In this document: positions 1 to 64,000 of the stretch, in pieces | Position numbering within the stretch: position 1 is the first letter of the stretch | Layout: each line of letters starts with the position of its first letter | Assembly: GCA_903871855.1 (NCBI GenBank) | Contig: CAIQIK010000016.1 | Location: 1-64,000, forward strand | Source of the DNA: an uncultured Caldisericota bacterium | GTDB lineage: Bacteria; Caldisericota; Caldisericia; Cryosericales; Cryosericaceae | Reading direction: 5' to 3' | Length of the DNA stretch: 64,000 nucleotides | The notes under the pieces: generated by a model | Databases searched by the model: none | Seen by the model: only the letters and a program-made list of their open reading frames with translations | Told to the model about the DNA's origin: nothing | Program-made: the position numbers and the translations under genes

Positions 1-133
1 AAAGTTGCCTTGGTCGCTTGCATGAGGAAACTTCTTCTCATCGCTCATCATCTCTACGTCACTAAATCGGCGTACCGGCTTCTTGAACATGACTCCAATC
101 TATGTTTGACCTCTTGACGCGGATCGTAGTATC

Positions 134-703
134 TTACATGATGCAATACGATGGCGCAAGCCGCACCGACGCGCGGGCAATGTACACCGGGTGACCCTGT
201 CCCATGATGCTCTCGTAGAGAACAATGTCCGTAACGGGAACGACAAATGGTTCTGCAGGCCCTGCCTGGATGGCTGCAGCTTCGTCATCACGCGTACCGG
301 GTGCGAAGCGACCCAGCGTGACATGCGGCGCGAAACGCTCCACCCGACCGTTGGAACCCAGCCCAGACAAGGAGCAATCGATTGTTGCTGCCAGACCGGT
401 GAGAGCCTGGGAGGTGACGCTTGGCCCGGCCCACAGAACAGCAGGATGCCCGTCCCGGCGAAATACCCCGAACCTGTCCAACACAACACTGGTCCCTGAC
501 ACCCCCGAAAGCGACAGTGACAGGCGCGCTGCTGCGTCACCCACTTGCTCGCCCGGGAGCTCTCCGAGGAACCGTAGCGTGATGTGGCACGAGGCAGCTG
601 GAACTAGTCTGATGCTTGGAACCGCTAAAGCGAAGGTGGCCCTGCAGGTTCGCAGCCAGTCAGCGAAGCCGCCTGGCAGAGGGATAGCGACAAACGCTCT
701 CAC
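134..703 (-). CDS. thpR: RNA 2',3'-cyclic phosphodiesterase (LigT/ThpR family)
   Basis: 189 aa ORF with two H-x-T/S-type motifs (CHITLRFLGE, APHVTLGRF) and N-terminal MRAFVAIPLP typical of the family. Confidence 0.85.
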   Translation of the reverse strand: MRAFVAIPLPGGFADWLRTCRATFALAVPSIRLVPAASCHITLRFLGELPGEQVGDAAARLSLSLSGVSGTSVVLDRFGVFRRDGHPAVLWAGPSVTSQALTGLAATIDCSLSGLGSNGRVERFAPHVTLGRFAPGTRDDEAAAIQAGPAEPFVVPVTDIVLYESIMGQGHPVYIARASVRLAPSYCIM

Positions 704-2070
704 AGGAGGATGCCGTCAAGGTCGTACGGGCCCACCGTCGTGATCCTTGCCCTGCAGATGTCGCCCGGTACAGGTTTCGTCTTGTGGTCAGTTTGTACCA
801 CGACGGTGTTGTCGACGTCGGGCGCATCAAGCAGAGTTCTGCCATAGACTCCTGATTGGGTCGTCCCGTCGACGATGACCTCGACGTTCTTGCCCAGGTA
901 TCGTGCTTTATTGATGGAACAGGAAACCTCCTGTTGGACCTCCATGAACTCACGCAGCCGGCGGGCCTTCGTCGATCCATGCACCTGGTTTGAGAACCGC
1001 GAGGATACCGCCAAGGCTTCCCTCGAGTAGGCAAATGCCGATACATGATCCAGCCGAAGCATACGGAGATCCGCGAGCAGTTGTCTGAACTGCTCTTCGG
1101 TTTCTCCGGGGAACCCGACGATAAAGGTGCTCCGGATTCCGGCATCCGGCATGATCCGCCGAACGCGACCCACGACGCGGGCTGCCGACCCGACCGCCCA
1201 GGGGCGTCCCATGGCCTTCAGAACAGTTGGATCCGTATGCTGCAAGGGAATGTCGACGTAGTGGGCAATGTGGCGCGAACTGCCAATCACCTCAAGGAGT
1301 TCCTGAGTCACCAGTGTGGGGTAGAGATACAACACCCGCACAATTCTGACGCCCCGCAGTTGATCGAGCTCCCGAAGGAGAGTTGCAAGCTGTGGACGAT
1401 GTTTGGGCGTCAGATCCATGCCATAGGCACTCGTGTTCTGCGAAACAAGAATGAGTTCGGTTGCGCCGGTCCGCACGAGCTGTTCCGCCTCACGGAGAAT
1501 CACGTCGGCGGAGCGACTGATGAGCGGCCCCTTGATCCGCGGTATGGTGCAGTACGTACACCGCTGCGAACACCCGTCTGCTATCCTCAGGTAGGCATAG
1601 GAGCCGCTCCCGCTCAGAAGGCGTGGTGCCTCGAAACCCCGCATGGTTTCCAGATCGACAGGTTGCTCGACCATCGGAGGTGGCCCCTGTTGCAGGAGGC
1701 CCTCCCAGAACGCTCTCTGGTACATCGCGTCCACTCCCATGACCGTAGCCAACCCTGGATGACGCTTCTGGACTTGCTCCTTCCACAGCTGTGGATAGCA
1801 GCCCACCGCTACAATTCGTACAACGTGCCCTTCGGCCTGAAGAAGCTCGACAGCATCGAGTGTCTCGTCGGCCTCATCACGAGCCGCTTCCAGGAAGCCA
1901 CACGTGTTGATGACAACAACATCGGCGTCCTGAGGTTCGGCACACACCAGAGCGGTTGGTGCTGCTGCAACGATCTGCCCAAGTATTGTCTCGCTGTCAG
2001 CCAGGTTCTTTGCGCACCCGAGGCTGACCATGCAAACTCGTGGCCTACGGTGTATGCACTGGAGAACCAT
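700..2070 (-). CDS. rimO: Ribosomal protein S12 methylthiotransferase (radical SAM, MiaB/RimO family)
   Basis: VCMVSLGCAKNLADSE N-terminus, radical SAM CX3CX2C (CSQRCTYCTIP), C-terminal TRAM-like region. Confidence 0.93.
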   Translation of the reverse strand: MVLQCIHRRPRVCMVSLGCAKNLADSETILGQIVAAAPTALVCAEPQDADVVVINTCGFLEAARDEADETLDAVELLQAEGHVVRIVAVGCYPQLWKEQVQKRHPGLATVMGVDAMYQRAFWEGLLQQGPPPMVEQPVDLETMRGFEAPRLLSGSGSYAYLRIADGCSQRCTYCTIPRIKGPLISRSADVILREAEQLVRTGATELILVSQNTSAYGMDLTPKHRPQLATLLRELDQLRGVRIVRVLYLYPTLVTQELLEVIGSSRHIAHYVDIPLQHTDPTVLKAMGRPWAVGSAARVVGRVRRIMPDAGIRSTFIVGFPGETEEQFRQLLADLRMLRLDHVSAFAYSREALAVSSRFSNQVHGSTKARRLREFMEVQQEVSCSINKARYLGKNVEVIVDGTTQSGVYGRTLLDAPDVDNTVVVQTDHKTKPVPGDICRARITTVGPYDLDGILL

Positions 2071-2821
2071 ACTCGAGGGTCATCACCGTCTTGTCGTGGG
2101 AAGCGATCCCTTGGTCAACACCATTTGCCGTCACCCGCGTATACATGGCGTTGCCGAAGTCGACGACAACATGGTTCCCCGTAGCCTGTGTACTGTCTCC
2201 TGGAAGCAGGATTCCGGAAAAGACGACGCTCCCGTCCGCTGTGATCTCCAGCCATGCGCGTTGAGTAGTAGAGGTAAATCTGAGTGTTATCGTCCCCTGG
2301 GTCGGCAAGACCGGCGTGGTATCCGGTATGGAAGGCGTTACGGGCACGGAGGGGGACACTGTTTCCAAAGGCACGGATGGCGTACTCGACGGCCCGGTCT
2401 GCCCTCCTGGAACGACAGGCGTCCCCGGCCACTGCCTCGATAGCAGCACGACGGCAACCGCGAGAGCTACGACGACGATCAGAGCAGTGGAAACAAGGCT
2501 CCGTTTCTTCTTGTGGGCTGAAACGGTTGTCACAGATCGACCAAGTTTCGAAGGCTGCGCAGCCGCCGCGCCAGAATCCACAGCAACGGTAGCAGACGAA
2601 CCCGCAAACGCGGCAACAACTTCGTCGCTATTCAGCCCAAGATACTTGGCGTAGCGACGAGCGTATGATTTGAAGAACCCATCCGGCTCCGGCGGACCGC
2701 CCGCTTCCAGCGATTCAAGTATGGACTTGCGCAGCAGAGTTGTGCGGGCAACATCCTCAAGCGACAACTCGAGCGACGTTCGCTTATCCCGAAGAACTGT
2801 ACCGACCTCTTGGCGATCCAT
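2045..2821 (-). CDS. rodZ: RodZ-like protein: cytoplasmic HTH, one TM helix, C-terminal DUF4115-like domain
   Basis: N-terminal HTH (LSLEDVARTTLLRKSILESLE), TM ALIVVVALAVAVVLL, Pro/Ser/Thr linker, beta-rich C-terminus. Confidence 0.75.
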   Translation of the reverse strand: MDRQEVGTVLRDKRTSLELSLEDVARTTLLRKSILESLEAGGPPEPDGFFKSYARRYAKYLGLNSDEVVAAFAGSSATVAVDSGAAAAQPSKLGRSVTTVSAHKKKRSLVSTALIVVVALAVAVVLLSRQWPGTPVVPGGQTGPSSTPSVPLETVSPSVPVTPSIPDTTPVLPTQGTITLRFTSTTQRAWLEITADGSVVFSGILLPGDSTQATGNHVVVDFGNAMYTRVTANGVDQGIASHDKTVMTLEYGSPVHTP

Positions 2822-2832
2822 CGTGCCTCCTA

Positions 2833-5193
2833 CTAGCGCTGACGCTTGGTGCCGCTTACTGTACTGACCGGCAGGAGAACCTTCTCAAACACCTGTGCAA
2901 TATCACCCACAAAGGTAAACTCGAGCTTCTTGCTGATATCCGGCGATATCTTGCTCGTGTCGCGACGGTTTTCCTCAGGAAGGATCAGTTTCCTGATCCC
3001 CGCGCGGTATGCGCCGAGCACCTTTGCCTTGATGCCGCCAACAGGCAGGACCTGCCCACGAAGGGTAATCTCACCAGTCATCGCCATGTCTGAACGCACT
3101 TTCCGACCCGTGAGAGCCGAAACCATGGCTGTTGCCATGGTGACTCCGGCAGATGGCCCTTCCTTCGGGACTGCGCCTTCCGGAACATGCACGTGTATAT
3201 CCGTCTTCTCAATGAAATGCGGGTCCAGCCCAATGTCGACGGCGTGTGTGCGGATATAGCTGAGCGCAGCCTGGGCTGATTCCTTCATCACGTCGCCAAG
3301 CTGACCCGTGAGTTGAAGATTGCCTTTGCCGTCCATGCGCGTGGACTCGACATAGATTGTGTCACCACCATACGGGGTAACGACAAGACCGCACGCGACT
3401 CCGACACGCGCTTCCTTAATAAGATTCGTGTAAGAATACGGAGCCAAGTCCAGGTAGGTCACAAGGTTATCCGCGTGAACAGTAACGCCTGCAAACGCTT
3501 TCTTCTCCTCGACCTGCGCTCTGGCTACCTTGCGACATATCCTGACAAGCGATCGTTCGAGGCCTCGTACCCCGGCTTCCCGCGTGTATCGTTGGATAAT
3601 TGCCAGCACAGCGCCGTCATCGATCACAAGGTCTTCCTGCTTGAGTCCATGCTGCTGCATTGCCTTGGGGAGGAGGAAATGCCGGGCTATCTGCTGTTTC
3701 TCCTCGTCCGTATATCCAGGCAGGGGAATGACCTCCATGCGGTCGAGGAGGGCAGATGGAATTGTCTCTGACACATTCGCCGTCGTCAGGAAAAGGACTT
3801 CAGAAAGGTCAAACGGGATCTCGACATAGTGGTCACTGAACTGCGTATTCTGTTCTGGATCGAGCGCTTCGAGCAGGGCAGCTGTCGGGTCGCCCCGGAA
3901 GTCCGCCCCAACTTTGTCGATCTCGTCCAGGAGAAACACGGGATTCTTGGTGCCCGCCTGTTTGATCCCCTGGATGATACGCCCCGGCATAGCTCCAACG
4001 TAGGTTCTGCGGTGTCCACGCACCTCCGCCTCGTCCCGAATACCACCGAGGGAGACATGGACGAATTTCCTGTCGAGCGTCTCCGCAATGGACTTGCCCA
4101 GTGATGTCTTACCAACACCAGGCGGACCGACAAAACAGAGAATTGGACCCTTGGCCTTGTCCGAAAGTTTGCGCACTGCTAGGTACTCAAGTATCCGGTC
4201 CTTGATCTCTTCAAGCCCATAGTGGTCTTTGTCCAGGACCTTGCGCGCACGCTTCAGATCAATCTTATCGGCAGTCCTGATGTCCCACGGAAGGCCGACA
4301 AGCCAGTCCAGATATGTTCTGATGACCGAGCTTTCTGGACTCATGGCAGGCGTCTTCGCAAGTCTGGCCAGTTCCTCTTCGATCTTGTCGCGAACGTAGA
4401 CAGGCATATGGATCTTCTCGATCTTCTGCCGATACTCACCGACCTCGCCAGCCTCTTCACCCTCTTCACCGAGCTCCTTCTCGATTGCTCTGACCTGCTC
4501 GCGGAGGTAGTATTCACGCTGGGACTGGTCGATCTTGGCCTTCACGTCGCTCTCGATCTTCCGCGCGAGCTCCAGCACGTAGATCTCCTTGGCGAGAAGC
4601 TCAGCGGTGCGGTGAAGTCGTTCCTCTGCATCCAGGGTAGCAAGCAGTGCCTGCCGGTCTTCGGTTCCGAGTAGAAGGCTGCTTGCAATAAGGTCTGCGA
4701 ACCTGTCCGGCTCCGTGACGCCTGAGACGTTGTTCACCGACTCCGACGGCAGTTTCTTAGACAACTCAACATACTGGGAGAACTGATCCAGAACAACGCG
4801 CATGAGGGCCTGACGCTCCGTTGACGTTTTCTCATCTATGGGTAGTGGTTCGATGCTGGCCACAAGCATTTCGCTGTCTGTGCGCACGTTCGTAAGGCGA
4901 ACTCTCCGAACACCCTCGACAAGGACACGATCGCTCCCGTCGGGCAGCTTGAGGAGTTGCAGTATCTCGGCACCGACGCCGATGTCATAGAGATCGGCAA
5001 GTCCAGGCTCCTCGTTCGACTCGTCCTTCTGGCACACAAGCACAATCTTGCGATTGGCAGCCAGCGCAGACTCGATGCTCTTCAACGACTTCGGTCTGCC
5101 CACAAAGAGGGGGAGGACATGGTATGGAAAAACCACGACATTCTTCAGGGGAATCAGCGGCGCTTCAGACAGTTCCCAGTCACGTTCACTCAT
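2833..5193 (-). CDS. lon: ATP-dependent protease Lon
   Basis: 786 aa; Walker A GPPGVGKTSLGKS; catalytic Ser region PKEGPSAGVTMA. Confidence 0.97.
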   Translation of the reverse strand: MSERDWELSEAPLIPLKNVVVFPYHVLPLFVGRPKSLKSIESALAANRKIVLVCQKDESNEEPGLADLYDIGVGAEILQLLKLPDGSDRVLVEGVRRVRLTNVRTDSEMLVASIEPLPIDEKTSTERQALMRVVLDQFSQYVELSKKLPSESVNNVSGVTEPDRFADLIASSLLLGTEDRQALLATLDAEERLHRTAELLAKEIYVLELARKIESDVKAKIDQSQREYYLREQVRAIEKELGEEGEEAGEVGEYRQKIEKIHMPVYVRDKIEEELARLAKTPAMSPESSVIRTYLDWLVGLPWDIRTADKIDLKRARKVLDKDHYGLEEIKDRILEYLAVRKLSDKAKGPILCFVGPPGVGKTSLGKSIAETLDRKFVHVSLGGIRDEAEVRGHRRTYVGAMPGRIIQGIKQAGTKNPVFLLDEIDKVGADFRGDPTAALLEALDPEQNTQFSDHYVEIPFDLSEVLFLTTANVSETIPSALLDRMEVIPLPGYTDEEKQQIARHFLLPKAMQQHGLKQEDLVIDDGAVLAIIQRYTREAGVRGLERSLVRICRKVARAQVEEKKAFAGVTVHADNLVTYLDLAPYSYTNLIKEARVGVACGLVVTPYGGDTIYVESTRMDGKGNLQLTGQLGDVMKESAQAALSYIRTHAVDIGLDPHFIEKTDIHVHVPEGAVPKEGPSAGVTMATAMVSALTGRKVRSDMAMTGEITLRGQVLPVGGIKAKVLGAYRAGIRKLILPEENRRDTSKISPDISKKLEFTFVGDIAQVFEKVLLPVSTVSGTKRQR

Positions 5194-5211
5194 GAGTAAT
5201 GTTTTCTCCTA

Positions 5212-6450
5212 TCAGGCGGATTCCGGCAGGGGAATACGCTCGGTTGTCCCGTCGGTCCTCGTCGCAACGACCTCATGGCTATCAGAGAAAAACTCGTCTC
5301 CTACAGCTACCTCCGTGATTCCCTTGAAGGAAGGCAGTTCAAACATCAGGTCCACCATGGGCTGGTCGACGATGGACTTCAAACCACGGGCTCCCATGCC
5401 CATGTCTTTCGCTTTTTCGGCTATGCGTTCCAGCGCGGATTCGGTGAATGCCAGGTTGACCCCATCCATGGCAAAGAGCTCCTGATACTGCTGAACGATC
5501 GAGTTCTTCGGCTCGACAAGAATCCGCCTCAGGTCACTCACCGAGAGCTCTTCCAGCTCAAGTTTCAAGGGGAATCTGCCAACAAGCTCAGGCAGCATGC
5601 CGAACTTGACGAAGTCGGTGCTGAACAGCTTCTTGCCTTCGTGGTCGGCGGGCTCGTGAACGAATCCAACCTCCCTCGGGGTTGACCGGAGCCTCCTGAT
5701 TCTGTCGAGTCCATCAAATGTTCCACCAGCAATGAAGAGGACGTCCCGAGTGTTGAATTTGATGTACTCCTGAAGAGGATGCTTGCGTCCACCCTGAGGA
5801 GGAACGTTAGCGATCGTCCCTTCCACGATCTTGAGCAGTGCCTGCTGAACTCCTTCACCACTGACGTCACGTGTGATCGAGGGGTTCTCGGACTTCCGCC
5901 CGATCTTGTCGATCTCGTCGATATAGACGATGCCGCACTCGGCTCGGGCAATATCAAAATTCGTAGCCTGCAAAAGCCCAAGGAGGATGTTCTCCACATC
6001 CTCACCAACATAGCCCGCCTCAGTAAGTGTCGTCGCATCAGCAATGGTGAACGGAACATCAAGGATGCGGGCGAGAGTCCTGGCCAGGTAGGTCTTGCCG
6101 ACCCCCGTGGGCCCTGCAAGCAGAATATTGGACTTCTCAATCTCCACCTTGGAGTCCTTCTTGGCTCTCAGGCGCTTGTAGTGATTGTACGCACCAACAG
6201 CAAGTGCCTTCTTGACCTCATTCTGTCCAATGACATACTCGTTCAGGCGCGCGTAGATTTCCTTGGGGCGCAGCGACTTGAAATCGATGGCATGACTCTC
6301 GTGCCGGGACTGCTGCATGAGCTGGTTACCCCGCTCGATGCAATCATCACAGATGTATGATCCGTCGAGTCCCTTGATGAGCAGTCCGACCTCACTCGAC
6401 TTCTTGCCGCAGAACGAGCAGGACGGTTCTTCGCTATTGTGACTGGGCAT
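5212..6450 (-). CDS. clpX: ClpX ATPase subunit
   Basis: Cys4 zinc finger CSFCGKK...CDDCIE, AAA+ [11 protein letters not shown] track starts at 6483, but [10 protein letters not shown] at 6450 is a more typical start. Confidence 0.96.
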
Positions 6451-7063
6451 TCTTCCCCGAAAGACCGACTTCCTCTGCAACACTGATCTTGGAGATGACC
6501 TGATCTACGATGCCATACTCCACTGCCTCTTCGGCAGACATGAAGAAATCTCGCTCGGTATCCCTTCGCACGATGTCGAGAGGTTTTCCTGTATGTGAAG
6601 CGAGGATGTTGCTTACAGACTCCTTGATCCGGAGAATCTCCTTGGCTTGAATCTCAATGTCCGTCGCCTGCCCCTGTGCTCCGCCCCAGGGTTGATGGAT
6701 CATGATACGCGAGTTCGGTAGCGCGAATCTCTTTCCCTTGCGTCCGGCAGCCAGAAGAACGGCGGCGAGGCTCGCTGCCTGTCCCAGGCAGATTGTGGAA
6801 ACAGGAGCGTTGATGTACTGCATGGTATCATAGATCGCCATGCCGGGAGTGACTTCGCCCCCAACACTGTTGATATAGAGGTAAATGTCTTTGGTGGCGT
6901 TTTCGGCAGTCAGATAGAGCATTTCGGCAACGACCAGGTTTGAAACCTGGGTATCGATTTCTCCGCCAAGGAACACAATGCGATCCTTCAGCAGCCGGGA
7001 GTAGATATCGTAGCCGCGCTCACCATGAACCGTCTGTTCGACAACATATGGAATAACGCTCAT
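6434..7063 (-). CDS. clpP: ATP-dependent Clp protease proteolytic subunit
   Basis: [34 protein letters not shown]; catalytic Ser ([14 protein letters not shown]) and His (MIHQPWGG). Confidence 0.97.
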
Positions 7064-8328
7064 TGTGCCTCCTGCTTAGCTTCCGAGAGCTCCTTCAACT
7101 TGACGGCGTCGACAACAAGATTGCGCGTATTCTCCCACACGATGATGTTTCGGATCGTCTTGCGCCCACTCTCCATCGTCGCGTCGATACTCGCCTTAAC
7201 AAGTTCCTCCTTGTGCAACTTCGCATAGGTCTCAATATCTGCGTCTCCGGCTACGATACCGCACGCTCTTTCGGTCGCTTCCATCAGGAGGTCGCGCTGA
7301 AGCAGCTTCACGGCATCCGCTTCAACATCCTTGGTCAACTGTTCTGCGCTGATATTATTGTACTTCAGGTACTCACTCAGTGAAAGCCCATTGCGGGCAA
7401 GGCTATCCTTAATTTCGCCAAGTCGTTCCTGAGTTGCATCACGCCGAACGTACCCAGGAAAATCGATACCTAGTCTCTCGGCAGCGGCCTGAATAGCACG
7501 ACTGAAAATCATGTCCTTCCTGGCCTCGTCCGCTTTGCGTTGTTCGTCTTCTTCAAGGGTCTTCCGAAGTTCTGCGAGAGAGTCAAACGCACCGACAGTT
7601 CGGGCAAACTCGTCGTTGACTTCGGGAATGTGCTTCTCTGCAATAGCGTCGAGAGTGATGTCTCCCTCGAGAGCACTGTCCTGCAGTTGCACACGGAAGT
7701 GCTTCGACGCTCCGACTTCCATCCCGACAAGAAACGGCTCGTAGGCCTTGCCCACTTCGCCCTCACCCACTGTGAACTCCGTGTGGTATGGATTCTTGGA
7801 TTTCTCGGTCGCGACAGTTACCGTGACAGAATCGCCATGAGCGGCCGGGCTATTTTTCGGGGACGTCTCGGTCACAGCGTCGACAAGAGCCCTGATGCGA
7901 TTTTCAACGGCTTTGGTCGTGTCAGTCCGGACATCTTCAACCTCCACGCCGCTCCACAGATCATGGTCTGCCTTGGGCATCTCGAAGACACGTACGTCAA
8001 CCTTGAGCCCCTTGGCTGCGTCGTCTTCAAGTACTGAACCCACGATTTCGGGCTCGAAAATGAGAGCGTCGGTCTCCTTGTGTTCTTTGAGAAACCCGAC
8101 ATACGTTTGAGAGGCTGCCTTCTGAAGAACGTCGTCCTTCAACTCATCATCACTGATGTACTTGGCGACGATGGAAAGGGGAGCCTTGCCTGGACGGAAC
8201 CCAGGTATACGGAGCTTGCCGGCCATTGCCAGCGTCGCCTCGCGGCGCATTGCTGAGACTTCGTCGGCACTGAATGTTGCAGAGAGAGTGGTCGAATTGC
8301 CGGTCTTGCTGGTAGCGGTGTATTCCAT
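7060..8328 (-). CDS. tig: Trigger factor
   Basis: Ribosome-binding motif GFRPGKAP, PPIase middle domain; start MEYTATSK with upstream SD GGAGGAG (ORF track start 8340). Confidence 0.92.
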
Positions 8329-8342
8329 GGTCTCCTCCAAGT

Positions 8343-8427
8343 TGGTGCGAAGGGCGGGAGTCGAACCCGCATGGAATTACCCACTGGATCCTAAGTCCAG
8401 CGCGTCTGCCAGTTCCGCCACCCTCGC
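8343..8427 (-). tRNA. tRNA-Leu (anticodon TAG), CCA encoded
   Basis: Acceptor GCGAGGG/CCTTCGC, anticodon loop CTTAGGA, long variable arm, T-loop GGTTCGACTCC, encoded CCA. Confidence 0.95.
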
Positions 8428-8473
8428 TGAATATCCACTGACATCGCAGGGAACTGAATCTTTGGGCAAGTGG

Positions 8474-8549
8474 TGGTGGGTCGTACAGGACTTGAACCTG
8501 TAACCGCCTGATTAAGAGTCAGATGCTCTACCAATTGAGCTAACGACCC
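8474..8549 (-). tRNA. tRNA-Lys (anticodon CTT), CCA encoded
   Basis: Acceptor GGGTCGT/ACGACCC, anticodon loop CTCTTAA, CCA encoded. Confidence 0.95.
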
Positions 8550-8566
8550 ACAACTTGAACGTGACG

Positions 8567-8594
8567 ATTATATGACTTTCCATGAGGGTGTCAA
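8567..8594 (-). promoter_or_regulatory. Sigma-A-type promoter for tRNA-Lys-tRNA-Leu-(tig): TTGACA-N16-TATAAT
   Basis: Exact consensus hexamers on the minus strand, about 18 nt upstream of tRNA-Lys. Confidence 0.85.
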
Positions 8595-8658
8595 GCGAAC
8601 CCATCGCCACATCCGCGTTACATGCCATGCCGTCGGTCCTCGTGGCTTGCAACACAGT

Positions 8659-8735
8659 TGGCGCGCCCAGCAGGAGTCGAACCCGCAACCTGCGGATCCG
8701 AAGTCCGCAGCTCTATCCAGTTGAGCTATGGGCGC
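8659..8735 (-). tRNA. tRNA-Arg (anticodon TCG), CCA encoded
   Basis: Acceptor GCGCCCA/TGGGCGC, anticodon loop CTTCGGA. Confidence 0.93.
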
Positions 8736-8749
8736 TAGCCTCACGATCC

Positions 8750-8826
8750 TGGTGCGCTTAGCAGGACTCGAACCTGCGGCCTACGGATTAGGAATCCATC
8801 GCTCTATCCGCCTGAGCTATAAGCGC
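8750..8826 (-). tRNA. tRNA-Arg (anticodon CCT), CCA encoded
   Basis: Acceptor GCGCTTA/TAAGCGC, anticodon loop TTCCTAA. Confidence 0.93.
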
Positions 8827-8870
8827 AGTACTACAAAGCGCATGACATCAAGGGCCGTGCTCACGAAAAA

Positions 8871-8948
8871 TGGGGTGGGTAAGGAGACTCGAACTCCCAA
8901 CATCTGGATCCACAGTCCAGTACTCTAACCAATTGAGCTATACCCACC
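8871..8948 (-). tRNA. tRNA-His (anticodon GTG), CCA and G-1 encoded
   Basis: Acceptor GTGGGTA/TACCCAC with discriminator C and genomic G at -1; anticodon loop CTGTGGA. Confidence 0.93.
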
Positions 8949-8992
8949 ATATCACACCCCCGAACACTTTAGTCACATGCGAGGGGCGTACT

Positions 8993-9069
8993 TGGCGAGC
9001 CCAGCAGGATTTGAACCTGCGACCGACGGATTAGAAATCCGTTGCTCTATCCAGCTGAGCTATGGGCCC
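8993..9069 (-). tRNA. tRNA-Arg (anticodon TCT), CCA encoded
   Basis: Acceptor GGGCCCA/TGGGCTC, anticodon loop TTTCTAA. Confidence 0.93.
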
Positions 9070-9070
9070 C

Positions 9071-9147
9071 TGGTCGGGGCGAGTGGATTTGAACCACCGA
9101 TCTCATGGTCCCAAACCATGCGCGTTACCAAACTACGCCACACCCCG
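9071..9147 (-). tRNA. tRNA-Pro (anticodon TGG), CCA encoded
   Basis: Acceptor CGGGGTG/CGCCCCG, anticodon loop TTTGGGA; separated by 1 nt from tRNA-Arg(TCT). Confidence 0.93.
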
Positions 9148-9156
9148 GGTAAGAAG

Positions 9157-9184
9157 AGAATACACGCAATCAGCCAGAAATCAA
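9157..9184 (-). promoter_or_regulatory. Candidate promoter for the tRNA cluster: TTGATT-N16-TATTCT
   Basis: Hexamers with 16-bp spacing, 10 nt upstream of tRNA-Pro; overlaps the 3' end of rdgB. Confidence 0.6.
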
Positions 9185-9789
9185 GGTCTCCGCGATAGAA
9201 CCCCTTGAAGAGAACACCACAGAGCCTGAACGGCCTGTGCACGGTGGCTGATGCGGTCTTTGAGACTGGCATCCATCTCAGCGAAGGTGAGAGAGTAACC
9301 GTCCGGGATAAATAGTGGATCATATCCAAAACCCTGAGACCCACGCGATTCTGGGGTCACGGTCCCAGTCACAACCCCTGAGCTCGCGAGGCACTCGCGT
9401 GACCAGGAAACGAACGCGACGACCCAGCATACGAACCGCGCAGGCGTTGACGACACACGGTGCTCTGAGAGAAACGCTGCGAGCGCAGCCCTTTCGGAGA
9501 GACTCGCATACCGAAAGCGCGCAGAATGGACTCCAGGCATGTTGCAAAAAAGGGGTAGCTCAAGACCAGAGTCATCCGCGAGAACAACACTGTCATCGAG
9601 CCCCGTGGTCAGAACACTCAGAAGTCCCGACCGGGCCTTCCTATATGCGTTTTGATAGTAGGTGGCGCCACATTCGACGACGCTCTCCACATCCAGCTCT
9701 TCCAAGGGAAGCCTGCAGTCCAGATCTTTGAGAATACTATTAAATTCCTGTAGTTTATAAGCGTTACCGGTGACAAGTCGCAGCCTCAA
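9181..9789 (-). CDS. rdgB: Non-canonical purine NTP pyrophosphatase (RdgB/HAM1)
   Basis: TGNAYKLQEF N-terminus, VLADDSGLELP, GSQGFGYDPLFIPDG motifs. Confidence 0.93.
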   Translation of the reverse strand: MRLRLVTGNAYKLQEFNSILKDLDCRLPLEELDVESVVECGATYYQNAYRKARSGLLSVLTTGLDDSVVLADDSGLELPLFCNMPGVHSARFRYASLSERAALAAFLSEHRVSSTPARFVCWVVAFVSWSRECLASSGVVTGTVTPESRGSQGFGYDPLFIPDGYSLTFAEMDASLKDRISHRAQAVQALWCSLQGVLSRRP

Positions 9790-10574
9790 ACGTCTGCAAC
9801 CTCAACTGCGCTGACATAGTCACCAAGAAAGAGGCGGGCCTTGTCGAGAAAGTCGCCGGGGTCGCCTGTTGTGAAGAACCTGTCCTGGTGTCCAGCCCCG
9901 GTGGTCAACCGGCACTTCTCGAGCACCAGCCCTGCCTCGTATGCCAGTTCCTTGCTTGGGTCGACAATCTTGACGGCCGGTCCAAGGATGCCTTCCATGA
10001 GGCTATTGAGGAAGGGGAAGTGGGTGCAACCCAGAACAAGCGTGTCTGCTCCAAACTCCTGCACCGGCTTCAAAACGTCTGCGGCATAATCAGCCACATC
10101 CTGACCCTCGATGCTCCCAGCTTCCACAAGATTCACGAGTTCCTGCGACTGGAGTTCTATCATCTCGACCGTCGGATCCAGCAGGCCCATGGCCCTGAGA
10201 TAGCCGTGGCTCCGTGCCGTCCCGGGGGTCGACAGTACTGCGACTCTGCCGTTGCGGGTCGCCAGCTGTGCGCTCTTGACGCCAGCAGAAATCATCCCCA
10301 GAACCGGGACGTCCACGCGATGCTGGATATCTGGAAAAACGGCGCTGGACGCCGTGTTGCAAGCCACGACAACCATCCGGGCTCCGTGAGCCTCAAGGAA
10401 CTCGACGAGGGCCGTGGCTCTGCTGATTACCTGCTCTCTTGGCTTCGTTCCATACGGAAAAAAGCGGGAATCGGCGATGTACATGATAGCCTCTCGTGGC
10501 AATCGATTCTTCAGCTCCCGGACAACCGCCAGTCCTCCGACTCCTGAGTCGAACACCCCTACATAGGATTCCAC
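9786..10574 (-). CDS. murI: Glutamate racemase
   Basis: GVFDSGVGGLAVVRE, VACNTAS, LGCTHFP motifs. Confidence 0.95.
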   Translation of the reverse strand: MESYVGVFDSGVGGLAVVRELKNRLPREAIMYIADSRFFPYGTKPREQVISRATALVEFLEAHGARMVVVACNTASSAVFPDIQHRVDVPVLGMISAGVKSAQLATRNGRVAVLSTPGTARSHGYLRAMGLLDPTVEMIELQSQELVNLVEAGSIEGQDVADYAADVLKPVQEFGADTLVLGCTHFPFLNSLMEGILGPAVKIVDPSKELAYEAGLVLEKCRLTTGAGHQDRFFTTGDPGDFLDKARLFLGDYVSAVEVADV

Positions 10575-10583
10575 CGGGCCTCT

Positions 10584-13262
10584 CTACTTGCCGAAGTACT
10601 CGACAATGGCGTCTGCGATCGCGCCTGCTATCTTCTGCTGGAATGAGTCCTCGCGCAGAAGATGCTCCTCTTCACTGTTGCTGATAAACGCACACTCCAC
10701 AAGGGCAGCCGGCATGGTATCGATGTGGGACACGAGATACAGCGAAGTCTTCTGCGTCCCTCGATCTGTTAATCTCAGGGCCGAAACGAGATGCTTCTGG
10801 ACAAGCGAGGCAAAGACCTTCGATCGATCAAACCAGTAGTGAACTTCGGTGCCTCCAATTGATGGTCCCGCATCCGTGGCGTTCTGGTGAATCGAGAGGA
10901 AGAGATCCGCTCCGGAGCTGTTGGCTATCTGCGCCCGCCTGGTGAGGTCAGGATTGTCTTTTGACGTATCATCCGACCGCGTCATGATGACACGGGCGCC
11001 ATCGGCTTCGAGCAGTGCCTTTACCTTGAGTGCGATCAACAGGTTGACTGACGATTCCTTCGTCCCGGAAGGGCCTATGGCCCCGACGTCCAAATAGCCT
11101 GTCGATGACATGTAGCCGTGGCCGGGATCAAGGACGACTTTCTTCCCTTCGATCTTCCCCTTGATGGCTTCGGAAAGCACAATGACGTAGATACCCGTTC
11201 CGGGGCTCTGCACGTCGGCCGTGGAAGCCGGGGCATGCAGGCGCAACTCCACGATGGGAGGGATATCGTTCAGACGCTGCTTCGTCGACACAGTAGCCCA
11301 TGCCGACAGCGCCTGTGTGCCAGCAATGGCGGTTGCTGAAACCCCTTCCAGCTGGAAGACGCAGTAATCACCATCTGCAGTCTTGGTCACCTTCAGGTCA
11401 CAGGCAGACGTGATTGTGATGCTCCCTGTCGTGCTCTCAGAAGTGCCTGTAACGGCAATAGACGAGATGATCGGGTCAAGATACACCCTCAAAGCGTCTC
11501 CCGTTGCTTCAAGTCCAAACACGTGTGCCACAGTCGCCACAGGAACATAGAGCAGGCCGCTCAGGATCCTTGGCGCAACTACCATCTCTTCACTCCAGTG
11601 GTTGCTACCCTGAGCAATCTTGAGAGTGCGCAGCCCGTCCTTCAGTACGTACTGCCGATCTCCAAGTGTCAAGCTCGTCTGCTGGTTGGCTGCGTCCCAG
11701 GACAGCAATATCCCATAGACATTGGCCACGTCGACGAGCGGCACGAATGTGGACCCCTCCGCGAAAAACGTCTCTTCGCTACCGGACAGAAGTTCGCCAC
11801 GAAGAAACACGGCCTTCGACGGCACGGCCGATCCGGGCGCACTCACTACCAGCTGCACCGTCGACGTGTCGGTCGATTGCTTCAAGCCAACGTCGGACTC
11901 GACAAGGTAGACGACAATACTGGAAACGAAACCGGCCGAGCTCGCCTGTACCTTCACCGCTGACACCTGCTTTGTCGGCACACCCGCAATGCCAGCCTGA
12001 GCAGACTGTACCAGCCTTGGCAATGAGACCTCGACACGTTCAGGATTGTGTCCCCGGACAACCGACAGCCCACTCTTGTCTCCGTCGATGTGCATCGTAA
12101 CGCCAGTCCAGCCGTTTGAGGATACCAGCTCGATGCCGGTCAGACTGCAGACGGCACCTCCAGGGCCGGTTCCACCAACTACCGTACCGTCAGACATCGC
12201 TAGCCAATCTTCAGATGAAGCATCAGAGGACAATTCAAGAAACATCTGCTTGCCGTCTGTAGCGACACCGACAATGGCCATACCCTTGGTAGCAGGCGAC
12301 CCTTCAGTCTCTGCAACGAACGGTGATGTTTCCAATCGCGCTAATGAATCCACAGAAGCAAGGCTCTTCCCTACTGTTGCAGTAACGAGACTGCTTGGCA
12401 TTTTCTCCCAGGAGTCGAGCAGGGGGGCGTAGATCCATCCCGTTTTCTCCGCAGCAGTCACACGGCACCAAGTCTCCTTCTGTTCGTTCATGGAGTAGCC
12501 GGTGATCAGAACGCCCGTCCCGGAAGGCAGGACGCCAAGGCGGTCGTACGCAACTGAAGGTCCACTGCGAAGGTTCGATGCGTCCACCGTCTTCGTCGGG
12601 AGCGGAAGCTTCGGCTTCCAGAGACCTAGAAGGGACGACGCCGTGAACGTCGCTGGAGTAGATGAAGGAGCCGGAATTGTCTCCACTTTCACGACCCACG
12701 ACGCGACGTAGCCGCTAGTCTGTTTGATCTTGAGGGACGAACAGTCCACCTTGTACCAGATCTTTCCACCCGCGTCTTTGGACTCTGACAGGATGCGCAA
12801 GGATGTACGTGACTTCATTGTCGTCAGGCGCGCGAAGGCCGTCCCCGCACCACTTCGCAGTGAAGTGTCATCTTCCACGACGATAGCGTACCGAGTGGAA
12901 GAAGACTGCACAGATGCGGTCGGTTCCGCTGTTGCAGGCACCGATTTCGAGGCCGCTGGGCTGGCCGGCGACGTGGTGGCCGGAACGTAGGTCACGAGCC
13001 AGCTTGCCACGAATCCGAACGAGGCGCCCACCTGTATCTTGTACCATGTCCGCCCCGAAGCATCTTTAGAAGAGCCGGAAGCCTCAAATCTTTCTCCCTT
13101 GTGTCCGACGCGAATCACGCTGAACGTTGTACCGGCTCCAGACCGGATGTTCGCCTCGTCCAGGATCGTCACGGCTGCTGCCGTGTCACCCCGCACCGTT
13201 CCGGCAATGGCGCCGAGGAGAAGAGCGAGAACGATGAACACAACAATCATCTTCTTGCTCAA
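10584..13262 (-). CDS. Multidomain N-acetylmuramoyl-L-alanine amidase (three SH3b-like repeats, AMIN-like region, copper-amine-oxidase-like domain, Amidase_3)
   Basis: Signal peptide; repeated N-L/I-RSGxGT...W-Y-K SH3 motifs; C-terminal VVLDPGHGY...ESSVNLLIALKVK...SLHQNA-like catalytic region. Confidence 0.85.
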   Translation of the reverse strand: MSKKMIVVFIVLALLLGAIAGTVRGDTAAAVTILDEANIRSGAGTTFSVIRVGHKGERFEASGSSKDASGRTWYKIQVGASFGFVASWLVTYVPATTSPASPAASKSVPATAEPTASVQSSSTRYAIVVEDDTSLRSGAGTAFARLTTMKSRTSLRILSESKDAGGKIWYKVDCSSLKIKQTSGYVASWVVKVETIPAPSSTPATFTASSLLGLWKPKLPLPTKTVDASNLRSGPSVAYDRLGVLPSGTGVLITGYSMNEQKETWCRVTAAEKTGWIYAPLLDSWEKMPSSLVTATVGKSLASVDSLARLETSPFVAETEGSPATKGMAIVGVATDGKQMFLELSSDASSEDWLAMSDGTVVGGTGPGGAVCSLTGIELVSSNGWTGVTMHIDGDKSGLSVVRGHNPERVEVSLPRLVQSAQAGIAGVPTKQVSAVKVQASSAGFVSSIVVYLVESDVGLKQSTDTSTVQLVVSAPGSAVPSKAVFLRGELLSGSEETFFAEGSTFVPLVDVANVYGILLSWDAANQQTSLTLGDRQYVLKDGLRTLKIAQGSNHWSEEMVVAPRILSGLLYVPVATVAHVFGLEATGDALRVYLDPIISSIAVTGTSESTTGSITITSACDLKVTKTADGDYCVFQLEGVSATAIAGTQALSAWATVSTKQRLNDIPPIVELRLHAPASTADVQSPGTGIYVIVLSEAIKGKIEGKKVVLDPGHGYMSSTGYLDVGAIGPSGTKESSVNLLIALKVKALLEADGARVIMTRSDDTSKDNPDLTRRAQIANSSGADLFLSIHQNATDAGPSIGGTEVHYWFDRSKVFASLVQKHLVSALRLTDRGTQKTSLYLVSHIDTMPAALVECAFISNSEEEHLLREDSFQQKIAGAIADAIVEYFGK

Positions 13263-13711
13263 CGCACGTACCTCCTTATCTCGCGCTCCACTCGTCGTCT
13301 CTCAGAAGTCTCACGAGACCCCTTCGTTGCCAGAAATTTGCCGACAGCCAAGTCGACCTTAATGTACCCGCCCTCCGAAAAAGAGAGCGACGCTGGTACG
13401 ACCGTGAGGCCCTGCTGACTGATCAGAGATGCAATCCTGATAAGCTCGCGCCGGTGGAGAAGGAGTCTTCTGCGCCGTTTGAGCTCCTCGTCGGTTGTGT
13501 GCGCAAAAGCGTAGGGACCTACGGACATCTGTACGAGGTAAAGCTCACGACCGTAGAACCGGCAGTACGAGTCTCCAAAAGCGAATGTCCGCGAACGCAC
13601 GGCCTTTACTTCCCAACCACACAGCTCTATGCCCGCCTCCAAGCGCTCGAACGTCTTGAAGTTGTGCTGGATCCGTTTGTTGGCGACGATTACTCCGGGT
13701 TTGTTGCCCAT
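13259..13711 (-). CDS. smpB: SsrA-binding protein SmpB
   Basis: ANKRIQHNFKTFERLEAGIELCGWEVKAVR...DSYCRF...RRRRLLLHRREL. Confidence 0.95.
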   Translation of the reverse strand: MGNKPGVIVANKRIQHNFKTFERLEAGIELCGWEVKAVRSRTFAFGDSYCRFYGRELYLVQMSVGPYAFAHTTDEELKRRRRLLLHRRELIRIASLISQQGLTVVPASLSFSEGGYIKVDLAVGKFLATKGSRETSERRRVEREIRRYVR

Positions 13712-13713
13712 GT

Positions 13714-14424
13714 TTACCGCGCAAGCACTCCAAGTACAGAGATGAAGTCCTGAGGAAGTGGCGCGATGACCCGCACCTGGACTCCCGAACTCGGCGTAAC
13801 AAACGAGAGTGCAAATGCATGAAGCATCTGCCGCTCAATAACGACGTTGCGCTGTGTCCTGTATCCATAAGTATAGTCTCCGAGTATCGGATGTCCAATA
13901 TAGGAGCAGTGAACGCGGATTTGATGCGTCCTCCCTGTTTCGATTCGTATCCGAAGGAGAGATGCCTGACTGCCAAAATGCTGGATGACCTCGAAGTCAG
14001 TCATGGAAGGTCGACCTGAGCTATCGGCCTGCCGAAGAAGAAGCCCTCTGGAATGAGTTGCTCCAATAGGCACGTCGATTCGGCCACTCCTCTCCGCGAA
14101 TGTCCCCCAGACCAGAGCAAGATACTGCTTCTGTGCGTCGTGGTTGCTCAACTGTCGCTTGAAGCAGCTCCACCCGGCCTGAGAACGGGCCAGGATCATC
14201 GCACCGCTCGTGTCCTTGTCAAGCCGATGAACGACTCCCGGCAACTCGACACCCTCTCCGTTATACAGCGTAACTCCACTTGCCAAGGCCACTTCGGTCA
14301 GCGTCCCAGCCGCCCTCCCCGGTGCAGTAAAAACAGGCAGTCCAGCCGGCTTGTTCACCGCAATGATATCGTCATCGATATACAGAACCGGCACGACGAC
14401 CGGTCCCAGTCTCAGCTCATGCAT
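13714..14424 (-). CDS. RluA-family pseudouridine synthase
   Basis: VVHRLDKDTSGAMILA and TGRTHQIRVH motifs; start MHELRL at 14424 rather than ORF-track 14475. Confidence 0.92.
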   Translation of the reverse strand: MHELRLGPVVVPVLYIDDDIIAVNKPAGLPVFTAPGRAAGTLTEVALASGVTLYNGEGVELPGVVHRLDKDTSGAMILARSQAGWSCFKRQLSNHDAQKQYLALVWGTFAERSGRIDVPIGATHSRGLLLRQADSSGRPSMTDFEVIQHFGSQASLLRIRIETGRTHQIRVHCSYIGHPILGDYTYGYRTQRNVVIERQMLHAFALSFVTPSSGVQVRVIAPLPQDFISVLGVLAR

Positions 14425-14878
14425 GAAAGCCCCAGCGGTTGGGAAAGAGAAGTGCAAGGCCACACAGTATTGCACCAGTAGTCACGAGACAGTCGGCCAC
14501 GTTGAATACGGACCAGCCACGCACCCACAAGAAATCGGTTACTTGCCCGGCCACGACACGGTCGATGAAATTGCCTGCGAACCCGGCAAAAACCAGAAGG
14601 AAACCATGAGCCAGTCCTCGATCTCCACGATACAATGCTGCGACGGCTGCGACGCAGACGCCGATGCCCAGCACTGCATTCACCGGTACAACCCACTGCC
14701 ACCCTCCAAAGAGCCCGAATGCGACTCCCTTGTTCATCGTCAGGACAAGCCCCGCTGGGCCTGCCATGACGGCATGTTGAACGAGGAACCGCCTTGCCAT
14801 CCATTTCGTGCCCTGATCTACAAGGATCATCACAGTAACAAGGATCCCCCAGCGGACAAGATCACTCGGTTTGTTCAT
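14417..14878 (-). CDS. lspA: Lipoprotein signal peptidase (signal peptidase II)
   Basis: DQGTKWMARR, NKGVAFGLF, GNFIDRVVAGQVTDF..FNVADCLVTTG motifs. Confidence 0.93.
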   Translation of the reverse strand: MNKPSDLVRWGILVTVMILVDQGTKWMARRFLVQHAVMAGPAGLVLTMNKGVAFGLFGGWQWVVPVNAVLGIGVCVAAVAALYRGDRGLAHGFLLVFAGFAGNFIDRVVAGQVTDFLWVRGWSVFNVADCLVTTGAILCGLALLFPNRWGFHA

Positions 14879-15120
14879 CGTGTTCCTTTAGCCATCGCAG
14901 TGCCTTCCGTATCGACTTCCACGGTCTTGCTCCTCGAAGCGTATCCACTTAGGATGCGAACCGCAGAGCGAGCTACGCCAAAGTGACGACTGAGAATCTG
15001 CAGGAGCTCCTCATTTGCCTTGCCTTCTGCAGGTCTGGCATGCACGTGGACACGCCAGGGATCTCCTGTTTCCACGTCTGATCTGCTGCTGCCCGGGATT
15101 ACGCGTACGTTGATCCGCAT
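14875..15120 (-). CDS. DUF167/YggU family protein
   Basis: VRVIPGSSRSDVE...VHVHARPAEGKANEELLQILSRHF...GYASRSKTVEV. Confidence 0.85.
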   Translation of the reverse strand: MRINVRVIPGSSRSDVETGDPWRVHVHARPAEGKANEELLQILSRHFGVARSAVRILSGYASRSKTVEVDTEGTAMAKGTR

Positions 15121-15141
15121 AACGTCTCCTATTCAACGCAA

Positions 15142-15181
15142 CTGGGCCGTCCATCCCAACAATCAGGGACAGGCGGCCCAG
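15142..15181 (-). terminator. Large inverted repeat downstream of the dppF-like gene (CTGGGCCG...CGGCCCAG with paired interior)
   Basis: 8-bp perfect outer arms plus about 7 further pairs; no strong U-tract. Confidence 0.5.
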
Positions 15182-15203
15182 CACGTCTGTGCGTCTGTCG
15201 CCC

Positions 15204-16184
15204 TTACTTCTTCGTCAGCAGGTGACAAGCCACTGTGTGCCCCGGAGCAACCTCAATGACAAGAGGCTCCTGCTCTTTGCAGATGGGCATCGCGTAGGGA
15301 CACCGCGTGCGGAAGTGGCAGCCGGACGGGGGGTTCACCGGTGAAGGGATATCTCCCTGAAGGATAATCCGCTCCCGCTTGACCTCGGGATCTGGCACCG
15401 GCACTGCCGACAGAAGAGCCTGCGTGTACGGATGAAGCGGATGGTCGAACAGTTCATCATTCTCTGCAGTCTCGACGATCTTGCCAAGGTACATGACCGC
15501 AACGCGGTCAGACATGTGGCGCACGACGGCAAGGTCGTGAGCAATGAAAAGATAGGTCAGGTTCAGCCTTTGCTGCAGCTCCTGCAACAAGTTGATGATC
15601 TGCGACTGAATCGACACATCCAGGGCCGAGATGGGCTCATCGAGGACAAGCAGTTCTGGATTGATAATAAGCGCGCGGGCAACCCCGATACGCTGACGCT
15701 GACCACCGGAGAACTCATGAGGATAGCGCTTTTCGTATTCAGAACGCAGGCCCACAGTCTCCATCATGGTGGCCACGGCCTGTTTGCGCTCCTTGCGGGT
15801 ACCAATGCCGTGCACATCCAGAGGTTCCTGGATGATATCGCCCACCGGCATCCGTGGGTTGAGTGAACCATACGGGTCCTGAAACATGATCTGCATGTTC
15901 CGACGGAGAGGCCGCATCTGGTTTGGAGTAAGTTTGGTGATGTCTTTCCCTTTGTAGATGATCTTCCCGCTGGTAGGCTGCAACAGCTTCAGTAAGGTGC
16001 GCCCGGCGGTCGTCTTGCCCGATCCGGATTCTCCCACCAAGCTCAGAGTCTCGCCCTGATTGATGAAGAAACTCACCTCGTCCACAGCCTTGACTGAAGC
16101 CACGGTCGTAGAGAAGACTCCTCCCTTGATAGGGAACCACTTCTTGAGTTTCTGGACTTCTACGAGTCTGGTTGCCATAGTCAT
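15204..16184 (-). CDS. Oligopeptide/dipeptide ABC transporter ATP-binding protein (DppF/OppF type)
   Basis: GESGSGKTTAGRTLL, LSGGQ-like FSGGQRQRIGVARAL, Opp C-terminal CHFRTRCPYAMPIC; start MTMATRLVE at 16184, the upstream part of the ORF is spurious. Confidence 0.93.
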   Translation of the reverse strand: MTMATRLVEVQKLKKWFPIKGGVFSTTVASVKAVDEVSFFINQGETLSLVGESGSGKTTAGRTLLKLLQPTSGKIIYKGKDITKLTPNQMRPLRRNMQIMFQDPYGSLNPRMPVGDIIQEPLDVHGIGTRKERKQAVATMMETVGLRSEYEKRYPHEFSGGQRQRIGVARALIINPELLVLDEPISALDVSIQSQIINLLQELQQRLNLTYLFIAHDLAVVRHMSDRVAVMYLGKIVETAENDELFDHPLHPYTQALLSAVPVPDPEVKRERIILQGDIPSPVNPPSGCHFRTRCPYAMPICKEQEPLVIEVAPGHTVACHLLTKK

Positions 16185-16197
16185 TTCTCCTCTCTGC

Positions 16198-17184
16198 CTA
16201 TGACTCGATGGGATGGAAGCAGCGTACCAGGTGACCGGGGGTAAGCTCAAGAATCTCCGGCTCTTCCTCTCTGCACTTCTCCGTAGCGAATGGGCAGCGC
16301 GGGTTGAAACGGCAGCCCTTGGGCATATGGTACGGGGAGGGGACCATGCCCTCGATAGCGGGCAACGGTTCGTTGGTCTTCTTCTCCGTGAATTTCGGGA
16401 TGGACTGCAGCAGACCGTACGTGTACGGATGCCGCGGAGACTTGAAGATCTCCTTGGCAGAGGCGTTCTCAACAATCTTGCCGGCATAGGCGATGGCGAT
16501 GGTCTCTGCCATTTCGGCAACGACGGCAAGGTTATGCGTAATAATGAGGATGGCCATACCCAGCTTCTTCTGGAGTCCGCGCATCAGGTCAAGGATCTGT
16601 GCCTGGATCGTGACATCGAGTGCCGTCGTGGCTTCATCAGAGATCAGGAGATCGGGGTTCGAGGACAGTGCCATAGCTATCATGACCCTCTGGCGCATGC
16701 CGCCGCTCATCTCATGAGGGTACTGGCTGAAGCGCCGCTCGGGCTCGGGGATTCCCACGAGGCGAATCATCTCGATGGTACGCTTCTTCGCCTCAGCAGC
16801 ATCGATCTTCTGATGCAGGGTAATAGCTTCACTGATCTGATCCCCAATCGTGTAGACAGGATTGAGAGATGTCATGGGTTCCTGGAAAATCATGGAGATT
16901 TTGTCCCCGCGTATCACGCGCATGTCTTCTTCATTCTTTTTGAGAAGGTCTTCCCCATGAAAGAAAATCTCACCTCCGATGATCTTGCCAGGAGGATTGG
17001 GAATGAGACGAATGATCGAGAGGGCAGTAACGGATTTTCCGCAACCAGACTCACCCACCAGGCCCACAACTTCTCCCCGGTGAATAGTCAGATCAATACC
17101 ATCCACAGCCGGAACAACACCATCCTCCGTGTAGAAGAACGTGCGTAGATTCTTGATATCAACAAGTACTTCTCGGTTGTCCAC
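16198..17184 (-). CDS. Oligopeptide/dipeptide ABC transporter ATP-binding protein (DppD/OppD type)
   Basis: GESGCGKSVTALS, MSGGMRQRVMIAMAL, C-terminal CRFNPRCPFATEKC. Confidence 0.94.
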   Translation of the reverse strand: MDNREVLVDIKNLRTFFYTEDGVVPAVDGIDLTIHRGEVVGLVGESGCGKSVTALSIIRLIPNPPGKIIGGEIFFHGEDLLKKNEEDMRVIRGDKISMIFQEPMTSLNPVYTIGDQISEAITLHQKIDAAEAKKRTIEMIRLVGIPEPERRFSQYPHEMSGGMRQRVMIAMALSSNPDLLISDEATTALDVTIQAQILDLMRGLQKKLGMAILIITHNLAVVAEMAETIAIAYAGKIVENASAKEIFKSPRHPYTYGLLQSIPKFTEKKTNEPLPAIEGMVPSPYHMPKGCRFNPRCPFATEKCREEEPEILELTPGHLVRCFHPIES

Positions 17185-17194
17185 GAAGCCCCCC

Positions 17195-18097
17195 TTACAG
17201 TTTCAATTTCGGGTCGATGGCATCGCGAAGTCCATCGCCGAAGAAGTTGAATCCAAGAACAGTCATGAAGATAGCCAGACCGGGGTAGATGATCAGTCGG
17301 GGCGAATTCCAGATAAACTGCTGGGCGTTCTGCAACATGTTCCCCCAACTGGCGAAGGGAGCCTGAACCCCGAATCCCAGGAAACTGATGGATGCCTCGT
17401 AGATGATGTTTCCACCGATACCGATGGTCGTCGAAACAATAAGGACTGCCAGCGTGTTGGGAAACAGATGTCTCCACATGATACGGTTGGCACTGGCACC
17501 GATTGCACGAGCCGCCTCCACATATTCCTGCTCCTTGAGGGAAAGCACCAGACCTCGGACAAGGCGGGCGTCGACCATCCAGCCGAACACGACGATGACC
17601 AGGATGATCTGCCACACGCCCTTTCCAAAGACGCTCGCCAGAGCTATCAGCAGCGGGAACGTCGGGATAGAGAGCATGGCATCCGTGAACCGCATGAGGA
17701 TGTTGTCCGCCCAGCCGCCGTAGTAGCCTGCGACGAGGCCGACCACTGCGCCCAGAAGCGTGGAAGTGATGGCCGAGGCGAACCCGATGAACAGAGAGAT
17801 GCGCCCTCCAAAAAACATACGGGCAAGCACGTCACGACCATAGTCGTCGGTACCCATGGGGTGTGCACGGGAAGCAGGATTGAAGAGTCCATTCAGCCCC
17901 TCGATCTGAGCATTTGGATCGAGGCGCCAGATGAGGGGGCCAACGAACACGAACAACACGATGAAGATCAGCATGAACACACCGGCCATGGCCAGCTTGT
18001 GACGGGTCAGGCGGTGAAACACCATGCCGACGTAGGTGTAGTCCTCAGAGGACTTCTTTTGGCCTTTCTTCTTGGCTTCGATAGCTTTTTCCGTCAT
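17195..18097 (-). CDS. Peptide ABC transporter permease (DppC/OppC type)
   Basis: HPMGTDDYGRDVLARMFFGGRISLFIGF, EAARAIGASANRIMWRHLFPN. Confidence 0.93.
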   Translation of the reverse strand: MTEKAIEAKKKGQKKSSEDYTYVGMVFHRLTRHKLAMAGVFMLIFIVLFVFVGPLIWRLDPNAQIEGLNGLFNPASRAHPMGTDDYGRDVLARMFFGGRISLFIGFASAITSTLLGAVVGLVAGYYGGWADNILMRFTDAMLSIPTFPLLIALASVFGKGVWQIILVIVVFGWMVDARLVRGLVLSLKEQEYVEAARAIGASANRIMWRHLFPNTLAVLIVSTTIGIGGNIIYEASISFLGFGVQAPFASWGNMLQNAQQFIWNSPRLIIYPGLAIFMTVLGFNFFGDGLRDAIDPKLKL

Positions 18098-18106
18098 GAT
18101 GTCCCC

Positions 18107-19093
18107 CTAGCTGTACTTGATACGCGGGTCAACCCACGCGTACACGATATCTGCCACCAGGTTAAACACGATGACCAACACACTGGAAAGCATAAGACCA
18201 ATCATGGCCGTAGGATAGTCGGCTTTGATTTCAGCCTGGATGATCAGGCTTCCCATCCCTGGAATGTTGAAAATCGTCTCTGTGATGGCTGCGCCGCCGA
18301 CAATGCCAGGCACCGACAATGCTATCAACGTCACGATCGGGATCATTGCGTTGCGCAAGGCATGCTTGTTGATGACGGAACGCTCGGGAACGCCCTTGGC
18401 ACGAGCCGTTCGGATATAGTCCTGGCGAACGACTTCAAGCATAGAGGACCGCATGTAACGAGCATAGTAACCTATTGACAGGAAAGACAGAACGAAGACG
18501 GGCATCACGAGATACTGCGCCCGGTCCCCAAGCTTCACCCAGAACGGAGCCTGCTCCAGCCCCGGCGTGATGATCCCGCCTGCAGGCAGCAGGGGCACCC
18601 CGCTCGGTCGTTTCAGGACGACGCTGAAAAGCATCATCATCATCAGTCCTAACCAGAACGAGGGCATGGACATACCCAGAAAGCTGAAGATCGTGACGAC
18701 GTAGTCCGTCATGGAGTACTGCTTGACAGCAGAGATGATACCGATTGGAAGAGCAATGACAAGAGACACCAGGAGTTCGAGCCCCATAACCCGCATGGTC
18801 ACAGGCAACCTTCTGGCGATTACGTCGCGAGCTGTTGAGCCGGGATAGAGGAGAGAGGGACCCCAATCCCCACGGATGACACCGCTGAACCATTTGAAGA
18901 ACCTCAGGTACCAGGGAAGGTCAAACCCCCAGGCCTTTACGAGGCGCTGGATGTCGGACCTCTTGATTCGCGGGTTCTCGATGAGGGCCGCGAATGGGTT
19001 TGGCACGAGGGAGAAGATACCAAAGGACACGATCATCACGATGAGGATGAGTGGGATCATGCCCAGAACACGCCGGATTATGTAATCTCTCAT
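18107..19093 (-). CDS. Peptide ABC transporter permease (DppB/OppB type)
   Basis: MRDYIIRRVLGMIPLILIVMIVSF, YIRTARAKGVPERSVINKHALRNAMIP. Confidence 0.94.
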   Translation of the reverse strand: MRDYIIRRVLGMIPLILIVMIVSFGIFSLVPNPFAALIENPRIKRSDIQRLVKAWGFDLPWYLRFFKWFSGVIRGDWGPSLLYPGSTARDVIARRLPVTMRVMGLELLVSLVIALPIGIISAVKQYSMTDYVVTIFSFLGMSMPSFWLGLMMMMLFSVVLKRPSGVPLLPAGGIITPGLEQAPFWVKLGDRAQYLVMPVFVLSFLSIGYYARYMRSSMLEVVRQDYIRTARAKGVPERSVINKHALRNAMIPIVTLIALSVPGIVGGAAITETIFNIPGMGSLIIQAEIKADYPTAMIGLMLSSVLVIVFNLVADIVYAWVDPRIKYS

Positions 19094-19214
19094 GTTGGCG
19101 AAGACTCCTTTCGGCAGTCTCCCACACCCTTCTGTGGAGGCGTGGGAGCGAATAAATCGAATCTACGGGTCCTCAGACCCTGTAGTTGCGGGGTCGACAG
19201 ACCTGGAAACCGTA

Positions 19215-19517
19215 TCAAGTTGCACCAATACCAGGACTCAATGTTCCAGTTGTTGTACACTGTGGAGGGAAAAAGGGCGTGGTCCTTGAGATCCTTGTGG
19301 ACCTCGTCGGGATAGACGCATTGCTCAAGGTAGAAGCACAGAAAATCTTTGCCTTATCCGGGTTATACGCATACTTGGCCGCTAATGCATTAATCTCGTG
19401 TGAAGCCCAGAGCAAGGAGGGAGCATCCTTGAGACCAGCAGCACTCGCAGTAGCAACGGAGGCGAGCACCGCAGCCCTGAGGCCAGCTGCCAAGACCAGA
19501 CATAAGACTCTCTTCAC
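19215..19517 (-). pseudogene. Probable remnant of a peptide ABC transporter substrate-binding protein
   Basis: GTG start with SD GGAG, signal peptide, then YAYNPDKAK (SBP_bac_5-like C-terminal motif) followed by apparent frameshift; only about 100 codons where about 500-600 are expected. Confidence 0.5.
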
Positions 19518-19605
19518 GCATACTCCTTCTTAGAATGAATGCAGAACATGCAAAATTCCTTTCGCGTGCTTCCTGGTAAGACACACCTCCCTCCGACATG
19601 GCGAC

Positions 19606-20124
19606 CTACCTGCAGACTGCACCTCTGTATCCAGAGCCAACATCAAAGAGATCAAAGCAGGAGGATCGCCCAACGTCGCTGTCCGCCGAGCCCACTAGGT
19701 ACTTACCCATCGTAATGTTATACCACGGTCGGCTGAGAGTGTCAATTGAACGACCCTCGCGACCTGCGGGTATGGGCTCCAGGAACAACGCGACACAAAA
19801 TGCCGCCACGGCCAATCCAACTCCAAGAATCGGGTTCATGAACCGCGACCAAACCCTTGTGGCTTTTCTGAGACCAGGACTACAGCCAGGCCTCAAACAC
19901 TGGACTTCCCGAGCAGCCAAAAGGCACATACGTTGCTCGAATTCCTTCCCTTCGGCGACCTCCAAAGGCATGACAAATGTGGCTAGATCGACAACCGCCA
20001 TTGTGTCATGCGAAAGTCGTCTGGCCTGCACACCCTTGAACAGGTCGCAGTCACCCTGAATGATGTTCTCGATGACCCTGTCCAGCTGATCAGCTTGTTT
20101 CAGTTCTGTCTCTTCATACGCCAT
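19606..20124 (-). CDS. Putative membrane anti-sigma factor paired with the ECF sigma factor
   Basis: Overlaps the 3' end of the sigma gene; one predicted TM (NPILGVGLAVAAFCVALFLEP); function inferred from position. Confidence 0.5.
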   Translation of the reverse strand: MAYEETELKQADQLDRVIENIIQGDCDLFKGVQARRLSHDTMAVVDLATFVMPLEVAEGKEFEQRMCLLAAREVQCLRPGCSPGLRKATRVWSRFMNPILGVGLAVAAFCVALFLEPIPAGREGRSIDTLSRPWYNITMGKYLVGSADSDVGRSSCFDLFDVGSGYRGAVCR

Positions 20125-20677
20125 CTGGCTCACCCATCTTTCCCGCAATCATTGTCTTGACCTCGGTCAACGCCCGGAACAGCAGCACCTTCACATTACT
20201 TTCGCTGAGACTAAGCAGGAACGAGACTTCTCTCACAGACCTGCGTTCAAGGAGTCTCATCCGAACAACCGACCTCTTGGGCTCCTCGAGGTGGTCGATT
20301 GCCTCGTGCACCACGGCCTTCGTGTCAGCCGCCTCCGCCAGCTCATATGGGTCCTTGAGCAGGCCCGTGGAATGAACATCCATGAACTCCTGAAAGGGAA
20401 GCATGGGGTAGCCGGTCTGTTGTCTGTAATAGTCCGAGAGAGCATTTCGTTCAATCTTGTACACCCAGACGTCAAGCGGAATGCCCTGGTACGTGAAACC
20501 TTTGATGGACGAGATTACTCTGCTTATCGTGTCTTCAGCAATGTCCTCGGCAGTAGCCCTGCTCTTGACATGTCTCAGAGCATAGGCCAGCATGCGAGGG
20601 ACAAAGCGCTCGACAAACCAGCGCCATGCCTCCTCATCGGCCTGCTGCAGCTTGAGTATGAATTCCTCGTCATCCAC
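20114..20677 (-). CDS. ECF-type RNA polymerase sigma factor
   Basis: Region 2 (RATAEDIAEDTISRVISSIKGFTYQG) and region 4 HTH (RRSVREVSFLLSLSESNVKVLLFRAL). Confidence 0.9.
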   Translation of the reverse strand: MDDEEFILKLQQADEEAWRWFVERFVPRMLAYALRHVKSRATAEDIAEDTISRVISSIKGFTYQGIPLDVWVYKIERNALSDYYRQQTGYPMLPFQEFMDVHSTGLLKDPYELAEAADTKAVVHEAIDHLEEPKRSVVRMRLLERRSVREVSFLLSLSESNVKVLLFRALTEVKTMIAGKMGEPDGV

Positions 20678-20704
20678 GTTGATTATCGCGCTTCCTCACT
20701 CGTA

Positions 20705-20732
20705 TAATCGTGATTGTAAGCAATTGGTTACA
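20705..20732 (-). promoter_or_regulatory. Candidate ECF-type autoregulatory promoter TGTAAC-N16-CGATTA
   Basis: AAC-type -35 and CG-containing -10 spaced by 16 nt, about 28 nt upstream of the ECF sigma start codon. Confidence 0.35.
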
Positions 20733-21432
20733 TCTGAGAAGGTGAACGGAAACCAAAAATGCCCGTACCGACACGTATCATGTTCGAGCCACGCTCGATC
20801 GCCAATTCAAAGTCGTCGGACGTTCCCATGGACAACAACGTGACATGTGACGAACCCAAGTCCTTGGCAAGTTCGTGGAACAGCACACTGACAGACTCAT
20901 ACATGTTCGCGCGCATTTGCGTTGTTGCTTGAAGAGGGACTACCACCATCAGTCCGGAGATCTCATGCAGCCAAGGAGTATCGGCTGCAGCAAGCTCACG
21001 AATCTTGGGCATGGTCAATCCGCCCTTCTGTGATTCTTCACCGGCATTCACCTCCAGCAGGAACGTACATGCCCTCTGCGCAGCGCGATCCTGCATATCA
21101 TGCAGATGCTCGAGGAGTTCCGGATCTGCCGAATCGACCGCATCAAACATGCGGAGGATGGCATTGTACTTGTTCGACTGGAGTCGACCGATGTACCGGA
21201 CAGTCGCCCCGTAGCTCTCTCGCAGGGTAAAAACGTTCTTGCGAATGGCTTCCTGGAGGTAGTTCTCACCAATTTCGGTCACCCCTGCATCAATGGCTTC
21301 CAAAATCCGGGGAAGGGGCTGTGTCTTTGTCACGCAGACAATATGCGGTTCACCGGGTTGGCCGGCCGCCCGGCGATATGAAAAACAGGCTCGCTCGCGG
21401 ACTTCCGCGAGACGATCAGCTATCGAGCCCAC
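20728..21432 (-). CDS. YggS/PLPBP family pyridoxal-phosphate homeostasis protein
   Basis: VTKTQPLPRILEAIDAGVTEIGENYLQEA; GTSDDFELAIERGSNMIRVGTGIFG. Confidence 0.93.
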   Translation of the reverse strand: MGSIADRLAEVRERACFSYRRAAGQPGEPHIVCVTKTQPLPRILEAIDAGVTEIGENYLQEAIRKNVFTLRESYGATVRYIGRLQSNKYNAILRMFDAVDSADPELLEHLHDMQDRAAQRACTFLLEVNAGEESQKGGLTMPKIRELAAADTPWLHEISGLMVVVPLQATTQMRANMYESVSVLFHELAKDLGSSHVTLLSMGTSDDFELAIERGSNMIRVGTGIFGFRSPSQM

Positions 21433-21440
21433 AGCCGGGG

Positions 21441-22556
21441 CTAGAAGCCGCGAGGCGGCCCCTTGCGCAATATGGCAGGGAGCTCGACTTCCTCGACCTT
21501 GAATTCCTTGAGAATCTTCTTCTCCTGTTCTGTCTCGGCTTTTTGAGGCTGCATCCCGGACGCTACCACCGTGATACGAATCTCATCGTTGGCCTCGCCA
21601 GACTCACCCAGGACTTCGTCAAAAGGATCGGCCAGACCGAAAATGATCTTGGCATCCTTCGACTTTGATGCACTCGACTGAATCGCCGTCGAGATGACAT
21701 CCATCTCTTCCATAGAGATCTCATGGCCAATGACGTTGTAGATAAGCCCGGTGGCGCCCTGCATTGAATACTCGAGCAGCTCGTAGTTGGTGGCGGCCCT
21801 GATGGCCTTTGCCGCACGTTCGTCACCCTTACCCGTTCCCATGCCTATCCAGATGCTGCCGTCTGTTCTATCGGGAAGCTCTCCAGAAGAAGTCGATGTT
21901 AAAACGTTTTTGAGATCAGCAAAATCGAGGTTGATGATACCAGGTGTCCGGATGAGCTCAGTGATGCCCTGAACCGCCTTCTTCAGGACCTCGTCGGCCT
22001 TACGGAATGCATTGCTGATGGTGATCTTCCCTTCCTCCAATTTGAATAGCCGCTGGTTTGGGATGACGATCAATCCATCGACACTGTCGCGAAGCTCCTT
22101 GATGCCATCCGCTGCGACCTTGGATCGCTGGGGGCCCTCGAAGTTGAACGGCTTGGTGACAATTGCAATGGTGAGGATGCCTAGCTCGCGAGCCACTTTC
22201 GCTAGGACAGGAGAACCTCCTGTGCCCGTGCCTCCACCCATGCCGGCAGTTATGAACAGAAGAGAGGAGCCGGTAATTGCTTCTTTGAGTATCTCTCTGC
22301 TCTCTTCTGCTGCTTTTCTCCCCACCTCAGGGTCGGCGCCTGCGCCCATTCCTCGAGCTACCTTCGCCCCAATCTGAACCTTGCTTTCTGCCCGACTGTA
22401 TCGCAAAACCTGCGTATCTGTGTTGACGGCCATGAAATCGACACCGGAAGGAAAATCCCCTACCATCCGATTGATAGCATTGCCACCCCCACCGCCCACA
22501 CCGATGACCCTAATGCTTACATTCGAGCTTCCCCAGGGATCCAGTCGATCATCCAT
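21441..22556 (-). CDS. ftsZ: Cell division protein FtsZ
   Basis: GVGGGGGNAINRM, GMGGGTGTGGSPV tubulin signature. Confidence 0.98.
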   Translation of the reverse strand: MDDRLDPWGSSNVSIRVIGVGGGGGNAINRMVGDFPSGVDFMAVNTDTQVLRYSRAESKVQIGAKVARGMGAGADPEVGRKAAEESREILKEAITGSSLLFITAGMGGGTGTGGSPVLAKVARELGILTIAIVTKPFNFEGPQRSKVAADGIKELRDSVDGLIVIPNQRLFKLEEGKITISNAFRKADEVLKKAVQGITELIRTPGIINLDFADLKNVLTSTSSGELPDRTDGSIWIGMGTGKGDERAAKAIRAATNYELLEYSMQGATGLIYNVIGHEISMEEMDVISTAIQSSASKSKDAKIIFGLADPFDEVLGESGEANDEIRITVVASGMQPQKAETEQEKKILKEFKVEEVELPAILRKGPPRGF

Positions 22557-22584
22557 AGTGGATTTCCCTCCCCGTCAGTACGTC

Positions 22585-23817
22585 TTAGTCAAACAGGTCA
22601 AGGCCCTTGAACAAACCGATCAGGCCTTTGAATGCGCGCTTCTTCTGGACTCCTGCACCATCGCCGTGGATGCCGAGTTCGAGCAACCCGACTGATGTCG
22701 AGAAGCTGGGATTCTTGAACGAGCTGAAAACAACGTCATCAACTGTCGGCTGTCCCATTCGAGCTCGCAGTCCGCTGATCTCAGAGAACTTGTCCGCGAT
22801 GTGAGGCACCATCGCCGTCCCTCCGGTCAAGACGAGACCGGCCGGCAGCATGTTATTGTAGCTGGAGTGTACCAGTTCCAGTTTCACGGCCTCAGCTATT
22901 TCCTCGACACGCGATGTCACGACATCGCTGATATATGACTTCGTTGTTGCAAGAACACCATCACCCGATGCTGTCGAATAACTCACCTGGCTATCCTGAA
23001 AATCCTTTCCCCTGCTCGCATCCACCGAACCGTAGGCCACCTTGAGCTCTTCAGCAACATTCAGGCTTGTCTTCAGCATCATGGCAAGATCCATCGTCAC
23101 ATGGCGGCCACCTATAGGTAGGACGGCGATATAGCTGAGACTGCCTCCTGTAAAAACGGCCAGGTCCGTCGTGTCTCCCCCGATGTCGACGCAGGCGACT
23201 CCGATTTCCTTCTCTTCTAATGAGAGGACAGCATCAGCTGACGCCAAGCCTTCGACCACGAGCCTATCCACCTTGAGACCAGACTCTGTCACACAACGAC
23301 GGAGGTTGTCCAGGATCGTCGATTGTCCAGTGACTATGAACGCCTCAAACTCAAGACGGATGCCCGACATCCTCAATGGGTCCTTGATGCCTTCCTGACC
23401 GTCCACGAGGTACTGGCGCGGGATCACATGGATGATCTCCTGGTTTGGTCCCAGCAAGATGGCTCTGGCAGACTCCCACACGCGATTCACATCGTCCTTC
23501 TGTATCTCCCGCCCCGGCCGGGATATTGCAACAAGGCCACGGTTCACCAATCCAGTGATATGACTACCGCCAACGTTCACGATTACCGACGAGATGGAGT
23601 AGCTGCTCATCCGTTCTGCCTCGTCGCGTGCCGCTTGGATAGCCTGTGTCACACCTTCCATATCTACGACGACGCCACGCTTCAGACTGCTGCACGGCGC
23701 CGTGCCGACCCCGAGAATGGAGTCGAGGCTGCCTCCTGTCGCCGAAGCTATGAGCATCTTGACGCGGGTACTCCCAATATCGAGTACACTGACGATTCTT
23801 TCCTGGCCAGCCATCAT
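22585..23817 (-). CDS. ftsA: Cell division protein FtsA
   Basis: SVLDIGSTRVKMLIA, CVDIGGDTTDLAVF, LVLTGGTAMVPHI. Confidence 0.96.
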   Translation of the reverse strand: MMAGQERIVSVLDIGSTRVKMLIASATGGSLDSILGVGTAPCSSLKRGVVVDMEGVTQAIQAARDEAERMSSYSISSVIVNVGGSHITGLVNRGLVAISRPGREIQKDDVNRVWESARAILLGPNQEIIHVIPRQYLVDGQEGIKDPLRMSGIRLEFEAFIVTGQSTILDNLRRCVTESGLKVDRLVVEGLASADAVLSLEEKEIGVACVDIGGDTTDLAVFTGGSLSYIAVLPIGGRHVTMDLAMMLKTSLNVAEELKVAYGSVDASRGKDFQDSQVSYSTASGDGVLATTKSYISDVVTSRVEEIAEAVKLELVHSSYNNMLPAGLVLTGGTAMVPHIADKFSEISGLRARMGQPTVDDVVFSSFKNPSFSTSVGLLELGIHGDGAGVQKKRAFKGLIGLFKGLDLFD

Positions 23818-24155
23818 GCCTCCTTCTTCAAGAGAACGCGTCGGATGATTGCAATGTTCTGGTACATCCTGCTTCCGAACACGACGACTGCCGCAAGGTA
23901 AAGGTCGATGCCCAGCTGATCACCCAAATACCCAAGCAGCGCTGCAACAAGACTGTTGATCAGGAAACCTGACAAGAATACTGTTGCATCGAAGCTGTCC
24001 TTCAGGTAACCCTTGATACCGCCGAGGATTGAATCCATGCCAGCCAGAAGGGCCAACCCCACATACTTAGAATAGACGGCGGGAATATGCACGGGGCGAA
24101 GAATCCCGATGATGATACCAAGTACGAGTCCGCATACTGTTACGAAGCCAACCAT
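23814..24155 (-). CDS. Small basic protein (DUF1290 family)
   Basis: Multi-TM 113 aa protein, LALLAGMDSILGGIKGYLKDSFDATVFLSGFLINSLVAALLGYLGDQLGIDLYLAAVVVFGSRMYQN. Confidence 0.9.
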   Translation of the reverse strand: MVGFVTVCGLVLGIIIGILRPVHIPAVYSKYVGLALLAGMDSILGGIKGYLKDSFDATVFLSGFLINSLVAALLGYLGDQLGIDLYLAAVVVFGSRMYQNIAIIRRVLLKKEA

Positions 24156-24174
24156 AGATATCTGTTTTCCTCCC

Positions 24175-24846
24175 CTAGTTGCTGATCCTTAGCAGGTTGA
24201 CTTTTTGAACTATAGCACCAATGCGCCTCAGGTTCAACAAATCGAGCACACCTCCGGGAATCTGCAGCCCCTTGGACATGTTTTCCGTGTCGCCAATCGC
24301 GTCTATAACCAGTGGCATGCTCGTTACCTTTTCACCCACGCGAACGTTGAGGCCCGCTCTGTATACGGAACTCGAGTCGGTCAGGCGTATGCCATTCAAC
24401 GATATGACTTCGGCTCCCGATGCCCAGAGATCATTGAGAAGAAGGAGCAGGTCCTCATCGGCCAGTATTGATGGTGAGGACCCTGATGATTGCTCTCGGA
24501 TCGTGATCCGGATGCCAGGACCGGCGAGCGGGACGGCCCCGGTTCTCTGTTTCAACGCAGTAGCTTCGTGCTGCAACTGATTCACTTGCGCGGCAGTGTC
24601 ATCAGAAGAACGAAGGTATTGCATGACTTTCTGCGACATGTCTGTCTCCTCGACGAGGAGGTCCTGTTTGTGCTGCTGGAGGTCCTTGATGACACGGATG
24701 AGGTCCTGCGGGTCCTGGTTCTGATAGGTCTGCTTCATCTCGCGGACGACGTGCGCCTGTCCAGGGAGGAGGAGCCCGACAAAGAAACTAATGACAAAGA
24801 AAATCAGAATTGTCGACTGCCAGCGCGACTGCCTGGTCCGCTTCAT
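24175..24846 (-). CDS. DUF881 family protein (copy 1)
   Basis: GPGIRITIREQS...LLLLLNDLWASGAEVISLNGIRLTDSSS. Confidence 0.87.
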   Translation of the reverse strand: MKRTRQSRWQSTILIFFVISFFVGLLLPGQAHVVREMKQTYQNQDPQDLIRVIKDLQQHKQDLLVEETDMSQKVMQYLRSSDDTAAQVNQLQHEATALKQRTGAVPLAGPGIRITIREQSSGSSPSILADEDLLLLLNDLWASGAEVISLNGIRLTDSSSVYRAGLNVRVGEKVTSMPLVIDAIGDTENMSKGLQIPGGVLDLLNLRRIGAIVQKVNLLRISN

Positions 24847-25577
24847 TTGGCACCTGCTGCATACTTAAACGCAGCGTTGTTCAGCGACGCCGGGACAGTC
24901 ACGGACGTCTTCGTCTCAAGCGAACACGTGATCTCAAACCGATCACGGTATACCTCCAGCACCCGGAAGAAAACGTCCTGAGAAATGCTGTCGGCGAGCA
25001 TCTCGGGGTTTCCCAGTGCAGTGATAACGTAGGGTGGCGACATCCTGCTCGAATTCACGAGGATGATGGGGCCAGCACAAACGATAGGGGTATTCCCGAG
25101 AACGCGCTGGTCGTTGATGGCAATCGCCGTGGCACCATATCTCCGCATGAGATTCACGACGCTGCGGAGGTAACCGTCGTGGATGACGAAGTAGTTCGGA
25201 TCATCGGAGAGTGTCGGGGTACGGGAACTGTCGCTCAGCGTTACGATAACACCAGGACCCGTCGCCTCGGCAAGCCCCGCTTTTGCTCTCAGCTCTCCAA
25301 GCTGCTGCGTTAGAACACGCACTTCGTCGCTCGTGGCAGCGCCCTTGCTCTCAAGCTCTCCTAACTGTCCCCGAAGATCGACAATGCGCTGGGCAGCACT
25401 ATCATTCTCCTTTTCCAGTCCCTTCATGATTTCGACCAACTCGACATTCTGGGCAGAAACGACGTACGCTTTGTTTACTGTAGGCTCGAACTGGACAGCC
25501 AAAAGGTATCCGAATCCGGCAGCTATGATGAACAGCGCAGTGAGGAAAAGGCCTCCGTTTCTTCCACGTGTGATCAT
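24843..25577 (-). CDS. DUF881 family protein (copy 2)
   Basis: TGPGVIVTLSDSS...FVIHDGYLRSVVNLMRRYGATAIAINDQRVLGNTPIVCAGPIILVN. Confidence 0.87.
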   Translation of the reverse strand: MITRGRNGGLFLTALFIIAAGFGYLLAVQFEPTVNKAYVVSAQNVELVEIMKGLEKENDSAAQRIVDLRGQLGELESKGAATSDEVRVLTQQLGELRAKAGLAEATGPGVIVTLSDSSRTPTLSDDPNYFVIHDGYLRSVVNLMRRYGATAIAINDQRVLGNTPIVCAGPIILVNSSRMSPPYVITALGNPEMLADSISQDVFFRVLEVYRDRFEITCSLETKTSVTVPASLNNAAFKYAAGAK

Positions 25578-26248
25578 GGGGTCCCCGGGATGACGGCCTG
25601 GCCGTCGAACCGCAGATCGATGGTTACTTTCTTCACTTTGAATGCAGGCATGCCGAGGACCGCGATCCCTCGTTCGATCTTGGAAGCCCCATTCGCGCTA
25701 TCACCGAAGATAAGCGTCTTGCCGTCTTTCAACCGTACGACAAATCCCATTGATGAGGACAGTGACATATCCATGACAGCCAACTGGTCCCGATACTGCA
25801 TCAACTGGCAGCACAGCGGCGCATACTTGAGCGAAGTGGCCAGAAAGGCTGGGGGTGCAGACGGGAACCCACTTACGTCAACCACGTTCCAGGACGCCGA
25901 TGCCCTTGTCACGGTGTAGGCTGTTCCCGTCTGCAGGAACACGGCAACCAGCTTATCCCCTTGCCTGATCACCACATCGGGGTCAGTTATGTCTACACTG
26001 ACAGTGGCGTTCCAGGGTCGTTCGCGCTTGATAGTCACATCAGAAACGGGGAGTCCCTTCAGCCTGTCAACGACCGAAACCCTGCTGAGGAACATGAGGA
26101 AACCCTGAGGTCTACTACGCCAGACCTGATCCACGACAGGAGCCTCCCAGGAGTCTGCATGTACGGCTACACGAGCGGCCGGTACAGTAAACCAGTAGAC
26201 CGCCACTACCACCAAAGCAATCAGACCCATGCGCCACAGTAGCTTCAT
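25574..26248 (-). CDS. ftsQ: FtsQ/DivIB-like division protein
   Basis: Position in dcw cluster; N-terminal TM, POTRA-like segment (SVVDRLKGLPVSDVTIKRERPWNATVSVDITDPDVVIRQGDKLVAV). Confidence 0.6.
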   Translation of the reverse strand: MKLLWRMGLIALVVVAVYWFTVPAARVAVHADSWEAPVVDQVWRSRPQGFLMFLSRVSVVDRLKGLPVSDVTIKRERPWNATVSVDITDPDVVIRQGDKLVAVFLQTGTAYTVTRASASWNVVDVSGFPSAPPAFLATSLKYAPLCCQLMQYRDQLAVMDMSLSSSMGFVVRLKDGKTLIFGDSANGASKIERGIAVLGMPAFKVKKVTIDLRFDGQAVIPGTP

Positions 26249-26287
26249 AAACGGAGGAACTCATAACTGATACCCATGCACCACCTC

Positions 26288-27199
26288 TTAGGAGAAGTCG
26301 CCCAGCAGCCTGATCTCGGGCGAAAGGCGCACGTTGAACCGTGCATAGACTCTCTGTACGACAATGTCCATAAGGCGTATGACATCAAGTGCCGTCGCTC
26401 CTCCCAGATTGACGATGAAGTTCGCATGCTTGGCCGACACTTGCGCCTGCCCCACCTGGAGTCCCTTACACTCAGCTTCCTCTATCAGCTTGCCGGCATA
26501 GGTCGTTGGAGGATTCGTGAAGATACTTCCTGCGTTCGGATACTCCCAAGACTGTTTCGTATGCTTCTCCGATCGAATACGTGCAGCTGTCGACCGGATT
26601 GTTGCTCCGTCACCGGGTTCAAGGTCAAATGCAGCGCCCAGAATGATGGCCCCGCTCTCCTGAAACTCACTATAGCGGTAGTCAAAATCGACATCTTCAT
26701 GCTTCTTTACGGCATACTCGAGGTTGCGATCAAGGACTTCTACATACGCCAGGTGGTTGCTTATGGCCTGAGAGAACGAACCTGCGTTCATGTAGATGGC
26801 TCCCCCAACAGTACCGGGTATGCTGATGAGATATTCCAGTCCAGACAGATCCTGCTGTATGGCGAAGTCAAGCAGGGAGGACAGTGGCATCGGGGCACGA
26901 GCAAGCACCAGTCTTTTCTCCATCAATGGCCGAAGCGAGGTCTCCATGAGTCTTACGACCAAGCCTTCGACACCATGATCGGAGACAAGAACATTCGTTC
27001 CGTTGCCGAGAACAGTCGTCGGTATCTTGAGAGCTCTGGCAGCACGCAGTGCGCAAACCAGATCCTCCTCACCGCATGGCATGTAGAGGTACTCGGCCGG
27101 GCCGCCGATACGAAACGACGTGTAGGACGAGAGGGGCTCCTTCATCAGGACCCGTTGCTCGACGCGACGTCTGAACTTGTTTATGACCGAATCCACCAT
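26288..27199 (-). CDS. murB: UDP-N-acetylenolpyruvoylglucosamine reductase
   Basis: YTSFRIGGPAEYL, IPGTVGGAIYMNAG, AGSIFTNPPTTYAGKLIE; start overlaps murC stop (TGATG). Confidence 0.95.
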   Translation of the reverse strand: MVDSVINKFRRRVEQRVLMKEPLSSYTSFRIGGPAEYLYMPCGEEDLVCALRAARALKIPTTVLGNGTNVLVSDHGVEGLVVRLMETSLRPLMEKRLVLARAPMPLSSLLDFAIQQDLSGLEYLISIPGTVGGAIYMNAGSFSQAISNHLAYVEVLDRNLEYAVKKHEDVDFDYRYSEFQESGAIILGAAFDLEPGDGATIRSTAARIRSEKHTKQSWEYPNAGSIFTNPPTTYAGKLIEEAECKGLQVGQAQVSAKHANFIVNLGGATALDVIRLMDIVVQRVYARFNVRLSPEIRLLGDFS

Positions 27200-28668
27200 C
27201 AATCGTTCTCCTGCTTCGTGCATCCCTCAAGGGGTGTAGTGGTTTGATATTGTACCGTATTGCCGCTCGTGAGCAAACCACAAAACCTCAGGCCAAGCTT
27301 GTTCACATCACCGGGACCCATAAACAGTACCACATCGCCCCAAGTGGCTGACACCCGCAAGACGTCGAGCATCTGGTCCACAGGCATACGGGGTACCAAT
27401 GAGTCGCCAACCGCTGTCTTCACGCTTTCTCGCAGCCTCTCGTTCAGCTCTTCTGGACACTCCGTCGTCTCCCCTGCTGGGAAGATGTCGAGCAGCACGA
27501 CCCGCGAGACTCCAGCTAGTGCCGGTCCATAATCTTCAAGACACATCCTCACTCGGGAGAAACGATGCGGCTGGAGCACGAGGATAACTGACCTTCCGGG
27601 ATACCGTACTGAGACAGCCTGCAGAGTGGCCCTGATCTCAGTTGGGTGATCGGCATGGTCCGTAAGCACGAGCGTTCCATTGTGGTTCGCAAGGAGCTGC
27701 ATCCTTCGCTCCATTCCCGGGAAACCTTCCAGAACAGAGAGTGCCTCTGCGAAGGGAACCCCTGCAGCCTCACACGCCAGGCAAGCGGCCACAGCATTGA
27801 GATAACTCTTCTCGTCCCCCCGCTTCATGGCGAATGACCGCATCGTGCCTTCCCTTGCCACCATTGCCGTGTTGTCCTGAACGCGGTAATCAATCTGTAC
27901 CTGATTTGACTCTTCCTGACCGTACAAAACATGCCGTGGCAGGGCCTGCACGATCCTGGCCACTTCTATGTCGTCACCACAGCCGATGGTCAGACCGCCT
28001 CGCTCAGCGCACTGCCGGGCAAACTGGGCAAATGCGCTGGCAAGGTTGGAGAACTTGTCTCCATAGGCTCCCAGGTGGTCCCTGTCGATATTCGTCATCA
28101 CAGCGACATCTGGATGGAACTTCAGGAACGAGCCGTCTGATTCATCAGTCTCCAAAACCATGATTGCGCGTCCCTGAATCTGCTTCTGCTGCGTCCCTTC
28201 GGGGGGGAAGGCTTGGTCGAATCCTCTGATATGCCCCCCAACGCAGATGGTCGGAAAGAAGCCCTGTTTTGCCAGCGCGTATCCAATCATTCCCGATGTC
28301 GTGGTCTTGCCATGCGTGCCTGAAACGGCTATCAGGAAGTACTGCGATGCGACGGCAGACAAGACGTCTGTTCGGTGGAGAACGCTAGATCCAATACCTC
28401 TTGCGGCCACGAGTACGACGTTATCCGGGCGAATCGCGGATGACCGCGCAAGAATCTCGTCATTGCGAAGTGCTCCAGCTGCTTCAGCTTCGGACATCAC
28501 CAGTATGCCCAACGAGGCCAATCGTTTAGCCTCGAAACCGCAGTTCTCAATGTCTGAACCCCGCACATTCATACCGATGCTGCGCAGCAACATGGCCAGT
28601 GAACTCATCCCTGCGCCGCAGATGCCGACAAGAAAAAACGGTGTTCCAAGTTGCAAGGGCTCAATCAC
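27199..28668 (-). CDS. murC: UDP-N-acetylmuramate--L-alanine ligase
   Basis: GICGAGMSSLA, SGTHGKTTTSGM. Confidence 0.96.
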   Translation of the reverse strand: MIEPLQLGTPFFLVGICGAGMSSLAMLLRSIGMNVRGSDIENCGFEAKRLASLGILVMSEAEAAGALRNDEILARSSAIRPDNVVLVAARGIGSSVLHRTDVLSAVASQYFLIAVSGTHGKTTTSGMIGYALAKQGFFPTICVGGHIRGFDQAFPPEGTQQKQIQGRAIMVLETDESDGSFLKFHPDVAVMTNIDRDHLGAYGDKFSNLASAFAQFARQCAERGGLTIGCGDDIEVARIVQALPRHVLYGQEESNQVQIDYRVQDNTAMVAREGTMRSFAMKRGDEKSYLNAVAACLACEAAGVPFAEALSVLEGFPGMERRMQLLANHNGTLVLTDHADHPTEIRATLQAVSVRYPGRSVILVLQPHRFSRVRMCLEDYGPALAGVSRVVLLDIFPAGETTECPEELNERLRESVKTAVGDSLVPRMPVDQMLDVLRVSATWGDVVLFMGPGDVNKLGLRFCGLLTSGNTVQYQTTTPLEGCTKQEND

Positions 28669-29728
28669 GTGAGCACTCCTCCTCGATGGTGCGTGCTATG
28701 GCATTCGCGGCATCACTCCTGAAAATAGTGGAAGCAGGAAGGGACAAGCTTGCTTTATCATCGAGCGCCTTCTCCACGATGGACAGGTACCCGTCAAACT
28801 GCAGTGACTGCTGCTCAATGCGTATACCGAGACCGAGATTTTCAAGATATGTCGCATTTTTCGACTGGTGCCGACCAATGGCGAATGGATAGGGGATGAC
28901 AACAGCATAGATGCCTCCGACAGCAAGCTCCGTAAGCGCAAGTGCACCACCTCTTGTCACCGCCACACGAGTCTGCTCATAGAGTCGCTCCATATGCTCC
29001 TCATAGGAGATGATGGCAGGACTAACGTGGTGCAGAGATAGTCCGTCCACCGCATTACAAATCCTCGCATACTCGTCGGTTCCAGTTACCACGGTGACTG
29101 GAAGTTCGCGCCCCCTGCTTTCCAGCTCCTGGATCGTCCGCAGAAACAGTTCGTTGACAAAACTTGCTCCGCCGCTACCCCCGATGAACAGTAGTCCCCG
29201 GCGAAGGGGTTTACTGGACCGGCACTCCGTCAGTGCCGCGTAGACCTTGCGTCGCAGAGGGTTTCCAGTGACAATGAACCGTGGACCCGAGACTCCTTCA
29301 ACGGGAAACCCCAGGAACACGCGCCGTGCACAGCCGGAAAACAGTCGATTCGCCCTCCCCATGACAGCATTCTGTTCCAGAAGGTATATTGGAACCCCAC
29401 TCATCCGCGCAGCAACGATCCCTGGCACCGATACGTATCCGCCGGTACCAATGAAAGCGTTCGCGTGGGTGTCCGTCATGATGCAGCGAGCCGCCCTCAC
29501 TCCGCCTCGAGTTGCACATGCAAGGCGCCATATCGATCGGGGGGTATACAGAAGCGGGGCGGAACAGACGGTTCTGACATCAAGCCCATGGGAGAGGAAA
29601 ACACGTTCTTCCATGCTGCCGGACCGTGCCAGCATGGTGACGGTCCCACTGTCCGACAAACGCTCAGCGATTGCGACTGCTGGGTAGATATGCCCCCCAG
29701 TTCCTCCTCCAGCGATAACGTAGTGCAT
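28661..29728 (-). CDS. murG: MurG glycosyltransferase
   Basis: AGGGTGGHIYPAVAIAE, TGGYVSVPGIVAA, LEQNAVMGRANRL. Confidence 0.96.
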   Translation of the reverse strand: MHYVIAGGGTGGHIYPAVAIAERLSDSGTVTMLARSGSMEERVFLSHGLDVRTVCSAPLLYTPRSIWRLACATRGGVRAARCIMTDTHANAFIGTGGYVSVPGIVAARMSGVPIYLLEQNAVMGRANRLFSGCARRVFLGFPVEGVSGPRFIVTGNPLRRKVYAALTECRSSKPLRRGLLFIGGSGGASFVNELFLRTIQELESRGRELPVTVVTGTDEYARICNAVDGLSLHHVSPAIISYEEHMERLYEQTRVAVTRGGALALTELAVGGIYAVVIPYPFAIGRHQSKNATYLENLGLGIRIEQQSLQFDGYLSIVEKALDDKASLSLPASTIFRSDAANAIARTIEEECSRD

Positions 29729-30816
29729 CAGACAGCCTCCGGGCTCCGGGAAATAGCTCCCGCGATGCCAAGTGCGGCCATCTCGAAGACGATGTGATTG
29801 CCCCCCTGACTGAAGAAAGGCAGTGGCACTCCTGTCGTAGGAAGCAGTCCGACAACAACACCGATGTTGACAAACACCTGCACGGCGAGGAATACGCCCA
29901 GCGCCATGGTATAGACTCGGGCGAACGGCTCCGAGGACCTCGAGGCAAGCCTGAACAGATCAAAGACGAGCCACAGAAAAATACCGAGCACAATGGTCAC
30001 GCCGATAAGTCCAAACTCCTCCGAGAATATGGCAAAAACAAAGTCATTTTCCTGGGCCGGGAAGTGGACAAATTTCTGGACGCTCCGCATGAAACCCCGC
30101 CCCAGCATGCCGCCCCGCGCGACGGCAAACATGGAGTTGACCAGCTGATAGGCCACGCCTTTGGCCTTATCGACAGCCAGCGGGTTGATGAACGAGGTCA
30201 TCCTGACCTTCCAGGAAGCTTTCACGTTCACCGCCACCAGTGCCAGGGCGCTCAGGGCAGCCGTTCGGCTGATCCAGTAGCCAAACGGAGCACCAACGCC
30301 AAGCAGGATGACAATTGAGGACCCGGCAATGACGAAGGCCGTCCCGAAGTCGGGTTCCAGTGCGACCAGACCCGTGAACGCCAGCACGAATAGCAGAAAC
30401 GCGCGGTAGTATCGATGGCCATACTGGTTCAGGTACTTGCCGCTGAAGAGCTTGGCGGCGAGAAGAGGCACCACCAGGACAGCTGCCTGAGATGGCTGCA
30501 AGCCAATTGAACTCGTCCCGATCCATCGGCTGGAGCCATTGACACTTCTGCCGATACCGGGAACAAGAACAGCGACCAGCAACGCCCCCAGAGCATACGT
30601 CAGGAATTCGGACATGTCTGCCCAGCGCATGTACTTGAACCGCGAACTGAACCAGTAGGCGAAGACTCCCACACCTACGATAATCGCCTGCTTGACGACA
30701 CTCGGGGTGACCGCTACCAATTGACCTCGCGCAGCACTGAGACTGACGGCGATACTGTAGTTCTGTAGTACCCCCAGGCAGAGCAGTATGGCGACGAGAA
30801 CCAGAATACGTTTCAC
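29728..30816 (-). CDS. ftsW: FtsW/RodA/SpoVE (SEDS) protein
   Basis: Multi-TM; NGSSRWIG, LEPDFGTAFVIAGSS, NDFVFAIFSEEFGLIG, PTTGVPLPFFSQGG. Confidence 0.94.
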   Translation of the reverse strand: MKRILVLVAILLCLGVLQNYSIAVSLSAARGQLVAVTPSVVKQAIIVGVGVFAYWFSSRFKYMRWADMSEFLTYALGALLVAVLVPGIGRSVNGSSRWIGTSSIGLQPSQAAVLVVPLLAAKLFSGKYLNQYGHRYYRAFLLFVLAFTGLVALEPDFGTAFVIAGSSIVILLGVGAPFGYWISRTAALSALALVAVNVKASWKVRMTSFINPLAVDKAKGVAYQLVNSMFAVARGGMLGRGFMRSVQKFVHFPAQENDFVFAIFSEEFGLIGVTIVLGIFLWLVFDLFRLASRSSEPFARVYTMALGVFLAVQVFVNIGVVVGLLPTTGVPLPFFSQGGNHIVFEMAALGIAGAISRSPEAV

Positions 30817-32192
30817 GGCGCGATAGAACCCAGGCGACCCTGCACGATCTCCCTGAACCGGTCGCCACGCTGCTCAAAATCCCTGAACATGTCGAAACTG
30901 GCACAAGCAGGAGACAGAAGCAGCGTACCGCCTGCAGAAAGAAGTCGCACTCCATTGCTAACAGCGTCCTCAAGCGATTCGACGCGCACAATCGTCTTCA
31001 TGCCAACCGTGCGCAGCGCATCTTCGATAGCCGGGCCGGTCGCGCCCATCACGATTGCCGACACCAGATTTCTGTCTTGAACCAGATGCTGCGCCATCTC
31101 GTCGAATGAGACCTCCTTCGAGCTGCCTCCCAGAATGACAGTATATGGTCCAGTCATAGCATTAGCTGCTGTCATGACCGATTCTGGCGTCGTTGCCTTG
31201 GAGTCGTTGACGAACGTCACGCCACCTGCTGTTCCAACGTACTCCAGTCGGTGAGGCAGCCCGTTGAAGTCCCTCACGGCCCTGCGGATGGCATCTGGCG
31301 AGATACCGTACAGAAAGGCCGCCAGAGCTGCGCTCATAGCATTCGCCACATTGTGCCGCCCCGGGATGCGCAGATCTGTCTCCCTGAACAACTCCACCGT
31401 TCGTGTCGCATCTTTGAAAATGATAATGCCATCGACAACGTGCACGCCAGAGAATACATCATTGCCCAGTCCGAAGTAGAACACGGAAGGACTCAGCGTT
31501 GGCCCAAGCGCTCTCAGCGTGGGATCGTCCCAGTTAAGCACAACGGTGTCTTCTGTGGTCATGTTCTCAAATATGCGCCTTTTCGTGGCAAAATAGCGTT
31601 CCATGGTACCATAGCGGTCAAGATGGTTCGGAGTCAGGTTTGAGAAGATGGCCACACTCGGGTGAAACGTATGGGTGGTCTCGAGTTGAAAACAGCTGAC
31701 CTCCAGAACCGCAGGTCCTGCCAATGGATGTTCCACCAGAAGCTGCGACACTGGAGGACCCAGGTTGCCCCCCGTCACTGTGCCGGGATACTCCTCAGCA
31801 ACGATTTTCCCAAGAAGAGCTGTGGTCGTGCTCTTGCCATTGCTGCCAGTAACGGCAAGCATTGACAGATCGGCATACGCAGCAATCTCCATCTCACCAA
31901 CGACGAGTTTGCCCATCTGCACGGCGGCCAAGACAATCGGAGCTTTGGGCGGGACACCAGGCGACACGATGACGACGTCGAAGGCGGCCATGAGATTCGC
32001 ACTGTTCTGTCCAAATTCAAAGGGAATTCGCGCCTGCTGAAGAAGCCGTACGGCATGCTCGAACTTCTCGTCGGCAGCCTGCTGCTTGAACTCCGACACG
32101 AAGACGTCGACTCCGTGATCATGCAGGTACAAGGCTGCGTACAATCCACTTGGCAATGCTCCGACGATGAACGCAGAATTGAAAGGGATCAC
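30813..32192 (-). CDS. murD: UDP-N-acetylmuramoylalanine--D-glutamate ligase
   Basis: VTGSNGKSTTTALLGKI, SNLTPNHLDRYGTMERYFATKRRIF, NDSKATTPES. Confidence 0.95.
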   Translation of the reverse strand: MIPFNSAFIVGALPSGLYAALYLHDHGVDVFVSEFKQQAADEKFEHAVRLLQQARIPFEFGQNSANLMAAFDVVIVSPGVPPKAPIVLAAVQMGKLVVGEMEIAAYADLSMLAVTGSNGKSTTTALLGKIVAEEYPGTVTGGNLGPPVSQLLVEHPLAGPAVLEVSCFQLETTHTFHPSVAIFSNLTPNHLDRYGTMERYFATKRRIFENMTTEDTVVLNWDDPTLRALGPTLSPSVFYFGLGNDVFSGVHVVDGIIIFKDATRTVELFRETDLRIPGRHNVANAMSAALAAFLYGISPDAIRRAVRDFNGLPHRLEYVGTAGGVTFVNDSKATTPESVMTAANAMTGPYTVILGGSSKEVSFDEMAQHLVQDRNLVSAIVMGATGPAIEDALRTVGMKTIVRVESLEDAVSNGVRLLSAGGTLLLSPACASFDMFRDFEQRGDRFREIVQGRLGSIAP

Positions 32193-32195
32193 TGG

Positions 32196-33176
32196 TTACC
32201 TCCACGTCATCGTCAGTGCTCCCGCAATGACAAACAGGGTACTCACAACAAAGAACCGGTCGACGATCTTCGGCTCAGTCCACCCCAGCTTCTCAAAATG
32301 GTGATGTATCGGAGCCATAAGGAACACCCTCTTCCGGCGCCCAGAGGTTTTGAAGACAAATACCTGGATCATCACGCTTATCGCCTCTCCCAGGAACAGT
32401 CCTCCCAGCAAGATCGATGACACCTGGTTCCCGGAGGCAAACGCCCACGCGACGAAAATGGAACCAAGCGCAAGCGACCCCGTATCTCCCATAAACACTG
32501 ATGCTTTTGAGCCATTGAACCACAGAAACGAAATGACGAACGCAACAGCTGCCAAAGGAAGCATGCCGGCCAGTCCCGCCGGATGCAACAGCGATGCCAC
32601 TCCAGCCACAGCAAATGCCGGAAGACTCGTCTTGGCAAGCAGACCATCAAGGCCATCCGTCAGGTTGAACGCATTCACCATGCCGACCGCGTACAGCATG
32701 GCAACAACGTAGAAAGCCCAGCCTGCGAGAAGGAATCCACCGCTGGTCAAACGAAGGGCCGGAATGATCGATGGATACGCCAGAGTGAAGAAGAGTCCGG
32801 CCGCTACTGCCTGGATCAGAAGTTTCTGGTAGCCAGGCAGTCCATCATTTCTGTGCTTGAGCTCTTTGATCCAGTCGTCCAGAAAACCGGAAAGGAGATT
32901 GATGGTCACGAAGACAATTGTGGCGACGTCGAGCTTTGTCAAGCCTCTTCGCCCCATCACGAAGAGATAGGCAGTCACGGCCCCGGTGATGTTGAGAACC
33001 AGCATCAGGCCACCCCCCGTAGGCGTACCCTCTTTGGACCTGTGAGAAACAGGCCCCTCGTCTCGTATCAACTGCGTAAACCGTGCCCTGCGAAGCCACA
33101 CAATGAGGAGTGGAAAAAGAGCCAGGTCCACAAGGGCAAGAACGAGGACCAGCGATGTGCCAAACGCCGCCGTCAT
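32196..33176 (-). CDS. mraY: Phospho-N-acetylmuramoyl-pentapeptide transferase
   Basis: KEGTPTGGGLML, GFLDDWIKELKHRNDGLPGYQKLLIQ, NLTDGLDGLL, FMGDTGSLALG. Confidence 0.96.
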   Translation of the reverse strand: MTAAFGTSLVLVLALVDLALFPLLIVWLRRARFTQLIRDEGPVSHRSKEGTPTGGGLMLVLNITGAVTAYLFVMGRRGLTKLDVATIVFVTINLLSGFLDDWIKELKHRNDGLPGYQKLLIQAVAAGLFFTLAYPSIIPALRLTSGGFLLAGWAFYVVAMLYAVGMVNAFNLTDGLDGLLAKTSLPAFAVAGVASLLHPAGLAGMLPLAAVAFVISFLWFNGSKASVFMGDTGSLALGSIFVAWAFASGNQVSSILLGGLFLGEAISVMIQVFVFKTSGRRKRVFLMAPIHHHFEKLGWTEPKIVDRFFVVSTLFVIAGALTMTWR

Positions 33177-34729
33177 CGCTGTCCCTCCTGCGACCGCAGA
33201 TCACTGGCACTACAGACATAGCCGTGATCGCGCAACGCGAGGCGCACCTCTTTCCGATCATCGAAGACAACATCCTCGTGCTCGTAGTACATGACCGTCT
33301 CATGTCCACGACCGAGAATCAGGACCATGTCGCCGGGTCTGGCTGCAGCAACGGCAGTTCGAATTGCCTGTCTTCTGTCTTCGATGACCGTGAAATGCTC
33401 GCTGGTAAACCCCTGTTCAATATCATGAACAGCAATCGACGCATCTTCATGACGAGGATCCTCGACAGTCACGTAAGACCAGCGGCAGGCCTCTTCTGCG
33501 AGGCGGGCCATAATCGGGCGTTTCTCGCGGTCGTCGGCACCGACAGAGCCGAACACGGCTAGCAAGTCCCCCCGAACAGTGGGCCGCACGGCGTTGAACA
33601 GTGCCGAGAACTCCTCTGGCGTATGGGCGTAATCCACGACGACCTCGAAGGGCTGCCCACAGTCAATGCGTTCATAGCGTCCGGGGATGTATAGTGGAGC
33701 AGCAAGAGATTGCACAGTCGTGCCCAGATCGCAGGTGGATTCAAGAGCACAGACCGAACTAATGGCCGCCAGACAGTTGGACGCCTGGAACGCCGGGCCG
33801 ATCGAAAGCTCCACGTTAAACGTAGCTCCATCTCGGGCACGGACCTGAAACGTGGTTTTTCCCATTATAGACACGACGTGGTCACCGTGCAGGTCAGCCT
33901 CTCGCTCCAGGGAAAACGTCCTGACCTGCGAGTGTCTCGCTGCGTTCCTGAATGCAGCGAACGAAGGATCGTCGGCGTTGAGAACGGCCACAGAGCTTTC
34001 ATCGAGTGACGTGAACAGGTGCAGCTTGGCCGTCAGATATGCGTCCATCGTGCCATGATAACCCATGTGGTCCTGCGAGAAATTGGTGAAGACTCCGCAA
34101 TCAAAGTGCATGCCATGGACTCTGCCAAAAGCGAGTGCAAACGAGGAAACCTCTAGTATCGCAACCTCAGCCCCCTGGTGGGCCGCATGGGCAAGGTACC
34201 AGTTGAGCGAAAAAGCCTCCGGCGTCGTGGCGGGAAGCGAGTCGGGAGGAAAGAACTCGCCGTCAGGCATGAAATAGCCCGTGGTCCCAATCATGACGCA
34301 TGCAATGTCCAGTCCCTGCAGAAGACGACGGATCATGTATGCTGTGCTTGTCTTGCCGCTCGTTCCAGTGATGCCGATCATTTTCATGCGACGAGCAGGG
34401 AAGCTGAAGAAGGCTTGCGAGATCAGACTCAGGAACTCACGGCAGCTCGAGACAACAACAACCGGAACATCCTGAACCTCAGGATGTTCCGTCTCGGCAA
34501 CGACGCAGGACGCCCCAGCGCAAAGAGCGCTTGTGATATAGGACGCCCCGTCCAGCCTGGTTCCGGGGATGGCGACAAACATTGCTCCCGGCCCGCATTC
34601 ACGGGAATCGGGCGTGACCAAACTGATCATGGTCCTTGCTCCAAGCGAAGAACGCTTGGGATCCCAGGACGATGGAGGCAGCATATGAAGGAGCTCGGTA
34701 AGCTCTTGTTCTCGGGCGGCGTATTTCAT
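33173..34729 (-). CDS. murE: MurE-type UDP-N-acetylmuramoyl-tripeptide synthetase
   Basis: GITGTSGKTSTAYMI, TNFSQDHMGYHGTMDAYLTAKLHLF, VDYAHTPEE; substrate motif EDPRHED. Confidence 0.93.
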   Translation of the reverse strand: MKYAAREQELTELLHMLPPSSWDPKRSSLGARTMISLVTPDSRECGPGAMFVAIPGTRLDGASYITSALCAGASCVVAETEHPEVQDVPVVVVSSCREFLSLISQAFFSFPARRMKMIGITGTSGKTSTAYMIRRLLQGLDIACVMIGTTGYFMPDGEFFPPDSLPATTPEAFSLNWYLAHAAHQGAEVAILEVSSFALAFGRVHGMHFDCGVFTNFSQDHMGYHGTMDAYLTAKLHLFTSLDESSVAVLNADDPSFAAFRNAARHSQVRTFSLEREADLHGDHVVSIMGKTTFQVRARDGATFNVELSIGPAFQASNCLAAISSVCALESTCDLGTTVQSLAAPLYIPGRYERIDCGQPFEVVVDYAHTPEEFSALFNAVRPTVRGDLLAVFGSVGADDREKRPIMARLAEEACRWSYVTVEDPRHEDASIAVHDIEQGFTSEHFTVIEDRRQAIRTAVAAARPGDMVLILGRGHETVMYYEHEDVVFDDRKEVRLALRDHGYVCSASDLRSQEGQR

Positions 34730-36435
34730 GGTTTCAACCTCAGATACTGTATCAGCTGGAGCGCAATCTTCTTGAAGGTTGGCCCCGCTACACGAAATGA
34801 CGTGCGTTCTCCTTTTTGGGTCTCATGGATGCTGAGGAACACGACGACCCTGGGGTCGTTCGCGGTCAGAATTCCTGCGAAGCTGAATACGTACGATCCG
34901 TCATTCAGATAGCCCCCACCGGGAGCGACGATCTGAGCAGTACCAGTCTTCCCGGCAACTTCATAGCCGGGGATGTACGCACTGAAAACGCCGACATCTT
35001 TCTGCACGACTCCATGAAGGCCCTCGAGAACAGCCTTGGCCGTCTCCGGCTTGAACAACTGGCCGACGACCCCAGGGACGTCCGTGCGCTGACTCGCCCC
35101 AGAAGCGTCGACGATATGGTCGACCACGTAGGGTCGCTGCATGAGGCCTCCGTTGGCTATCGTGGCGTAGAAGTTTGCCATTTGAATCGCCGTCACTGCT
35201 ATGCCTTGGCCAAATCCCATGGTGGGAAGCGTCGTCTTTGACCAGAGAGACGTCGGAAGCAGAATGCCGGATTCCTCTCCGGGCAGATCGATACCCGTCG
35301 GTTTGCCAAAACCGTACCGGCTCAGGCAGTCATAGAAGCGCGTAGCTCCTATCTTCATGCTCAATTGGCAAAACGCCACATTCGAGGAGTGCTGCAGCAT
35401 TGCGTAGAGGTTCATGGTCCCATATGGATAGAGATCGTGAACGACCGTGTCGAAGACTTTGAGACTACCACCGCTGTAGAACGTACTCTGCAGCGTGATC
35501 GTACCCGTCTCGAGACCAGCGACCGATGTTGCCGCCTTGAATACAGAACCAGGCTCATAGTTGGCACTGATTACCTTTTCTGACAGAGAGCTCATCGGAG
35601 CATCCTGCCAGTGTTCAGGATCCACGCCGGGGACATCGACCATCGCAAGGACCGCATCGGTCTTTGGGTCCAGGATCGTGCATGTAGCCCGCTTTCCATC
35701 ATACGTCTTGAGAGTGTCCATGAGAGCCTGCTGCGCGAAATACTGGATGTTCGAGTCGATTGTCAGCACGATGTTCTTCCCTGCTATGGGTTCGAGAACA
35801 TCTTCTGTGACGGCGGGCTCACCAGGGTTCGACCCGGAGACTCTGTAGGTATGCCGCCCGTCTGTACCTCCAAGTTCCTTGTCGTATTGAAACTCGATTC
35901 CCGACAGGCCCTGGTTGTCCGAGCCCGTGACGCCGACAACGGAAGACATGAGAGCTCCTAGTGGATAGACCCGGCGATAGCCCTTGTCCAGCACGATTCC
36001 TGGTATGTTGAGTCGGCTCAGTGCGTCGTATTCCACAACGCCTACCTGCTTCTTCAGATAAATGAAGCTTGATGACGCGCTGCGTATCTGTTGCTCCAGC
36101 TGCGTCACAGATGTCTTGAGGATGGGGGCAATGCTGGCGGCAGTCAAGTGAGGATCCCCCACTTCCTTCATGTACAGGCCCAGGGACCACGTCGCTACAT
36201 CCTGCGCTAGTACACGCCCTGTCGAATCCAGGATCATTCCTCGCTTTGCTTTGATAGGGATGGAGTCGGTTTCAAGCTGCTGGTTGGCCATGTTCACAAG
36301 AGCAGTTCGGGCCACTACTTGCAGATAGACGAACCGTGACTCAATTCCTAGCACTGCAACCAGGAATACAATAAAAACGACGACAAGACGTCGTCTGAAC
36401 ATATCATTGAAAGACGCGACGCCTCTCTTCATCAA
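34726..36435 (-). CDS. ftsI: Class B penicillin-binding protein (FtsI-like division transpeptidase)
   Basis: EPGSVFKAATS (SxxK), SSN, KTGTAQ motifs; N-terminal TM; no PASTA. Confidence 0.92.
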   Translation of the reverse strand: MMKRGVASFNDMFRRRLVVVFIVFLVAVLGIESRFVYLQVVARTALVNMANQQLETDSIPIKAKRGMILDSTGRVLAQDVATWSLGLYMKEVGDPHLTAASIAPILKTSVTQLEQQIRSASSSFIYLKKQVGVVEYDALSRLNIPGIVLDKGYRRVYPLGALMSSVVGVTGSDNQGLSGIEFQYDKELGGTDGRHTYRVSGSNPGEPAVTEDVLEPIAGKNIVLTIDSNIQYFAQQALMDTLKTYDGKRATCTILDPKTDAVLAMVDVPGVDPEHWQDAPMSSLSEKVISANYEPGSVFKAATSVAGLETGTITLQSTFYSGGSLKVFDTVVHDLYPYGTMNLYAMLQHSSNVAFCQLSMKIGATRFYDCLSRYGFGKPTGIDLPGEESGILLPTSLWSKTTLPTMGFGQGIAVTAIQMANFYATIANGGLMQRPYVVDHIVDASGASQRTDVPGVVGQLFKPETAKAVLEGLHGVVQKDVGVFSAYIPGYEVAGKTGTAQIVAPGGGYLNDGSYVFSFAGILTANDPRVVVFLSIHETQKGERTSFRVAGPTFKKIALQLIQYLRLKP

Positions 36436-36465
36436 TTCCGTATGGTCTTGACGCAGGGATTCCTA

Positions 36466-36810
36466 CTAGTGAAGACTGTCCAGTGTGCCAATCACCGCCG
36501 TGTTATTGGCTGCCATTCCTATGGCGCCTGCGGCAGCTCGCACCCGATCGGGTGACATGAGCTTTGTATCGCGCTCGAGCAGTGATTCTTGCAGCTGAAG
36601 CTGTACCTGAATGGCTGTCCTGTTCAACTCCACCTGATGTTCCAGGAAGAGAGTTGTGCTGTACACATAACCATAGGCACACAACAAACCAACGATCGTC
36701 ACGCTCAGAACAACATACCGACGTGTTGCGCTCCTTACCCTGGCCGAGACACGGACTGCCGCGGCAGGACGGCGGACTGTTGTGTAGTTGCCTCTGACTG
36801 CAATACTCAT
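36466..36810 (-). CDS. ftsL: FtsL-like small bitopic division protein
   Basis: Position between rsmH and ftsI; short N-terminal tail, one TM, coiled-coil-like C-terminus. Confidence 0.6.
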   Translation of the reverse strand: MSIAVRGNYTTVRRPAAAVRVSARVRSATRRYVVLSVTIVGLLCAYGYVYSTTLFLEHQVELNRTAIQVQLQLQESLLERDTKLMSPDRVRAAAGAIGMAANNTAVIGTLDSLH

Positions 36811-37715
36811 GGCTGTACCCTTTCCAGCACGCGCAACTTGGCGCTGCGAGAGCGTCTGTTCGTCACGACTTCTGAGTCCGTAGGCCGAATGACCTTCTTG
36901 TTGACCAGATGAAATCCTGGCTCCCCCGAGACCGGATTCCCGCAGAGAGCCAGGTAGCTTCTCTTCACAATTCTATCTTCGAGCGAATGGTAACTTATGA
37001 CCAGGAGTCTTCCATTTAGATTCAAGAGCGATGCTGCGGACTTGAGACCATTCTCGAGAGCATTGAGCTCATCGTTGACATATATGCGTAGAGCTTGAAA
37101 GGATTTGGTGGCAGGATGCAAGCGGGCGTGCCTGGTAGGGAAGACAGCGGCTACTGTCTCCGCCAATTCGCTCGTCGTCTCGATCGGCGCTCGTTGCCGA
37201 CGACGTACGATCGCGCGAGCGACCTGACGTGACCTTCCCTCCTCGCCGTACTTCCACAAGATGTCGGCGATATCTTCCTCTGGAAACGAGTTCACGATAT
37301 TCCTGGCAGAGACCTTGAGATTATCGTCCAGCCGCATGTCCAGTGGTTGGTCATGGCTAAACGAAAAACCCCTGCCTGTGCCCGTGAGTTGCTCTGAAGA
37401 AAAACCCAGATCCATCAGGATTCCGTCGAATCGTGTGTCTGGATAATCCTTCAACAACCGCGTCATGTCCCGAAAGTTTCCGCGGATGATAACCTTGCGG
37501 GCGGCAGTATCATTCAGCCGCTCGCGGGCAATGGCGAGAACCGCTGCATCAACGTCCAACATGAAAAGCGTCCCTTCGCTAGAAAGTTGACGCCCAACCT
37601 CATATGCGTGTCCGCCTTCCCCTGTCGTGCAATCCAGATAGGTTCCGTCTGGTCGAATCTGCAGGTATGTTATGACCTCGTCCAGGAGGACTGGGGTATG
37701 AACAAACTCACTCAT
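36807..37715 (-). CDS. rsmH: 16S rRNA (cytosine(1402)-N(4))-methyltransferase
   Basis: HTPVLLDEVITYL, DCTTGEGGHAYE, DLGFSSEQL, FSHDQPLDMRLD, ISYHSLEDRIVK. Confidence 0.97.
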   Translation of the reverse strand: MSEFVHTPVLLDEVITYLQIRPDGTYLDCTTGEGGHAYEVGRQLSSEGTLFMLDVDAAVLAIARERLNDTAARKVIIRGNFRDMTRLLKDYPDTRFDGILMDLGFSSEQLTGTGRGFSFSHDQPLDMRLDDNLKVSARNIVNSFPEEDIADILWKYGEEGRSRQVARAIVRRRQRAPIETTSELAETVAAVFPTRHARLHPATKSFQALRIYVNDELNALENGLKSAASLLNLNGRLLVISYHSLEDRIVKRSYLALCGNPVSGEPGFHLVNKKVIRPTDSEVVTNRRSRSAKLRVLERVQP

Positions 37716-38155
37716 CTGGCCTGCAAAGCTCCAATATTCTGTTCGAAAACCTTCTCCGCTTTAGACCGGTAGACATCCCAGATGTGAACGTCCCAGATCT
37801 CCAGGTGCGTCAAGGCACCGGCGAATACGATCTCTTTGTCGATCGAAGCATACTCACGTAGGTGTTGAGGTATCGAAATACGACCAATTTTGTCGAGTTC
37901 AACCGTTGCCGCTCCGCTGAAGAGAATGCGGACGAAAGCCCGATTGTCGGATGAGACAGGGATGAGGTCACCATAGAACCGGTCGATGATGGAGGTCCAC
38001 ACTCTGTCATCAAACAGGTAAAGGCATCGATCCATGCCCTTGGTGAGAACGTAGGAAGAGCCGGTGTCGCATCGGTAGTGGGCGGGGAACACTGTTCGTC
38101 CCTTGTCGTCCACGGAGTAACGGTATTCACCGATGAAGCAGTTCTCCTTGTTCAT
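37712..38155 (-). CDS. mraZ: Transcriptional regulator MraZ
   Basis: Two SpoVT/AbrB-like repeats (GEYRYSVDDKGRTVFPAHYR; VELDKIGRISIPQHLREYA); preferred start MNKENCF at 38155. Confidence 0.93.
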   Translation of the reverse strand: MNKENCFIGEYRYSVDDKGRTVFPAHYRCDTGSSYVLTKGMDRCLYLFDDRVWTSIIDRFYGDLIPVSSDNRAFVRILFSGAATVELDKIGRISIPQHLREYASIDKEIVFAGALTHLEIWDVHIWDVYRSKAEKVFEQNIGALQAR

Positions 38156-38161
38156 GGCGTA

Positions 38162-38190
38162 AGTATACCACAATTTCCCACTTTTTACCA
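38162..38190 (-). promoter_or_regulatory. mraZ promoter (-10 TATACT) with three 10-nt-phased MraZ-type boxes (TGGTA-N5-TGGGA-N5-TGGTA)
   Basis: Boxes on minus strand at 38186-38190, 38176-38180, 38166-38170; TATACT at 38162-38167, 6 nt before mraZ ATG. Confidence 0.7.
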
Positions 38191-38220
38191 CAATTCATGG
38201 AAAACCGCCAAGAACAAGTG

Positions 38221-39255
38221 TTAAACTATCGTTCCGCCCCCAAGTATATATCGGTTGTCGTAGAAGACCACCGCTTGTTCCGGGGTAACAGCAAACAATG
38301 AATCAGCCAGATGGACGGAGACTCTATCCTCAGAGACTCGGTCAATACTTCCTTTGACCGGCTTTGATCTGTATCGTGTCACGACGTCTGCGCTGAAGTG
38401 CAACGATTTTCCGGTGGGAAGATGCTGCCATTTCAGGTCGATAGCTTCAAACGCATCTCTCATGCACGCACTTCGCTGCCCGACGACCAGCTGATTCGTG
38501 GTGTATCGCTTCTCCACGACATAGAGCCGTGATGCAGCACTGATGCCAAGGCCTGATCGCTGGCCGATCGTGTATGACACTAGCCCCTGGTGCTTCCCGA
38601 TAACGGTTCCATCCGTCAGGATCACATCTCCAGGCATACATGGCAGGCGACGACGGATCTCTTCGCCGACCGAACCTTCCACAAAACACAGATCCTGACT
38701 TTCGCGACTTGCCAGAAGACCGGGGCTGAACCACCGTGAAGCCAGTCCCTCCACCTCGCTCTTGATGCGGCCCGCGAGAGGGAACAGGGCTCTGCGACGC
38801 TGCTCTGCCGAAAGCCGGTACAGGAAGTATGACTGATCCTTCGCCTGGTCTGTGCCACGGCAGATCTGATCCCCATCACCACCGTGGACGATTCCTGCGT
38901 AGTGGCCGCTCGCGATAAGGTCTGCATGCAGCTCGTCAGCCACGTTAAGCAATCCCTGCCACTTGACGTACTCGTTGCAGAATACACAAGGATTTGGCGT
39001 GGCCCCTTCGGCCATCGCTTGCCAGAACGGCTGGACGACCTGGCAGTCAAAGATGTCTTTCACGTCCACATTGTGCCAAACGATTCCAAGATGCTCGCAC
39101 TGGGCCTTCGCCCGTCGCGTGGAACTGATGTCACAGCACGCACTGTGCTGAGAGAAGTGCAGAGTGACCCCGATGACGTGTTCGCCAAGCTCTTTCAGGA
39201 GCAGTGCAGAGACAGCAGAGTCTACCCCTCCACTCATTCCGACTACGACGCTCAT
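38221..39255 (-). CDS. mnmA: tRNA-specific 2-thiouridylase
   Basis: VVGMSGGVDSAVSALLL, ATPNPCVFCNEYVKW, ASGHYA, GKHQGLVSYTIGQRSGLGI. Confidence 0.94.
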   Translation of the reverse strand: MSVVVGMSGGVDSAVSALLLKELGEHVIGVTLHFSQHSACCDISSTRRAKAQCEHLGIVWHNVDVKDIFDCQVVQPFWQAMAEGATPNPCVFCNEYVKWQGLLNVADELHADLIASGHYAGIVHGGDGDQICRGTDQAKDQSYFLYRLSAEQRRRALFPLAGRIKSEVEGLASRWFSPGLLASRESQDLCFVEGSVGEEIRRRLPCMPGDVILTDGTVIGKHQGLVSYTIGQRSGLGISAASRLYVVEKRYTTNQLVVGQRSACMRDAFEAIDLKWQHLPTGKSLHFSADVVTRYRSKPVKGSIDRVSEDRVSVHLADSLFAVTPEQAVVFYDNRYILGGGTIV

Positions 39256-39348
39256 GAACAGCTTCCAGCCACTAGGCTGGTTCCGGGAGCAGCAACAACG
39301 GCCATCCTGGTCGCCTTGTGGAATCCTCCGATATCCGAGCTACATCCA

Positions 39349-40086
39349 CTATTGGACGGCTCCTTGCTTGGGCTTCTTCTTGACGTCAAGTCCTGACTCA
39401 TCGGCGTACTCATAGGTCTCGTATCTGAGGCAACACATCAGCTTGCCACAGACGCCCGTTATCTTGTTAGGGTTCAAACTCAGGTTCTGTACCCGGGCAC
39501 ACTTGAGACTGACCGGTTTGATCTCCTTGAGGAAGCAGTTACAGCATAGCTCGCGCCCACACATGCCCACCGTGGCAAAGAAACGGGTTTCATCGCGTGA
39601 GCCGATCTGCCACATTTGCACCTTGGCTCTCAGCGACCGTGACAAAGTGGACACGAGTGCCCGGAAGTCGACGCGGGTCTCGGCGGTGAAATAGAACACG
39701 TACTGCTTGCCCGAAAAAGAAAGCTCACAGTTCACGAGATGGATCGGAAGTCTGGTCGCCCGTACCTGCTCCTTGCACAGAAGTACCGCTGCGTCTTGTT
39801 TTCGCTGGTTCTCCTCAAGACGCTCAACATCAGTCGGAGCAAGCTTGCGGACATACTTGAGGCTACCGCCAGCCCGCTTCTTTCCTAATGCATCGTTCCT
39901 TGGATAACCAATGATGACGTGCATCAGCTCCTTATCACTGCCAATTGCCAGGACTCCGTCGCCAGGGAGCAACACAGCGCCATCGCTGACTTCGACAATG
40001 TACGACTGGTATGACTTGGCTGAGCGAGCGCTCAGATAACGTACCGGCGAGCAGCTCGCCGGCAACATATAGGTGGGATCATTCAT
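39349..40086 (-). CDS. PSP1-domain protein (RicT/YaaT-like)
   Basis: CGRELCCNCFLKEIKPVSLKCARVQNLSLNPNKITGVCGKLMCCLRYE. Confidence 0.9.
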   Translation of the reverse strand: MNDPTYMLPASCSPVRYLSARSAKSYQSYIVEVSDGAVLLPGDGVLAIGSDKELMHVIIGYPRNDALGKKRAGGSLKYVRKLAPTDVERLEENQRKQDAAVLLCKEQVRATRLPIHLVNCELSFSGKQYVFYFTAETRVDFRALVSTLSRSLRAKVQMWQIGSRDETRFFATVGMCGRELCCNCFLKEIKPVSLKCARVQNLSLNPNKITGVCGKLMCCLRYETYEYADESGLDVKKKPKQGAVQ

Positions 40087-41005
40087 GAGTGGTCATTCTC
40101 CTCAGCTCCAGTAAAGCGTTTGTCAGGACAAGTTCGGGGTTCACGTTCTGTTCTATATGCTTCAGACGTTCCCCCAGATGGTCCAGAAAGAGCCCGACCC
40201 TGGATTCGTCCAGCACGAAGTTCACACGGGCCAGTTCAGGTTCGGTAGAAAGTGATATGCTTGCTGCAGGGGGAGCTTTCCCCCTCGCCCGCAGAACGCT
40301 GTTCATGAAAAGTGCGATCGTCTGTAGACCCGCCGTTGCATTGTCCCGAAGACTGTTCTGACTGCTCATTCTGAGGAGACGACCGACGGTCTCGGAGAGA
40401 CTTACATTTGCCTTGGCGAATTCCAGAAGCACTTCGAGGCGAGCATCTTCTCCAGTTACGAACACCGCGTCCTGAAGATCTGAGATCACCTGAGTACTCC
40501 GCTCAACCTTCATGACCTGGACCCGCGACCGAATCGTGGCCAAGACGCGCCTGCTGTTCTGAGAGAGCAACAGGAAGACATTCCCTGGGACCGGTTCTTC
40601 GATGGTCTTGAGAACCCGGTCGGCTGCAACATCGGTGAAAAAGTCTACTCCGCGGAAAACGCTTACCTTCAGACAGCCCGACGCAGTCTTGACCGACGCA
40701 TACGAAATGAACTGGTCGACGGTATCTATTCTGAGAATGCCTGAATCTCCGAAAACTCTGATGTTTGCCGAACCCCCTGCGTCCACCTGTCGGCATGACG
40801 GGCACGTGTCACAGAATTCCCCGGGAGCATGATCTCCCCGGCAGTTGCCCGCCTTGGCAAGAGCGGCCGCCAACGCGAGCTTGGCGTCCTCATCCCTGCC
40901 CACGAGAAGATATGCGTGTCCCAGCCTGTGAGAAACAAGAGCGGCCTCGAAACATCGAGTAGCTGGACAGTCACCAACTGCGTCTGTCATCCGTTTCGCT
41001 GACAC
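40079..41005 (-). CDS. holB: DNA polymerase III delta' subunit-like (HolB)
   Basis: HAYLLVGRDEDAKLALAAAL, CDTCPSCRQVDAGGSANIRVF, adjacency to the PSP1 gene. Confidence 0.85.
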   Translation of the reverse strand: MSAKRMTDAVGDCPATRCFEAALVSHRLGHAYLLVGRDEDAKLALAAALAKAGNCRGDHAPGEFCDTCPSCRQVDAGGSANIRVFGDSGILRIDTVDQFISYASVKTASGCLKVSVFRGVDFFTDVAADRVLKTIEEPVPGNVFLLLSQNSRRVLATIRSRVQVMKVERSTQVISDLQDAVFVTGEDARLEVLLEFAKANVSLSETVGRLLRMSSQNSLRDNATAGLQTIALFMNSVLRARGKAPPAASISLSTEPELARVNFVLDESRVGLFLDHLGERLKHIEQNVNPELVLTNALLELRRMTTHE

Positions 41006-41144
41006 CGACTATGTCTCCCCCACCGTTCTTTCTGATTCTCTCACATTCGTCTCCACCAGTCTGCCCGCATCCACCAAGGACTGTCGACATCAAGTATACG
41101 CCACTCTCCGCCTGCGCAATGATGAACAAGTTTCGGGACATCAA

Positions 41145-41177
41145 CGAATAAACGGGCCGGCAGAACCCCGGCCCGTT
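41145..41177 (-). terminator. Rho-independent terminator of grpE-dnaK-dnaJ
   Basis: Perfect 10-bp stem AACGGGCCGG/CCGGCCCGTT, 7-nt loop, followed on minus strand by TTTATTC. Confidence 0.75.
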
Positions 41178-41198
41178 CCTGCATGCACTTCGACGTGA

Positions 41199-42302
41199 CT
41201 ACTTCTCAATATCGGCAAGCTGCTTGTAGAGCTTCCGCTGCTCAGCCGTCAGCGTCTTGGGGACACCTATCTCGATACGAACGATGTAGTCTCCCCGGCG
41301 TCGTTCTCCAACCGCCTGAGCTCCTTTGCCGCGAATCCGCACCTCGGCGCCATGCTGGCTCCCAGCTGGTATCGTCACGGTCTCCGTTCCACCTTCCACG
41401 AGAGGAACCGCGATCGTCGTTCCGAGCACTGCCTTGGCAGGAGACATCCGGACTGTGTGATACAGGGCACTCCCTTGCCGTTCAAACCGAGAATCGCGCT
41501 GAACGGTAATGAGGAGATAAAGGTCGCCGGATTGGCCGCCATGCTTTCCAGCATCTCCTTGTCCTGCGATACGCACCTTCATGCCAGTGTCGACTCCGGC
41601 AGGAATTGTCACCTCAATGGTCTTGTCGACCTTGGCAACGCCAGAGCCCTTGCAGGTCGGGCATGGCGACTCTATGACCCTGCCTTCGCCACGGCACGTG
41701 GGACAGACCCCTGCAGTAACGACGCGCCCGAAGATGGTATCTTGAACTTGACGAACCTCGCCCGTGCCACTACAGGTGGAGCACACCTTCGGGGATGTAC
41801 CCGAGGCCGCCCCGGTGCCGTGACAGGTTACACACGTATCGTACCGCCTGACCTGGATCTCTTCCTTAACACCGAAAACGGCTTGTTCCAGTGTAAGGGT
41901 CATGCTGACGCTCAGATCCCGTCCGCGTGGCGTCTCCTCGGCCTGTTGCCGACCAAATCCTCCCATGAAACTGCCAAAGAGGTCTCCAATGTCGAAACCC
42001 CCGAACGTCCCGCCGGAACCGCCGCCCTGAGGAGTCCACGCCTGGCCCGCACCGGGGAAACCAGCGGGACCAGCCTTACCATAGGTATCATACTGCTGTC
42101 GCTTCGCAGGATCACTAAGGGTATCATACACCTCATTGACGTCTGACATCTGCCTGGGTGCTTGGGGATCATCCTTGTGGAGGTCGGGATGATACTTCTT
42201 GACCAGTTCACGATAGGCCTTCTTGATGTCATCCTGGGAGGCCCCCCTGGACACTCCCATGACATCATAGTAGTCTCGATCAGTTGCCACGTCGACCTCC
42301 AC
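41199..42302 (-). CDS. dnaJ: Chaperone protein DnaJ
   Basis: J-domain DYYDVMGVSRGAS...HPDLH; four CxxCxGxG repeats. Confidence 0.96.
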   Translation of the reverse strand: MEVDVATDRDYYDVMGVSRGASQDDIKKAYRELVKKYHPDLHKDDPQAPRQMSDVNEVYDTLSDPAKRQQYDTYGKAGPAGFPGAGQAWTPQGGGSGGTFGGFDIGDLFGSFMGGFGRQQAEETPRGRDLSVSMTLTLEQAVFGVKEEIQVRRYDTCVTCHGTGAASGTSPKVCSTCSGTGEVRQVQDTIFGRVVTAGVCPTCRGEGRVIESPCPTCKGSGVAKVDKTIEVTIPAGVDTGMKVRIAGQGDAGKHGGQSGDLYLLITVQRDSRFERQGSALYHTVRMSPAKAVLGTTIAVPLVEGGTETVTIPAGSQHGAEVRIRGKGAQAVGERRRGDYIVRIEIGVPKTLTAEQRKLYKQLADIEK

Positions 42303-42335
42303 TCAGGAATTGGCGCTTGACTTGAATTGCCGTTC

Positions 42336-44198
42336 TTATTGCTTCGGAGTCCCTTGACCCTCGACGGTTTCTCCGTCCTGTGGAGGCTGCTGAGCCTCCG
42401 TTTGATTCTCCTGAGCAGCTGCAGGTCCTTGCTGGCCAGTCTGATGCTGCAAGTCCTCAGTAACCTTTGAGAACGCAGTGTTCACTTCGTCGATCTTTGC
42501 TTCGATGTCGGAAGTCTTGTTGTTACGTACCAGGTCCTCGAGTTCAGTGAGCTTCTTCTCCGCCTCTGCCTTGACGTCGGGAGAGATCTTCGCCGCGTTC
42601 TCTGTCAGCGTCTTGCGTCCGCTGAACACAACCTGATCCGCACGGTTCTTGAGCTCGACCTCTTCCTTGACTCTCTTGTCCTGATCCGCGAACTGTTCTG
42701 CTTCGCGCTTCATGCGCTCGATCTCGTCATCCTTGAGCTTCGTCGCATTCTCAATGGTAATGTGTTGTTCCTTGCCAGTCGCCTTATCCTTGGCAGTGAC
42801 GTGAACGATACCATTTGCATCGATATCATAGCTCACCTCAATCTGGGGTTCGCCGCGGCGGGCGGGGGCAATGCCGTCGAGGATGAAGCGTCCCAGCGAT
42901 ATGTTGTCTTTTGCCATCGGGCGCTCGCCCTGCAGGACATGGATCTCGACCTGCGTCTGATTGTCGCTCGCCGTTGTGAAGGTCTGGGTTTTGGAGATAG
43001 GCACGGCGGTATTGCGCTTGATCATCTCCGTGACAACGCCACCGAGCGTCTCAATGCCAAGCGTGAGGGGGGTTACGTCAACCAGGACCATCCCACTCTT
43101 GACCTCGCCACCCATGATTCCACCCTGAATCGCAGCACCCATGGCAACGCACTCCATAGGATCGACGCCACGCTCGGGAGTCTTGCCGAAGTAGCTCTCG
43201 ACGAATTTCTGAACGATCGGCATCCTGGTCGGGCCGCCGACAAGGATGATGTTGTCGATCTGCTGTGGGGTAAGACCCGCATCCGCAACAGCGCGGTTGA
43301 CGGGCTCGCGACACCGGTCGATAATGGGCTGGACCAGAGATTCGAGCTTGGCACGCGTAATGGGCATGACCAAGTGCTTTGGACCGCTCGCATCTGCCGT
43401 GATGAAGGGCAAGTTGATGGTCGTCTCGAATGTTGTCGAGAGTTCAACCTTGGCCTTTTCCACGCCTTCACGAAGGCGCTGCATTGCCATCTTGTCGACA
43501 CGCAGATCGATCCCGTTCTGACTGCGGAAGTCTTCCGCGACGAAGTCCAGCAGAGCATTGTCCATGTCCGTTCCGCCAAGCTGTGTATCACCTGATGTCG
43601 ACTTCACGGTGAAAACGTTTCCTCCGAATTCCATGATCGTCACGTCCAGCGTGCCACCACCAAGGTCGAAAACCAGGATCTTGTGCTCACCCTCCGTCTT
43701 GTCGAGTCCATAGGCAAATGCTGCGGCGGTCGGCTCATTGATGAGACGGACGACCTCCAGCCCGGCGATTTCACCTGCATCCTTGGTCGCCTGCCGCTGA
43801 GCGTCGTTGAAGTATGCCGGCACGGTAATGACAGCCTTCGAGACCTTCTGTCCCAGGAAAGCCTCCGCGTCATTCTTGATCTTGCGAAGGATAAATCCAC
43901 TGATCTGCTGGGGCGTGTACGTCTTGCCATACATAGTGACCGTGTAGTCGGTCCCCATCTTTCGCTTGATGGCCTGAACCGTCGTCTCGGGGTTCAGGGC
44001 TGCCTGACGGCGCGCCGGTTCTCCAACCAGCACCTGTCCATCTTTGGTAAACGCGACATATGACGGAACAGCCTTCCCTCCGATGCTGACGCCTTCCGCT
44101 GCCGGCACGATTGTCGGCTTGCCGCCGACCATGACAGCTGCTGCAGAATTCGAGGTTCCAAGATCAATACCAATAATCTTCTCTTCCATATTCGACAA
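42336..44198 (-). CDS. dnaK: Chaperone protein DnaK
   Basis: [49 protein letters not shown]. Confidence 0.98.
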
Positions 44199-44232
44199 AC
44201 CTCCTTAGTTGGAATAATTGCCAATAACCTTG

Positions 44233-44898
44233 TCAGTCTTCGCCATCGTCATTGCTTTCGGCGGTCACCGGCGGCTCCGAAGCGACGTCCACCATCGCCG
44301 GCCGCAGCAACATTTCTCCTAGCTTGTAGCCATCACGCAGGACTCTTACCACGGTATTCGCCGGCGCACCAGAGTCTGCAACGACACGGGCGATTTCGCA
44401 CGTTGCTGAATCATAGGCGCTGCCCTCCAGCCCCTCCAGCTTGTGAACTCCATTCCTCGCGAGAAACTGGTTCAGCTGTCCGAGAACGGCCTGAGAACCT
44501 ACAAGGAGGCTCGACTCATCCCGCGTCCCTTCGCCATGCTTCACGAGCTGATCAAAACTGTCGACCACTGCAAGCAGATCGCGAAACAAGGACAGCTTGG
44601 TCCTGGCTTCGAAGGAGCTCTTGTCACGCTGAAGCGTCGCCTGTTCGCGGATGCGTAGCATCTGCTCCTCGTGAACAGCACTCTTGAGACGGTCCACTTC
44701 GTTGTTGAGACGTTCACGCTCCTGCTGCAACTCCCGTATTCGGGATCCAGGCATTCTCAATGGCTCCCCTCCATCTTCGTCGTCATGGCCGGGAGCCAGG
44801 TCCAGGGGCACCCCGGGACTCGACTGACTACGTTCCGGCTCATCCTTTTCCATACCTCGGTCCTCACCAGCCACATACCGCCTGCTTTGGTTCATCAT
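44233..44898 (-). CDS. grpE: Nucleotide exchange factor GrpE
   Basis: Coiled-coil N-terminus; LFRDLLAVVDSFDQLV; C-terminal VVRVLRDGYKLGEMLLRPAMVDV. Confidence 0.94.
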   Translation of the reverse strand: MMNQSRRYVAGEDRGMEKDEPERSQSSPGVPLDLAPGHDDEDGGEPLRMPGSRIRELQQERERLNNEVDRLKSAVHEEQMLRIREQATLQRDKSSFEARTKLSLFRDLLAVVDSFDQLVKHGEGTRDESSLLVGSQAVLGQLNQFLARNGVHKLEGLEGSAYDSATCEIARVVADSGAPANTVVRVLRDGYKLGEMLLRPAMVDVASEPPVTAESNDDGED

Positions 44899-44960
44899 GT
44901 GTAGGCTCTCCGGTTAATTCACGCCATATAGGCTGCATTCAGCCTTGATCTCTCTGGATG

Positions 44961-44987
44961 TTAGCACTCTCAGTACAGGACTGCTAA
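44961..44987. promoter_or_regulatory. CIRCE operator (HrcA binding site)
   Basis: TTAGCACTC-N9-GACTGCTAA; matches TTAGCACTC-N9-GAGTGCTAA with one mismatch. Confidence 0.93.
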
Positions 44988-44997
44988 TGATGTGACA

Positions 44998-45025
44998 ATT
45001 GTAGTGCAAAGCATACTGGTGTCAA
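44998..45025 (-). promoter_or_regulatory. grpE operon promoter TTGACA-N16-TACAAT
   Basis: Consensus hexamers immediately upstream of CIRCE on the minus strand. Confidence 0.85.
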
Positions 45026-45046
45026 GCGCTCAGCTACCACAAACCG

Positions 45047-45074
45047 TTGATTTCTGGCGCAGTAACGCGATAAT
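45047..45074 (+). promoter_or_regulatory. deoC promoter TTGATT-N16-GATAAT
   Basis: Hexamers 31 nt upstream of deoC ATG, divergent from the grpE promoter. Confidence 0.65.
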
Positions 45075-45104
45075 ATGAGTGATTCCAATATTCGGAGGCA
45101 ATCA

Positions 45105-45779
45105 ATGTACACCGATCAGATTACGAGAAAGGAGCTCGCCAGCTTCATGGATCACACTCTCCTCAGGCCCGAGGCAACCTGCGCCGACATCGAGCGACTG
45201 TGCGCCGAGGCCGTGCAGCTCGGAACGGTGGCCGTATGTGTCAACTCATCAATGGTCGAAACCGCTTCTGCTGTCCTGAATGGGTCTGGCGTGCGCGTGG
45301 CGTCTGTCGTGGGTTTTCCACTTGGCGCAGCTCTGTCGGCGGCCAAGGCACGGGAGACTGAGTTGGCCGTCCGACACGGAGCATCGGAAATCGACACGGT
45401 CATCCAGATCGGATGGCTCAAGGAGAAGAATTACCGCGGAGTTGCACAAGACATTGCAGCGGTTGTTGAATCGGCCGGAGACGCTCTCGTAAAAGTCATT
45501 ATCGAAGCATGCCTCCTTACCGACGAGGAAAAACGGGTAGTATGTGCCATCGCCGTATCGGCGGGAGCGGGGTTTGTTAAAACGAGTACCGGCTTCAGCA
45601 AGGCAGGGGCTACGGAAGGCGATGTCCGGCTGATGCGCGAGGTCGTGGGCCCTCTCGTCGGCGTGAAAGCTGCAGGAGGTATCCGCGATCTTCACAGTGC
45701 CGTCGCTATGCTCAATGCAGGCGCAACCCGCCTCGGGGTATCCGCATCTGCCGCCATTCTTGCGGAGGCACAGCAGTAG
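45105..45779 (+). CDS. deoC: Deoxyribose-phosphate aldolase
   Basis: MDHTLLRPEAT, VCVNSSMV, VKVIIEACLLTDEEK, FVKTSTGFSKAGAT, VKAAGGIRD; SD GGAGG before ATG at 45105. Confidence 0.95.
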   Translation: MYTDQITRKELASFMDHTLLRPEATCADIERLCAEAVQLGTVAVCVNSSMVETASAVLNGSGVRVASVVGFPLGAALSAAKARETELAVRHGASEIDTVIQIGWLKEKNYRGVAQDIAAVVESAGDALVKVIIEACLLTDEEKRVVCAIAVSAGAGFVKTSTGFSKAGATEGDVRLMREVVGPLVGVKAAGGIRDLHSAVAMLNAGATRLGVSASAAILAEAQQ

Positions 45780-45785
45780 CACTCG

Positions 45786-46568
45786 ATGGTCTATCATTGG
45801 ACACTCGCCTCCATTCTCCATGCTTCCAGGGTAGGAGAAAAGGATAAACGCCTGGTCCTCTTTTCCAGAGAGCTGGGCAAAGTGACCGCTGTTGCTCGAA
45901 GCACAGCAGTCCCGGACGCGAAGTGGTCAACCTCATTCGAACCGTTCTCGCTCCTCTACCTCCGACTATACGACCGTTCCCGCTTCCTGACTGTGGTCAG
46001 TTCAGAGGAACGCGTGGTCTACACCGGCGTTCTATCGTCTCTATCGAGATCGCTGAAAGGTATGGCAATGAACCAGCTGGCAGAATGCGTTCTTGAGCCA
46101 TCCTTAGAGGAGCCGAGCTTGTTTGCCGCCTACGTTACAGCTCTGTCGAGGCTCAACATTGCGGCGAATGCAGCCGAGGAAGACAGAGCCTTCTTGCAGT
46201 TCACTCTCGATGTCCTCACCGAACTCGGTTTCGGTGTCAGCTCTCTGCATTGTGAACGGTGTGGGGCTGCACTGGACAAAAATGTGCGCTTCTCCATGAG
46301 AGACAATGTCTTCCATTGCCTATCCTGTGCGACAGCCGAAACGGACGTAGCCCTCTCTCCCGAACTTGTCAGTTTCCTTCGGACCGGAGAAGGCAGCATC
46401 GATGCACGCCGTACGCTCACGGGTATCGCACTGACGCTGCGGCTGCTGAGGTCTGCCGCGGGTAAACTGGCTATCACACAAGCCTTCGAGCGATTCGCGC
46501 AGAACGCTGCTACACTGTTTCACACCGAAGCAAGAGAAGAACCCAAGGAGTCATGCAATGAACTTTGA
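45786..46568 (+). CDS. recO: DNA repair protein RecO
   Basis: LFSRELGKVTAVARSTAVPDAKWSTSFEPFSLLYLRLYDR; zinc motif CERCGAAL...CLSC. Confidence 0.9.
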   Translation: MVYHWTLASILHASRVGEKDKRLVLFSRELGKVTAVARSTAVPDAKWSTSFEPFSLLYLRLYDRSRFLTVVSSEERVVYTGVLSSLSRSLKGMAMNQLAECVLEPSLEEPSLFAAYVTALSRLNIAANAAEEDRAFLQFTLDVLTELGFGVSSLHCERCGAALDKNVRFSMRDNVFHCLSCATAETDVALSPELVSFLRTGEGSIDARRTLTGIALTLRLLRSAAGKLAITQAFERFAQNAATLFHTEAREEPKESCNEL

Positions 46569-47406
46569 AGAAATGGTTTCCAAACTGGAGCACTTCTGGG
46601 AAGGCGAAGGTTGCACGCGCCTGTTTCCATATGATCAGGAAGTAGGGGCAGGTACACTGAGCCCATACACATTCCTCCGAGTGTTGGGGCGCAAACCTTG
46701 GAAAGCCGTCTACGTACAACCGTCGCGACGTCCAGCAGACGGTCGGTACGGCGAGAACCCCAACCGTCTCTATATGCATCACCAGTTGCAGGTTATCGTC
46801 AAGCCTCCCACCACCGATATCCAGGACACATACCTGCGAAGCTTCACCCTGCTGGGCCTCAAACCGGCCGAACACGACATCCGGTTTGTCGAGGATAACT
46901 GGGAGACGCCGGTACTCGGGGCTGCGGGCGTCGGCTGGGAAGTCTGGCTCGACGGCATGGAAGTAACGCAGTTCACGTACTTCCAGCAAGCAGGCGGCCA
47001 GGAAGTCCCCGTTGTGGCAGTCGAGATAACGTATGGTCTCGAACGGCTTGCCATGTTCGTTCAGGAGAAGGAAAACGTCTACGAACTGGAATGGCATGAT
47101 GGCGTCACCTATGGAGACCTGCGACAGCAGGTCGAGCGGGAGAACAGTATCTACTCCTTTGAGCAGGCTGACGTCGAGGCGCTTGTCACAATGTTCGACC
47201 TTTGTGAAAAGGAGTCCCAACGCATGATCGACAAGAAACTCATCACTCCTGCCTACGAGTATCTCCTCAAATGCTCACATACGTTCAACATCCTTGACGC
47301 CCGTGGCACCGTCGGGGTTTCTCAACGTATGGCCTACCTTGCCCGCGTACGCCGCCTCGCATATGGCTGCGCGAACCTCTATCTAGAGAACGAGAACCAT
47401 GAGTGA
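46558..47406 (+). CDS. glyQ: Glycyl-tRNA synthetase alpha subunit
   Basis: FWEGEGCTRLFPYDQEVGAGTLSPYTFLRVLGRKPWKAVYVQPSRRPADGRYGENPNR. Confidence 0.98.
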   Translation: MNFEEMVSKLEHFWEGEGCTRLFPYDQEVGAGTLSPYTFLRVLGRKPWKAVYVQPSRRPADGRYGENPNRLYMHHQLQVIVKPPTTDIQDTYLRSFTLLGLKPAEHDIRFVEDNWETPVLGAAGVGWEVWLDGMEVTQFTYFQQAGGQEVPVVAVEITYGLERLAMFVQEKENVYELEWHDGVTYGDLRQQVERENSIYSFEQADVEALVTMFDLCEKESQRMIDKKLITPAYEYLLKCSHTFNILDARGTVGVSQRMAYLARVRRLAYGCANLYLENENHE

Positions 47407-49474
47407 TCTGCTGATCGAAATCTTGACCGAGGAACTTCCGGCACGCTTCGTGGACAACGCTCAGACGCAACTTGTCGAGCATGTCACAGCACATCTCGAC
47501 GAGTTCTTCATCGGACATGGAGATGTGCACGGCTTCTCCACGCCACGGCGACTTGTCGTCCTGGCTCAGAACATCAAGGAGCAGACGGATGCCCGTACAA
47601 TCGAAGTAAAAGGGCCAGCCAAAGCGTCGGGCTACGACGCTCAGGGAAATCCAACACCGGCTCTGCTCGGCTTCTGCAGAGGACAGGGCGTAGATCCTGC
47701 CGACACTTATGTCGTGGACGTCGCTGGCAAGTCATACGTCTTCGCCCGGAAAACGGTTCCGGGGCAGAAGTCCTCTGAGCTCATCGAGGCCTTTCTCCCT
47801 CGCCTGCCCCACGAAGTCACGTTCCCCAAGATGATGCACTGGGAGGAGACCGGGTTCCAGTTTGCGCGCCCCATTCGTGGATTGCTTGCGCTGCTTGGCA
47901 CCGAAGTCCTTCACTGGAAAGTAGCTGGAGTAATGAGCTCGAACACGACGTTCGGCCTCCGCGTCGGCAAGCCGAAGTCCATTACAGTCACGTCACCGGA
48001 CGACTATATGCGACGGCTGCGTGAAGCATTTGTCATCGTGGACCCCGCCGAACGTCGCCGTCTGATCGAACGACAGGCAGACAAACTGTTGAAGCCTCTT
48101 GGCTTCAAGCTCGGAGACACTATGAGCGACCTGCTGGACGAGGTTGTGAACCTCGTCGAATACCCGTCGGTCTTCCTGGGCGACCTTCCGAAGACAGCTA
48201 CCGAGCTCCCTGAAAGCGTCGTCCGTTCTGTGCTCCAGCAACAGATGCATTCCTTCCTGGTGTACGACCAGAACGGGAACGTCGTTCCACATTTCCTGAG
48301 TGTGCGCAACGGCCTTACCGACTTCATCGACATCGTGCGACGAGGCAACGAGAGTGTCGCCAATGCCCGTCTTCTGGATGCAGCCTTTTTCATCCAGGAA
48401 GACATGCGTGAGTCTCTGGAAGCATATGTTGGTCGACTGGATACTCTGATTTTCATGGATAAACTCGGCACCATGGCTGCCAAGACCCTACGGCTCGAGC
48501 GACTGGCCGCCGGCGCGACCGCGTACGCTCTCGTGACGCCGGAAGAGGAGGCAACTCTCGTCTCTGCAGCCCACCTCTCCAAAGCAGATCTTGCTACCAG
48601 CATGGTGAAGGAGTATACGTCGCTCCAAGGGGAAATCGGCAGCGTCTATCTCTCGCGTGCCGGCGGTTCACCGGACATTGTGTTCGCCATTCGTGAGCAG
48701 TATCTGCCTCGATCTCCTTTGGAAGACATTCCAGCAACGAGGGCTGGTCGATTGCTCGGAGTCATCGACAAGGTCGACACGCTCACCGGGATCCTTGGTA
48801 CCGGCTTCAACCCTTCCGGGTCGGAAGACCCTTACGGCCTCCGGCGTGCTGGCAACGGCATCGTCCGCACGATTGTCGAGTCACGTGAGTCTGTGGACCT
48901 GGAGGCGCTTGTGAGGAAAGCGATCGAGGCGCATCAGACCACTGGATCCCTGCCACATCCTGAAGACCTGCAGCAGAGAGTCATGGACTACCTGAAAGGA
49001 CGCATCGTCCAGTATTTCAAGGAGAAACAGCTGATCAGGGAATACGCCGCACTCGAATTCCTCCCCCTTGTCGAACTGGCTACCATTCCCGAACGCATGC
49101 AGGCGCTGCATGAAGCGGCCGGTGACGCCAACCTCGTGACTCTTGCAGACAGCCATCGCAGGATACAGAACATCACCAAAGGGCTTCCCACTGCGACGAG
49201 CCTGCCTGCAGACCTGCTGTTGACGGACCCCGAGGAACTTGCGCTCAGACAGGCGGCCGAGGCTGCTGCACCGCGTATTCGCCAGTTCCTGACAGTACGT
49301 AAGTATGCTGAGGCGATCCGCACGTGTGAGGAACTCGCTGTTCCTGTCACAGCTTTCTTTGACCGCATCCTCGTGATGGCCGCCGACGAACGCGTGCGAA
49401 GCGCACGCCTATTGCTTTTGTGCTACCTGAAGTATATACTTGGGCTTGTTTGCGATTATTCCAAGCTAACCTAG
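47399..49474 (+). CDS. glyS: Glycyl-tRNA synthetase beta subunit
   Basis: LLIEILTEELPARFVD, FPKMMHWEETGFQFARPIRGLLAL, SEDPYGLRRAGNGIVR. Confidence 0.97.
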   Translation: MSDLLIEILTEELPARFVDNAQTQLVEHVTAHLDEFFIGHGDVHGFSTPRRLVVLAQNIKEQTDARTIEVKGPAKASGYDAQGNPTPALLGFCRGQGVDPADTYVVDVAGKSYVFARKTVPGQKSSELIEAFLPRLPHEVTFPKMMHWEETGFQFARPIRGLLALLGTEVLHWKVAGVMSSNTTFGLRVGKPKSITVTSPDDYMRRLREAFVIVDPAERRRLIERQADKLLKPLGFKLGDTMSDLLDEVVNLVEYPSVFLGDLPKTATELPESVVRSVLQQQMHSFLVYDQNGNVVPHFLSVRNGLTDFIDIVRRGNESVANARLLDAAFFIQEDMRESLEAYVGRLDTLIFMDKLGTMAAKTLRLERLAAGATAYALVTPEEEATLVSAAHLSKADLATSMVKEYTSLQGEIGSVYLSRAGGSPDIVFAIREQYLPRSPLEDIPATRAGRLLGVIDKVDTLTGILGTGFNPSGSEDPYGLRRAGNGIVRTIVESRESVDLEALVRKAIEAHQTTGSLPHPEDLQQRVMDYLKGRIVQYFKEKQLIREYAALEFLPLVELATIPERMQALHEAAGDANLVTLADSHRRIQNITKGLPTATSLPADLLLTDPEELALRQAAEAAAPRIRQFLTVRKYAEAIRTCEELAVPVTAFFDRILVMAADERVRSARLLLLCYLKYILGLVCDYSKLT

Positions 49475-49491
49475 GCGTGACAGGAGGAACC

Positions 49492-52143
49492 ATGGACCAG
49501 CGGACGTTCGTCTACGATTTCGAAGAAGGCAGCAAGGAGATGAAGACCATCCTTGGAGGAAAGGGGGCAGGTCTGGCAGAAATGACCAAGATCGGGCTTC
49601 CCGTACCCCCCGGTTTCACGATCTCGACTGAGATGTGCCCTGAGTACCTCAAGGCCGGTGATATTTCGGAGGCTCTGAAAAATGAGATCAGAGAGCACCT
49701 CACCCGCTTGGAGGACAAGCTGGGCAAGAAATTCGGTTCATCTCAGAACCCGCTGTTGGTCTCCGTTCGCTCTGGAGCAGCAGTCTCGATGCCTGGCATG
49801 ATGGATACCATCCTCAATCTCGGTCTCAATATCGAGACAGTTGAGGGTCTGGCAACGCTCACGGATAATCTCCGCTTTGCCTGGGACTCCTATCGACGGT
49901 TCACGCAGATGTATGGCAATGTCGTGCTTGGGATCGTGCATGATGACTTTGAGAGGATCCTGGGAGAGCAGAAACAGCTCCAGGGTGTCACACTGGACAC
50001 AGATCTGTCGGTTGACAGTCTGAAGGCCCTCGTCCAGAAGTACTTTGCGCTTGTTCAGGAAAAGACCGGCAAACCTTTCCCGCAGGACCCGATGGACCAG
50101 TTGCTCGGGGCGGTGGGCGCCGTATTCCGCTCATGGAATACTGAGCGAGCCATCACCTATCGCAAAATCGAAAAAATCAGCGGACTCATTGGCACAGCAG
50201 ACACGGTTCAGTCCATGGTCTTTGGCAACATGGGCAACGACTCTGCAACGGGTGTTTGTTTCACCCGTGACAATTCCACCGGGGCCAAGCGTTTCTCGGG
50301 CGAGTACCTCATCAACGCTCAGGGTGAAGACGTTGTCGCCGGCATTCGTACGCCCAAGAATATCGACGCAATGGAAACAGAGATGCCCGAAACGTACAGT
50401 CGGCTTGTCGAGGTATCGCTTCTCCTCGAGAAGCACTATCGTGATATGCAGGACATGGAGTTCACGGTCGAACGGGGCAAGCTGTTCATGCTGCAGACCC
50501 GTAATGCCAAACGAAGCCCCGTCGCAGCCGTCAAGGTTGCCGTCGACATGGTCGTTGAAGGTCTCCTCACCAAAGAAGAAGCTGTCATGCGCGTGACTCC
50601 CACCCAGCTCGACACCCTGCTGCACCCACAGGTAGACCCACGGGCCAAGGTTCAGGTCATTGCCACGGCAATCCCCGCCTCCCCTGGTGCCGGCTATGGA
50701 AAAGTAATCTTCGAGTCAAAGAAGGCCGCCGAGCTCGGTGAAGCGGGAGAGAAGGTTGTTCTCGTTCGGCAGGACACGTCTCCCGAGGACATTGATGGTA
50801 TCTCCAAGGCTCAGGCGACATTGACGACGCGTGGTGGTGCCTCGGCGCATGCGGCACTCGTAGCCCGTGGGCTCGGCAAACCGTGTGTGGTCGGCGCCGA
50901 TCAGATCAAGCTCAACAACATGGAGAAGACCTTTACGGCAAATGGCGTAACCGTTCACGAGGGTGACGTCATCACAGTGAACGGCACGACCGGTGAAGTC
51001 ATCCTTGGCCAGGCCCCAATGGTCGATGCCGAGCAGACTGCCGAACTTACTACCCTGCTTGGCTATGCAGACGGCATTCGCCGTCTCGGTGTACGCGCCA
51101 ACGCAGACACACCTGCGAATGCCCACAAGGCACGCGCTTTTGGCGCAGAGGGCATTGGTTTGTGTCGCACAGAGCGCATGTTCAACGATCCCGACCGTCT
51201 TCCACTCATGCAGGAGATGGTCATTGCGGGTTCGCTCGAAGAGCGCACCCCCGCCCTCGAGAAACTGCTTCCCATGCAGCGCGAGGACTTCGAGAAGATC
51301 CTTGAGGCCATGGATGGTCTCCCGGTCATCATTCGTCTGCTGGACCCGCCTCTCCACGAGTTTTTGCCCCAGTGGGACCGCCTCGTGAGTGAACTGGCAG
51401 AGGCCAAGGCTGCGAGTGATCCCTTCCGAGTCGCTTATGTGGAGAAAGTTATGAAGCGCTACGGCGAGCTCAAGGAGTTCAACCCGATGATCGGGTTCCG
51501 CGGCTGCCGCGTTGGAATCGTGTATCCCGACATTTACGAGCTGCAGGTCCGTGCAATCGCCGAGGCAACTGCCACGCTGGTTAAGCGAGGATTGCATCCG
51601 ATGCCCGAGATCATGCTCCCACTCGTTGGCCACGTCAATGAGATCAAGCAGCTCAAGCCCCTGGTTCAGGAACAGCTCGACAAGGTGTTCGAACGCGAGG
51701 GCATCACCGTTGTTGTGAAGATCGGTACCATGGTCGAAGTGCCGCGTGCATGCCTGACCGCAGATGAGATCGCCGAGTATGCCGAGTTCTTCAGCTTTGG
51801 CACCAATGACCTCACCCAGACGACGTATGCCTATAGCCGTGATGATGCCGCAGGCACATTCCTGCCGACTTACCTTGAGTCAAAGGTCTTGGACGTCGAC
51901 CCATTCCAGACCATCGACCGGAAAGGCGTGGGCAAGCTCATCCGCATCGCGGTGGTCCTTGGTCGCCAGACGAACCCTCATATTGAAATCGGTATCTGCG
52001 GGGAACAGGGGGGCGAGGCTGATTCGATCGACTTCTGTCACACCTCCGGACTTGACTACGTCTCCTGCTCGGCTCCACGCGTTCCCATCGCGCGCCTTGC
52101 TGCTGCGCAGGCCGCCATCAAGAACAGGCTGGCCGTCAGTTAA
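49492..52143 (+). CDS. ppdK: Pyruvate, phosphate dikinase
   Basis: LGGKGAGLAEMTKIGLPVPPGFTI; TTRGGASAHAALVARGLGKPCVVG; GTNDLTQTTYAYSRDDA; start ATG after SD AGGAGG. Confidence 0.97.
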   Translation: MDQRTFVYDFEEGSKEMKTILGGKGAGLAEMTKIGLPVPPGFTISTEMCPEYLKAGDISEALKNEIREHLTRLEDKLGKKFGSSQNPLLVSVRSGAAVSMPGMMDTILNLGLNIETVEGLATLTDNLRFAWDSYRRFTQMYGNVVLGIVHDDFERILGEQKQLQGVTLDTDLSVDSLKALVQKYFALVQEKTGKPFPQDPMDQLLGAVGAVFRSWNTERAITYRKIEKISGLIGTADTVQSMVFGNMGNDSATGVCFTRDNSTGAKRFSGEYLINAQGEDVVAGIRTPKNIDAMETEMPETYSRLVEVSLLLEKHYRDMQDMEFTVERGKLFMLQTRNAKRSPVAAVKVAVDMVVEGLLTKEEAVMRVTPTQLDTLLHPQVDPRAKVQVIATAIPASPGAGYGKVIFESKKAAELGEAGEKVVLVRQDTSPEDIDGISKAQATLTTRGGASAHAALVARGLGKPCVVGADQIKLNNMEKTFTANGVTVHEGDVITVNGTTGEVILGQAPMVDAEQTAELTTLLGYADGIRRLGVRANADTPANAHKARAFGAEGIGLCRTERMFNDPDRLPLMQEMVIAGSLEERTPALEKLLPMQREDFEKILEAMDGLPVIIRLLDPPLHEFLPQWDRLVSELAEAKAASDPFRVAYVEKVMKRYGELKEFNPMIGFRGCRVGIVYPDIYELQVRAIAEATATLVKRGLHPMPEIMLPLVGHVNEIKQLKPLVQEQLDKVFEREGITVVVKIGTMVEVPRACLTADEIAEYAEFFSFGTNDLTQTTYAYSRDDAAGTFLPTYLESKVLDVDPFQTIDRKGVGKLIRIAVVLGRQTNPHIEIGICGEQGGEADSIDFCHTSGLDYVSCSAPRVPIARLAAAQAAIKNRLAVS

Positions 52144-52159
52144 TACAGAATCCTCATAG

Positions 52160-53266
52160 ATGCTACCTATCACAAACTACCGGGATAGGGAAGGGAGGCT
52201 GCTCTCTCAGAGAGCAGCCTTTGGCATTGCCAGCAAAGGACGAGCCTTGCCTGAAAGCGATGACGGCATCCGATCGCCATTTCAGAAGGACCGAGACCGC
52301 ATTATTCACTCGAGAGCATTCCGTAGGCTCCAGTACAAGACGCAGGTCTTCATGGCACCAAAGGGTGATGAAATACGCACACGGCTCACGCACACCCTCG
52401 AGGTCGCGCAACTGTCGCGTTCGGTGTCTGAAGCTCTCGGTCTCAACGAGGACCTCGCCGAAGCGATTGCTCTGGGTCACGACCTTGGCCATGCACCATT
52501 CGGACACACCGGAGAAGCGGTCCTGGACATAAAACTGAAGAGTATTGATCCCGGATTGGGGTTCGAGCATGCACTGCAGAGCCTTCGGGTAGTCGACACG
52601 CTGGAGCGTCGTGAGCGTGGGCATGGTGACGTGCTCTTTGGGCTCAATCTCACGTATGAGACCCGCAATGGTATAGCCTCTCACAGCAAAGGGCTTGAAG
52701 AAATGTGCAAGCTCGATGACATGCAGAGTCCACAGACTCTGGAGGGGCAAATCGTGCGACTCTGTGATAGAGTCGCTTATGTTAACCACGACCTCGATGA
52801 CGCCATACACGCCGGGATTATCGATACGACCGACGTCCCGGCAATGACGGTGGATGCGCTGGGCACTTTCTATTCGCAACGCCTCGATACGATGGTACTG
52901 GACATCATCCGGTCCAGTTCCGCCGCCGGCGAAATCATCATGAGCCGACCCATACAGGAGGCCATGGACAACCTGATGCTTTTCCTGAAAGACAGGGTAT
53001 ACCTGGATTCGGAACCAAAACGCGAAGAAGGGAAAGCATGTGACCTGCTATCCCGCATTTTCGACTTCTGCATGCAAGACGTCAGGCGCATGGAGTCCTA
53101 CCTGCGAGAGCACCCCATGACCTGCGAGTCAGACGATCCGGTTTCCATGCTCCGTGGAGATCTCCGGAGCACGGCACGGATCGTGACGGACTATGTCGCC
53201 TCGATGACAGATCGAATGGCGCTCAAGGTGGCAACAGAACTGGTGATTCCGCACATCTACGTCTAG
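52160..53266 (+). CDS. Deoxyguanosinetriphosphate triphosphohydrolase-like HD protein
   Basis: FQKDRDRIIHSRAFRRLQYKTQVF, RTRLTHTLEVAQLSRS, GHDLGHAPFGHTGE. Confidence 0.93.
   Translation: MLPITNYRDREGRLLSQRAAFGIASKGRALPESDDGIRSPFQKDRDRIIHSRAFRRLQYKTQVFMAPKGDEIRTRLTHTLEVAQLSRSVSEALGLNEDLAEAIALGHDLGHAPFGHTGEAVLDIKLKSIDPGLGFEHALQSLRVVDTLERRERGHGDVLFGLNLTYETRNGIASHSKGLEEMCKLDDMQSPQTLEGQIVRLCDRVAYVNHDLDDAIHAGIIDTTDVPAMTVDALGTFYSQRLDTMVLDIIRSSSAAGEIIMSRPIQEAMDNLMLFLKDRVYLDSEPKREEGKACDLLSRIFDFCMQDVRRMESYLREHPMTCESDDPVSMLRGDLRSTARIVTDYVASMTDRMALKVATELVIPHIYV
52196..52222 (+). repeat. Perfect 12-bp inverted repeat (AGGCTGCTCTCT-C-AGAGAGCAGCCT) inside the 5' coding region of the dGTPase gene
   Basis: Direct reading; terminator-like hairpin 53 nt after the ppdK stop codon. 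Confidence 0.85.
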
Positions 53267-53299
53267 AAAACCCGAAAACACCGATTGTGGTGCGTCTGT

Positions 53300-53331
53300 G
53301 AGGAGGCCGGGAACGATTCAGGCCTCCTTTC
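53300..53331 (+). terminator. Possible terminator after the dGTPase gene
   Basis: AGGAGGCC-N12-GGCCTCCT followed by TTCTC; weak U-tract. Confidence 0.5.
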
Positions 53332-53359
53332 TCGTATACCTAGGTGGTAACCACTACAC

Positions 53360-55069
53360 ATGGAATACAAAGAATACATCGCCGACATAAGCACCAAAAT
53401 TGGCATCCTCGACGTTATAGGCCACTACGTCAGACTGCGCAAACAGGGCCGCAACTACGTGGGCCTCTGCCCATTTCACCATGAGAAGACGCCATCATTC
53501 ACGGTCAGTCCCGACAAGAACATGTTCTACTGCTTTGGCTGCAAGGCATCCGGAGATATGCTGACGTTTGTGCGCAAAGTGCACAACGTATCGCTTCCAG
53601 AAGCAATCGAGATCGTGTCCAAGGAGTTCCATGTCGAGCTGCCGCCATGGCATATGTCCACGGCGGCATCACGAGAGCGTCAGGAACTCCTGCAAACGCT
53701 CAAGATCGTCGCGACCGCGTTCGCTGCTGCACTGCAGAGCGCTCAAGCAGGAGAGTGCCAGGAGTATATCAGAAGTCGCGGACTTAGTTCTGAGACGGTG
53801 AAGCATTTCTCTCTTGGCTATTGTCCCCACAATACAGACAGCCTCGTCAAGTGGTGTTCGGAACATGGGACCCTCGAGGACAGTCTCGCACGCACCGGCA
53901 TCGTGCAACGGCATGAAGGGCATACATTCTCGCCATTTGCGCACCGACTGATGTTTCCAATCTGGGACAGCATCGGCAATATCATCGCATTTGGTGGACG
54001 AGCTATCGACGGGTCGATGCCCAAATACACGAACAGCCCCGAGACTCCGCTGTTTGCCAAGAGAAGAACGCTTTACGCGCTCCCTCTTGCCGAGCCGTCC
54101 ATACGTGAAACCGGAGTGGCTGTCGTCGTCGAGGGATACATGGACGCTATCGCTCTCCACGCCGCAGGTTTCACCAATACGGTTGCCTCGCTTGGCACGG
54201 CATTCACAGAGGAACAAGCTACTCTTCTGAAACGGAGCGCGTCTCGCGTTCTTCTCAATTTCGACAGCGATGAAGCCGGCCAGCGGGCCGCTCGACTTGC
54301 ACTCTCTATAGCCGACCGAACCGGGCTGGATGTAGCCGTAGTCAGGGTCGAAGGGGCAAAGGACCCAGATGAGCTGCTGCGCGAACCTGGGGGAAAGGCT
54401 CAATACCAGGTCGCCCTGGACAAGGCAATATCCGTGGGCGACTTCCTGCTCGATGCTGCCGCCCTTGGCAGGGACATGACCTCAGTAAGCGGTCGGAGGG
54501 CATTTGTGCAGGAGGTGATGGAGTCTGTGGACGGCATGCAGGACTCATTGCTGAGAACTCAGCTTCTCACTCAGATTGCACGCCGAGTCGATATTCGTGA
54601 GGAAGAGGTTCTCGCAATGTACCACAAGGGCCGCACAAACGTTGAACAGCCCGCGGTCACTGATCCGTGGAGACTCCCGCGCAAGAGCCTGGGACACTCC
54701 AGAATCCCGACAGGGGGATCTCTGCAGAGCGCACGCTCTGTGCTTGAGCAGGACGTTGTCCATGGCTTGATACACAATCTCGACAGACTTTTCGAGCTTC
54801 TGCCGCTCCTCGATGGACTGTCGTTGCAGGATGAAGCCTGTCAGGAGATTCTCAGCGTACTGCGCCGAGAGACCTCCGGCGAAACAGATCTGGTGCCCTC
54901 GCTGGTTGCACAGCTCGGGCCGGAAGCTTCGGCTCTGGTAGGTCGATGGAGCCTCGAAGAACACAAGTTAAGCTACCAGGGAGTGAGAGATACAGCCAGC
55001 AGGCTGCAATCGGGATCGTCTGCCGTGACAACGGGAGATGGTTCGATGACCCGTGAAAGGGGTGGGTGA
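53360..55069 (+). CDS. dnaG: DNA primase
   Basis: Zn motif [54 protein letters not shown]. Confidence 0.97.
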
Positions 55070-56544
55070 TGGCAGAGAAGAAGAATACCGCACGCAAGAC
55101 CGAGGTTCACGAAGAGGCTCATCGACCCAAGGCCTTGCGACTCCCGCATAAGAAGTTGACAAAAACGGCAACTCTGTCCGAGGCAGTCATTAAGAACAAA
55201 CGCTTCAGGCCGTCCCGGAAGAACCCTGTGAACACTGCCGTGGACAAAACCTCTGAGACCGTGCCCACTACGAGGCGTGTTCCCACAGTAAAGTTCCTGG
55301 ACAACGAGAAGAAAACGATCGGTAAAGAAGGACACGAATCCGATCTGGAGCTGGAAGAGGAACAGGAAGGTTCCCACGAAGAAGGTCCCACCACTGAACC
55401 GCCGCTCCCCAAGAAACGTGAGCTGGTCAAGCTGCTAGACAGCGCCCGCCAAGAAGGCGTTCTGGACTATGAGGCCGTCATGAATGCGTTAGAAAAGCAT
55501 GACCTCTCCGTCGAAGAGCTCGACGTCTTCTATGAGCGGATGGACTTTGAGGGAATTGTCTTTGGCACTCCCCGTTTCGTCAAGTCCACAGCCAAGAAAA
55601 CGATCACAGCACCTTCCATCCCCTCGATCATCCGCGTTACGACCCAGGAAGAGCAGAATCCGATCCAATCCTATCTGAGCGATATCGGCCGCGTGCCGCT
55701 GCTGACACCGGATCAGGAGAAGTCACTGGGCAAAAGCGTCATGGCGGGCGATATGGAGGCGCGGCGCCAGCTTATCGAGGCCAACCTTCGGCTGGTCGTC
55801 AGTATCGCGAAGAAATACACGGGTCGCGGCCTGTCCTTCCTTGACTTGGTCGAAGAGGGCAATCTCGGCCTTATCAGGGCCGTCGAGAAGTTCGACTACA
55901 AGCGTGGATTTCGATTCTCCACGTACGCCACCTGGTGGATCCGCCAGTCGATGACACGTGCGCTGGCTGACCAGTCACGCCTGATCCGGGTGCCGGTACA
56001 CATGGTCGAGAACCTCAACAAAATCGACAAGATCAAGAAGGGATTCCTTCAGGAACATGGGCGAGAGCCGACCAAAGAAGAGCTCGCCACCGCCATGGGC
56101 ATTCCCGTCAAAAAGATCATCCGGTATCTGCGCCTCGGGCAACAGCCACTATCTCTCGAGAACACCGTTGGAGATGAGGAGGAGAGTCGTCTGGAGAACT
56201 TCATTGAGGACGAGAAGAGCCCCTCTCCTGAGAAGGAAACCTTCAACAAATACTACAAAGAACAGTTGGAGCGCATCCTCGAGACGCTCCCGGAACGAGA
56301 GAAGAAGATCCTCATCTACAGAGAGGGTCTTCAGGGTGAATACGAGCACACGCTGGAAGAAGTCGGCACAATGTTCCAGGTCACGCGTGAACGTATCCGC
56401 CAGATCGAGGCTAAAGCCAAGCGCAAGCTCAAGGAGATGATTGCCAAGGAGAATGGGATGAGTGAGGAGGACATGCACAACGATGGCAATGTCATCCGGC
56501 ATCGCACGTCGTCGAATCGAAGGCGGTCGCCCTCTCAGACCTGA
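55069..56544 (+). CDS. rpoD: Primary sigma-70 factor
   Basis: Regions 2 ([40 protein letters not shown]), 3 and 4 ([28 protein letters not shown]). Confidence 0.97.
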
Positions 56545-56559
56545 TTGACAGTCCGCATC

Positions 56560-56587
56560 TTGACATTTTGGCTCTCAAGACTAGAAT
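56560..56587 (+). promoter_or_regulatory. tRNA-Asn promoter TTGACA-N16-TAGAAT
   Basis: Hexamers 12 nt upstream of the tRNA. Confidence 0.8.
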
Positions 56588-56598
56588 GCCTATTACGT

Positions 56599-56674
56599 TC
56601 CCCGATAGCTCAACGGTGGTAGCACTGGACTGTTAATCCGGGGGTTGTAGGTTCGAATCCTACTCGGGGAGCCA
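56599..56674 (+). tRNA. tRNA-Asn (anticodon GTT), CCA encoded
   Basis: Acceptor TCCCCGA/TCGGGGA, loop CTGTTAA. Confidence 0.95.
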
Positions 56675-56714
56675 GAATTCGGTCCGCCAATTTGGAATTG
56701 TATAATATTTGGTG

Positions 56715-56755
56715 CACGGCCCCGTGGGATGAATTCCACGGGGCCGTGTTTCTTT
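56715..56755 (+). terminator. Rho-independent terminator downstream of tRNA-Asn
   Basis: Perfect 13-bp stem CACGGCCCCGTGG/CCACGGGGCCGTG, 8-nt loop, TTTCTTTTT tail. Confidence 0.92.
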
Positions 56756-56965
56756 TTCCACTATGTGGCCCTGCATTGCCTACTCCTGACCAAAGCCAAG
56801 AAGGAGAACCTCCTCAACCAGCTCAAGAACAAGCAGGGGCTTGTCGACGTGTGCGAGAAAACTGCCAACAATAAACTGGCGGCTGCGTCGGCGATGATGA
56901 TTCTCCCTTAGAACCCGACCCGACCACCAGTTCCGGTGCAAGTGATTGTGCGGCTTCTCGCCAGG

Positions 56966-57220
56966 CTATCTGCTTCCGCGCCTTAGGAGCCGGAGCAAGG
57001 CGACCAACAATATCGCGCCCACCACTGCCGTAATCAGGGCTCCAAGCAGTCCGCTTCCCGGAGCAATCCCCAGCTTCCCAAACAACCATCCACCGATCCA
57101 GCCGCCGATCGCACCGACAATCAAATCGCCGAGCAAACCATAGCCGCTGCCTTTGATGACTTGACCCGCGATCCAGCCGGCGGCGATACCGATGACGACC
57201 CACCAGAACCAACTTGGCAT
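56966..57220 (-). CDS. GlsB/YeaQ/YmgE family (transglycosylase-associated) small membrane protein
   Basis: 84 aa, GIAAGWIAGQVIKGSGYGLLGDLIVGAIGGWIGGWLFGKLGI. Confidence 0.9.
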   Translation of the reverse strand: MPSWFWWVVIGIAAGWIAGQVIKGSGYGLLGDLIVGAIGGWIGGWLFGKLGIAPGSGLLGALITAVVGAILLVALLRLLRRGSR

Positions 57221-57726
57221 ATCCTAGCCTCCTTGTTTCGACATCCTAGTCGTGGATTGATTATCAGACATCAAATAGACCGCCTCTTCGACGCTTGCCA
57301 GCCATTTCGCGTCCATGAATTCTGCTTTGCGGCCAGCTGGTCCAGACGCCGACGAATGTTGAGCAATATACTAATGGAATACTAACGAGGCCAAATGGTC
57401 TTGTCAAGCCCCGACCTCTTTCTTCTCGGCTGCGTTTCGCCAGCTCCCTTCCGAGACTCTCCGATCGTCTCCACTACATATTCGAGCGACAGGTCTATCG
57501 GCCTGATTCCGGAGCTTCCCCGAGCACGGTCAAATGCGTCGCCAGCGACATCGCCCCAGGCAGAAGCTGATCGACTGGATAGACAGGCATACCCGAGATA
57601 CGATGGAATCCATAGTCGATGCCGGTAACAACGCTCGCTCTTGAGAGGCCATCTTCCTGACCCGCATGGGGCTCTGTCTCACGTCCGAGTGATACACGTC
57701 GATCGGTTCATCGCTATACTAAATGT

Positions 57727-58665
57727 ATGAGCAATTGGGTGGAACAAGGCGCTGCAGATGCGGGACAGCACATTCACGTCGAGACGAGGATCAAAGTCAA
57801 TGCCTGGTTACGCGTGCTACCCAGACGGGACGGTCAGGCACTTCATGAATTGGAGTCACTCTTCCTGGGCGTCGCAACAGGGGACCGGCTCCACTTCGAC
57901 GTATTTCCTTCGTCGTCTGCTGAATTCCATCTCACGTCCAATCGTCCAGACCTGGTTCCACACAACTCTGTACAGCGAGCCTGGACTGCGTTCAACACTG
58001 CCATCCGACCACTCCACGGGCGTCGCTCCTTCCAGGTTTTCGCGTATCTGGAAAAACGAATCCCCGAGAAGACCGGCCTCGGTGCGGGCAGTGGTGACGC
58101 AGGAGCAGCGATCCTTACACTGAACGAGTTCTATGGCTTTCCCCTTAGCTCCGGTCAGCTCCTGGCTCTGGCGAGCTCGCTCGGTTCTGATGTCCCATTC
58201 TTCGTCCAGTCAGGACCCTGCATCGTTCGCGGCACGGGGGAGATCCTGGACCCGACCCCCCCACTTTCTCCCTTATGGTGCTGCATCGCTCTTCCAACCT
58301 TCCGCATCGACACCAGCCGCGCCTATGCGGCTCTCGACGACACCATCGCCAGAAGAGAAGCATCAGAAGTCGAGCCCACGGTCGACCTGGGCTCTGTCAT
58401 TGAAGCCCTTCGCACACGCACGCCACTCGGAGGCTCTGGTGAAGTGCGCCTAAACTCCTTTGAAGCAGCTCTAGGCGAACATACCGCTAGCTTCTTGGGC
58501 ATTCGCGCCATGCTTCTCGCGAGTGGCGCCATTCTCAGCGGTCTCAGCGGCTCAGGGAGCGCTATCTTCGGTATATATGCAGAAAGGGCAGCTGCTTCTG
58601 CGGCTGCCCTTGAGGTCCGGCGACACGTCAGTGCAGCGCGGACACTTGTTGCGGAGATTTTGTAG
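57727..58665 (+). CDS. ispE: 4-diphosphocytidyl-2-C-methyl-D-erythritol kinase
   Basis: IKVNAWLRVLPRRDGQALHELESLF; GHMP motif KTGLGAGSGDAGAAI; GSDVPFFV; LSGSGSAIFGIY. Confidence 0.9.
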   Translation: MSNWVEQGAADAGQHIHVETRIKVNAWLRVLPRRDGQALHELESLFLGVATGDRLHFDVFPSSSAEFHLTSNRPDLVPHNSVQRAWTAFNTAIRPLHGRRSFQVFAYLEKRIPEKTGLGAGSGDAGAAILTLNEFYGFPLSSGQLLALASSLGSDVPFFVQSGPCIVRGTGEILDPTPPLSPLWCCIALPTFRIDTSRAYAALDDTIARREASEVEPTVDLGSVIEALRTRTPLGGSGEVRLNSFEAALGEHTASFLGIRAMLLASGAILSGLSGSGSAIFGIYAERAAASAAALEVRRHVSAARTLVAEIL

Positions 58666-58668
58666 AAG

Positions 58669-59031
58669 CTACTTGATCTCGACGGTGGCGCCGGCAGCCT
58701 CGAGCTTGGCCTTGATCTCGCCTGCTTCTTTCTCGGGGATATGCTCCTTGACGGGCTTTGGAGCGCCATCGACGACATCCTTGGACTCCTTGAGGCCGAG
58801 GCCGGTGATCTCGCGAACAACCTTGATGACCTCGATCTTCTTCTCGCCAACGGTCTTGAGGATAACATCAAACTCGGTCTTGACCTCGGCAACAGCAGCC
58901 GGGGCAGCAGCAACAGCAGCAGCCGGGGCAGCAGCTGAAACGCCAAACTTCTCTTCGATCATCTTAACAAGGTCGGCAAGGTCAAGAACGGTCATGCTCT
59001 CGATAGCTGAAAGGATTTCTTCTTTGGTCAT
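58669..59031 (-). CDS. rplL: Ribosomal protein L7/L12
   Basis: [56 protein letters not shown]. Confidence 0.98.
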
Positions 59032-59054
59032 GTCATTCCTCCTGTTGAATAATG

Positions 59055-59600
59055 TTATGCTTGCGGTGCGGTCTGAGCTTTCTGCTCGCGGACTCTGTCA
59101 AGTGCATAGGCAATACTGCTTACGGTTTGCTTCAGTGCCATGGCTAGCCCTGTAACCGGCCCGTTCATGCCGCGGCACACCTGTGCGATAAGCTCGTCCC
59201 TGGTCGGCAACAGCGCGAGACGCTCGACCATCGGCTCGTCGAAAAAGCGCCCGTCAACGATTGCTCCCTTGACGACAAAGCGCTGCTCGCCAGACTTGCC
59301 AGTCGGCTTCTTGTACAGGGCCTTTGCCAGAATCGATGGATCGGTCTTGCCAAGTCCGATGGCGGTCATCTGGGTGAACAGAGACTCCGGCAACATCAGG
59401 CCGACTTCCTTCATGGCCCGCTCGAGGAGAGTATTTTTGACGACGATATACTCAATACCCTGCTTCGTCAGCTTCTTGCGTTCGTTCGCAACAAACGACG
59501 CTTTTAGCCCCTCGTAGCCCACGAAAACGATGGACTCCGACTCTTTCAGTTGTTTGACAAGGTTCTCCACAAGCTGTTTCTTCTGATCCTTAGTTAGCAC
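59055..59600 (-). CDS. rplJ: Ribosomal protein L10
   Basis: [45 protein letters not shown] start with SD AGGAGG. Confidence 0.95.
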
Positions 59601-59620
59601 GTTTCACCTCCTCTTTGCGT

Positions 59621-59740
59621 AGAAAAGAAAAGCTCTCTGCCAACAACAGAGAGCCGTATTGCACATGGTCAACAAGCGCAAACGCCTCGGCGGGCAAGAT
59701 TGAGGGGACGAACCCCGCTCGCTGTCTTAGGCTACTAGTC
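59621..59740 (-). ncRNA. L10-leader-type autoregulatory RNA with terminator hairpin upstream of rplJ
   Basis: Minus strand CCTAAGACAGCGAGCGGGG...TTGCCCGCCGAGG core, then GCTCTCTG-N7-CAGAGAGC hairpin and TTTTCTTTTC tract. Confidence 0.75.
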
Positions 59741-59756
59741 GTAATAAGAGTGTACT

Positions 59757-60446
59757 CTAAAGTTTGCTCGTGTCCAGTCGGATTGCCGGGCTCATAGTGA
59801 GCGCCAAATAGGTCTTGCCTAGGTACGTTCCCTTCACCGAGGAAGGACGAGCTCTCTGGATTGCTTCAAACAGAGACATGAAGTTCTCCTTGATTGCGGC
59901 AGGAGTGAAGCTCGACTTGCCAAGCGGGCAGTGCACCGTTCCGACCTTGTCGACGCGGAACTCGATCTTGCCGGCCTTGAACTCGCGAACAGCCTTTCCC
60001 ACGTCCAACGTCACTGTGCCCGCCTTGGGGTTGGGCATCAATCCACGCGGTCCCAGTACGCGGGCTACCTTCCCGAGCGTTGCCATCATGTCCGGGGTTG
60101 CGATTGCAACGTCGAAGTCCAGCCAGCCGCCCTTGATCTTCTCGACGAGCTCCTCGCCACCTACGAAATCGGCGCCTGCCTCCTGAGCCTCAGTTGTCTT
60201 GTCACCCTTTGTGAATACGGCAACCCTGACGGTCTTACCTGTACCGGCTGGCAGTGTCACGACGCCACGAACGTTCTGATCAGCCTGTTTCGGATCGACG
60301 TTGAGCTTCATGCAGACTTCGATCGTCTCGTCGAACTTGGCTGTCCGTAACTTTGGAAGCAGTTCGACAGCCTCATCAAGTGTGTAGATCTTGGCGTGGT
60401 CGACAAGCTTTGCCACTTCCTGATATTTCTTTCCCTTCTTGCTCAT
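59757..60446 (-). CDS. rplA: Ribosomal protein L1
   Basis: [12 protein letters not shown]...[41 protein letters not shown]. Confidence 0.98.
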
Positions 60447-60500
60447 GAATTACCTCCGTGGTTACGTGGAGAAGCTCCTCCCACGTGTGCTATAAGGCCG

Positions 60501-60926
60501 CTACTCGACGACCGTGACTCCCATGCTCCTGGCGGAGCCTGCAATGATCTTGATAGCTTCCTCAATGTCAGCAGTATTGAGATCCTCCATCTTGATCTTG
60601 GCGATCTCAGCCAACTGAGCTTTTGTGATGCGACCAACCTTCTTCTTGTTCGGCTCACCCGATCCAGCCTCGATCTTGATGGCCCTTTTGATGAGAGACG
60701 ATGCCGGCGGAGTCTTGGTGATGAACGTGAACGACTTGTCTTCGAAGACAGTAATGACCGCCGGGATGACCAGGCCAGCCTTGTCCTTGGTCCTCTCATT
60801 AAACTGCTTGCAGAACTCCATGATGTTGACGCCTTTCTGACCAAGAGCCGGACCAACAGGCGGTGCTGGTGTCGCCTTCCCTCCCTCAATCTGTACGCGC
60901 GCGTACCCTACGATCTTCTTCGCCAT
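60501..60926 (-). CDS. rplK: Ribosomal protein L11
   Basis: [24 protein letters not shown]...[11 protein letters not shown]. Confidence 0.98.
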
Positions 60927-60956
60927 AGCGGATACTACCCCCTAAACTCAGATCTA

Positions 60957-61487
60957 TCAGATCTTCTTGATAAAGCCGAAATCGATCTCGACTGGCATTT
61001 CGCGCCCGAACATCATAAGCTTGATGCGAGCCTTTTCCTTCTCAGGCGAGATACTCTCGACCTTCCCCTCCATCCCATCGAACGGGCCACCGATGATCTG
61101 TACGGTGTCGCCAACTTCGAAGTGAAGCTTCGCCACCGCCTCTTCCTCGGAAACTCTGTTCTTGATAATCCGTTCAACCTCTTCGTCCGAAAGAGGGATA
61201 GGCTTCCCGTAGTTGCCGACAAATCCCAGAATGCCGGGAGTGTGCGTAACCACATTCCAGGTCTCATCATCCATGATCATCTCGACAACGAGATACCCTG
61301 GGTAAACCTTCTCCTGTTTAACCTTCCGCTCCCCGTTCTTGATGATTACCTTGTTGTCCACGGGAAGAACCACAGAAAAGACGCGGTCCGTAAGAGCCAG
61401 TGTCTTGACTTTCTGCTCCAGGTTGTTTCTGGCCTTTTCCTCCGCACCAGAGTACGTGTGCAGGAGGTACCAGTTACGTTCGGCCAT
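60957..61487 (-). CDS. nusG: Transcription termination/antitermination protein NusG
   Basis: WYLLHTYSGAEEKARNNL...KVYPGYLVVEMIMDDETWNVVTHTPGILGFVG...KOW. Confidence 0.97.
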   Translation of the reverse strand: MAERNWYLLHTYSGAEEKARNNLEQKVKTLALTDRVFSVVLPVDNKVIIKNGERKVKQEKVYPGYLVVEMIMDDETWNVVTHTPGILGFVGNYGKPIPLSDEEVERIIKNRVSEEEAVAKLHFEVGDTVQIIGGPFDGMEGKVESISPEKEKARIKLMMFGREMPVEIDFGFIKKI

Positions 61488-61493
61488 CCAAAC

Positions 61494-61709
61494 CTACGAG
61501 ATGAGCCACTTCAGGGCGGCTGCAAACAAGTAATCCCAAGCGCCGATAAATATGGCCCAGAATCCAACGAAGGCAATGATGGTCACTCCGGACTTCGCGA
61601 GTTCACGGGGTCGGGGCCACGTGACCCTGTGCCGAATCTCCATCCACATAGACCGAATCCAGTTCTTGAAGCGTACACCTGCTGGCTTGACTGTCTTTGT
61701 ATTACTCAC
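61494..61709 (-). CDS. secE: Preprotein translocase subunit SecE
   Basis: EIRHRVTWPRPRELAKSGVTIIAFVGFWAIFIGAWDYLF; GTG start after GAGGAGGAAC; ORF-track ATG would overlap tRNA-Trp. Confidence 0.93.
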   Translation of the reverse strand: MSNTKTVKPAGVRFKNWIRSMWMEIRHRVTWPRPRELAKSGVTIIAFVGFWAIFIGAWDYLFAAALKWLIS

Positions 61710-61730
61710 ACGTTCCTCCTCAAAGGAAGG

Positions 61731-61806
61731 TGGCAGGCCCGGAGGGGCTCGAACCCCCAACACTCGGTTTTGGAGACCGATGCTCTACCAGTTGAACTAC
61801 GGGCCT
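61731..61806 (-). tRNA. tRNA-Trp (anticodon CCA), 3' CCA encoded
   Basis: Acceptor AGGCCCG/CGGGCCT, loop CTCCAAA. Confidence 0.95.
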
Positions 61807-61822
61807 ACCTGGGGGCTTGCGG

Positions 61823-61972
61823 TTACTTCGTCTCCTTGTGTTCCGTATGCTTTCTGCAATGCGAACAGTACTTGTTCACATGCACTTTGTCTGGGTCATT
61901 CTTCTTGTTCTTGATGCTGGTGTAGTTGTGGTTTTTACACACTGTGCACTCGAGCGTAATGATGTCTCTCAT
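61823..61972 (-). CDS. rpmG: Ribosomal protein L33 (zinc-binding type)
   Basis: Manual translation [49 protein letters not shown] (49 aa; too short for the ORF track). Confidence 0.96.
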
Positions 61973-61981
61973 GGCAGCCGC

Positions 61982-63190
61982 CTACTCCAGAATCTTGGTG
62001 ACGACGCCGGCCCCGACTGTGTGACCACCCTCGCGGATAGCGAAGCGGAGGCCTTCCTCCATGGCGATGTGCGTCATGAGAGTAACGGTCATCACGACGT
62101 TGTCGCCGGGCATGGCCATTTCCTGGCCCTCGGGGAGGGCGATGGAACCGGTCACGTCGGTGGTGCGGAAGTAGAACTGGGGCTTGTAGCCAGGGAAGAA
62201 GGGCTTGTGACGGCCACCTTCTGCCTGGGACAGGATGTAGACCTGTGCCTCGAACTTCGTGTGCGGAGTAATGGAACCGGGCTTGCAGATGACCTGCCCA
62301 CGGCGCACTTCGTCATGCTCGATCCCACGGAGCAGGAGGCCGACGTTGTCGCCTGCCTCACCATCGTCGAGCAGCTTGTGGAACATCTCGATGCCGGTGA
62401 CGACCGTCTTCTTCGTCTCCTCGGAAAGGCCGACGATCTCGACGTTGTCCGCCATCTTGACGATACCACGCTCAATACGACCTGTCGCAACAGTACCGCG
62501 GCCGGTGATCGTGAAGACATCCTCGACAGCAAGCAGGAACGGCTTGTCGGTCGGACGGACGGGGGTCGGGATGTAGCTGTCGACGGCGTCCATCAGCTCC
62601 CAGATCTTGTCGGTCCACTCATACTTGCCACGGGAACAATCACCTTCGTACTCCATGGCCTTGAGAGCGGAACCGCGGATGATGGGGGTTGCGTCACCAT
62701 CGAAGTCGTTCTTCTTCAGGAGGTCACGGACTTCCATCTCGACGAGGTCGATCAGCTCGGGATCATCAACCTGGTCCACCTTGTTGAGGAAGACCACGAT
62801 CCTCGGGACGTTGACCTGGTGAGCGAGCAGGAGGTGTTCGCGAGTCTGAGGCATGGGGCCCTCGGATGCGGCGACAACGAGGATGGCTCCGTCCATCTGG
62901 GCGGCACCGGTGATCATGTTCTTGATGTAATCCGCGTGGCCAGGGCAATCGATGTGCGCATAGTGACGCTTCTCGGTCTCATACTCGGCGTGGTGGGCGT
63001 TGATCGTGACGCCGCGGGCTTTTTCTTCCGGAGCGTTGTCGATCTCGTCGTACCGCTTGACCGTCGTATGGCCCAGGGTAGCGAGGCACTTGGTGATGGC
63101 AGCAGTCAACGTCGTCTTGCCATGGTCAACGTGGCCGATGGTTCCGATGTTGACGTGCGGCTTGGTACGCTCAAACTTCTCTTTCGCCAT
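61982..63190 (-). CDS. tuf: Elongation factor Tu
   Basis: [45 protein letters not shown]. Confidence 0.98.
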
Positions 63191-63206
63191 TATAACCTCC
63201 TTGTGA

Positions 63207-64000
63207 TTACGCCTTACTGGACAAACCCTCGAACTTGGTAACGACTTGCTCCCTTACGTCCTCAGAGACTCTCTGATAATGCGAGAACTCCATTGAGAAA
63301 GAACCACGGCCAGCCGTCAGGGAACGCAGAATGGTCGTATATCCAAACATGGCCGCCAGAGGCGCCGATGACTCGACCACCTGCAGGTGCCCACGATCTT
63401 GAATCTGCTGGATCGTGCCTCTTCTCGCCGTCACGCTGCCGATCACGTCACCGATATTCTCCTTTGGCACGACAATCTCAAGCTTCATGATGGGTTCAAG
63501 AAGGAAAGGGGACGCTTTTGTGCAACCTTCACGCAGCGCCTTGGAGGCAGCGATCTTGAACGCCATTTCTGATGAGTCGACTGGATGATATGATCCATCC
63601 GTAAGCGCAACTGTCACGTCGACAAGCGGGAATCCAAGAATGGGCCCCGAGGTGACTGCTTCGCGAACGCCGGCTTCGACAGACGAGACAAACTGTTTTG
63701 GCACCGAACCACCGACAGTCTTGTTTACAAACACGATTCCCGTACCACGCTCGCCCGGAGTGATTCTCAGGACGACGTCGCCATACTGACCATGTCCTCC
63801 GGTCTGCTTGATATACCTGCCCTGCTGGACGACTTCGCGACCGATTGCCTCGCGGTATGCGACCTGCGGTTCGCCAACAGCGGCGTTCACTCCGTATTCC
63901 CGCAATAGACGATCAATGATGATCTCCAGGTGGAGTTCACCCATACCCGAAATAATTGTCTCGGAAGTCTCTTCGTCCGTCTTGATTCGAAATGTAGGAT
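63207..64000 (-). CDS. fusA: Elongation factor G, C-terminal part (truncated by window edge)
   Basis: [37 protein letters not shown]...; frame continues open to base 64000. Confidence 0.95.

Follow-up and report, generated by a model that had tools for sequence, protein, structure and literature searches.

A conserved three-box MraZ-type array overlapping the predicted promoter of an apparently leaderless mraZ gene in Caldisericota

MraZ, a regulator encoded at the head of the dcw gene cluster, is a ring-shaped oligomer. In E. coli, three GTGGG boxes with 10-nt spacing lie before mraZ, the first dcw gene, at the promoter Pmra, and MraZ represses its own operon, according to PMC7761207, which cites Eraso 2014. 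These boxes are located downstream of the -10 (TAAACT, with box 1 beginning 14 nt after the -10 start), the promoter has a full TTGACA -35, and mraZ is preceded by a 45-nt leader with a Shine-Dalgarno (SD) sequence. In Burkholderia cenocepacia, four GTG-core repeats with a 10-nt period, which gave a gel shift with MraZ, are likewise found downstream of the -10, where they overlap the start site of a transcript with a 100-nt leader (PMC7761207). In Mollicutes, the MraZ site takes the form (AAAGTGK N3)x3, in which a box with a GTG core recurs three times at a period of 10 nt (PMC5282649), and in Mycoplasma genitalium there is one such site per genome, and the loss of mraZ raises dcw expression (PMC8475190). 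On the other hand, overexpression of MraZ in Mycoplasma gallisepticum went with more FtsZ (PMC8475190), therefore repression by MraZ is not universal. Furthermore, the operator of another Mollicutes regulator, HsdC, contains TG direct repeats that overlap both an extended -10 (TGTGTTAAAAT-N6-A) and the start (PMC5282649). Although HsdC controls a different operon, that of restriction-modification genes, and its repeat spacing differs by 1 nt, no other known system comes closer as a precedent for repeats that also serve as an extended -10.

The DNA analysed here, hereafter the window, is a 64,000-nt stretch from an uncultured Caldisericota bacterium with a 1.84-Mb genome (G000). It contains an open reading frame (ORF) that was identified as mraZ by Pfam family PF02381 (score 97 bits, cut-off 23). 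The family matched two stretches of the protein, as in two-domain MraZ proteins, the DxxGR motifs are invariant in the alignment, and the sequence matches solved MraZ structures, e.g. 1n0e, 9qlg and 9sx6. The nearest named matches to this MraZ, with 79-96% identity over the full length, belong to Candidatus Cryosericum hinesii, terrychapinii and septentrionale and other Caldiserica. This places the window in Cryosericum, or very close to it, within the phylum Caldisericota. The Cryosericum proteins have a 5-residue N-terminal extension (MNKENC before F) compared with those of another family of the same class (f2), E. coli and the usual MFxGE. The stretch that encodes it (38155-38138, minus strand) contains AAGGAG, an SD-like word that is not kept in L011, the most distant Cryosericum, and that may be what is left of an earlier leader, now translated. 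The mraZ gene stands first in a complete dcw cluster, followed on the same strand by rsmH, a small ftsL-like ORF, an ftsI-type PBP gene, murE, mraY, murD, ftsW, murG, murC, murB, an ftsQ-like ORF, two further ORFs, ftsA and ftsZ; Pfam was run for mraZ, rsmH and the neighbouring ORFs, and the other dcw names were taken from the sequences themselves. No murF is found between murE and mraY (33173-32196, minus strand), and the best murF-like match, within a 689-aa open frame on another contig (G000:C20:106743-107783), is below the family cut-off. On the upstream side, the gap between mnmA and mraZ holds no terminator, so read-through from the upstream genes is possible.

Table 1. Coordinates of the mraZ upstream elements and the flanking genes in the window.
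Feature	Positions	Strand	Remarks
MraZ-type box 1, GTGGTA	38186-38191	-	Over the promoter -35 position; identical in 12/12 Cryosericum genomes
MraZ-type box 2, GTGGGA	38176-38181	-	In the promoter spacer, 10 nt from box 1; kept in 11/12 Cryosericum genomes (ATGGGA in L008)
MraZ-type box 3, GTGGTA	38166-38171	-	Contributes TGn and the leading TA to the extended -10
-10 hexamer TATACT	38162-38167	-	TGG at 38170-38168 makes it an extended -10; ATG follows after 6 nt
Gap TACGCC, -10 to ATG	38156-38161	-	6 nt; no SD
TTGGCG	38206-38211	-	Exactly 20 nt upstream of box 1; possible degenerate fourth box, or -35 for a weaker box-1 promoter
mraZ	37712-38155	-	147 aa; both DxxGR motifs; ATG start
dcw cluster downstream of the mraZ promoter	21441-37715	-	From ORF lists
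mnmA	38221-39255	-	Upstream neighbour on the same strand; stop 65 nt before the mraZ ATG

The minus strand from 38190 to 38153 reads TGGTA-AAAAG-TGGGA-AATTG-TGGTATACT-TACGCC-ATG. A first-pass annotation of this DNA had described it as three boxes at an exact 10-nt period, the third of which overlaps a -10 hexamer, TATACT, located 6 nt before the ATG of the mraZ product MNKENCF, and all of this was borne out when the sequence was re-read (Table 1). The boxes (38190-38166) are better worded as GTGGKA with A/T-rich flanks. The word AATTGTGGTA is present twice in the array, 20 nt apart, and TGGTATACT constitutes an extended -10 (TGn-TATACT), the TGn of which is supplied by box 3. As no ordinary -35/-10 promoter pair was found in the mraZ upstream region, the strength of the promoter would rest on this extended -10. 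The exact three-box pattern has a single match with 0 mismatches in the window, the two others having 3 mismatches, which is the chance level; when the 1.84-Mb genome was scanned for three GTGGKA boxes at a 10-nt period with at most 2 mismatches, the only match was the mraZ site.

With at least three GTGG boxes at a 10-nt period upstream of mraZ, the locus belongs with the MraZ-type operators, and it shares the GTG core and the phasing with those of E. coli, B. cenocepacia and the Mollicutes, the number of three boxes with E. coli and the Mollicutes, and the single occurrence per genome with M. genitalium. A 15-nt part of the window array, AGTGGGAAATTGTGG, even recurs letter for letter in the mraZ operator region of E. 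coli K-12. The first-pass annotation had likened the array to the 10-nt-phased MraZ repeats known before dcw operons; the likeness holds for the phasing but not for the register, since the known dcw boxes are downstream of the -10. That trait of E. coli and B. cenocepacia, which is not required of an MraZ operator, is replaced here by an array that spans the promoter from the -35 position to the -10, with no apparent leader behind it. Three phased boxes were also present in nearly all the Bacillota-type and Actinomycetota-type mraZ loci read in our sample. In Actinomycetota-type loci the likely -10 often overlaps box 1 or box 2 and is paired with a TTGAC -35. In three of them (L213, L215 and L236) box 1 carries TGn-TAnnnT with a good -35; contact between boxes and the -10 is therefore not unique to Caldisericota. 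However, loci of both types differ from the window in that the -10 is at or near the first boxes and is then separated from mraZ by tens of nt, though the -10 scoring across the Bacillota-type loci is too noisy for a firm count of positions. In Bacillota-type loci (L179-L208), mraZ is often immediately preceded by GTGGGGTGA, a box-like word that seems to act as the ribosome binding site as well and that in some cases keeps the 10-nt phase of the array.

The array is highly conserved among relatives. The first-pass annotation had named the loss of the phased boxes in close relatives as an outcome that would refute it; instead, the array is kept at all 12 Cryosericum mraZ loci, i.e. in the 12 genomes of the genus where mraZ was found (f1), and in 10 genomes from two other families. 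Over these 12 genomes, the mean column identity of the array and the -10 is 99.0%, compared with 73% for the 25 nt upstream and 92% for the first 30 coding nt. The -10 has one mismatch to TATAAT in 11 of them and none in L011, in which the identity of MraZ has dropped to 79%, TATACT is replaced by a perfect TATAAT, and all the boxes are retained. In all five f2 genomes, the MraZ proteins of which are only 35-37% identical to that of the window, three GTGGKA boxes are followed by TAAAAT within box 3, 7 nt, and an ATG without SD. In a third family of the same phylum (f7, five genomes), the -10 in the GTGGTA box is TAGAAT, TAAAAT or TATATT, but there is an extra box over the start and a leader with the SD sequence GGGAGA, and the start codon is ATG or, in two genomes, GTG; as L021 and L022 of this family also have a second -10-like hexamer directly before the array, the transcription start in f7 is ambiguous. 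A GTGGTA box running into a TAnnnT -10 is common to all 22 genomes. Conversely, in f3-f6 (29 genomes, G020-G048) neither mraZ nor an array with fewer than 2 mismatches was found, whereas zero-mismatch arrays are confined to the mraZ-bearing f1 and f2 genomes. The absence of mraZ from f3-f6 and its presence in f1, f2 and f7 suggest that the gene was lost within the class.

The distance from the -10 to the ATG is 6 nt in all 12 f1 genomes and 7 nt in all five f2 genomes, within the 5-8 nt taken to indicate a leaderless transcript, so the transcript would be expected to start at the A of the AUG. All 17 genomes have an AUG start and no SD, in contrast to f7. We have also examined how often -10-like hexamers occur before the first ATG of long ORFs in general, using 640 kb of G000 with 524 such ORFs. 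Among the SD-less genes, the -10s peak at offset 6, where there are nine, the average for the other offsets being 1.75 (Poisson P ~9e-5), whereas not one gene with an SD has a -10 at offsets 4-12; similarly, 26 -10s at offsets 6-7 were counted in the f2 genome G019 against 11.7 expected (P ~2e-4). These counts are of lower quality because the choice of start codons was mechanical. The nine G000 cases include mraZ, which leaves eight that are independent of it, several with TGn before the hexamer. About one-third of the sampled genes have an SD by the motif list used, and the leaderless candidates are a small minority. Because of the excess of -10s at exactly 6 nt among SD-less genes, it is plausible that the organism uses leaderless initiation as a minority mode, into which mraZ would fit. 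Further SD-less genes that may be leaderless, their -10 being separated from the ATG by exactly 6 nt, were noted at L105, L107, L113, L156, L163 and L164 as well as in the window. The proposal that the mraZ mRNA is leaderless thus gains support from the fixed 6-7 nt gap, the missing SD and the ATG in 17 genomes, and the genome-wide excess of -10s, and we infer a leaderless message from these features. In the literature naming both 'mraZ' and 'leaderless', judged in part by title, no leaderless mraZ is evident; one of these papers is the source of the 45-nt leader of E. coli mraZ, another lists mraZ among CtrA targets, and a paper on M. pneumoniae has the two words in unrelated passages.

Taken together, these comparisons lend good support to the interpretation of the first-pass annotation, and we consider it likely that the element is a dcw operator-promoter, at which MraZ would repress its own promoter by covering all of it, the transcript being leaderless and starting at or next to the AUG. 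MraZ would occupy the three GTGGKA boxes next to one another, all on the same helical face. The core promoter lies under the boxes all the way from the -35 position to the -10, and box 3 itself provides the TGn and opening bases of the extended -10; MraZ on these sites should therefore shut out RNA polymerase and so reduce transcription of mraZ and of the downstream genes. At low MraZ levels, the polymerase would initiate at the A of the AUG, 7 nt past the -10, and produce a leaderless mraZ mRNA, which would be translated as such. The reading frame upstream of the ATG stays open, yet the region is conserved at every position, which argues for a regulatory rather than a coding constraint. A coding start further upstream (GTG at 38191 or beyond; the frame is open for 160-211 aa) was rejected, as the array and the -10 are conserved including the wobble positions and the upstream codons overlap the boxes. 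Nor was an RNA element or attenuator retained, no Rfam match having been found.

An unlikely, though not negligible, alternative is that the -10 in use is the one within box 1, which reads TAAAAA in Cryosericum and TAAAAT in two of the f2 genomes, and that TTGRCG or TTGTCA is its -35, in which case a leader of ~20 nt without SD would be made and boxes 2 and 3 would lie over the start and the leader, as in E. coli. The TTGGCG element is indeed kept in an otherwise variable distal part of the intergenic region, as TTGRCG in 11 of the 12 Cryosericum genomes (TTGACG in two) and GTGGCG in the twelfth, and it is located 18 nt before the TAAAAA with TGn, although it is also in helical phase with the boxes. 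Moreover, L014 of f2 has TTGTCA-16-TGG-TAAAAT, a better -35 for its box-1 -10 than for its box-3 -10, which counts against a start from box 3 there. We nevertheless rate this alternative low because TAAAAA is without the final T of a -10 in all 12 Cryosericum genomes, whereas a GTGGTA box with a TAnnnT -10 behind it occurs in 22 of 22; in addition, box 1 reads TAATTT or TAATTG in three of the five f2 genomes, and a 20-nt leader without SD would offer no evident ribosome site. Even less probable, in our view, is that MraZ acts as an activator, the bound boxes bending or contacting the promoter to help the polymerase in the absence of a -35. Such a role would agree with the lack of an ordinary -35 and with the raised FtsZ associated with MraZ overexpression in M. 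gallisepticum (PMC8475190), but some bases belong to both box 3 and the -10, so that MraZ binding and promoter melting would compete for the same DNA, and where boxes at or beside the start have been studied, the outcome is repression (E. coli, PMC7761207; M. genitalium, PMC8475190). Finally, although single TGG words are common, the idea that the spacing is an incidental product of an A/T-rich promoter with such words deserves practically no credence, being contradicted by the single match in the genome at up to 2 mismatches, its conservation in 22 genomes and its co-occurrence with mraZ.

If the operator-promoter reading is correct, what is distinctive here would be that the whole array is upstream of a gene without an apparent leader and that its last box serves as the -10. 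The novelty is the position of a known MraZ operator, not a new system. Whether Caldisericia have gone so far as to fuse the MraZ operator with the promoter, so that the same letters act as the extended -10, the leader and SD are gone, and a single 35-nt element combines the site of the repressor, the promoter and the start of translation for the entire division and cell-wall cluster, is a question on which we find the case evenly balanced. If so, the sister family with a fourth box and an SD leader would mark an intermediate in the sliding of the operator relative to the promoter between phyla. The 10-nt period of the boxes is constant across phyla, while their position relative to the promoter shifts, from downstream in E. 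coli and Burkholderia to inside the -10 here. The locus would then be a clear and conserved case in which the operator of a division regulator and the -10 of the polymerase share bases. Moreover, if the mRNA is leaderless, the translation of mraZ in Caldisericota would bypass SD recognition, unlike that of the SD-led mraZ of E. coli.
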